Below, piece by piece: positions 1 through 37,783 of a stretch of DNA of 37,783 nt. The notes beneath the pieces were generated by a model, which searched no databases, was not told the origin of the DNA, and saw nothing but the letters and a program-made list of their open reading frames with translations. Source of the stretch: Planctomicrobium piriforme. Its GTDB lineage: Bacteria > Planctomycetota > Planctomycetia > Planctomycetales > Planctomycetaceae. Every line of letters starts with the position of its first letter. The first letter of the stretch is position 1. The position numbers and the translations under genes were made by a program. The stretch lies in contig CAMATH010000083.1 of assembly GCA_945860955.1 (NCBI GenBank), positions 1 through 37,783 on the forward strand. Direction: 5' to 3'.

Positions 1-750
1 CCGATCACTGATTTCGGCATTTCCGATCCGCGTCCCCTTCATTCCCGCCTGATCAATCAGCAATCCCGCGCTCATGCCACGGGGATTCTTGAAGATACAG
101 CCCGCCGACTGAAAGACCAGTGGCTGAGTCGCTTTCTTCATGATCCACAGTTTGCGCATGCGATGCGTGATCGCGTCGGCGTCTTCGGGCTGCAACTCGA
201 ATTCGGCACCCAGCAGAATCAGCTCGTTCAGGCTGCTTTCGCGGTATGAAAAGCTCAATTCTTCCCCCCGGCGGGTCTTCCGTTCGCCGGCCGCCGTCAA
301 AACCTCGACCGACGAAACGAATTGCCCAATGTCGCCGCTCTTCCCCCCCGCGTTGCCATGAAGCGCTCCGCCGATCGTGCCCGGAATTCCGACCAGCGCG
401 TCCAGTCCCCCGAGACCCGATTTCACCGAGTGCGCAATGGCGTGCGAGAGGAGCGTCCCCGCCCCCGCTTTCAGGCGGTTCCCTTCGACAGACACCTCAC
501 AGTGGGCTGGTGCATCGAGCTGCAGCACAACCCCGCTGACCCCTTCATCGCGCACCAGAAGGTTCGATCCCCCTCCCAGCACATGCACCGGAATCTGGTC
601 ACGGTGGCAGACCGCCACCACTTCCACCAGTTCGTCCGGCGTGCGGGGACGCAAAAGGTATTGCGCCGGTCCGCCGACTCGCAGCCAGGTATAACCGGCC
701 AGAATCTCGTCACGAACCGTGATTTCGCTGAAGTCGTCGAGTGAACGCAT
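1..750 (-). CDS. murB: UDP-N-acetylenolpyruvoylglucosamine reductase MurB (3' part off the left edge)
   Basis: Cytoplasmic flavoenzyme that reduces UDP-GlcNAc-enolpyruvate to UDP-MurNAc with NADPH, the second committed step of peptidoglycan precursor synthesis. Translating the minus strand from the ATG at 750 gives 250 residues before the window ends. Visible family features are the N-terminal YTWLRVGGPAQYL stretch, the FAD-binding GGGSNLLVRDEG loop, GIPGTIGGALHGNAGG, the FSYRESS segment with the family Y-R-x-S motif, and SAGCIFKNP. In the last motif the position normally held by the catalytic Ser (GSxFKNP) is Cys218, codon at 97-99. The start lies inside the 3' end of murC (41-base overlap) and no other good in-frame start is seen, so the pair is probably co-translated. 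The C-terminus, including the last catalytic Glu, is outside the window. Family identity is secure. Confidence 0.93.
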   Translation of the reverse strand, partial: MRSLDDFSEITVRDEILAGYTWLRVGGPAQYLLRPRTPDELVEVVAVCHRDQIPVHVLGGGSNLLVRDEGVSGVVLQLDAPAHCEVSVEGNRLKAGAGTLLSHAIAHSVKSGLGGLDALVGIPGTIGGALHGNAGGKSGDIGQFVSSVEVLTAAGERKTRRGEELSFSYRESSLNELILLGAEFELQPEDADAITHRMRKLWIMKKATQPLVFQSAGCIFKNPRGMSAGLLIDQAGMKGTRIGNAEISDR

Positions 751-2176
751 GATGCAATTGACTGATGTCACCGGCTCCCATCGTCAACAACACGTCGCCG
801 GCTCTGAGCGAATCGTCTAATGTTCGCGGGACCGGGTCAAGGGCGACTAGAAACTCGGCTTTACCACTCAATTCCGAGATTCGTTGGCATAGCCGCTCGC
901 TGGTTCGCTCGGCCTCGACAGGTTCAACCCGTTCCCTGGCCGTAAACACCGGCGAGACGAAACACATATCGAGTCTCGCCAGTGCGTTCGCGAATTCCTC
1001 AAATAGCGCTTCCGTTCGGGAAAACTGGTGCGGCTGAAAGACTCCCACCAGGCGCTGGTTCGGAAACTGCTGCCGGGCGCAGTCGACCGTCGCGGCGATC
1101 GCCGTTGGATGGTGGGCGTAATCGTCAATGATCGTCACTCCGCTCCAGATTCCGTGGTTCTCGAACCGCCGCCGGATTCCCGGAAACGATTCCAAACCAC
1201 GAACACACGCCAGCGGATTCGCCCCCGCCGCGGTCGCAAGAGCCGCTGCCACGAGTGCGTTGACGACGTTGTGTCTCCCCGGCAGCGGAAGTTCCAGAGT
1301 TCCCCAGTCGGTCCCCGCTCGTTGGATTGTCAGCCGACTCCCCGTTCTCGTCGTCCGAATACCAACCGCCGACCAGTCGGCCACTCGCTCAATGCCGAAT
1401 GTCTCGACCCGGGAGGCGGTCACCCCCTGCCAGTCGATTCCCGACGGGTCCAGAGCCGGCACCAGTAAACTGCCGCTGGCCGGGAGACGCCGCACGAACC
1501 GCTCAAACGCGGCACGCGTCTCGTCGAAATTCGCAAAGCAATCAAAGTGATCGGGTTCCACCGCCAGGACCGCGGCGTTGGTCGGTGTGTACTCCCAAAA
1601 GTGTCGCTGGTACTCACAGCTTTCAACGACGATCGGCCGACCTCCCCCGTCCCACCCACTTCGCCCCAACTCCCTCAGTTCCGCCCCGACAATCACCCCG
1701 GGGGCCAGTCCCGCCGACCGCAGAATCCATCCGGTCATCGCGGTTGTCGTGCTTTTTCCATGGGTACCGGCGACACAGACCGCCACCCGATCCCGCATCA
1801 GTCGGCCGAGCATTTGGGGATACGAGAGTTGTTCGATCCCGCGTTCTCCCGCGCGGCGTCTGTCCGTATCAGTTTCCGGGACTGCGGGACTGTAAACCAA
1901 CAGCTCCAGATCCGCCGTGAATTCGGGAGGAGTTATTCCCACCGAAACGGCGATTCCCAAGTCATGAAAATGCGACTGCTCGGCCGGTGACACGCGCAGA
2001 TCCGAACCACTGACGCGCCAGCCAGCATCGACCAGAAACTCCGCGAGTGCCCGCATCCCCGAGCCGCACAATCCCACCAGATGCGCAGTGCGCTGTCGGA
2101 CATCGAATGCGCGCGAGGCGTCTTCTTCCACTTCGGCAACTTCCGCCTGGTTCATCAGTTCCATCGAGAGTGTCAT
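710..2176 (-). CDS. murC: UDP-N-acetylmuramate-L-alanine ligase MurC
   Basis: Cytoplasmic ATP-dependent Mur ligase that adds L-Ala to UDP-MurNAc. From the ATG at 2176 the product is 488 residues, usual for MurC. The N-terminal Rossmann motif is GLCGSGM (about 35-41), the ATP-binding loop is GTHGKSTTT (about 137-145), followed by the ESCEYQRHFWEYTP segment of the central domain and the C-terminal-domain motif DDYAHHPTAI, which together separate MurC from MurD/E/F. The open frame extends upstream to a TTG at 2308 and has ATGs at 2284, 2206, 2164 and 2155. I chose 2176 because homologues begin only about 15-35 residues before the Rossmann motif; 2155-2176 are all possible. It overlaps murB by 41 bases and is divergent from the haem-protein gene. 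Presence fits the demonstrated peptidoglycan of planctomycetes. Confidence 0.93.
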   Translation of the reverse strand: MTLSMELMNQAEVAEVEEDASRAFDVRQRTAHLVGLCGSGMRALAEFLVDAGWRVSGSDLRVSPAEQSHFHDLGIAVSVGITPPEFTADLELLVYSPAVPETDTDRRRAGERGIEQLSYPQMLGRLMRDRVAVCVAGTHGKSTTTAMTGWILRSAGLAPGVIVGAELRELGRSGWDGGGRPIVVESCEYQRHFWEYTPTNAAVLAVEPDHFDCFANFDETRAAFERFVRRLPASGSLLVPALDPSGIDWQGVTASRVETFGIERVADWSAVGIRTTRTGSRLTIQRAGTDWGTLELPLPGRHNVVNALVAAALATAAGANPLACVRGLESFPGIRRRFENHGIWSGVTIIDDYAHHPTAIAATVDCARQQFPNQRLVGVFQPHQFSRTEALFEEFANALARLDMCFVSPVFTARERVEPVEAERTSERLCQRISELSGKAEFLVALDPVPRTLDDSLRAGDVLLTMGAGDISQLHHAFTRRLQRNHGS

Positions 2177-2582
2177 CTTCGAGTCGTCGGCGACGCGAGA
2201 TATCATACTCGCGGCGAAGTGATCAACCCATAGGGATCGGGAGGAGAACTGGTTGCCCGATTTTGGGATCACGGCCGCAAGCATGGCGTTGTGGAGTGCT
2301 GTCAACAACTTGATTCACCTGGGTCGGCGAGATAGCCTGTACCAGCGCACACAATCGGTCATTCCCCGCCCCCTGCTTCACCGGTCGGAACCGTGCGAGT
2401 CGCTTTAGCGCAACTCGTACGCACTGTGAAATCCCGACGAGACCACAATCTCAGATTTCACGACAACGATGACTGCTGGCCATTGCGACATCCCACGGAT
2501 GTCGGCCGGTAGATACGGAATCGTTGCCCGTCCGATCCTCGCCAAACCCCACAACCTCCCTCCTCGAACCTGCGAGCGAACG
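2177..2582. promoter_or_regulatory. Divergent intergenic region between murC and the haem-protein gene
   Basis: About 400 bases separate the chosen starts of two divergent genes, so promoters for both should lie here. I cannot assign -35/-10 boxes with confidence. The one clear structure is a nested inverted repeat at 2426-2461, listed separately. No additional gene is supported: the open frames crossing the region are extensions of the two flanking genes upstream of their likely starts. Confidence 0.5.
2426..2461. repeat. Nested inverted repeat, candidate operator or hairpin
   Basis: GTGAAATC at 2426-2433 is the exact reverse complement of GATTTCAC at 2454-2461, and inside it GAGA (2439-2442) faces TCTC (2449-2452). 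The structure lies about 120 bases before the start of the haem-protein gene, in the divergent spacer. It could be a protein-binding palindrome or a hairpin in the 5' leader. There is no T-run, so a terminator is less likely. Confidence 0.45.
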
Positions 2583-5500
2583 ATGCCACTGTCCCACGAA
2601 TCTGTTCCGAGACGGCTTGGCAATCCGCGATTCCGTGCTGTGGGGAGTCTGTTGCTGGCGGTCGGCTGCGTCCTGTTCGCGCTGTCGAGCCGGCCGTTCG
2701 CGCAGGCACCGATCGACTGGAAGCCTGTCAAAGTTCCCGAGGTCTGGAAGAACCCGCCGGCCGGCGAAGAAAACCTCTCCTGGTACCGCGGGTTTGTCCA
2801 GGCGCCCGCCGAGTGGAAGGGGAACGACCTTGAGCTGTTCGTCGAACCTGTGGATGCGGCTCACGAGGTTTACTTCAACGGCAAGAAGGTCGGTAACGCA
2901 GGCACGTTTCCACCGTTCTTTCGCAGCGGCCTGGCGGGGACCGATCGCTTTTTCATTTCCGCCGACACAGTTCGCTATGACGCCCCAAACGTCGTAGCCC
3001 TGCGGGTCTATAACCAGGAGGGGCGGACCGGATTTAACGCCGCTCCCCCGGTGTTGTTTGGCGGGAAACAAGCGATCCGCATGACGGGGGACTGGCAGTT
3101 TCGTCCGGGAGACAACGCGGCGTTCGCGAATTTCGACGGGACAAAAGCCCCCGCCGGCTATCCGCTCTTCAATAAACTCGAAGACGCCGCCGAGGTCGCC
3201 AAGACCCTCAAGCGAATCGACGACGCGGGGCCGCAATCACCCGCCGAGGCGCTCAAACTCTTCACCGTTCCCAGTGACCTCGAAATCGAGCTGGCGGTTG
3301 GCGAACCAGACATCAGCCAGCCGTTGAGTATCAAATGGGACGCTTCGGGCCGACTTTGGGTGAATGAATTCATTCAATACCCCGACCCGGCCGGTCTCAA
3401 AATGGTCGCCCGTGATAAGTTTCTGCGGTCGGTCTATGACAAAATTCCTGCGGCCCCGCCAAATCATTTCAAGGGACTCGATCGCATCTCGTTTCATGAA
3501 GATGTGGATGGGGATGGAAAATTCGACAAACACGGCGTCTTCGTCGAAGGCTTGAGCCTCTCCTCGTCGTTCGCGTTTGACAAAGACGGGTTGTGGGTTC
3601 TGCAACCCCCCTATCTGCTGTTCTATCCCGATAAAAATCACGACGACATTCCCGACGGCGATCCGGTTGTTCATCTGGAAGGATTCGGAATGGAAGACTC
3701 GCACTCCATCGCCAACAGTCTGCGCTGGGGACCCGACGGCTGGCTGTACGGTGCCCAGGGAAGCACCGTCACGGGGGTGATTCGCGCGCCGGGTGTCGAC
3801 CCTGCGAAAGCGGTTCGTTCGCTCGGTCAGTGCATCTGGCGGTATCACCCGGTCAGCAAGCAGTACGAGATTTTCGGCGAAGGAGGGGGCAACGCCTTTG
3901 GCCTCGAAGTCGACGCCCACGGCCGAATCTATTCCGGGCACAACGGCGGCAACACCCGTGGCTTTCACTACGTGCAGGGAGGCTATTACCGCAAAGGTTT
4001 TGAAAAGCACGGGTCACTCTCGAATCCCTACGCGTTTGGGTTTTTCGAGAACATGACGCACGACAACGTGCCGCGCTTCACCCACCAGTTCATCATCTAC
4101 GAAGGAGCCCGCAGCAATTCCGGAGCGTCGTCGTTGCCAGTGCAATACCACGGCCAATTGTTCGGTGTGGGTCCGCTGCAAGGACACGTGGTCCGCAGCG
4201 ATGTCTTTCCTGACCGATCGTCGCTGAAAACGAAGGATGTCGATCACCCCGTCGTCACCAAAGACACCTGGTTTCGGCCGGTCGACATTCAGGTCGGTCC
4301 CGATGGCGCGATCTATGTCGCCGACCTGTACGAGCAACGGATCGACCATTCCAGCCATTACCAGGGTCGGATCGACCGGGAACATGGGCGGGTCTGGCGT
4401 CTAAAGCGGAAAGGCGGGAAGGCGATTCCCCCGTTTGATCTCGGCAAATCGTCGACCGACGAACTCATCGACCGGTTGACAGACGCGAACCGCTGGTTCC
4501 GTGAAACCGCGTTGTTGATGCTGGCGTGGAAGCAACCCGGCGACGGGGCCGCGAAACTGCTGGCCAAACTCGAGGCGAGTACCGACGACACCGCCGTGGC
4601 GTATTTGTGGGGGTTGTATCGACTCGGGGGACTGACGGAACCGGTTTCATTGCGGCTGCTAAAACATGGGAATCCGTATGTTCGATTGTGGACGATCCGG
4701 CTCTCGGGAGACACGAAAAACGTCTCCACCGAGTTCGCCGCCGCCCTGAAGACGCTGGCTTACCATGAACAGCACGCCGAAGTCCGCAGTCAGCTCGCCT
4801 GCTCGATCCGCCGACTGGCTGGTGATGTTGCGCTCCCCATTGTCAGCGCGATGCTCCGCCGGGACGACGACGCGGGGGACATCCACATTCCACTACTTTT
4901 GTGGTGGGCGATCGAAGCGCACGCCGAGACGGACCGAGAGGCGGTCCTGGCGCTCTTCGCGGATCCCGACGTCTGGGGGCAGAAACTCGTTCGAGAACAG
5001 ATTCTCGAGCGGACGATGCGGCGGTACGCCTTGGCGGGGACGCGCAAAGACCTGTTGGCGTGCGCGACACTTCTTTCGCTCACCCCCGATGCGGACCGGG
5101 CGAAACTGCTGCTCGCGGGTTTTGAAAAGGCGTATGAAGGACGCTCCCTCGCCGGCCTTCCGGATGAACTGATCGCCGCCATCGCCAAAGCGGGAGGAGG
5201 TTCGCTCGCGCTGCGTTTGCGGCAAGGGGACTCCGCCGCTCTCGAAGAATCGTTGAAAGCTGTCGCCAGCGAGCAGGCCGCCAAAGCAGACCGGCTCAAG
5301 TTCCTGCAGATTCTCGCCGAGATTCATCCCCCTGCCGCTGTGAACGTGTTGCAGGCCGTTGTGAAGTCTACCAAAGACCCCGACTTGCAAAGCGCGGCAC
5401 TCGGCGCGCTGCAATCGTACGACGACCCGAAAATTGGCGAGCAGATTGTCACGCTTCTGCCGACCCTGTCCGAGATCTCCCGGCCGACGGCGATGAACGT

Positions 5501-6146
5501 TTTGGCGAGCCGCAAGTCGTGGGCACGATCGCTGCTGAACGCCGTCGACGCGGGACAAATCGCCCCGCGGACGGTTCCGGTCGAAATCGTGCAGCGGATC
5601 CTGTTCCAGCGCGACGACCAGATCGCGGCGATTGTCGAAAAGCACTTTGGCAGCGTGAAGGGGGCGACCACCGCCGAGATGCTGGCCCAGGTCGACAAGT
5701 TCAAAGAGACACTCGGTGTCGGTACGGGCAGCCCATACAACGGACGGAAGTTGTACCTTGAGAGTTGCGGGAAGTGTCATGTGCTGTTTGAAGAAGGGGG
5801 TCGCATCGGGCCGGAACTCACGAGTTACAAACGCGATGATCTGCACACGATGTTGGTCAATGTCGTGAATCCGAGCGCTCAAATCCGTGAGGGGTTTGAG
5901 GCGTATACGGTGGTGACCAAAGATGGCCGAACGTTGAGCGGGTTCATCGCCGACCAAGACGCGCGGGTGGTGGTCCTGAAGTTCAGCGACGGACAGTCGC
6001 GGTCGCTCCGGCGCGATGAAATCGACGAGATGGCGGCGAGTCCCCAATCGATGATGCCCGAGGGACTCTTGAAGAACTACACCGACCAGCAGGTGCGCGA
6101 CCTGTTCGCGTACCTCCGGGCGACACAACCCCTCGCGACACGGTAA
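2583..6146 (+). CDS. PVC-type CxxCH haem-binding protein with membrane-bound-dehydrogenase-like beta-propeller and HEAT repeats
   Basis: Large exported protein (1187 residues) of a family restricted mostly to Planctomycetota and Verrucomicrobiota; substrate unknown. In order: signal peptide (about 1-37, hydrophobic run then SSRPFAQA); a jelly-roll, GH2-like sugar-binding domain (about 40-190, with VYFNGKKVG); a beta-propeller of the putative membrane-bound dehydrogenase type starting near 226 (FTVPSDLEIELAVGEP) and containing Asp-rich DVDGDGKFD and DKNHDDIPDGD calcium-like loops; HEAT-like helical repeats (about 630-1000); and a C-terminal cytochrome c-like domain with CGKCH at 1062-1066 and a probable distal Met in QSMMPEGLL. 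Start at ATG 2583 was preferred over upstream in-frame starts because it places the signal peptide at the N-terminus. It is first in a co-directional run with the PPC-domain gene 53 bases downstream. A periplasmic or surface redox role on carbohydrate-linked substrates is inference. Confidence 0.88.
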   Translation: MPLSHESVPRRLGNPRFRAVGSLLLAVGCVLFALSSRPFAQAPIDWKPVKVPEVWKNPPAGEENLSWYRGFVQAPAEWKGNDLELFVEPVDAAHEVYFNGKKVGNAGTFPPFFRSGLAGTDRFFISADTVRYDAPNVVALRVYNQEGRTGFNAAPPVLFGGKQAIRMTGDWQFRPGDNAAFANFDGTKAPAGYPLFNKLEDAAEVAKTLKRIDDAGPQSPAEALKLFTVPSDLEIELAVGEPDISQPLSIKWDASGRLWVNEFIQYPDPAGLKMVARDKFLRSVYDKIPAAPPNHFKGLDRISFHEDVDGDGKFDKHGVFVEGLSLSSSFAFDKDGLWVLQPPYLLFYPDKNHDDIPDGDPVVHLEGFGMEDSHSIANSLRWGPDGWLYGAQGSTVTGVIRAPGVDPAKAVRSLGQCIWRYHPVSKQYEIFGEGGGNAFGLEVDAHGRIYSGHNGGNTRGFHYVQGGYYRKGFEKHGSLSNPYAFGFFENMTHDNVPRFTHQFIIYEGARSNSGASSLPVQYHGQLFGVGPLQGHVVRSDVFPDRSSLKTKDVDHPVVTKDTWFRPVDIQVGPDGAIYVADLYEQRIDHSSHYQGRIDREHGRVWRLKRKGGKAIPPFDLGKSSTDELIDRLTDANRWFRETALLMLAWKQPGDGAAKLLAKLEASTDDTAVAYLWGLYRLGGLTEPVSLRLLKHGNPYVRLWTIRLSGDTKNVSTEFAAALKTLAYHEQHAEVRSQLACSIRRLAGDVALPIVSAMLRRDDDAGDIHIPLLLWWAIEAHAETDREAVLALFADPDVWGQKLVREQILERTMRRYALAGTRKDLLACATLLSLTPDADRAKLLLAGFEKAYEGRSLAGLPDELIAAIAKAGGGSLALRLRQGDSAALEESLKAVASEQAAKADRLKFLQILAEIHPPAAVNVLQAVVKSTKDPDLQSAALGALQSYDDPKIGEQIVTLLPTLSEISRPTAMNVLASRKSWARSLLNAVDAGQIAPRTVPVEIVQRILFQRDDQIAAIVEKHFGSVKGATTAEMLAQVDKFKETLGVGTGSPYNGRKLYLESCGKCHVLFEEGGRIGPELTSYKRDDLHTMLVNVVNPSAQIREGFEAYTVVTKDGRTLSGFIADQDARVVVLKFSDGQSRSLRRDEIDEMAASPQSMMPEGLLKNYTDQQVRDLFAYLRATQPLATR

Positions 6147-6199
6147 ACTGGCTCTTGCAGCCTCGTCGGGTTTGCCCCCTCCAGATCAGGAATTTCCCC

Positions 6200-8332
6200 A
6201 TGTCCTTCGCTCGTCGCTTGGTTCGCGGGTTGCCGACTTTCGTCTCGGCGACGGTCGCGTTGTTGTTCGCAGTTGCCGACCCGGCTTCGGCTCAGACCAA
6301 CAACTCCTATCCGATGCTCATGAGTCTGAAGCCAGCGGCGGCTCAGGTCGGAGCCACCACCGAACATGAGGTATCGGCACGGTACAACCTGTATGGCGCG
6401 TCGAAAGTGATTGTTTCCGGTTCGGGAGTGACCGGAGAGGTCATTCCTCCCGAAGTGAAGCCGGGTGAGAAACCGCCCGAAAAGAAGCCCAATACCCCGA
6501 AAGCGAAAGTCCGGTTCACCGTCGCGCCCGATGCGGTCCCCGGTGTGAGGGATTTCCGGGTGATCACGCCTCAGGGGGCCAGCACGGTCGGGCAACTTGT
6601 CGTGGGGCGGGATCCGGTAGTCGCCGAGAATCCGGACAACGATACGCTCGGGAAGGCGCAACTGGTCAATCTCCCCGCGACCATTTGCGGGACGATCGAA
6701 AAGGCCGAGGATCTGGACTTCTACAAGTTCAAAATCGACGCACCGACCGGACTGGTGTTCGAGGTTCGGTCGCAGCGATTACTCAATCGATTGCACGATA
6801 TGCAGAGCCGCGTCGATCCGCTGATCACGCTGCGGAGTGCGACCGGTGGTGTTCTGGCGACGTCAGACAATCACTTCGCCGGCGACCCGTTGCTGTTCTA
6901 CCAATTCACGCAGCCGGGGGACTACGTTCTGGAAGTGCGCGACGTGCGTTATCAGGGGAACGCCGACTGGACCTACGCGGTCGAAGTTCACAATCGGCCG
7001 TTCGTGACCCAGGTCTCTCCCCTGGCGCTGGTTCCGGGGGTCGCGACGCAATTGACCCTGGTGGGATACAACCTCCCTGCGGGAGCCCAGGCACCGTTCA
7101 CGCTGCCGGCCGACACAGCGGCTGGCGTGTGCGCGATCGCTCCGGTCTTCAACGGACAGCCGCTCAATGACGTGACGATTCTCCGTACGAAGTCGGCGAT
7201 CACACTTGAAACGCCTCAGCCGAACAATACGATCGAGCAGGCGCAGACGATCGCGATTCCGACGGTTGTCGCCGGCACGATCGAAAGTGAATCCGACGTC
7301 GATTGTTTCACGTTTGAAGCGAAAGCGGGCGACAGGTTGTCATTTCGGGTCGTCGCGCGGCAGGCATGGTCGGCGATCGATCCATTCCTGCGGATCCTGA
7401 ACGACAAGGGGGCATTGGTGTCCGAGGCGGATGATTCCACCGTCCATCGCGTGCAGACCGCCGACTCCGGGTTGGAGAACTGGGGTGCGCCGGCGGATGG
7501 AAAGTACACCATCGAGATCCGCGACTTGCACTTGCGGGGCGGGGCGCAGTTCACCTACGCGATCGAAATCACGCGGGCAGTGCCCCACTTCCTTCTGGAA
7601 GTCGACACGGACAAGACCCTGCTCGCCCCCGGATCGGGTGGCGTGTTTTACGTTCGCGCGTTGCGTAAGAACGGTTTTGCGGGAGTTGTGAACCTGGGAG
7701 TCGAAGGATTGCCCGCGGGGGTCACCGCGACGACCGGCCGAATTCTCGCCGGCGCGAACGACGGATGTGTTATCCTCCACGCCGCCCCCGACGCGAAGTT
7801 CGACGCGTCCAATATCCGGGTTCTCGGGTCGGCGACACACACGGTTCCCAACGCGGAACCGCTGCAACTGTCGGCGGTCGGCCAGCCGTTGCAGGAGTAT
7901 TACTCGCCGGGCGGTGGACGCGGGAACTATCCCGTCGACATGCACACCGTTTCGATCGCCGAGCCGATGGATGTGCGGTCGGTGAAATTGAGCGCGACCG
8001 ATATCAAGCTGAAGCCTGGGGAATCCAGGAAGATCGACGTCACAATCGAACGGGCACCCGGGTTCACCGGGAATGTGACGCTCGATGTGTTGTTTCAGCA
8101 CCTGGAGAGTCCGTTTGGAAACAGCCTGCCCAAGGGGGTGACGCTGGATGGTGCCAACAGCAAGACACTGCTGACGGGAACGGAAACCCAGGGGGTGATC
8201 ACTCTCAAGGCGGCCGCCGACGCTCCGGTGGTGGAAAAACAACTGATCCCCGTGATGGCCCACGTCTCGATCAATTTCGTGATGAAACTGACCTTCGCCG
8301 GCGAGCCGGTCTGGGTGACGGTGGAGAAGTAG
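6200..8332 (+). CDS. Exported PPC (pre-peptidase C-terminal) domain protein
   Basis: Secreted protein of 710 residues. The ATG at 6200 gives a classical signal peptide (SFARRLVRG, hydrophobic core, PASAQ cleavage) and mature N-terminus TNNSYPML. After an Ig/TIG-like domain (about 35-140) there are two PPC-type beta domains, at about 148-266 (NDTLGKAQ... AEDLDFYKFKI) and 340-457 (NNTIEQAQ... ESDVDCFTFEAKAGDRLSFRV), then further Ig-like beta domains to the end. No peptidase catalytic domain is visible, so this is a binding or structural protein rather than a protease. Planctomycete proteins of this build are common next to DUF1549/DUF1553 and CxxCH haem genes, and here it sits between exactly those two. 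The following gene starts 77 bases on. Its ligand is unknown. Confidence 0.82.
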   Translation: MSFARRLVRGLPTFVSATVALLFAVADPASAQTNNSYPMLMSLKPAAAQVGATTEHEVSARYNLYGASKVIVSGSGVTGEVIPPEVKPGEKPPEKKPNTPKAKVRFTVAPDAVPGVRDFRVITPQGASTVGQLVVGRDPVVAENPDNDTLGKAQLVNLPATICGTIEKAEDLDFYKFKIDAPTGLVFEVRSQRLLNRLHDMQSRVDPLITLRSATGGVLATSDNHFAGDPLLFYQFTQPGDYVLEVRDVRYQGNADWTYAVEVHNRPFVTQVSPLALVPGVATQLTLVGYNLPAGAQAPFTLPADTAAGVCAIAPVFNGQPLNDVTILRTKSAITLETPQPNNTIEQAQTIAIPTVVAGTIESESDVDCFTFEAKAGDRLSFRVVARQAWSAIDPFLRILNDKGALVSEADDSTVHRVQTADSGLENWGAPADGKYTIEIRDLHLRGGAQFTYAIEITRAVPHFLLEVDTDKTLLAPGSGGVFYVRALRKNGFAGVVNLGVEGLPAGVTATTGRILAGANDGCVILHAAPDAKFDASNIRVLGSATHTVPNAEPLQLSAVGQPLQEYYSPGGGRGNYPVDMHTVSIAEPMDVRSVKLSATDIKLKPGESRKIDVTIERAPGFTGNVTLDVLFQHLESPFGNSLPKGVTLDGANSKTLLTGTETQGVITLKAAADAPVVEKQLIPVMAHVSINFVMKLTFAGEPVWVTVEK

Positions 8333-8409
8333 TGGTTTTGAAGTTTTTTGGGCTGAACTTCGTCGCTGACTGGCGACACCTTGGATCGATTCCACCAGGA
8401 ATTCGCCGC

Positions 8410-11400
8410 ATGCGTCCGCTCTTGATCGTTTTTGTTTCGACACTCACTCTCGGCCTGATCACCTGGGCTTACCGGGTGCCGGCTGACGAAGAGGTTTCGA
8501 CAACTCGGTCAGAAAAGCCGGCAATTGAGGGGACCGACCATTGGGCGTTTCAACCTCTGAGGATCGTGAAGTCCCCGAACGTCATGGATGCCGGCTGGTG
8601 CCAGACCGCGGTCGACCCGTTCGTGTTGAAGGAGTTGGAATCTCGCAAGATCAGTCCTGCGGTTTCCGCGGACAAACGCAGCCTGCTGCGGCGAGTCACC
8701 TACGACCTGCTCGGGCTGCCTCCGACACCCGAGGCGATGGCGGAGTTTCTCGCTGACGATTCCGACGCCGCGTATGTGCGCGTCGTCGAACGGCTGTTGG
8801 CGTCTCCACAATATGGCGAACGGTGGGGTCGGCACTGGCTGGATGTCGTCCGCTATGCGGACGCCCGCGACCTCATCCAGCTTCCCGTCGAAAGCGATTT
8901 TCGCGAAGCGTGGCGGTATCGCGACTGGGTGGTGTCGGCGTTCAATCGTGATCTCCCCTACGACAAGTTCATCGCGATGCAGGTGGCGGGAGACGTGTTG
9001 CAACCGGCCGATCCAGCGGAAATCGATGTCGACGCGCTGGTGGCGACCGGGTTTCTGGCGATTGCCGACTTCGTACCCGGCGACGTCGAAAAAACGCAGA
9101 TGATCGCCGACTATGTGAATGACCAGGTGGATGTTCTGGGCCGGTCGGTGATGGGGCTGACTTTGGGTTGCGCCCGCTGTCATGACCACAAGTACGATCC
9201 GATTTCCATCGAAGACTACTATTCGCTCGCGGGGATCTTCTTCAGCACCCGGCTCATTCCCAGTCCGGTCAAGGGAAACACGCCGCTGGTTCGCGTGCCG
9301 CTGATCGCTCCGCAAAGACTGCGGGAAATCGAAGCCGAGACAGCTCGCGACAAAGCCAGGTTGGCCGCCTTGCCCCTGGAAATCGCCACCCATGTCGACC
9401 GGGCGTACGTCACCGCGCTCCGCGAGCGAATCGCAAAGGAAACGCGAGAGTATTTGCTGGCGGCATGGGCATGTTCGACCGCGCGACCCGAAGGGAGCCG
9501 TCACCCGACGACGGTCGTGGCGACGGACCGGCGTCTGGACAACGAAACGCTCAAGAAATGGGTGGCACTTTTTGACGAGACGCCCATTCACCCGGCGATC
9601 GCTCCTTTGCGGGAGACCAACGACGAAGTCGAGGCCGGCATTCTCGCGGACCGGTTCGTGCGGGGTCTGGGGGAGCCCGCCACGAAGTCGGCCAAATCGG
9701 AGTCGACACCAGCGGGCGCGCCATTCGCAGAGAGCCAGATCTTGCGATTTCGCGCGGACGATCGCCGGGTCCAGGTGGACGAGGAGCAACGGGTGATCCA
9801 GTGGCCCAACCGGTCGGCATTCGCCGGTGATGCCACGTCGATCGCCAGTGTAAAGGGCCCGCTCCTGGCGAAGGCGGAGATCGACGGACACCTGCGGAAT
9901 GTCCTTCGGTTTGAGGGACAGCAACTGCTTCAGGTGACGCGGTCGGTCCCAGCCGTTGGCAGCCTGTTCGTTCTCTTTCGGGCGACCAAAGGAGGAGATC
10001 CTTCGCAGCGATTGATCGGCTGGGAAGACTCGGCGGTGGGACAGCATGGCATCGGCCTGATGCCCAACGAACGGGGGGGCACCCATTGTGTTGTGAGGAA
10101 GAACGGCGCGAGTGGCGATGTTGTCATTTCCCCGCCCCCGAACGAGGAATTTCAACTGCTCAGTCTGGCCTGGGGACCAGGGGGGGTTGTGGTCTACCGG
10201 AATGGCGAGCGCGTTGCCCACAACCCGGCGTTGGACTCCGTGTCATCCGATCCGGCGATCCCTCACTTGAACATTGGCGGGCCGGGATCCGGCGGCAGCG
10301 CGCGCTTTCGAGGCGACATCTGTGAATTGCGGGTCTATGGCGCTTCCTTCGACGATGAAAACCGCACGCGGACCGAGAAGGAAATCCAGAGCCGCTGGTT
10401 TGGCGAACCTTCGACGACCCCCGAGGCGATCGCCGACCCAATCGCCGACTTCTATGAGGAGTTGCTCTCCACCAAGAGTCCCTTCGCCATCGCACCGGCC
10501 GACAGGCTTGCGAAGCTCCCCCAAAGTCTTCAAGTCCAATTGGCGGAAATAAAAGCCGAGTTGGAACGCCTGCAAGCAAAGAAGCCGGTCGAAGTCGCTC
10601 GGGCCGTGGTCGTGCAGGAGGGTGGTCCCGCCGAAACGTCACACGCCGGCTTTCACGATGCGGTCGTCTATCTTCGGGGCAATCCGAACACTCCGGGAAA
10701 GGTGGTTCCCCGGGGCATCCCGCGAGTTCTGGAGCGCGGCCAGCCGCTGGCGATTTCCAGCGGAAGCGGACGTCGCGAACTGGCCGAATGGTTGACGGGT
10801 GCCAATGCGCCGTTGACCGCGCGGGTGCTGGTGAATCGCGTGTGGCAGCACCATTTTGGGGAAGGACTGGTGCGGACCTCGACCAATTTCGGTCGGCGGG
10901 GCGAACTCCCCAGCCATCCTGAATTGCTCGATTTTTTGTCAACGGAATTCATCGCGTCGGGCTGGTCCATCAAGTCGCTGCACCGGCTGATTGTCCTGTC
11001 CCAAACCTATCAGCAAAGCTCAACCGGTGCCCCGAACGCGATCGCGGCCGACCCGGAAAACCGCTGGTTGAGTCACATGCCTCGTCGGCGAATTGAAGCC
11101 GAGGCTCTTCGCGACGGACTCCTGGCGGTCTCGGGCCGGTTGGATAACGCCGGTCAGGGAGTCGGGTTCCTGGACCATGCGGTTCCCCGGCGGAGTTTGT
11201 ATCTGATGTCAGTCCGCACCGGCGCGAAGGCGGCGGAGTTCTGTCCTCTATTTGATGGCCCGGACGGTGGTGGTGTGATCGAACGCCGCAATCAGTCGAT
11301 CGTCGCGCCGCAGGCGTTGTTCCTGCTCAACGACCCGTTCGTCGATCAGGCGTCGCGCGATCTGGCCGCGCGGATCGATCGTGAAGACCCCCAGGCGACA

Positions 11401-11568
11401 CCCGCCGAGCGTGTTTCCCGGCTGTACGAGATCGCCCTCGGTCGCCCCCCCGCAGTCACGGAACGCCAGATCGCGCTCGATCTCTTGGCGGAAGCTGCCG
11501 TCACCGACGCGTGGCCGCGATTGTGCCTCGTTGTGCTATGCTCGAATGAGTTTTTGTATATTGATTGA
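8410..11568 (+). CDS. DUF1549/DUF1553 (PSCyt2-PSD1) protein with LamG-like insert, lacking PSCyt1
   Basis: Planctomycete-specific exported protein of 1052 residues; biochemical function unknown. ATG 8410 gives a short basic N-terminus and hydrophobic segment (RPLLIVFVSTLTLGLITWAY), a signal peptide or anchor. DUF1549 (PSCyt2) runs from about 60 to 290 and holds the hallmark YGERWGRHWLDVVRYAD and the CARCHDHKYDPI motif (Cys254, Cys257, His258), a c-type haem-like CxxCH. A LamG/concanavalin-like beta domain occupies about 440-660. DUF1553 (PSD1) runs from about 754 to the end (NRVWQHHFGEGLVRTSTNFG) and finishes with the family's usual NEFLYID. Unlike the second copy at 31584-34673 it has no N-terminal PSCyt1 cytochrome domain; the mature protein begins directly with the DHWAFQPL segment that normally follows it. 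The frame is open far upstream but that part overlaps the PPC gene. Confidence 0.9.
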   Translation: MRPLLIVFVSTLTLGLITWAYRVPADEEVSTTRSEKPAIEGTDHWAFQPLRIVKSPNVMDAGWCQTAVDPFVLKELESRKISPAVSADKRSLLRRVTYDLLGLPPTPEAMAEFLADDSDAAYVRVVERLLASPQYGERWGRHWLDVVRYADARDLIQLPVESDFREAWRYRDWVVSAFNRDLPYDKFIAMQVAGDVLQPADPAEIDVDALVATGFLAIADFVPGDVEKTQMIADYVNDQVDVLGRSVMGLTLGCARCHDHKYDPISIEDYYSLAGIFFSTRLIPSPVKGNTPLVRVPLIAPQRLREIEAETARDKARLAALPLEIATHVDRAYVTALRERIAKETREYLLAAWACSTARPEGSRHPTTVVATDRRLDNETLKKWVALFDETPIHPAIAPLRETNDEVEAGILADRFVRGLGEPATKSAKSESTPAGAPFAESQILRFRADDRRVQVDEEQRVIQWPNRSAFAGDATSIASVKGPLLAKAEIDGHLRNVLRFEGQQLLQVTRSVPAVGSLFVLFRATKGGDPSQRLIGWEDSAVGQHGIGLMPNERGGTHCVVRKNGASGDVVISPPPNEEFQLLSLAWGPGGVVVYRNGERVAHNPALDSVSSDPAIPHLNIGGPGSGGSARFRGDICELRVYGASFDDENRTRTEKEIQSRWFGEPSTTPEAIADPIADFYEELLSTKSPFAIAPADRLAKLPQSLQVQLAEIKAELERLQAKKPVEVARAVVVQEGGPAETSHAGFHDAVVYLRGNPNTPGKVVPRGIPRVLERGQPLAISSGSGRRELAEWLTGANAPLTARVLVNRVWQHHFGEGLVRTSTNFGRRGELPSHPELLDFLSTEFIASGWSIKSLHRLIVLSQTYQQSSTGAPNAIAADPENRWLSHMPRRRIEAEALRDGLLAVSGRLDNAGQGVGFLDHAVPRRSLYLMSVRTGAKAAEFCPLFDGPDGGGVIERRNQSIVAPQALFLLNDPFVDQASRDLAARIDREDPQATPAERVSRLYEIALGRPPAVTERQIALDLLAEAAVTDAWPRLCLVVLCSNEFLYID

Positions 11569-12096
11569 ATCCTGGTGGGTCACTGGGTTTTGAGTTCATT
11601 GGAGGCGGATTCCATGGGGGACGCTTTCCAGTTGAACACATCGCCAATATCATCCCACGAACTACGGTGCCACCGCGTGGGCAGCCTTGATGTAGCCGGG
11701 ATCTTGTGTTCAGGGAGGATACGATGTCGAACAAGAAGAAGGCACTCGAACGGCAGCGCCGCAGGTTGGAAGAACGCAAGATTCGTCGCGGTGAACTTCC
11801 CAAGAAAACTGCGCCCCGAATCGCGGGATTGTCGGCGGTCGATCGGCTCGGAAAACGTAGTCGATCCATTCGGAATCCTCGCTTCGCCCGGCAGTGAACG
11901 CGGGATTGCGGAACTGCCCGAGACGATCCGCTGCCATCATGGCCAATCGCGACCGAATGAGGCGTGCGTGGCGGCGTTGCGGCTGAGCCCCAACGTCTCC
12001 GATTGGCTTGGTTCAACGAAGTGATCCTCCACCTGGATCGCAACGACGGCGAACGGGCGACGACGGCCGGACTCAAATTACCAATGCGACGGCGAA
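11569..12096. other. Intergenic stretch between convergent genes, with one small gene
   Basis: This 528-base stretch separates the plus-strand DUF1549/DUF1553 gene from the minus-strand DUF1501 gene. It holds the small basic-protein gene at 11724-11897 and, upstream of it, an 8-base inverted repeat TGAACACA (11633-11640) / TGTGTTCA (11705-11712) enclosing 64 bases. From about 11850 to 12024 another plus-strand frame shows high third-position GC and may be a frameshifted remainder of the small gene. I see no obvious U-tract terminator for either flanking gene. Confidence 0.5.
11724..11897 (+). CDS. Small strongly basic hypothetical protein
   Basis: A 57-residue product with a nearly perfect Shine-Dalgarno, AGGGAGG at 11712-11718, five bases before the ATG. 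This is the clearest ribosome-binding site in the window, where most genes have none. The protein is dominated by Lys and Arg (SNKKKALERQRRRLEERKIRRG, then a second basic tail RLGKRSRSIRNPRFARQ) and the first third should be helical. I do not recognise the family; charge suggests nucleic-acid or ribosome contact, which is inference only. The reading frame may once have been longer: from about 11850 the next frame has high GC at codon position 3 and runs to a stop at 12022-12024, so a frameshift is possible. It stands alone between convergent neighbours. Confidence 0.55.
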   Translation: MSNKKKALERQRRRLEERKIRRGELPKKTAPRIAGLSAVDRLGKRSRSIRNPRFARQ

Positions 12097-13326
12097 TCAA
12101 ATTGCCCGAATCGCTGGCAATGCGTCAAACTTTCCTCCCAAAACTTTTTCACTCGACACCCCCAGCCAACTGTCGAGGATCGAGGCGTAGACTTGGCGGA
12201 AGTCGGTGTGGAATTTGAGATCCCCCTGGTCGAGATCATCGAGACGGGGGTGTGTTCCGATCAGGCCGGGGGCGACGCGGTTGCCCACCAGAAAGACCGG
12301 GGCGGCGGCACCGTGGTCGGTTCCGTCGCTCGCGTTTTCCGCGACGCGTCGGCCGAATTCGCTGAAGCACAACGTCAATACGCGATCCCCCAGCCCCAAA
12401 TCCGCCATGTGGCGGTTGAGGGCCTGCACCGCGTCACCCAACTGTTTCAGCAAGGAACTGTGGGCGGCAGGTTGCTGGGCATGGGTGTCGAAGCCGTCGA
12501 GTTCGACGTAATAAATGCGGGTCTCCAGGCTGGCGGCAATCAATTGGGCGACAGTGGAGAGCTTCGCTCCCAGCGCGGTCGCCGGGTAGTCGTGCGGTTT
12601 CGCCCCTCCGTCACGCAGTTTTCCAAATCGGCCACTCACATCAATGGCCGACGCCGTGCTGGTCTGCACGAACGAGAGCAGGTCGTCCTCGTCATCGGCC
12701 CGCTGCGCTTTGACCAGTTGACTGATCGCCTCCCGTTCCTCCCCCGCATTCAACCGAAACTGGTCGAGCGACCGGATCGACGGCACGCGGACCTGGCGCG
12801 ACACCAGTGCCAACGGCTGCTTCTCGGCCCCCAAGTGGAGTGCCAGCGGGTCCGACGCCGTCCGGGTCGCCGACCATTGGTCCAGCGCGCGCCCCAGCCA
12901 CCCGTCGGTGCGCGGGTCGGATTTCCGCAAACAGGTGTGCCAGATGTCCATCGATTCAAAATGCGAGCGATTGGGCTGCGGATATCCCACTCCCTGCACG
13001 ATCGCCAGTTGTTCCCGTTCCCACAGGTCGGCGAACCCGCGCAAGGCGGGATGCAGCCCCAGTCCTTCGCTCAGTTTGAGAACGTCCGCCGCAGGAATCG
13101 CCAGCTTGGGACGCGCCTGGCGATACCGCTTGTCCTGGAAGGGAACCACCGTATTCAGGCCGTCGTTTCCCCCTGAAAGCTGCACGACAACCAGAATGGG
13201 GCCATCCACTTTCTTTTCAGAGTCGGCCAGCGCCCGCCGCAGCAGGTGGGGGACCGGGGAACCGATCCCCCAGGCCAGTGGCGCGACAGAGGCCCCTTTC
13301 AGAAATCCTCGGCGACTGACAGACAT
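12097..13326 (-). CDS. DUF1501 protein with Tat signal
   Basis: Exported protein of 409 residues in the DUF1501 family, which has an alkaline-phosphatase/sulfatase-like fold but no established substrate. The N-terminus is a twin-arginine signal (SVSRRGFLKGASVAPLAWG). Family landmarks are LVVVQLSGGNDGLNTVVPF (about 46-64), GVGYPQPNRSHFESMDIWHT (about 115-134) and FSEFGRRVAENASDGTDHGAAAP (about 320-345), the last matching the metal-ligand region of alkaline-phosphatase-like enzymes. The ATG at 13326 sits directly before the Tat motif. It lies 64 bases downstream of the DUF1800 gene on the same strand, the classic DUF1800-DUF1501 operon, and is convergent with the DUF1549/DUF1553 gene. Tat export suggests it is folded, perhaps with a metal, before transport. 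Confidence 0.92.
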   Translation of the reverse strand: MSVSRRGFLKGASVAPLAWGIGSPVPHLLRRALADSEKKVDGPILVVVQLSGGNDGLNTVVPFQDKRYRQARPKLAIPAADVLKLSEGLGLHPALRGFADLWEREQLAIVQGVGYPQPNRSHFESMDIWHTCLRKSDPRTDGWLGRALDQWSATRTASDPLALHLGAEKQPLALVSRQVRVPSIRSLDQFRLNAGEEREAISQLVKAQRADDEDDLLSFVQTSTASAIDVSGRFGKLRDGGAKPHDYPATALGAKLSTVAQLIAASLETRIYYVELDGFDTHAQQPAAHSSLLKQLGDAVQALNRHMADLGLGDRVLTLCFSEFGRRVAENASDGTDHGAAAPVFLVGNRVAPGLIGTHPRLDDLDQGDLKFHTDFRQVYASILDSWLGVSSEKVLGGKFDALPAIRAI

Positions 13327-13390
13327 GGCGGATCCTTCGGAAGTGTCGAGAGTTCAAATGGCTCGGTTCGCTGAACAATCGCACGTTGCT

Positions 13391-14758
13391 TCAGGCGAGC
13401 TGAAATTCGGGGAGTGTGCAGACGAGGTGCAGCGCGCCGCGGAGGTGTTTTTCCCAGTCGCCCGTCTTGCGATCGATGAGTTCAACCGTCTGCGCGCGGG
13501 CGGCTGGCGGCAACGGAACGGCGAACAGCAGTTCCTCCAGCCGATGGACGATGGCTTGCGAATCGCTGGTTCCCTGGCGGGTGAGAAAGTCGCGCAGTGA
13601 ACCGCCGTTGAATCGCGTCGCGCCGGAATCGAGCAGGCCTTTGATGAGATTCGCCCGGCCGAGCAGCGTCGATGAATTGATCCAGGTCCTACCCCCGTCC
13701 CACCCTTTGACGTTGGGAGGGAAAAAGAGATCTTGTCCCAGTTCTCCCAGATCCTGCGCTAGCTTCACGAAATTCGTCGTTCCCGACAAGGCCCGCAGAA
13801 ATCCGACCGCCACATCGACGGGAGATTTGACCTTCCGCGCGAGGGCGTGACGGGAGAAGAACAGGTTGCTCGACAGAATCCGCTGAATGACCGGGAGGGT
13901 CTTCAGTCCCTGTTCACGAAACTGGCGGGCGAGTGGTTCGAGCAGTTCCGGTGAGGCCGCAGGCTCATCGAAGACGAAGTCGCGAACCAGCTTCTGCACG
14001 ATAAACATCGGAGCCGCCGACTGCCGCAGCACCAGGTCGACTCCGTCGTCGCCGCTGAATTCCCCGGTGGAACCCAGAATCGACTTCGATCCCGGATCCT
14101 GCTGCTCGGGATTGAGCCGGAAGTTGCCCCGGCGGACTTCCCAACCCGCGAAGCAGCGGGCGAGTTCGCGAATATCCTGCTCGGTGTATTGGCCTTCCCC
14201 CAGGCAGAACAGCTCCATCAGTTCGCGGGCGAAATTCTCGTTGGGGTGCAGTCGGCGGTTGGTCGCCGAGTCGAGCCACAGCAACATCGCCGGGTCGCGG
14301 GCGATGTCGTGAACCAGTTGTCCAAAATCCCCCAGCGCATGCCGACGCAGCAGTTCATTCTGACGATACATCAGCTCGGGATCGGTCACCTTGGCGGCGC
14401 TGGTCGCGAAGTGCCCGTGCCAGAATAGAGTGACACGCTCGAGAAACGGAACCGGCGTGGCAAGCATGCGATACAGCCACCATGCTGGAAGTTTGCGCGC
14501 ATCTCCCCCCGCCAGACTCGGACGCGCGAGGCCCGCCATATCGATGCGAAACTCCGCAGGTTCCACGGCGGTGCAAATCGCCGCGACCGCCTCGGAGGGG
14601 GACTTCGCGATGTCGGCATCCAACTCGGCGGACGTGCCAGCGAATCCGGACCGGCGGCGCAGATGGGCGGCGAGCCGCCGGTTCCAGGGCTGTTCGGCCG
14701 AAGGGACAAACGGACTCCAGGCCCATTCGGGATCAATCGACTTCAACGAGGGAGCCAT
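13391..14758 (-). CDS. DUF1800 protein
   Basis: Protein of 455 residues in the DUF1800 family of unknown function. Diagnostic segments are VTLFWHGHFATS, RRLHPNENFARELMELFCLGEG followed by YTEQDIRELARCFAGWE, and near the C-terminus DLFFPPNVKGWDGGRTWINSSTLLGR. It starts at the ATG at 14758 and shows no signal peptide or membrane segment, unlike its partner DUF1501, whose gene follows 64 bases later. The two families are encoded together across many phyla, so the products probably act together. A reasonable inference is that DUF1800 is carried out of the cell bound to the Tat-exported DUF1501 protein, or else stays in the cytoplasm as a maturation factor. Neither is shown by the sequence. Confidence 0.9.
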   Translation of the reverse strand: MAPSLKSIDPEWAWSPFVPSAEQPWNRRLAAHLRRRSGFAGTSAELDADIAKSPSEAVAAICTAVEPAEFRIDMAGLARPSLAGGDARKLPAWWLYRMLATPVPFLERVTLFWHGHFATSAAKVTDPELMYRQNELLRRHALGDFGQLVHDIARDPAMLLWLDSATNRRLHPNENFARELMELFCLGEGQYTEQDIRELARCFAGWEVRRGNFRLNPEQQDPGSKSILGSTGEFSGDDGVDLVLRQSAAPMFIVQKLVRDFVFDEPAASPELLEPLARQFREQGLKTLPVIQRILSSNLFFSRHALARKVKSPVDVAVGFLRALSGTTNFVKLAQDLGELGQDLFFPPNVKGWDGGRTWINSSTLLGRANLIKGLLDSGATRFNGGSLRDFLTRQGTSDSQAIVHRLEELLFAVPLPPAARAQTVELIDRKTGDWEKHLRGALHLVCTLPEFQLA

Positions 14759-14830
14759 GCGCGACTACTACCAGAGAGACCTGTGACACACCGTTCATGA
14801 AACCACGCGAACCCGGAATTCGCTTCCGAG

Positions 14831-16651
14831 TCATTCTTTCGCCGCCGTCACCGAAAGTTCAACTTGCACCCGCCCCTCGTCCGTAAACACTTGCAAGCCC
14901 GCGTCCTGAAACAGGCCGATGATTCCAAACAGCCCCTCGATCTGGCGCTCGGCCTCTTCCCGCGAACGCCCTTCTTCCAGCATGTTCCGGGCGATCAATT
15001 GTCCGCGATTGTCTCCCAGAATCGCCTTCAAAAAGCCGGCATCCAGTCGGGCACTGGTATTCACGACTCGGCCTGCAGGACTGGCGGAATCCTCTCCCTT
15101 GGGGGCGGTGATCATTTGCCGGGCGAGCGTGCGGGTGCTGGACAGTACGAACCGATTGTCTGCGAACGCCGCAGTGGGGGAGAAGTTGAAATTGATCCGC
15201 GCCTCCCCCTCGACATCACGTCCCGTTTCCGGAAGGTACGTCGACGTCACCAGCTCTCCTGCCGTGAGTTTCTCGACATCCAGTTCCAACTGCGGCTGGG
15301 CGTTCATCGCCCCAATCACGTTGAGAAACCCGACCAGACTTTGAAACGTCCGCCGCAATTCCCGGCGGGTGATTTCAGGATTCCGCATTTCGAACTGCAG
15401 CGCGAACGCGGGGAGCCGGACGGCGGGTCGCGGATACCCTTCCTCGGCGGGGGGACGGGTGACAACGAGTTGCGTCTGCGGACCGAGCAACCCCAGCACC
15501 TCTTCACCGAAATCCTTGCCGCCGAACAGTGTCGACAGGCCGCTGTTTCCCTGTGTCAGTTCTTCAGCGGCCTTCTGCGTCAACAGCTCGTCGGCGCGAC
15601 GCCACATCTTGCCCAGATCGCGGTAGAAGGTGAATGTGAACAGAGTTTCCGGAACTGGCGTTGGCTGCGGAGCCGACCCGGAACCGTTGGGGCCGAAGTA
15701 ATGTTCGCGCGCGGGGCTGACCCATTGCGACTGATGGGGCAGCGCGAGATTGAGCCTCGCATCGGCCGGTGTCAGGTGGAACGACAGAGTCGCGTACGGA
15801 GTCTGTTTCAGTGTGTCGAGCAGGCCACCGAACAGGAACTCGGCGATGATATTGTCCGCCTTGCCGCTGTACGCCTGCGGGGCGAGCCCACTCGCCCGGG
15901 CCGCCTCAATGTCGGCGAACAGCCACAGGGTGGCGCGCTTGGAGCCGTTTTTCGCCCCCTGGAACTTGGGGAGCTGTGCCAGCGACGCGGGTGCGTCGGG
16001 CGTCCCCTGCGGGCGATCGAGATGGCGATCGATAATCGCCTTGCCGAGATCCGCTTTGTTCGTGATCACCAGCCACGGTCCAATAACCGCCGAGGCGCTC
16101 CCATTGGCTTCATACGCGGTGACGCCGCGGTATTCGCGGGTTTGAAGCGGGTCGGGTCGTTTGTTCCGTTTGGCGTCGTCGCGGGCGAGGGTCAGGAGTT
16201 TGTCGCGGAGCGTCAGAAGCTGTTTTTCATCGGGGGCGCGGGCGAGGATCGCAAATCCCTGGGTGGGGGGATCGAAGGCGGCGTAGAGTCCCGCGCCAGC
16301 GAGCGTTTCCAGCGCCTTCCGCCATTCCATTCCCAACGCGAACTCGACAATCCGCAAACCGACGATTCCCTGAAAGTATTCCGGCGTTTGCGTGGCGCGT
16401 TTCCAGACTTCGAGTTCTTCGACCCGCCCCCGAAGCGGATGGTCCAGCAGGGCGCCAATGAGTTTGTCCGGCTCGGGGATCTCGGCGTAGTACACGGCGG
16501 TCGGGGGCAGCAATTCGGCTGCCTGCTGCCCAGCCACTGGCTCCTGCCCCAGGGCGACCCCTGCCAAATACAAAAGCCACGCCAGACAGAAACCGCAAGG
16601 GTTTGTCCAGGAGGTGTTGAGACGATTTCGGTTTTGCATCGATCGGTTCAT
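14831..16651 (-). CDS. Large secreted hypothetical protein
   Basis: A 606-residue product that I do not recognise. An N-terminal signal peptide is clear (basic start, hydrophobic GFCLAWLLYLAGVALGQ, then mature EPVAGQQAAELLP); both the ATG at 16651 and the in-frame ATG at 16639 would serve. The mature part opens with LLPPTAVYYAEIPEPDKLIGALLDHP, a pattern seen in planctomycete secreted proteins of the DUF3352-like type, and alternates predicted beta strands and amphipathic helices. No catalytic motif, Cys pair or haem site is evident. The C-terminus (GRVQVELSVTAAKE) is a beta strand plus short tail. It lies 72 bases upstream of DUF1800 on the same strand and could be transcribed with it, although the family pairing is not known to me. 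It is divergent from the VWA gene. Coding confidence is high, function unknown. Confidence 0.78.
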   Translation of the reverse strand: MNRSMQNRNRLNTSWTNPCGFCLAWLLYLAGVALGQEPVAGQQAAELLPPTAVYYAEIPEPDKLIGALLDHPLRGRVEELEVWKRATQTPEYFQGIVGLRIVEFALGMEWRKALETLAGAGLYAAFDPPTQGFAILARAPDEKQLLTLRDKLLTLARDDAKRNKRPDPLQTREYRGVTAYEANGSASAVIGPWLVITNKADLGKAIIDRHLDRPQGTPDAPASLAQLPKFQGAKNGSKRATLWLFADIEAARASGLAPQAYSGKADNIIAEFLFGGLLDTLKQTPYATLSFHLTPADARLNLALPHQSQWVSPAREHYFGPNGSGSAPQPTPVPETLFTFTFYRDLGKMWRRADELLTQKAAEELTQGNSGLSTLFGGKDFGEEVLGLLGPQTQLVVTRPPAEEGYPRPAVRLPAFALQFEMRNPEITRRELRRTFQSLVGFLNVIGAMNAQPQLELDVEKLTAGELVTSTYLPETGRDVEGEARINFNFSPTAAFADNRFVLSSTRTLARQMITAPKGEDSASPAGRVVNTSARLDAGFLKAILGDNRGQLIARNMLEEGRSREEAERQIEGLFGIIGLFQDAGLQVFTDEGRVQVELSVTAAKE

Positions 16652-16915
16652 GCGTGGGAACTGGCTCGGGACGGTTGGAGCCTACCATCTGCCGGGCCGC
16701 GAAGTCATGGCGTCTGGACTGGCGTCCACACGCTGAGCTTAGTACCCGATTTTCACCAAACGGGTTTCAATGAACGAAATTGCCAACGGCTCGAATCCAT
16801 TTCCCGGGTTTGACTACCACCCACCGCGCTTTTGGGTCAGAATCAGTCCTGTACGCGGACGGGACTGTTGGAACACATCCAGCCCACCTGCCGCCAGGAG
16901 GACACAGGCTCCCGG
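16652..16915. promoter_or_regulatory. Divergent spacer upstream of the VWA operon and the secreted hypothetical gene
   Basis: About 260 bases between divergent starts, so it should hold promoters for both directions. A TTGACT at 16810-16815 resembles a -35 box for the plus strand but no acceptable -10 follows at 16-18 bases. AGGAGG occurs at 16896-16901, 14 bases before the VWA start, which is long for a Shine-Dalgarno. A weak hairpin ACCCG...CGGGT lies near 16745-16766. Nothing stronger is seen. Confidence 0.35.
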
Positions 16916-19315
16916 ATGAATTGGCTCAAACGGCTCTCCGAGTGGCTGCTCAACGCGCGGCCCAGCTCCCCTGGACAGGGTACGTCCTGGAACATCACAC
17001 ACGATTTTCCCTGGCCTCCCTGGGGACTGGCGGTGTTTCTGGTTCTGGCCACGCTGTTTGTGGTTGCGGTGTATCGTCGCGACGCGGGTCATCTGCCGCG
17101 TGCCAAACGCGGTCTGCTGGTCGGGCTGCGCCTCGCGACAATCGCTGTGGTGTTGTTTCTGCTCAGTCAGGCGCTGCTGTCGGTCGAACGGACCGGATTG
17201 CCCTACGTGCTGGTGCTGCTCGACGTTTCGAACAGTATGGGAACCGTTGATCGGTACCAGCAGCCGGCGGAGGCCGAGGCGGCCAAGCGACTGGTGGCCG
17301 ACAATCAACTCGGTCAGTCGACCCGACTCGCTCAGGCGCAGGCCCTGCTGCTTGACCGCAATGGGGCCTTGCTCCGCAGTCTCATCGAAAACCACAAACT
17401 CCGGTTTCACACGATCGCGGAAGGGGACGCGGTTCTGGGTGACGAGGCGGCACTCAATGCGGCCGATATTGATGGCTTGTTACCCAAAATTCGGGAACTG
17501 GTCCCAAGCGGCAACGAAACCCGGCTGGGAGACGGTTTGCGGAACGCGCTCAACAGTCTGCGGGGAACCCCGCCCAGTGCCGCCATTCTGCTGACCGACG
17601 GCATCTCCACCGACGGGGAATCGCTGCAAACCGCCGCCCAATACGCCCGGCAGCGCTCGGTCCCGCTGTTCGCAGTGGCGCTGGGCAGCGCCGACCCGGT
17701 CATCGATCTTGAACTCCATAACGTTTTGGTGGACGACACCGCGTTTGTCGGTGAGCCGGTTTCTTTCGCGTACACCCTCACCGCGCGCGGTCTGTCGGGC
17801 AAGACGGCTCGGGTCAACTTGCGCAATTCGGAAACGGGCGAGACGCTGGCGACCCGCGATGTGCGGATCGCCGACGATGGCAAACCGCAGAAACAGGAAC
17901 TGAGTTTCACCCCCAATACGACAGGCGAACTTTCGATTGTGATCGAAGCGGTCGAACAGCCGCAGGAATCGAATACCGCCAACAACCGGGAAACACGCCG
18001 CATCAGCGTCCGGGACGAGAAGTTGAAGGTTCTGCTGGTGGATCGAGTGCCACGCTGGGAGTTTCGGCAGTTGAAAGACCTTTTGGGACGCGAGAAAACC
18101 GTCGAACTGAAGACCGTGCTGCTGGACGCGGATGACGATTTCGTCAAAGAAGACAGGACGGCGTTGCCACGGGTGCCCCAAACAAGGGAAGAGCTGTTTG
18201 AGTACGACGTCTGCATTCTGGGAGATCTGTCGGCGACGCAGCTTACGCCGTCGGTGCAGGAGAATCTGCGAGATTTCGTCGGGGAGCGGGGCCGGGGGAT
18301 GTTGTTCATCGCCGGCCCCAATCACAGCCCCGAGACATTCGCGGGGACGCCGCTGGAGTCACTGCTCCCGATTGAACTCGCGGGCGTCCGCAAGCCTGGT
18401 CCCAACGAGATTTTGAAACAGGAATTCCGTCCCGAACTGACCCCCGAGGCCCGCAAGGGGAGTTCTCTGTTTCGGTTCGCCGACGGCGAGCGCGAGAGCC
18501 AGGAAGTGTGGGACTTCCTCCCGGGGTTGTACTGGTCGGTCGACGTGCAGCAGATTCGGCCCGGGGCGATTGTGTACATGGTTCACCCTCAGAAGTTGGT
18601 TCAAGGGAAGCCGGTAGCATTGATTGTCACACAGCGGTATGGCAACGGAAAAGTGCTGTATCACGGTGTCGAAGAGCTGTTCCGCTGGCGTTTTCGCACG
18701 GGAGATGTCTACTACGGCCGCTACTGGGTGCAGTTGTTGCGCTATCTGGCCCATTCCCGGGCGGCGGCTGCGGAAGGGTCGGCGGAATTGATCGCCGACC
18801 GCAAAGCGTACCAGGCGGGTGACCCGGTCACGTTGCGATTACGTTTTCTAAATGAACGGCTGATTCCAGCCGACGGGGATGGCGTTCAACTCGTTGTGGA
18901 GACAGTCGGCTCAGGGCAACAGCGCATCAAATTGACCCGCCTTCCCGAGGCGGCGAACGTGTTTGAGGGGCAGCTTGCGCATCCCGCGCCCGGGAAGTAC
19001 CACGCGTTTGTGGGAACGCCTACGTTTCCTCACGCCCCGCCCGCAGCCGATTTTGAAGTGCGGGCGAGCGAGCGGGAATCGCGCAGCCTGCGGGCCGACG
19101 CGGCGGAGTTGACACTGGCGGCGAGCCAGACCGGGGGGAAGACCTATACTTTGGCGACGGCTTCGCGCCTCGCGGTGGACATTCCTCCGGGATTACCGGT
19201 TCCCTTGGAGCCGGAAAGTCCGCTCAAGATCTGGAACCACTGGTTGGTGCTGTTGACGTTCTGCGGATTGCTGACGCTCGAATGGATGCTGCGAAAACGC
19301 TGGAGACTCGTATGA
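16916..19315 (+). CDS. Membrane VWA-domain protein with GATase1-like domain
   Basis: Integral membrane protein of 799 residues. Two N-terminal transmembrane segments (about 36-52 and 70-88) are followed by a von Willebrand factor A domain with an intact metal-binding MIDAS motif D-x-S-x-S (DVSNS, 103-107) and LLTDGIS. A CARDB/Ig-like beta segment (about 260-365) leads into a flavodoxin-like domain resembling class I glutamine amidotransferases (LKVLLVDRVPRWEFRQLKDL to GRGMLFIAGPN), but the catalytic Cys of true amidotransferases is absent, so a structural role is likely. The protein ends in a final membrane helix (HWLVLLTFCGLLTLEWML) and a basic tail. Start at ATG 16916 places the first membrane segment normally. 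Its stop TGA overlaps the next start as ATGA at 19312, so the pair is translationally coupled. Similar proteins in other bacteria sit with MoxR ATPases (Bat operons), but no MoxR gene is present here. Confidence 0.85.
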   Translation: MNWLKRLSEWLLNARPSSPGQGTSWNITHDFPWPPWGLAVFLVLATLFVVAVYRRDAGHLPRAKRGLLVGLRLATIAVVLFLLSQALLSVERTGLPYVLVLLDVSNSMGTVDRYQQPAEAEAAKRLVADNQLGQSTRLAQAQALLLDRNGALLRSLIENHKLRFHTIAEGDAVLGDEAALNAADIDGLLPKIRELVPSGNETRLGDGLRNALNSLRGTPPSAAILLTDGISTDGESLQTAAQYARQRSVPLFAVALGSADPVIDLELHNVLVDDTAFVGEPVSFAYTLTARGLSGKTARVNLRNSETGETLATRDVRIADDGKPQKQELSFTPNTTGELSIVIEAVEQPQESNTANNRETRRISVRDEKLKVLLVDRVPRWEFRQLKDLLGREKTVELKTVLLDADDDFVKEDRTALPRVPQTREELFEYDVCILGDLSATQLTPSVQENLRDFVGERGRGMLFIAGPNHSPETFAGTPLESLLPIELAGVRKPGPNEILKQEFRPELTPEARKGSSLFRFADGERESQEVWDFLPGLYWSVDVQQIRPGAIVYMVHPQKLVQGKPVALIVTQRYGNGKVLYHGVEELFRWRFRTGDVYYGRYWVQLLRYLAHSRAAAAEGSAELIADRKAYQAGDPVTLRLRFLNERLIPADGDGVQLVVETVGSGQQRIKLTRLPEAANVFEGQLAHPAPGKYHAFVGTPTFPHAPPAADFEVRASERESRSLRADAAELTLAASQTGGKTYTLATASRLAVDIPPGLPVPLEPESPLKIWNHWLVLLTFCGLLTLEWMLRKRWRLV

Positions 19316-22300
19316 TCGATCGCATCTCAGACCCCGTTCTGCGAAGGCTCTCGGGAATTCGAGGCCGGGTGCGCCAGGTGTTGTGGACCGGTGGCGTGGC
19401 CCGCACCGCTCTGGTGACGCTGGCCTGCGTACTCACGATCGGACTGATCGACTGGTGGTACCACCTGGATGACCCCGGGTTGCGGTTCCTGCTGCTGATG
19501 GGGCTGGTCGGGATGGCGGGTTACACCGCGTGGAGATGGCTGATCACTCCGTTGCGGGCGCGGTTGTCGGATCTCGACGTGGCGCTGCGCATTGAACAGC
19601 GTTATCCGGGGTTCCGTGACAGTCTGGCGAGTACGGTTCAGTTCGTGGAACAGGGAGGCGACCCGCGCGTCGGTTCTCCGGCCTTGCAGCGGGCGGTTGT
19701 CCAACAAACCGCGAAGCGACTGGCCGCCGTCGATCTGGACGATCTGGTTCAGACCTCCACCGTGATGAAATTCGCGATTTGTGCCGCCATTCTCATGGCG
19801 GTCGCCGCGATTCTGGTGCTGGTTCAGCCGAGTCGGGCGGCGCTGGCGCTGCATCGCCTGTTTCTTCCCTTCAGCGCGCCGGCGTGGCCCCGCGCCGTCG
19901 AATTGCGGCTTCTCGATGCGGAAGGGGAACCGCTGTCCGCTGACCTCGCCGTCGACCTTCAGGTTCCGCGCGGGGAAGTGTTTCGCTTCCATGCGGAAAA
20001 CACCCGGGGGGCGCTTCCCCCGCGCGTGGTGCTGGAAACCCGACCTGCGAAAACCAACGGCCCGGTGACACAGGAATCGCTCCGCCCGGTGAATGTCGCG
20101 AGTGCTGCGGGCAAATTTCGTGAACTGGCGCTGGGGCAGATCCAGGCTCCCAAATCAGCGATTGAATTTCGGGTCATCGGGGGGGATGACACGACCATGG
20201 CGTGGCGCACGTTGCGCGTGGTCAATCCGCCGATCGTGGAAAAGTTGCAGCTCAAGGTCACTCCGCCCGCATATACGAAACGACCTGTGGAGCTGCTTCC
20301 CAGCGGAGTGGGACACGTGACCGCGCTCGTGGGAACTGTGGTCGATGCGGAAGCGTTCGTGAACCGACCGCTGGCGACGGCGAACCTTCGATTGCGCGAC
20401 CGCGAACGGATTCCGTTGCAGATCGCCGACGATCGTCAGACGGTCACGGGAAGATTTCGGATCACGGAATCGGGAGTCACTTCGTGGTGGTTCGAACTCC
20501 GTGATCCCGAGGGGATTCAAAGTTCCGATCTGGTCCGTTATGAGATCCGCGGAATTCAGGATCTGGAACCGGAAACTCTCATTCAGGTGCCCTCCGCCGA
20601 CCTGCAGGTGACCGCGACCGCCGTGGTGCCGGTGCGAATTGTGTCGCGCGACGATCTGGGACTGGCCGAGGTGCGACTGGTCTATGACGTCGACGGCGGT
20701 GCCGCTACGACGGTCCCGCTGTTTCAAGGAGAATCGCGGCCGGAAGAGTTGACGTCGGAGTACGTGTTTCAACTCGGGGACCTGAAGCTGAATCCGGGGA
20801 GTGTGGTGCGGTACCGGTCGGAAGCGCAGGATGATTTTGTGCATCCGAGCGACGGATCCCGGCACTTGAAGCTTAGCGTGACCCGCACGCTGACGATCGT
20901 TTCCCCGGAAGACAAAGCCCGCGAAATCGAACGCGAACAAGCGGGGCTGTTGCACGATCTCGAACAGGTCGCCCGGCAGGAACGGCAGGCCCAGGACCAG
21001 ATTCGCGGGCTGGAACGCCAGCTTGAAAAGGCGGGAGAGTTTCGAGCCGAGGATGCCGACGCGCTCAAACGGACCGAGTTGCTGCAACGCGAAGTCAATT
21101 CGCAGTTGAGCAACCCGGCGGTGGGCCTCGCGCAGAAGACACGTGAGATTCTCAATGAACTGAAAGACAACCAGATCGAGGATCCGTCCTCCGAACGGCG
21201 ATTGGAGGCGATCGCCTCGGAACTCGAGCGACTCGGGGCCGAAACGCTGCCACAGATAGAAAACGCGCTGACCCAGGCCCGCAAGTTGACCGAACAACCC
21301 GAAGGATCGCAGACCCCGAAAGAAGCCGAACGCGAACTGGCCAAGGCGCGGGAAGAACAATCGGGTGTTTTGGAGTCGCTGCAAGAGCTGCAGAATGAAC
21401 TGTCTGAGTGGCGGACCGAACGCGATCTCGGACAGGATCTGGGTTCGATCACCAAGGGACAGGAAGAACTCCATCGGGATACCGGAGAACTGCAGCAACG
21501 TCTGATGAATCAAGGCAAGCCGACTCCCTCGAAACAGGATGAGGCGGACGTGGCGCGGATCGCGGACCGGCAGCGGCAACAGGCCGAACAGTTTCGGCAA
21601 CTGGAAGAGAAGTTGAAGGGGAAACTCGAAGCGGCGGAACAAGGGGGTGAACCGACGGCGGCGACCGACGCGCTCAAAGAGACCTTGGAGGAGGCCGAGC
21701 GGAAGGATGTCGCAGGCCAGATGGGGAACGCCGCCTCACAGATCGAACAGAAACACCTGGGAGAAGCGTTGCGGTCTCAACAGGATGTGCTGAAGAAGAT
21801 GAAGGAACTCGCGGGAACACTGGAACAAAAGCGAGAACAGGATGAAGCGACTCTGGTCAAGAAGATGAAGGAGTCGGGCGAGGCGGCCGCCAGCATCGCC
21901 GATCGCCAGCGTGACTTGCAGAACCAGTTGGCCCAGGCTGGCGCGATGCCCGCTGGTCCCGAACGGGAGGAAAAGCTCGGCCGCTTGCGGCAGGAACAGC
22001 GCAAGCTGCGAGAAGAGACCGCCCGGCTGGCGCGGCTGCTGCAACGCTCTGGCGCGCAACGGTCGGGTGACGCGGTGCAGCGAGCGGGCGGAAGCATGAA
22101 TCAGGCGGAGGACGAAATCGCCGACTCGGACCTCGAAAACGCCGACCGTGAGATGAGCGAAGCGATTGACGACATTGAACAGGCCGAACAGGAACTCTCA
22201 GACGAACTGAAAGAGGCGGAAGAACGTCTGGCCAATGAACTGCTGCAAAAGATGGCGGCGGAACTGAAGAGTCTGGTCGGCAGACAGCAGGCCGCTCTGG

Positions 22301-23058
22301 AAGAGTCGCGCCGACTCGACGGATTGCATGAGGTCGCCGGGAAGTGGTCGCGGTCGCAGAATCAGTCGCTGAAACAGCTCTCGGAAGTTCAACGCACATT
22401 GCGGCAGGAGACCGAGTCACTGGCCGACCGACTCGCACCGGCCAAGGTCTTTTCGCTCTCTTTACGCGGCGCGGCACGGGCGATGCAGAAGGCCGAGGAG
22501 TTGATCGCCAAAAAAGAAGTCTCCAAGCCGACGCAGCAATTGCAGGAGTCGGCCCGAAGGCGGTTCGAAGAAATGGTCGAGGCGATCGCCGCCCGAAATC
22601 CCGACGAACAACAGCAGCAGGGAAAACCGCCCGAGGATGGCCAGCAACAGCAGCAGAAAGAGTCGAGCGGCGGTCCGCAGGGGGACACGGTCTCCGCGAT
22701 CGCTCAGTTGAAGATTCTGGTGACATTACAACGGGAAGTGATCGACCGCACGGCCGAACTCGACGCAATGCGATCTCAACCGGGACACGAGTGGAGCGAC
22801 TCCGACCGCGATGAACTGGAGCAGTTGCGGAATGAACAGGACCAGCTTGCAGACTTCGCCCGGGAACTGGCCGAAATGGTTGCCGCCACCACAGACGACG
22901 ACGAAGAGGACCAGAGCGGCGATCTTCCGGACCCCGACAAGCGGCCAACCGACGAGGGAGAACCAGGATTTCTCCCCATGGATTCTGATAAACCCGGCCC
23001 GCAGAAAGGCCCCAATCCCCCAGAGCGAAAAGTCGAGGATCTGCCCGATGTGGACTAG
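19312..23058 (+). CDS. Giant DUF4175-like membrane protein with long coiled coil
   Basis: Product of 1248 residues. The N-terminus carries three probable membrane segments (about 37-50, 60-80 and 150-170: VMKFAICAAILMAVAAILVLV), then beta-rich, Ig-like extracytoplasmic domains to about 530. From about 534 to 1083 the chain is almost pure charged helix, rich in Glu, Gln, Arg and Leu in heptad-like spacing (for example REIEREQAGLLHDLEQVARQ), followed by a Gln-rich linker (residues about 1095-1120), another helix (LKILVTLQREVIDRTAELDAM) and an acidic, Pro-rich tail. This architecture resembles the DUF4175/TIGR02302 membrane proteins. The ATG at 19312 shares the ATGA with the previous stop; an in-frame start at 19282 inside the upstream gene is less likely. 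It is the middle gene of a three-gene operon. The coiled coil is long enough to reach across a wide periplasm or to build a filament; that is inference. Confidence 0.82.
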   Translation: MIDRISDPVLRRLSGIRGRVRQVLWTGGVARTALVTLACVLTIGLIDWWYHLDDPGLRFLLLMGLVGMAGYTAWRWLITPLRARLSDLDVALRIEQRYPGFRDSLASTVQFVEQGGDPRVGSPALQRAVVQQTAKRLAAVDLDDLVQTSTVMKFAICAAILMAVAAILVLVQPSRAALALHRLFLPFSAPAWPRAVELRLLDAEGEPLSADLAVDLQVPRGEVFRFHAENTRGALPPRVVLETRPAKTNGPVTQESLRPVNVASAAGKFRELALGQIQAPKSAIEFRVIGGDDTTMAWRTLRVVNPPIVEKLQLKVTPPAYTKRPVELLPSGVGHVTALVGTVVDAEAFVNRPLATANLRLRDRERIPLQIADDRQTVTGRFRITESGVTSWWFELRDPEGIQSSDLVRYEIRGIQDLEPETLIQVPSADLQVTATAVVPVRIVSRDDLGLAEVRLVYDVDGGAATTVPLFQGESRPEELTSEYVFQLGDLKLNPGSVVRYRSEAQDDFVHPSDGSRHLKLSVTRTLTIVSPEDKAREIEREQAGLLHDLEQVARQERQAQDQIRGLERQLEKAGEFRAEDADALKRTELLQREVNSQLSNPAVGLAQKTREILNELKDNQIEDPSSERRLEAIASELERLGAETLPQIENALTQARKLTEQPEGSQTPKEAERELAKAREEQSGVLESLQELQNELSEWRTERDLGQDLGSITKGQEELHRDTGELQQRLMNQGKPTPSKQDEADVARIADRQRQQAEQFRQLEEKLKGKLEAAEQGGEPTAATDALKETLEEAERKDVAGQMGNAASQIEQKHLGEALRSQQDVLKKMKELAGTLEQKREQDEATLVKKMKESGEAAASIADRQRDLQNQLAQAGAMPAGPEREEKLGRLRQEQRKLREETARLARLLQRSGAQRSGDAVQRAGGSMNQAEDEIADSDLENADREMSEAIDDIEQAEQELSDELKEAEERLANELLQKMAAELKSLVGRQQAALEESRRLDGLHEVAGKWSRSQNQSLKQLSEVQRTLRQETESLADRLAPAKVFSLSLRGAARAMQKAEELIAKKEVSKPTQQLQESARRRFEEMVEAIAARNPDEQQQQGKPPEDGQQQQQKESSGGPQGDTVSAIAQLKILVTLQREVIDRTAELDAMRSQPGHEWSDSDRDELEQLRNEQDQLADFARELAEMVAATTDDDEEDQSGDLPDPDKRPTDEGEPGFLPMDSDKPGPQKGPNPPERKVEDLPDVD

Positions 23059-23896
23059 CGCGATGATCTGTGAATGGCTGCGAGTTGGTTGTCTCGCGGT
23101 CGCCCTGCTGGGGGCGCAGGAGGTTCAACCCGAGGAGGACGCGCCGGTTGAAGAACCGAAAGCGACGGCCCCACCTCCCGTGGAACCGAATCCGGGCGGT
23201 GAACCGACGATCGACGATTTGCCCGACGATGATCTTCTCGACAAACTCGACCCGACGAAGAAGTCGCCGTTGGATGAAGCGCGAGAGAAACTGGAAGCGG
23301 CCATAGAGACGATGCGTTCCGCGAAAGATCGGCTGACCGATTCCGATACCGGCAACGAAACCCGGGCGTTGCAAACCCGAGCCGCTGACGACCTGGAAAA
23401 GATTCTGGAGTTGCTGAAGCAGCCTCCGCCGCCGTCGCAGCAGAGCAAGAGTCAGAATCAAAACCAGAATCAAAACCAGGATCAGAATCCACAACAAAGC
23501 CGCAACCAGCGGCAGCAGCAAAGGCAACAGCAGGGTCGACAACAGCAAAGCCGACAACGGCAGTCGGGACGCCAGTCGCAGCGCCGGCAATCGCAGTCGA
23601 AAAAGCCGCGCGGTCCTCAGGGACAGCAACAGGCGGCCAGCAACCAGCCCCAGCCCACTCCGGGTGAGCGGAACGACCAGGCGAACGAGTCGGACGATAG
23701 ACTCGATCCCGCGAAGAAGAAGGCGGAAGAGGAAGCCCGCCGCCGGGCGGACGCCAATGACGTCTGGGGGCATCTGCCCCCCAACGTGCGCGAGGCGCTG
23801 CAAAAGTCATTCAATGAGCGGTACTTGCCGAAATACGAGGAACTCGTGCGGCGGTACTACGAATCTTTGGCGGAAAAGAAACGCGACCGGCCGTAG
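23048..23896 (+). CDS. Exported Gln/Asn/Arg-rich hypothetical protein
   Basis: Last gene of the operon, 282 residues from the ATG at 23048, which overlaps the previous gene by 11 bases; an ATG at 23063, four bases after that stop, is equally plausible. The N-terminus (CEWLRVGCLAVALLGAQE) is a signal peptide or anchor. Then come an acidic Pro-rich stretch (DDLPDDDLLDKLDP), a helix (about 75-125), a low-complexity region of Gln, Asn, Arg and Ser (about 130-205, coded partly by two exact copies of a 12-base unit at 23453-23476), and a C-terminal helical part (WGHLPPNVREALQKSFNERY, then a Tyr-rich helix RRYYESLAEKKRDRP). The ordered C-terminus looks like the functional part. No enzyme motif is seen. 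Tight coupling to the DUF4175-like gene suggests the two proteins form a complex. Confidence 0.75.
   Translation: MWTSAMICEWLRVGCLAVALLGAQEVQPEEDAPVEEPKATAPPPVEPNPGGEPTIDDLPDDDLLDKLDPTKKSPLDEAREKLEAAIETMRSAKDRLTDSDTGNETRALQTRAADDLEKILELLKQPPPPSQQSKSQNQNQNQNQDQNPQQSRNQRQQQRQQQGRQQQSRQRQSGRQSQRRQSQSKKPRGPQGQQQAASNQPQPTPGERNDQANESDDRLDPAKKKAEEEARRRADANDVWGHLPPNVREALQKSFNERYLPKYEELVRRYYESLAEKKRDRP
23453..23476 (+). repeat. Two tandem copies of a 12-base unit in the Gln-rich gene
   Basis: CAGAATCAAAAC occurs twice head to tail at 23453-23464 and 23465-23476, followed by a degenerate copy (CAGGATCAGAAT). It encodes Gln-Asn repeats and is a likely site of length variation between strains. Confidence 0.7.
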
Positions 23897-24187
23897 TCGT
23901 CTCCGCGAACACGATCCGGCAAAACGAAAACTGTCGGCAATACACCGTTTTCTGACTCGTCAATCCCTGCTTAACCAAGGGTATTCTTCCTGACGGATGT
24001 ATTGAGGTGTTGGCCGACAACCGGCCTTTTCGAAAAAATCGTCAAACTCCAACCGTGTGGAATGCCGATAGAGGAGACGTGCGCTCTGCGGATTGTTTGT
24101 CGGGTTGGTCGCTGCGCGGTGTGATCGACGCCGGGGCCGGACGATGGGAATTCGCAATCCGCCCGCGACCCGTTCAAGGACGAACTC
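23897..24187. other. Spacer between the coiled-coil operon and the GH57 gene
   Basis: About 290 bases with no supported gene. It holds a short terminator-like hairpin at 24012-24030 and a weaker 6-base inverted repeat GAAAAC/GTTTTC (23926-23931 and 23947-23952). The promoter of the GH57 gene should lie in the right half. AAGGA at 24176-24180 is its Shine-Dalgarno. Confidence 0.5.
24012..24030 (+). terminator. Candidate rho-independent terminator after the VWA/coiled-coil operon
   Basis: GGCCG (24012-24016), loop ACAAC, CGGCC (24022-24026), then TTTT. The stem is short but all G-C, and it lies about 115 bases after the last stop of the operon. Confidence 0.4.
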
Positions 24188-26401
24188 ATGTCTTCCCGTG
24201 TGCGACTGGTGCTGGCTCTGCACAATCACCAGCCGATTGGAAATTTCAACGGCGTCTTCGAGTCGGCGTATCGCGAAAGCTACGCCCCTTTCCTCGAAGT
24301 TCTCGAGCAGTATCCCGAAATTCCGATTTCGCTGCATACCTCGGGAAGTCTGCTGGAATGGCTGGTCAAACACCACCCCGAATATGTCGAGCGGGTGCGG
24401 GCGCTGGTCGAACGGGGACAGATCGAAATTGTCGGCGGTCCGTTCTTTGAACCGATTCTCGCAACAATTCCCCGCCGCGATCGCCTGGGACAGATTCGCG
24501 CTTACACCCAATACCTCGAGCGGCTGTTTGGCGTCGTCGTCCGGGGCATGTGGACCCCCGAGCGGGTTTGGGAACAGTCGTTCGTGGGAGACGTGACCCA
24601 GGCGGGAATCGAGTACACCATTCTTGACGATTACCACTTCCGCTGTGCCGGCCTGGTCGATGAGGAACTCTTTGGGTACTACCTCACCGAGGATGAAGGG
24701 CGACTGCTCAAGGTCTTCCCAGGCAGCGAGAAACTCCGCTACACCATCCCCTTCGCCGACCCGACCGACACCATCGACTACCTCCGCCAGGTGGGGAAAC
24801 GCTACCCCAATTCGGTGGTGACGTTTGGCGATGACGGGGAAAAGTTTGGCACATGGCCGGGGACGCAGCAACATGTCTACGCCGACGGCTGGCTCAGGCG
24901 GTTCTTCGACGCGCTGTGTGAAAACTCCAGTTGGCTCACCCTGTCGACGATGGCCGATGTGGTCGATCAGGTCTCCCCCGCCGGCAAGGTCTACATCCCC
25001 GACAGCAGTTATCGTGAGATGACGGAATGGGCGCTGCCGGTCGCGCGGCAGCTTGAATACCAGCATCTGACACATGGACCGGCGTCCGACGAGGATCACG
25101 CCGCCGCCCGGCAATTCCTGCGGGGCGGTTTCTGGAGAAACTTTCGGGTCAAGTATCCCGAGAGTAACGAGATGTACTCGCGTATGCTGCAGGTTTCCGA
25201 GCGGCTTGCTGAACTCTCGGTGGCTGCCAATGCCGACGAACAGGCCGACCTGCTGGAACAGGCGCGGACGGAACTCTACCGCGCGCAGTGCAACTGTTCC
25301 TATTGGCATGGCGCGTTCGGCGGGCTCTACCTGCCCCACCTGCGGAACGCGGTCTATCAGCGATTGATCACCGCCGACACTTTGCTGGAACGGTCGGCGG
25401 GGCGACAGGGGCGTTGGGTCGCGATCGACGCGCACGACTACAATCTCGACGCCCGCAAGGAAGTTCGGCTCGCAGGAGATCGGCTCGCCGCGTACTTCGC
25501 ACCGGCCCGCGGCGGGCATCTGTACGAACTCGATATCCGCTCGATTTCGCACAACCTGCTGGCGACGTTGAATCGCCGGCCCGAGGTGTATCACGACCGG
25601 GTCCGTGAGGTGGGCGAACGCCCCAAGACGACAGAGTCGGTGGCGGAATCGGGGAAACCGGTCAGCATCCACGACCTGACCGCGTTCAAACAACCCGATC
25701 TGCATCGCAAACTGATTTACGACAGTTGGCCGCGCAAAAGTTGCGTTGATCATTTCTTCCAACCGGGACTCACACTGGCGCGCCTGCGACACGGTGAGGG
25801 GGAGATTGGCGACTTTCACACCGGCGTCTATGAAGCGACGGTCCGCCGATCTCCGGACCGGGGTGAACTGCGGATGACCCGGCGGGGTGGACTGGGTCCA
25901 TATTCGATCGTGGTCACGAAAACCGTCGCATTGAAGGCGGGGGGATCGCGGCTCGAATTCGCGTACCGACTGGAATCGCTGCCCCGGGATGTGCCTTTGC
26001 ACTTTGGAGTGGAATTCAACTTCGCGGGATTGGCGTCGGGGGCGGACGACCGTTATTTCTACGACGCCGGCGGCGGCCAGTGTGGCCAGTTGCAATCGGT
26101 TCTCGATCTCCCCCCGATGAGCCGCATCGGCTTGATCGATGAATGGGTCGGGATCGACGCCGCCCTGGAATTGTCGCGACCGGCGAAGATCTGGACGATG
26201 CCAGTGGAGACGATCAGTCAATCGGAAGCGGGATTTGAAGGCGTCTTTCAGAGTGCCGCCGTGATTCCCCACTGGGAATTCTCGGCGGCAAACGACGGAG
26301 TGTTTGAGGTACAAATCGACCTGATCATCGACACCTCAGCGGCCCAGGCGCGCAAGCTGCGGGAAATCCCCGCGCCACAACTGGCAATCGTCGAAGACTG
26401 A
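24188..26401 (+). CDS. GH57 alpha-amylase / 4-alpha-glucanotransferase
   Basis: Retaining glycoside hydrolase family 57 enzyme (737 residues) acting on alpha-1,4-glucans such as glycogen or maltodextrin, probably cytoplasmic since no signal peptide is seen. Conserved GH57 regions are present in order: HNHQP (12-16), GGPFFEP (about 94-100), WTPERVWE (122-129) with the nucleophile Glu125, and TFGDDGEKFG (212-221) with the acid/base Asp in the DD pair. The C-terminal half carries the beta-sandwich domains (DUF1925/DUF1926 type) found in the Thermococcus litoralis 4-alpha-glucanotransferase group, which is about 660 residues. That similarity favours glucanotransferase over simple amylase, but the substrate cannot be settled by eye. 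A Shine-Dalgarno AAGGA lies seven bases before the ATG. No other glycogen gene is nearby; bioD follows after 88 bases. Confidence 0.92.
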   Translation: MSSRVRLVLALHNHQPIGNFNGVFESAYRESYAPFLEVLEQYPEIPISLHTSGSLLEWLVKHHPEYVERVRALVERGQIEIVGGPFFEPILATIPRRDRLGQIRAYTQYLERLFGVVVRGMWTPERVWEQSFVGDVTQAGIEYTILDDYHFRCAGLVDEELFGYYLTEDEGRLLKVFPGSEKLRYTIPFADPTDTIDYLRQVGKRYPNSVVTFGDDGEKFGTWPGTQQHVYADGWLRRFFDALCENSSWLTLSTMADVVDQVSPAGKVYIPDSSYREMTEWALPVARQLEYQHLTHGPASDEDHAAARQFLRGGFWRNFRVKYPESNEMYSRMLQVSERLAELSVAANADEQADLLEQARTELYRAQCNCSYWHGAFGGLYLPHLRNAVYQRLITADTLLERSAGRQGRWVAIDAHDYNLDARKEVRLAGDRLAAYFAPARGGHLYELDIRSISHNLLATLNRRPEVYHDRVREVGERPKTTESVAESGKPVSIHDLTAFKQPDLHRKLIYDSWPRKSCVDHFFQPGLTLARLRHGEGEIGDFHTGVYEATVRRSPDRGELRMTRRGGLGPYSIVVTKTVALKAGGSRLEFAYRLESLPRDVPLHFGVEFNFAGLASGADDRYFYDAGGGQCGQLQSVLDLPPMSRIGLIDEWVGIDAALELSRPAKIWTMPVETISQSEAGFEGVFQSAAVIPHWEFSAANDGVFEVQIDLIIDTSAAQARKLREIPAPQLAIVED

Positions 26402-26489
26402 ACCAGGCGAGCGGGGCGGCGTCAGCCCCCTGCTGTCACTTCGATCGCCCCCCACCGTCGCGACCCGCCACCCATCAAACCACCACCGC

Positions 26490-27251
26490 ATGCCCCACCC
26501 CGTCCCCACTGGCCTCTTCGTCACCGGGACCGACACCGGTGTCGGCAAAACCGCGGTGACATCTGCCATTGTTCGAATACTTCGAGCGGACGGAATTCGG
26601 GTCGGAGCGTACAAACCGGTCGCGTCGGGTGCGGAACGCGGTCCAACCGGCCCGGTCTGGAGTGACGCCGAGATCCTGCACGCGGCACTCGATCGCACCT
26701 TTCCCATCGAGCGGATCTGCCCCCAGCGATTCCTCGCTCCCCTGGCTCCACCGGTGGCGGCGGCAGAGGAAGGGAAACGCGTCGATCGGGAGTTGTTGCG
26801 CAGCGGGGCGGCGTGGTGGCAGAACCAGGTGGATCTGCTGGTGGTCGAAGGAGCCGGGGGTTTGTTGTCACCCATCTCGGAAGACGATCTGGTCGCGGAC
26901 CTGGCATGTGACCTGGGGTATCCTCTTTTGATTGTCGCCCGGCTGGGACTGGGGGCGATCAATCACACCCTGCTGACAGTCGAGGCGGCACACGCGCGCG
27001 GGCTGAGAATCGCGGGGATTGTGATGAACGACGCGACGGCCGCGGCTGTTGAAGGTCTATCACCGGAGGGGAATCCGGTCGATCTAGCGACCCATTCCAA
27101 TCCCCGCGAGCTGGCGAAACGTTGTCCGGTCCCCATTCTCGCAGTCATCGGGCACAGTTCGGGGGGAGACTTGCTCGCGGGGGGGGAATTGCGGAGAATG
27201 GATTGGAGTTCGCTTGCGCGAAGAGGATGCGTTCAACCCGCTTCGGAATGA
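26490..27251 (+). CDS. bioD: Dethiobiotin synthetase BioD
   Basis: ATP-dependent carboxylase-cyclase that closes the ureido ring of dethiobiotin from 7,8-diaminopelargonate and CO2, the penultimate step of biotin synthesis. The 253-residue length is normal. Diagnostic motifs are the N-terminal P-loop GTDTGVGKT (13-21), the substrate-binding KPVASG (42-47), and VVEGAGGLLSPI (about 117-128) with the family Glu-Gly-Ala-Gly-Gly. No other bio gene is in the window, so the pathway genes are scattered. The gap from the GH57 gene (26402-26489) contains a G/C-rich small hairpin GGGGC/GCCCC (26413-26429). The 3' end overlaps the start chosen for the next gene by 38 bases; if that gene uses the GTG at 27256 there is no overlap. 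Confidence 0.93.
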   Translation: MPHPVPTGLFVTGTDTGVGKTAVTSAIVRILRADGIRVGAYKPVASGAERGPTGPVWSDAEILHAALDRTFPIERICPQRFLAPLAPPVAAAEEGKRVDRELLRSGAAWWQNQVDLLVVEGAGGLLSPISEDDLVADLACDLGYPLLIVARLGLGAINHTLLTVEAAHARGLRIAGIVMNDATAAAVEGLSPEGNPVDLATHSNPRELAKRCPVPILAVIGHSSGGDLLAGGELRRMDWSSLARRGCVQPASE

Positions 27252-28548
27252 ACTGGTGGAAGTCCAGACCTGTCCCGCCTGTCAGCGGACCTATCCGGTG
27301 TCTCCGGACGGGACGACGTTGGTCTGTCCACACTGTCACGCGTTTGTCGACGACGAAACCTCGGTCTTCGCGTTCGACACCGTTCCGATGGGGCAGCCCT
27401 CGAAGTCGTCGACGTCCGGGCTGGTTCAGGTCGTTCTGAAGCTACCCGGTGACGCGCCGCTCCCCACCGAGACGCCGATTGAGCCGACCAATCTTGGTTT
27501 ACGCGAGCGTCCCACCGATGTCGAAAATCGGGCCGTCGCGGCCCCAGTGGCAACTTCTTCAAAACAGGTCGTGGCACACGTGACCGAATCCATTGGCGAC
27601 GTTTCGCGACCACGCCCGGCGCTGACTTGGCAATTGCTTCTCAGTTACGCCAGCGTGATGACCTTCATCGCGCTGTATCTGGCGTGGCAGGTGTATGTCC
27701 GCGGTCCGAAACGGGATCTGTTGGACCTCCCCGACCTGGCTCCTCCGGCGAAGAAAGAGGGACGGGTCACCACGTTGATCTACGTCCCCGCGACGAAAAA
27801 GTTGTCGAAATCGCACGTCTTGAAGCTCGGGGAGTCGCGACAGTTTGGGTCAGTGGTCGTCACTCCGCTACGGGTCTCACGCGGGCCGATTCGCTTCCGG
27901 TACTTTGATCCGGAAATCCCGCGGGAACATGAGCCATCAGACGACGTCTTGCGACTGCATCTGCGATTCGACAATGTCTCCACCGATCAGATCTTTTCTC
28001 CACTCGATCGCGACTTGGTATTCACCCGCGAAACCGACACAAAGAACCCCGGTTTCTACAAAGCGAACAATTTTCTGCGGGCTATTGACTATTCCGTCGA
28101 AACCGGCGCCGAGCGAAAGGTCCCGGCTCCCGTCTCCGGTAGCGATTCCGGAGATGGCGAGGAAGTCGCCAGACCGAACCTTCTTTATGTGTACGACCTC
28201 TCCCCTGAAAGTGACTGGGTGGTGGTCGATCAGAATCTCGACCAGGAGCTGGCACCGGGAAGTTCGGTGGAAGTTTTCGTTCCCACAACAGAAGAAGGGG
28301 TTTCAAGCCTTCAAGGGGAATGGACTTGGCGGTTGCATTTTCGCAAGGGATACAACCCGGTTTCGTTTCGGGGTGTGACAACGTTGCTGGAAGTCCGTTT
28401 CGACGTCCGCGACATACAAAGCGACTCTCCCGGGAATTCGGTTTCCCGGTCCTGTTTCTCTCCCGCCGGCTTGTCCGCCCGTCGTTGTGACGGCAGCCGA
28501 TTGGAGATCGCGTCCCTCTCTCTCCCATCAGAGGATCGTCTGCCATGA
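27214..28548 (+). CDS. Zinc-ribbon membrane protein with C-terminal beta domain
   Basis: Product of 444 residues from a TTG at 27214; the GTG at 27256, just after the bioD stop, is an alternative and would lose only 14 residues. The N-terminus has a zinc ribbon (CPAC at 20-23, CPHC at 38-41), a linker, and one membrane helix (about 136-161, LTWQLLLSYASVMTFIALYL), leaving a beta-rich domain on the far side (about 190-400). This layout, zinc ribbon inside and sensing or binding domain outside, is frequent in planctomycete hypothetical proteins, but no function is known to me. The last 45 or so residues look unlike protein: they are Ser/Arg/Pro-rich and span a terminator-like hairpin at 28430-28449, so the ancestral stop may have been lost. 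The stop overlaps the next start as ATGA at 28545. Confidence 0.72.
   Translation: MREEDAFNPLRNELVEVQTCPACQRTYPVSPDGTTLVCPHCHAFVDDETSVFAFDTVPMGQPSKSSTSGLVQVVLKLPGDAPLPTETPIEPTNLGLRERPTDVENRAVAAPVATSSKQVVAHVTESIGDVSRPRPALTWQLLLSYASVMTFIALYLAWQVYVRGPKRDLLDLPDLAPPAKKEGRVTTLIYVPATKKLSKSHVLKLGESRQFGSVVVTPLRVSRGPIRFRYFDPEIPREHEPSDDVLRLHLRFDNVSTDQIFSPLDRDLVFTRETDTKNPGFYKANNFLRAIDYSVETGAERKVPAPVSGSDSGDGEEVARPNLLYVYDLSPESDWVVVDQNLDQELAPGSSVEVFVPTTEEGVSSLQGEWTWRLHFRKGYNPVSFRGVTTLLEVRFDVRDIQSDSPGNSVSRSCFSPAGLSARRCDGSRLEIASLSLPSEDRLP
28430..28449 (+). terminator. Terminator-like hairpin inside the 3' end of the zinc-ribbon gene
   Basis: CCGGGAA (28430-28436), six-base loop, TTCCCGG (28443-28449), followed by the pyrimidine stretch TCCTGTTTCTCTCC. 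It lies inside an apparently coding tail. Short T-runs make its efficiency doubtful. Confidence 0.35.
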
Positions 28549-30011
28549 CCCATTTTTCTCGTCGCGAATTCCTCGAGAACACGATGCTGGCGTCGGCTGC
28601 CGCCGCTCTCGCCAACACCGCTCCCCGGTTTGTCATGGGAGCCGAGCAATCGTCGAGTCCCAACGAAATCCTGCGAGTCGCGGTCTTGGGGTTGAATGGC
28701 CGGGGCCAGGATCATCTGGGGGGGTTCATGCGTCGCAAAGACTGCCAGGTGGTGGCGGTGTGCGATCCCGATACCGAAGTCGGACAGAAGAAAGGGGTGG
28801 AAGTTGTCGAAAAGGCGACCGGCACGAAGCCGACCTACTACCAGGATCTTCGCCAAGTGATGGAAGACAAGTCGATCGATATCGTCACGGTCGCGACACC
28901 GAATCACTGGCACTCCCTGGCGGCGATTTGGGCGATGCAAGCAGGCAAAGACGTGTATTGCGAAAAGCCGGTCAGCCACAATGTGCATGAAGGCCGCCGA
29001 GTGGTCGACACCGCCCGCAAGCACAACCGCATCTGCCAAACCGGCACTCAAAGCCGATCGATGCCCGGAACCCGCGAATTCATGGCGTTCCTGCATTCCG
29101 GGGGGATTGGCGAAATCACTCTCGCCCGCGGCCTGTGTTACAAGGCACGCCCCTCGATTGGCGCTTTGGGCGAATACCAGGCCCCCGGCAGCGTCGACTA
29201 CAACCTCTGGAGCGGCCCCGCCCCGCTGAAGACCGTGACCCGTCCCCGGTTCCATTATGACTGGCACTGGCAGTGGGATTACGGCAACGGCGACCTCGGG
29301 AACCAGGGGATTCACCAGATGGATCTGGCCCGCTGGGGACTCGGTAAGTCGGACGTCGGCACTTCGGTGTTGAGTTACGGCGGACGACTGGGATACACCG
29401 ACGCCGGCGAGACGGCGAACACCCAGGTTTCGATCCACGACTACGGCGACAAGACCCTGATCTTCGAAGTCCGTGGTCTGCCCACCGAGCCGTTTAAGGG
29501 AGCTGGTGTGGGGGTCATCTTCGAGGGGACGAACGGTTACGCCGTCATGCCCAGCTATTCCGGTGGCGTGATCTTCGACAAAGAGGGGAATCAGGTCCGG
29601 AAATTTTCGGGCGAGGCCGACCATTACGACAACTTCGTGAAGGCGGTCCGCAGCCGCAAGAAGGAAGACCTGAACGCCGACGTACTCGAAGGCCATCTGT
29701 CGAGCGCGTTGTGTCATCTGGGGAACATTTCGTACCGGCTGGGCGAGCCTGTCTCGCTGAGCGATGTGCAGAAGCATCTGGAGTCGATTCAGTCGAAGGA
29801 CAATTCGCTGGAGACGTTCGCCCGGGTCCAGGCGCACCTGCAGGCGAACAACGTCGATCTGGCGGCGGCGAAGATGAACTTCGGCGTGCGGCTGGCGATC
29901 GACCCGAACGCCGAGACCTTCCACGGCACGATGAGCCAGATGGCGAATCCGATGCTGACGCGGGAGTACCGCAAGGGATTCGAAGTCCCGGCGTCGGCGG
30001 CGCTGGTATAG
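28545..30011 (+). CDS. Gfo/Idh/MocA-family oxidoreductase with Tat signal
   Basis: Exported NAD(P)-dependent oxidoreductase-fold protein, 488 residues; family members act on sugars, inositols and their derivatives. The N-terminus is a twin-arginine signal (FSRREFLENTMLASAAAALA, cleavage after VMGA). The Rossmann domain begins at LRVAVLGLNGRGQDHL; the conserved EKP of the family is at 140-142 (YCEKPVSHN), and HQMDLARWGLG supplies the usual His/Asp-region motif. The Tat signal implies that the protein folds with its cofactor before export, as in Zymomonas glucose-fructose oxidoreductase. Planctomycetes have dozens of such paralogues and substrate cannot be assigned. The ATG overlaps the upstream stop by four bases, implying coupling. 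A strong hairpin follows at 30087-30121. Confidence 0.9.
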   Translation: MTHFSRREFLENTMLASAAAALANTAPRFVMGAEQSSSPNEILRVAVLGLNGRGQDHLGGFMRRKDCQVVAVCDPDTEVGQKKGVEVVEKATGTKPTYYQDLRQVMEDKSIDIVTVATPNHWHSLAAIWAMQAGKDVYCEKPVSHNVHEGRRVVDTARKHNRICQTGTQSRSMPGTREFMAFLHSGGIGEITLARGLCYKARPSIGALGEYQAPGSVDYNLWSGPAPLKTVTRPRFHYDWHWQWDYGNGDLGNQGIHQMDLARWGLGKSDVGTSVLSYGGRLGYTDAGETANTQVSIHDYGDKTLIFEVRGLPTEPFKGAGVGVIFEGTNGYAVMPSYSGGVIFDKEGNQVRKFSGEADHYDNFVKAVRSRKKEDLNADVLEGHLSSALCHLGNISYRLGEPVSLSDVQKHLESIQSKDNSLETFARVQAHLQANNVDLAAAKMNFGVRLAIDPNAETFHGTMSQMANPMLTREYRKGFEVPASAALV

Positions 30012-30053
30012 CGAAGTACCTTTGTCCTGACTGCACGTCGAGTGTTGATCACT

Positions 30054-30063
30054 CTACATGTAG
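30054..30063. repeat. Perfect 10-base palindrome downstream of the oxidoreductase gene
   Basis: CTACATGTAG reads the same on both strands. It is flanked by two direct copies of GATCACT (30048-30054 and 30064-30070). Possibly a protein-binding site; chance is not excluded. Confidence 0.3.
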
Positions 30064-30086
30064 GATCACTGGAGATGTCACCTGAA

Positions 30087-30121
30087 AAGGGGAGCGAGAA
30101 TGCACCATTCTCGCTCCCCTT
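30087..30121. terminator. Perfect 16-bp hairpin, probable terminator
   Basis: AAGGGGAGCGAGAATG (30087-30102) and its exact reverse complement at 30106-30121 enclose a 3-base loop. It stands 75 bases after the oxidoreductase stop and 54 bases before the aminotransferase start. On the plus strand only two T follow, whereas the minus strand reads out through TTTT, so it may work in both directions. It is the most stable structure I found in the window. Confidence 0.65.
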
Positions 30122-30175
30122 CGGGTTAACTGGTCCGGTACAACCCATCCCAGTCTCGAACCAACCTGGTCGAAC

Positions 30176-31306
30176 ATGCTCACCCCTGACACACGCTCCC
30201 GCGACTTCCCATCGTTGACCGGAATGACCTACCTCAATTCCGCCGCCGAGGGAATTCCTCCGCTGGCCGTCGGGGAAGCGCTCGCGCAGTATTTTCGCGA
30301 CAAGCAGCTTGGCATGGACGGGCGGATTCCGCACGCCGCCCAGTACACTGCCGCCAAAGCCCGGCTCGCTGAGTTTTACGGACTCACCCCGGCCGACGTC
30401 TCGATCTGCTCCTGTTCATCGGAAGCGTATAACCTCGCCGCCCTGGCGCTCAACCTGCGCGAGGGTGACGAGGTGGTCGTCAACGATCTCGACTTCCCGG
30501 CGGGCGCGACCCCCTGGTTGCAGGAATCGTGTCCCGCAACCGTGCGGATCTGGCGCTCCCGAAACGGGGTGCTGGATGTCGCAGACCTGCGCCCGCTGCT
30601 TTCGCCACAGACCCGCTTCGTCACGACGTCGCTCGTCAGTTTCTACAACGGGTTCCAGGTCTGCCTGGATGAGATCGCCCCGGTCGTTCGCAAACACTCG
30701 CCGGCGCTGCTGGGGGTCGATGTCACGCAGGCTCTGGGACGAAAGCCACTCGACCTGCGGCACGCCGACTTGATCATCAGCAGCACTCACAAGTGGATCC
30801 TCGCCAGTCACGGCGGGGGACTGGTGGGGGTCGCTTCCCAGCGGGCCGCTGACTGGACGGTTCCCGCCGGTGGCTGGGCGAATCTGCAGGACCCCTTCGG
30901 CGCGAACCGGTTCGATAAAGCGGTCAGTCTTCCCGGGGCGGCGAGCTTCACCGTCGGCATGCCCAACTACCCGGCGATCTACTGCATTCGCGCCGCGCTC
31001 GATTACATTCACAAAGTCGGAGTCGAGAACATTCAACGGTCGGCCCAGCCATTGGTCGAAGCGTGCCTGGAAGGATTGGCGCGGCTGCCGGTTGATCTGA
31101 TCACGCCGCGCGACTCAAGACAGGTCGCGGGGATCCTGGCGTTTCGACATCCCCAGGCCGAAGCATTGAACCAAAGGCTGCGGGCGAAGAATATCCACGT
31201 GATGTACCACGCCGGGCGGATTCGCGTGGCCATTCACGGTTACAACACACAGGCCGACATCGACCTGTTTTTGAAGGAGTTGAGCAATGCGCTGCGAGCG
31301 GTGTGA
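30176..31306 (+). CDS. Class-V PLP-dependent aminotransferase-fold enzyme
   Basis: Cytoplasmic pyridoxal-phosphate enzyme of 376 residues in the class-V fold shared by cysteine desulfurases, isopenicillin-N epimerases and kynureninases. It opens with YLNSAAEGIPP, as class-V members begin with a Tyr-Leu/Phe-Asn-Ser/Asn motif. The PLP-phosphate region is near SICSCSSEAYNLAALAL, the Asp that pairs with the pyridine nitrogen is in LLGVDVTQALG, and the Schiff-base Lys is K206 in SSTHKWILASHGGG. A cysteine-desulfurase active-site Cys loop is not evident, so epimerase, lyase or aminotransferase activity is more likely; the substrate is unknown. Start at ATG 30176 places the motif normally. It is probably transcribed on its own, given the hairpin before it and the repeats after it. 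Confidence 0.88.
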   Translation: MLTPDTRSRDFPSLTGMTYLNSAAEGIPPLAVGEALAQYFRDKQLGMDGRIPHAAQYTAAKARLAEFYGLTPADVSICSCSSEAYNLAALALNLREGDEVVVNDLDFPAGATPWLQESCPATVRIWRSRNGVLDVADLRPLLSPQTRFVTTSLVSFYNGFQVCLDEIAPVVRKHSPALLGVDVTQALGRKPLDLRHADLIISSTHKWILASHGGGLVGVASQRAADWTVPAGGWANLQDPFGANRFDKAVSLPGAASFTVGMPNYPAIYCIRAALDYIHKVGVENIQRSAQPLVEACLEGLARLPVDLITPRDSRQVAGILAFRHPQAEALNQRLRAKNIHVMYHAGRIRVAIHGYNTQADIDLFLKELSNALRAV

Positions 31307-31362
31307 AGGAGACGACGTCGGTGGGGAGTTCGAGAGAAATTGCAAACCGTCCGTCGCCAGTT

Positions 31363-31417
31363 CCTTCTCCCCGCTTTTCGGGGAGAAGGTGGCCGTCAGG
31401 CCGGATGAGGGTCAATG
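31363..31417. repeat. REP-like interspersed repeat, copy 1
   Basis: CCTTCTCCCCG (31363-31373), loop CTTTT, CGGGGAGAAGG (31379-31389), directly followed by a second small hairpin GGCC-GTCA-GGCC and GGATGAGGG. The sequence type, GGGGAGAAGGTGGCCG then CGGATGAGG, is a familiar intergenic repeat of several GC-rich bacterial genomes. It could also end transcription of the aminotransferase gene. Confidence 0.6.
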
Positions 31418-31469
31418 TGGGTCATTCGTCAAGTTGGCGGTGCGCGGTGATTCGCAGCCGGGTAAAACC

Positions 31470-31545
31470 CCCTCACCCCCGGGCCCTCTCCCCGCAGTAA
31501 TGCGGAGTGTGAAAGGCGGCATCGTGCGCGGGGAGAGAGGGGGGA
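31470..31545. repeat. REP-like interspersed repeat, copy 2
   Basis: CCCTCACCCCCGGGCCCTCTCCCCGC on the left, and GCGGGGAGAGAGGG (31528-31541) on the right, which pairs with CCCTCTCCCCGC (31484-31495) apart from a 2-base bulge. The roughly 32-base interior contains the only upstream ATG (31500) of the next gene, which argues against that start. Confidence 0.55.
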
Positions 31546-31583
31546 AGCGCGCGACCGTGGATTTGCGATTCGGCAACCCCAGT

Positions 31584-34673
<3,090 letters not shown>

Positions 34674-34721
34674 TCGTCGCGTGGGAAGTCCGCCGCAGCA
34701 CACCAACCCCCTGGTTCCACC

Positions 34722-35264
34722 ATGATCCATCCCTGGCACGACGTGACCCCTGGAGAGAATCTCCCCAGCGAATTCAATGTCGTCATCGAAATCCCGATGG
34801 GATCGAGCGTCAAATATGAACTCGACAAAACCACCGGCCTGCTCAAGCTCGACCGCATTCTGTACTCGGCGGTGTATTACCCCGCGAACTACGGCTTCAT
34901 TCCGCAGACACTGGCACAGGACGACGACCCGCTCGACGTGCTGGTGCTGTGTCAGGAATCGGTCTATCCGTTGACGCTGGTGAAGGCTCGCGCGATCGGA
35001 CTGATGACCATGATCGACTCGGGTAAGAAGGATCACAAGATTCTGGCGGTCGCGGTCCACGACCCCGAATTCAACGGCTTTCGGCAGGCGAGCGAATTGC
35101 CGTCGCACCGCCTGAGCATGCTGCGGCGATTCTTCCAGGACTACAAACAGCTCGAAATGAAAGCGGTCGAGGTCGATGAAATGGCCCCCGCCGACTTCAC
35201 CTATCCGATAATCGAGGAATCACTGCAGGTCTACAGCGAACAGCGCCGCCGGGGATTTCGGTAA
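34722..35264 (+). CDS. ppa: Inorganic diphosphatase, family I
   Basis: Soluble cytoplasmic pyrophosphatase that hydrolyses PPi to two phosphates and so drives biosynthetic reactions. The 180-residue length is normal for the bacterial hexameric enzyme. Seen motifs are the substrate/metal segment IEIPMGSSVKYELDK, YPANYGFIPQT, and the family signature DDDPLDVLV with its metal-binding Asp residues, then KKDHKILAVAVHDPEF with further active-site Lys/Asp. No ribosome-binding site is clear before the ATG. It begins 48 bases after the DUF1553 stop on the same strand, but functional linkage is unlikely. Confidence 0.95.
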   Translation: MIHPWHDVTPGENLPSEFNVVIEIPMGSSVKYELDKTTGLLKLDRILYSAVYYPANYGFIPQTLAQDDDPLDVLVLCQESVYPLTLVKARAIGLMTMIDSGKKDHKILAVAVHDPEFNGFRQASELPSHRLSMLRRFFQDYKQLEMKAVEVDEMAPADFTYPIIEESLQVYSEQRRRGFR

Positions 35265-35375
35265 CGGAGAACTTGGGCTGGCGAGTGTTGATATCCGGAG
35301 CCGGTCGATTGAAACGTGCGATGACGCCCCACAGATTCGTAACGGTGTCCGGTCCCGGTTGATTCGAGCCTTGTC

Positions 35376-35777
35376 GTGTCGCACTCCATGGGGATCGAAC
35401 CAGAACTACGGCGAATGCTGCAATTCCTGCTCACTCAGCCAACCTGGGTGATGCGGGACATTCCCGATCGCGACGCGTCAGACGTTGTGAAGTTGGATCG
35501 GATTCCGGACCAGTCGGGCATCTATTGGGTCGCCGGAGAAACCCGGCTTCGCTCGGGCCGCAACGTGCCTTCGGTTTTTCGAGTCGACAGCAACGCGGGT
35601 GGGGCATTGATCGCGGTGTTTTGGAAGATTGAAGAGACGTGGTACCGTCAGGACGACCTCGCCGCCACTCAAGCGCTAAAATTGTCGGAAGCGGAGATGT
35701 TTCCTTTTGACTGGTCGTTCTCTGTTCCGTTGGAGTTCGACCAGTTTCATTCGGACGAACGTCTCAGCAACAGTTGA
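35376..35777 (+). CDS. Small hypothetical protein
   Basis: Product of 133 residues from a GTG at 35376; the ATG at 35388 is an alternative that loses four residues. It is a soluble, mixed alpha/beta protein with no signal peptide, membrane segment or Cys. The central part (IPDQSGIYWVAGETRLRSGRN, GGALIAVFWKIEETWYRQDD) looks like a small antiparallel sheet. I do not recognise the family. It stands 111 bases after ppa and converges on the kinase gene with a single base between the two stops; if the kinase is frameshifted as suspected, the true ends would overlap by about 31 bases. Confidence 0.6.
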   Translation: MSHSMGIEPELRRMLQFLLTQPTWVMRDIPDRDASDVVKLDRIPDQSGIYWVAGETRLRSGRNVPSVFRVDSNAGGALIAVFWKIEETWYRQDDLAATQALKLSEAEMFPFDWSFSVPLEFDQFHSDERLSNS

Positions 35778-35778
35778 A

Positions 35779-36975
35779 TCATCTCAGAAAATGCCTGATC
35801 TTTAAACCTCGCGGCGATCTGCAAGATCTTGTTTCGCACGACGGCCGAGTCCAGTAAAACGGGGCGAACCCGCGCAGCGGGGAAGGGACTCCATCCAGCC
35901 AATTTCTCAGTAGTGCGGCGAATTCGCGGGCACTCGCTGGTCGGTCCGAAGGCTTCTTGCTGAGGGCAGTCAGGCACACCCGTTCGACATCGTAGGGAAC
36001 TCCCCTGGCCACTTTGCGCGGAGGGATGGGGGGGATCGATTGGTGTTGGCGACGGACATCGTCGGCGTCGCCTTCAAACGGCGGGCGGCATGCCAGGATC
36101 TCATACAGGATCGCCCCCAGGCTGTAGACATCGCCAGCCGATCCGAAAGAACGTTCGTCCGGTTGTGTGAGATCCGGCGCTGTGTAATGTGGAGTTCCCT
36201 TGGCGTGCGGACTCCCGGACAGTCCGAAATCGGTCACGCGCCAGCGTTCGCGGGTATCAATGAGGATATTCGACGGGGAGAGATCCCGGTGTGTGACCCC
36301 CCGGTCGTGCGCATACGCGATGGCCAACGCCACATCGGCGAGTCGCTCGATCATGATGCGCAGGCCACAGCGTCTCGGGCGCGACTTGGCAGTCCCCCTC
36401 ACGCGATTTAAGTCGACGGTTTGAGCAAGGCGCGACCTGAGGTTTAGAACCTGATTCTCCTGACTCGCCGGATACTCGACCAGTTCGTAGACAATATACG
36501 CCTGTTTGGGAACATCCCTTGAGACGTCATTCGCGTCCTCGATGGTGCCTTGACCTCGAATGGGTTCTTCCCCGAAGTCATAGACGGCGACGAGATGTTC
36601 GTGTTGGAGGTTTGCCGCGTTCCGCGCCTCTTCCTGGAACTGTTCCTTGAATCGGGGTGTGGCGACGAGATTGGGACTCAAGATCTTGAGCGCGACATCG
36701 CGCCGGAGTGGCCCCGTGTCGAACGCCCGGTAAACCGAACCCTGGCCCCCTTCGCCAATTTTCGATTGAATCTCGTATCGGCCAAATCGAATCGGTTCGG
36801 GAAGGGCTTCTGAGTGCGGTGGTTGCTGGGGCGGCTCGGAGGCACCGGCCCCCTGCAACCTCGTCAAATATTCCTCCAATTGCTTGAACGCGGCATTATC
36901 CCGGGCCGGGTCGCAGTCCTCGGAGTTCGCGCCCCCATCGGGAGTACTGCCGTTGTCTCGGGTTCCGTTATTCAT
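35779..36975 (-). CDS. Ser/Thr protein kinase (Hanks type), 3' end possibly frameshifted
   Basis: Cytoplasmic eukaryotic-like kinase, 398 residues. After a 60-residue low-complexity N-terminus come the glycine loop GEGGQGSVY (74-82), VALKIL with Lys97, the catalytic loop HRDLSPSN (229-236) and DFG (249-251), then GTPHYTAPD and DVYSLGAILYEIL. Two deviations: the Lys that normally follows HRDL is Ser233, and the APE motif reads APD. About 50 extra residues sit between the hinge and the catalytic helix. After the kinase domain (WLDGVPSPLRG) the tail loses protein character, whereas another frame from about 35880 to the stop at 35747 encodes a credible helical tail (LLDSAVVRNKILQIAARFKD). No membrane segment is seen. 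An ECF-like sigma gene ends 52 bases upstream on the same strand, a common planctomycete pairing. Confidence 0.85.
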   Translation of the reverse strand: MNNGTRDNGSTPDGGANSEDCDPARDNAAFKQLEEYLTRLQGAGASEPPQQPPHSEALPEPIRFGRYEIQSKIGEGGQGSVYRAFDTGPLRRDVALKILSPNLVATPRFKEQFQEEARNAANLQHEHLVAVYDFGEEPIRGQGTIEDANDVSRDVPKQAYIVYELVEYPASQENQVLNLRSRLAQTVDLNRVRGTAKSRPRRCGLRIMIERLADVALAIAYAHDRGVTHRDLSPSNILIDTRERWRVTDFGLSGSPHAKGTPHYTAPDLTQPDERSFGSAGDVYSLGAILYEILACRPPFEGDADDVRRQHQSIPPIPPRKVARGVPYDVERVCLTALSKKPSDRPASAREFAALLRNWLDGVPSPLRGFAPFYWTRPSCETRSCRSPRGLKIRHFLR

Positions 36976-37027
36976 GCGTGACTAAATCCACAAAACGAAA
37001 CAATCAATTGGCTGACGAAGGTACAAC

Positions 37028-37594
37028 TCAGACTTCGCCAAAGTGGTCCCGAAGTTGCTGTAGCAGCCGCTGGTAGATACGCCAGACCTTGCCATACTCC
37101 TGTCCGACTTCCCGGGCAATTTCGGCCGGTTTCATTCCATTGTGCGCGACCAGCCATAGCACTTGACGATCGAGGGGATCCGGCAGCGTATCAATGAACG
37201 CGTCAACCTGTTTGGACACCTCTCTGGTAAAAGCCTGTGTGGCAGGTGACAGGCCGGGATCAACGGGAACGTCGACGTCGATCAAGGTGTCAACCCACTT
37301 CTTCGCCTTATCGATGGGCGACTGAGAACCAAGCAAGTCCGACTTGGCTCGCATCAGGCACGTCTCGGCATATTTGACAAACTCCCGTATTGAGTTGCCC
37401 CTGAAGTCTGAGACAATTGTGATCAGCTTCATCTCCAATACAGACCTCAGGTCCGAGGGAGTCAACGCTGGGTCGACGAATCGAGTATTCGCGGTCAATG
37501 CCAGGATTTTCGGGGCAACAACCTTCAGCAGCCACGCTTCATTCTCCTGTCGGTCAATACCCGCCCTCCACGCCGCGATCTTCTCGACAAACAC
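37028..37594 (-). CDS. ECF-like RNA polymerase sigma factor
   Basis: Product of 188 residues from a GTG at 37594. The C-terminal part is a sigma region-4 helix-turn-helix: LPDPLDRQVLWLVAHNGMKP, then AEIAREVGQEYGKVWRIYQR, where the second helix would read the -35 element. The N-terminal part (DLRSVLEMKLITIVSDFRGN, SIREFVKYAETCLMRAKSDLL) fits a region-2 core, weakly. The open frame continues upstream without an ATG to codon GTA at 37670-37672, and that part (SFRGVIEQLLSENRRNDAED) looks coding, so translation may begin earlier at a rare start such as ATT or CTG, or a sequencing error hides the start. The kinase gene follows in the same direction, suggesting that the kinase could modulate the sigma factor (inference). 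Confidence 0.75.
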   Translation of the reverse strand: MFVEKIAAWRAGIDRQENEAWLLKVVAPKILALTANTRFVDPALTPSDLRSVLEMKLITIVSDFRGNSIREFVKYAETCLMRAKSDLLGSQSPIDKAKKWVDTLIDVDVPVDPGLSPATQAFTREVSKQVDAFIDTLPDPLDRQVLWLVAHNGMKPAEIAREVGQEYGKVWRIYQRLLQQLRDHFGEV

Positions 37595-37704
37595 CGCGTC
37601 ATTGTCCTCTGCATCGTTCCGCCGATTCTCACTCAGTAACTGCTCAATAACCCCTCGGAAACTGGTATTTACTCAAAGTCGGTTTTTCGGGGAATGTATG
37701 GCGC

Positions 37705-37783
37705 ATGAGCCAGTCAGACCCCCAGCCAATCCAACCGATCGTCATCGCGGGAATCGAGATCCCGGCGGCGGAGCAGACGCCAC
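37705..37783 (+). CDS. Partial gene at the right edge, N-terminus only
   Basis: ATG at 37705 opens a frame of 26 codons that leaves the window (SQSDPQPIQPIVIAGIEIPA). It is divergent from the sigma-factor gene. The IVIAGIEIPAAEQ stretch vaguely recalls the N-terminus of succinylglutamate desuccinylase/aspartoacylase-family proteins, but too little is visible for a call. Other ATGs at 37694 and 37698 give either an immediate stop or a Pro/Arg-rich frame that looks non-coding. Confidence 0.4.
   Translation, partial: MSQSDPQPIQPIVIAGIEIPAAEQTP

Follow-up and report, generated by a model that had tools for sequence, protein, structure and literature searches.

A membrane-protein gene trio of Planctomicrobium piriforme as the probable distal half of a split Bat/Cmd-type operon

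What might three tightly coupled genes for membrane and exported proteins do, and what would power them, when no ATPase gene lies beside them? The question is raised by three neighbouring genes, all on the plus strand, at positions 16916-23896 of the stretch analyzed here (the window, 37,783 nucleotides of Planctomicrobium piriforme), which an earlier note had read as a candidate for an undescribed membrane machine whose energy source was open. All three genes were re-located, and the coordinates and overlaps given for them proved correct. Gene 1 (VWA/GATase-like and CmdD-like, 799 aa, 16916..19315; assigned by domain searches and an orthologue alignment) ends in an ATGA overlap with gene 2 (DUF4175-like, 1248 aa, 19312..23058; domain searches and alignments), and gene 3 (Gln-rich, with a hydrophobic start) begins either at 23063, after a 4-base gap (277 aa, 23063..23896), or at 23048, with an 11-base overlap (282 aa). 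For gene 1, the ATG at 16916 fits the A1 and A4 orthologues better than the TTG at 16832. Neither the MoxR AAA+ gene nor the DUF58 gene of Bat/Cmd-type operons lies beside the trio. No RNA element in the window reached Rfam gathering scores, no sigma-70-type promoter was found (0.9 expected), and none of the 17 terminator-like sites (9.4 expected) was informative. NCBIfam returned one weak match for gene 1 and none for genes 2 and 3 or for two neighbours.

The product of gene 1 comprises, in order, two N-terminal transmembrane (TM) helices, a VWA domain (above the Pfam cut-off), an Ig-like, a GATase-like and another Ig-like domain, and a C-terminal TM helix with a basic tail. The intact MIDAS ascribed to it was borne out by 31 aligned orthologues, all of which keep the D, S, and S of the DxSxS motif (D103-S107, 17222..17236), T or S at the third ligand T202 (17519-17521), and (T/S)DG, always with the DG, at residues 227-229 (TDG, 17594-17602). 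With its TM helices and this MIDAS, the protein is of the membrane-anchored VWA type found in Bat/Cmd-type operons. Its profile matched class I glutamine amidotransferase-like structures (2gk3, E 7e-6; 3soz, E 1e-4), and 6 of the 31 orthologues matched GATase1_like. The absence of the catalytic Cys, also claimed previously, was confirmed: the nucleophile-elbow region (IAGP, residues 465-468, 18308..18319) contains no Cys, and residue 466, the site expected for the Cys of an active class I enzyme in an alignment column that we placed by eye, is A or S in every orthologue. Only two rows, L233 and L234, have a Cys near the elbow, at 464 and 469 respectively. OST48 has a GldG/IFT-type Rossmann domain, and in Foldseek the gene 1 model aligned best with chain 6s7t_G of an oligosaccharyltransferase (E 1.6e-9, TM-score 0.35 by target, rmsd 12.4 A); an OST48-type Rossmann domain would fit a non-catalytic GATase-like domain, a lead only, because the aligned part could not be seen.

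Gene 2 encodes three TM helices, then Ig-like domains (about 19903-20901) and a long helical/coiled-coil part, in agreement with its description as a coiled-coil membrane protein. Its naming after DUF4175 (PF13779) held in part: 4 of 26 aligned gene 2 N-termini matched this family at E<=0.01 (best 2.1e-8), but the window protein itself scored below the Pfam gathering cut-off (13.9 versus 27.3 bits), and its N-terminal 620 aa alone gave no DUF4175 match. A gene 2 paralogue on contig C28 of the same genome exceeds the cut-off, at 29.5 bits. The charge pattern after the third TM helix did not clearly fit a periplasmic Ig-like part, and the matches of the structure model, which covers the first 620 aa only, were set aside as mostly generic Ig-domain proteins. 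Gene 3 has a hydrophobic, signal-peptide-like N-terminus and 13.7% Q overall, rising to 37.9% in residues 119-205. This low-complexity protein has a conserved C-terminal segment of the form WGHLPPxxR...LPKYEELxRRYY (23765..23890) in which W, G, L, R, and Y are invariant in 18 of 18 rows, a count that is not independent since the rows were chosen by a profile of the same segment. The sole Pfam match, TFIIA, fell below the cut-off (E 0.0023) inside the low-complexity part and was rejected.

Gene order in relatives shows where the trio belongs. Outside the window's own family (Planctomycetaceae, f1) and another family set aside in this count (f3), all 11 orthologous loci have MoxR, DUF58, and BatA genes immediately upstream of gene 1; in one of these (L080), genes 2 and 3 were not seen within 5 kb. 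The full operon would read MoxR, DUF58, BatA, VWA/GATase-like, DUF4175-like, Gln-rich. Among 80 named loci, the 35 with enough flank on both sides divide into 11 with all six genes, 11 with the trio only, and 13 with gene 1 alone. Because this order is conserved across families, we rejected a chance neighbourhood of the three genes, whose products form one conserved set; the likeness to Bat-type operons that the note remarked upon reflects real kinship.

The same genome carries a MoxR-DUF58-BatA front half on contig C8, unlinked to the trio. The earlier statement that MoxR and DUF58 genes are missing is consequently true of the window and not of the genome, in which DUF58 matches occur at 14 places. 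The DUF58 gene on C8 lies at L030:6625-7509, and a search for distant copies, as the note had advised, recovers this orthologous set. The BatA on C8 is orthologous to the operonic BatAs: in a tree of 40 rows it forms one clade with 16 other unlinked BatAs (100/99), nested in a 32-row clade (98/93) with 15 BatAs adjoining gene 1, and five BatA paralogues of the same genome fall outside the latter. C8 also groups with other unlinked rows in the DUF58 (99/98) and MoxR (93/88) trees. In the MoxR tree the paralogues on C76, C7, and C6 are not separated from the operonic rows, and the genome has at least 11 MoxR genes, so the MoxR of the trio could be another than that on C8. There are five paralogous MoxR-DUF58-BatA sets (C76, C7, C28, C6, and C82), which makes cross-talk possible. 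That one of these sets, rather than C8, serves the trio is nevertheless quite improbable, despite the latitude that the MoxR tree leaves to C76, C7, and C6, considering that these sets have gene 1 paralogues (5 of 5) and gene 2 paralogues (4 of 5) of their own and that their BatAs lie outside the clade of those accompanying gene 1 in other families. We consider it probable that a split six-gene Bat/Cmd-type operon has left the trio as its distal half and the C8 set as its front half, the two together encoding an AAA+ envelope-maintenance machine. The claim of an undescribed machine with an open energy source is not supported, because ATPase genes are present elsewhere in the genome and, in relatives from other families, the trio shares its operon with MoxR, DUF58, and BatA.

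Within f1 the six-gene operon has come apart. Gene 1 and a C8-type BatA are adjacent in 0 of the 87 genomes holding both, yet by raw genome counts, which ignore kinship among genomes, they co-occur: of 150 f1 genomes, 87 have both, 13 gene 1 only, 6 BatA only, and 44 neither, and when gene 2 is included 83 have all three, 43 none, and 24 a mixture. Since unlinked genes tend to be kept or lost together, the co-occurrence hints at function rather than linkage alone. The trio is itself a unit only in part: genes 2 and 3 are mostly paired in relatives and fused in some (13 distinct loci of one set, plus L247), but of the 93 f1 genomes with both gene 1 and gene 2, 33 have the two apart, some possibly through contig breaks. 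Among 22 front-half loci of f1, MoxR-DUF58-BatA stand together in 8, 11 show no MoxR with more than 5.5 kb of upstream sequence, and 3 end too early; with only 8 loci intact, many relatives have a dispersed front half as well. In the complete genome G149, the best MoxR lies at 4.50 Mb, BatA at 3.40 Mb, gene 1 at 5.81 Mb, and genes 2-3 at 2.10 Mb.

A stand-alone machine free of ATPase was rejected as the main reading because the front genes accompany the trio in relatives and a front half is present on C8; we retain it as a rival because genus g47 (G051, G091, G111, and G123) has gene 1 with no C8-type BatA at E<=1e-75. After the split, the trio would have become an ATPase-independent periplasmic scaffold, with the C8 genes doing something else. 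In G051 and G091 the best MoxR shares only 61-62% identity with that of C8, and 6 of the 69 gene 1 genomes at least 95% complete lack a C8-type BatA, three of them from g47. Against this stands the largely joint retention and loss of the unlinked modules; moreover, none of the 6 genomes with BatA and without gene 1 is at least 95% complete. We therefore regard such a scaffold as unlikely.

Under the split-operon reading, the trio with BatA, DUF58, and MoxR would be a dispersed Bat/Cmd-type machine with two added subunits. MoxR, an AAA+ ATPase in the cytosol, would employ DUF58 as a VWA-type adaptor and act on cytosolic loops and tails of the membrane subunits BatA, gene 1, and gene 2; clients would be bound by periplasmic VWA/MIDAS sites, the GATase-like domain of gene 1 would serve for binding without catalysis, and gene 2 would extend into the envelope through its Ig-like and coiled-coil part, together with gene 3. 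The task may be the upkeep of envelope integrity and cell shape. What the data show directly is the orthology of BatA, the gene order in relatives, the split, the co-occurrence, and the state of the motifs; the physical complex, its topology, the transfer of energy, and this task are all inferred. An adhesive or extracellular scaffold, built on the Gln-rich protein and the VWA domains, is very improbable: VWA and Ig-like domains often occur in adhesins and the start of gene 3 looks like a signal peptide, but its conserved short C-terminal segment and its fusions to gene 2 are more in keeping with an envelope subunit than with a free adhesin, and no sign of adhesion turned up in passing. A chaperone for a specific enzyme, acting in oxidative stress (aerotolerance) or metal insertion, seems unlikely too; the MIDAS conserved in all 31 gene 1 orthologues would suit it, and in the excerpts available Bat proteins are suggested to have such roles and NorQ/NorD are reported to have them (PMC3557215, PMC13036017), whereas mutants of the homologous operon type of Rhizobium leguminosarum have envelope and morphology defects according to portions of two papers (PMC5700661, PMC3893208). 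On this last evidence we retain the envelope role suggested earlier as our best guess.

In a phylum whose envelope is unusual, the trio would thereby gain a likely motor, a list of partners, and a role that can be put to the test. Whether the six subunits form a trans-envelope AAA+ machine encoded by an exploded operon, its genes spread over two to four places in Planctomycetaceae genomes and still inherited as a set, is a proposition that we would defend and doubt in equal measure. Genomes with one, two, and three or more loci offer a natural series for the break-up of membrane-complex operons.

No publication found joined MoxR, DUF58, and Planctomycetes, and the titles and abstract openings among the matches listed held no description of a planctomycete six-gene operon. 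Of the known systems, the class I glutamine amidotransferase-like domain shares a fold region with gene 1, which differs in having no Cys at the expected nucleophile in 31 of 31 orthologues. The RL3499-RL3502 genes of R. leguminosarum are reportedly the subject of a 2011 paper by Vanderlinde. As a representative of this cmdA-cmdD operon type we compared a locus on plasmid pSK03 (NZ_CP022567), assuming the same copies; tblastn found it from gene 1 alone (E 1e-7). Its order of MoxR, DUF58, DUF4159-type, and hypothetical genes matches that of the six-gene operon, and when profiles were run against the four proteins the BatA model matched the third (96 bits) and the gene 1 model the fourth, CmdD (RL3502-like; 82 bits over model positions 69-120 and 198-589 of 796, the C-terminal part lying outside). 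The Rhizobium operon is, however, compact and proteobacterial and by annotation has no DUF4175-like or Gln-rich gene downstream. NorQ/NorD and RavA/ViaA, as partially available accounts describe them, join an AAA+ ATPase to a VWA/MIDAS protein, as proposed here, but are two-protein pairs, whereas the planctomycete machine would have several membrane subunits and periplasmic VWA domains. The Bat (aerotolerance) operons of Bacteroides and spirochaetes, in the portions of their literature consulted, share MoxR, DUF58, and membrane VWA proteins with the six-gene operon, and the gene 1 profile matched the BatB structure 3ibs (E 0.0019). They differ in their other proteins, BatD, TPR, and SH3 proteins there (the BatC-E side being compared by description) and GATase-like VWA, DUF4175-like, and Gln-rich proteins here, so that the envelope arm of genes 2 and 3 would be a subunit pair without a description in those portions of the Bat literature.

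The three genes lie where the earlier note had placed them. Gene 1 (16916-19315) encodes the VWA/GATase-like protein of 799 aa, gene 2 (19312-23058) overlaps it by ATGA and encodes the DUF4175-like protein of 1248 aa, and gene 3 (23063-23896) encodes a Gln-rich protein of 277 aa, or of 282 aa from an alternative start at 23048. Upstream and divergent from this trio is a 606-aa gene on the minus strand (14831-16651), whose protein matched nothing in Pfam or NCBIfam at E≤0.1, with two further minus-strand ORFs beyond it (13391-14758 and 12097-13326); a GH57-type glycosidase gene lies downstream (24188-26401). A near-identical relative (G002) has a homolog of the 606-aa gene in the same place, upstream of gene 1 and on the opposite strand. 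Gene 1 of this closest relative (L063, G002:C500:19196-21501; 97-98% identical) is split in two and contains a stop, which may be an assembly fault.

The VWA domain of gene 1 exceeds the Pfam cut-off, and its MIDAS residues are retained in 31 of 31 orthologs. The residue at position 466, the expected site of the catalytic Cys in a column placed by eye at a strand end, is A or S in all 31, and two rows have a Cys nearby (L233, two residues before; L234, three after). The structure model has a mean pLDDT of 84.6, and the gene 1 profile matched the GATase-like structures 2gk3 (E 7e-6) and 3soz (E 1e-4) as well as the BatB VWA domain 3ibs (E 0.0019). Because the C-terminal tail is basic in all 31 rows, as is the loop joining TM helices 1 and 2, the positive-inside rule would place the VWA/GATase part in the periplasm. 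Gene 2 codes for three TM helices and a long helical part, together with Ig-like domains that are seen in the model of its first 620 aa (pLDDT 89.9). All 26 rows have a basic N-terminus and none a basic first loop; since the stretch after the third TM helix is basic in 23 of 26, the side on which the Ig part lies is not certain. At lower scores, a broader gene 2 family is found throughout Planctomycetota, with matches at E≤1e-60 in 109 of 199 phylum genomes; in that search only five genomes, which all fall in the same class, scored above 600 bits. The gene 3 protein begins with a hydrophobic stretch, is rich in Q in its middle and carries at its C-terminus a conserved segment in which five residues are invariant in 18 of 18 rows.

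Matches to gene 1 in 40 genomes split into a high group (E 7.5e-93 or better; 31 genomes, including the window's own) and lower-scoring paralogs (E 2.3e-72 or worse). All 30 other high-group loci (15 from the window's own family, Planctomycetaceae; four from a second family, f3; and 11 from other families) were fetched with their flanks, as were two lower-scoring loci (L091 and L092), and were read with profiles built partly from these very loci. Outside the two families, MoxR, DUF58 and BatA genes lie upstream of gene 1 in the same direction at 11 of 11 loci; all six genes are present in eight, a contig end cuts two, and at L080 neither gene 2 nor gene 3 appears within 5 kb. An independent tblastn search of the eight six-gene loci with the window sequences found gene 2 in all eight and gene 3 in seven. 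Ten loci within Planctomycetaceae, the window among them, have at least 5.5 kb of upstream sequence, and none carries a same-direction MoxR, DUF58 or BatA gene there; at one (L073), MoxR lies 6 kb away on the other strand. At the four f3 loci (L086, L088, L089 and L090) the operon is broken in a second way: BatA precedes gene 1, and neither MoxR nor DUF58 was found in the 5.8-6.1 kb upstream of BatA.

A named scan confirmed 130 loci, of which the best 80 were kept; some of these come from genomes sampled before. Flanks of at least 5.5 kb on the upstream and 5.2 kb on the downstream side are available for 35 of the 80: 11 are six-gene loci (including, by record titles, Paludisphaera soli and Aquisphaera insulae of the Isosphaeraceae, and MAGs titled Pirellulales), 11 hold the trio only and 13 hold gene 1 only, seven of the last being titled Schlesneria (Planctomycetaceae). 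Genes 2 and 3 mostly go together: where the downstream flank was long enough (55 loci), 36 loci carry both, 19 neither and none only one. Stop-free gene 2-gene 3 fusions were found at 15 loci (13 distinct), and also at L247.

The energy source of the trio, which the earlier note had left open, is likely to be found in genes on contig C8 of the same genome. C8 carries MoxR-DUF58-BatA with a SurE-type gene directly behind BatA (L030:10002-10814), and neither gene 1 nor gene 2 is present in the 16 kb read. The C8 BatA is orthologous to the BatA found ahead of the trio in other genomes: its best matches in 11 genomes outside the two families are exactly the trio-preceding BatA proteins. In a midpoint-rooted tree of 40 BatA rows, several of them on long branches, C8 and 16 other unlinked BatAs of Planctomycetaceae form one clade (100/99), nested in a 32-row clade (98/93) with 15 BatAs that adjoin gene 1; five BatA paralogs from the window's own genome fall outside it. 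The unlinked rows are 16 of the 22 front loci fetched from the family; L136 was counted with the outside rows, and the tree omits L124, L130, L133, L135 and L138. DUF58 (99/98) and MoxR (93/88) trees likewise grouped C8 with other unlinked rows, with deeper forks poorly resolved, and the MoxR tree placed the own-genome paralogs from C76, C7 and C6 among operonic rows. Even the front half has often come apart in Planctomycetaceae: MoxR-DUF58-BatA is present at eight of the 22 front loci, three are cut short, and 11 (>5.5 kb upstream) have no MoxR before BatA.

Five more Bat-type sets, each with a gene-1 paralog, occur in the window's genome (L022-L026): MoxR-DUF58-BatA-gene 1-gene 2 on C76, MoxR-DUF58-BatA-gene 2-gene 1 on C7, C28 and C6, and DUF58-BatA-gene 1 at a contig edge on C82. 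The order of the gene-1 and gene-2 paralogs is swapped between sets. Another gene-1 paralog, on C22 (L027:10125-12371), directly adjoins a YbeY-like endoribonuclease gene, and Bat genes were not found in the stretch read around it.

Although unlinked, the two halves tend to co-occur. In surveys of 150 Planctomycetaceae genomes each, whose listed handles agree (match-less genomes being named for the first 20), gene 1 (E≤1e-75) was found in 100 and C8-type BatA in 93; 87 genomes have both, 13 gene 1 only, six BatA only and 44 neither (Fisher p 9e-20), and a hand count over 58 genera gave 39, five, two and 12 (p 5e-7), both p values being inflated by shared ancestry. In none of the 87 do gene 1 and C8-type BatA lie within 15 kb on one contig, and 1.15-3.3 Mb separates them in the 13 genomes where a single contig carries both. 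Gene 2 orthologs were taken as matches above 300 bits plus G103 (254.7 bits, where a contig end cuts gene 2 behind gene 1), which gave 95 genomes after 14 lower-scoring of 109 listed were dropped, including G007 and G087 (262-265 bits). Of the 150, 83 have all three genes, 43 none and 24 a mixture. Genes 1 and 2 lie within 15 kb in 60 of 93 genomes; some of the 33 separations may be contig breaks, and separation is true in the single-contig genomes G149, G058 and G065. At eight separate gene 2 loci, gene 3 is next in seven (one of them fused) and absent at L242.

Of 10 genomes that have both gene 1 and BatA, eight carry a MoxR at least 68% identical to that of C8 (a cut fragment in G015); G013 and G065 do not, and the best MoxR in four trio-less genomes and two of genus g47 is 58-62% identical. 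In the 16 kb read around the best MoxR, DUF58 is present in G024 and absent in G149, G004, G067, G009 and G065. Against the pairing, C8-type BatA is below threshold in six of 69 gene-1 genomes that are at least 95% complete; three belong to g47, and in one of the six (G087) the gene 1 hit scores like a paralog. None of the six BatA-only genomes reaches 95% completeness, and one (G020) has a borderline hit adjoining its own gene-1 paralog.

We conclude that the trio belongs to an ordinary kind of system, namely the AAA+/VWA envelope systems of Bat/Cmd type (Bat background in PMC3557215), and that what is new in this variant is its make-up and its being taken apart. Other MoxR-vWA systems, some of them planctomycete, have been described (PMC7159879), in a text that does not contain the words BatA, DUF58 or GATase. 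In the NorQ/NorD model, a MoxR ring twists and stretches its VWA partner (PMC13036017). AdvA, a DUF4175 protein, is noted in Acinetobacter cell division (PMC7481262), which is no more than a loose hint. Rhizobium leguminosarum plasmid pSK03 carries, in this order, genes for MoxR, DUF58, a DUF4159 protein and a hypothetical protein, and the planctomycete models match all four, with E-values that refer to these four proteins only: MoxR at 400 bits, DUF58 at 82, BatA at 96 on the DUF4159 protein and 36 on the last protein, and gene 1 at 82 on that last, hypothetical protein. The gene 2 and gene 3 models had no hit among the four. The pSK03 locus is of the RL3499-RL3502 operon type and may hold the same copies; the R. 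leguminosarum cmdA-cmdD/RL3499-RL3502 operon has been reported to affect cell morphology and envelope integrity (PMC5700661, PMC3893208).
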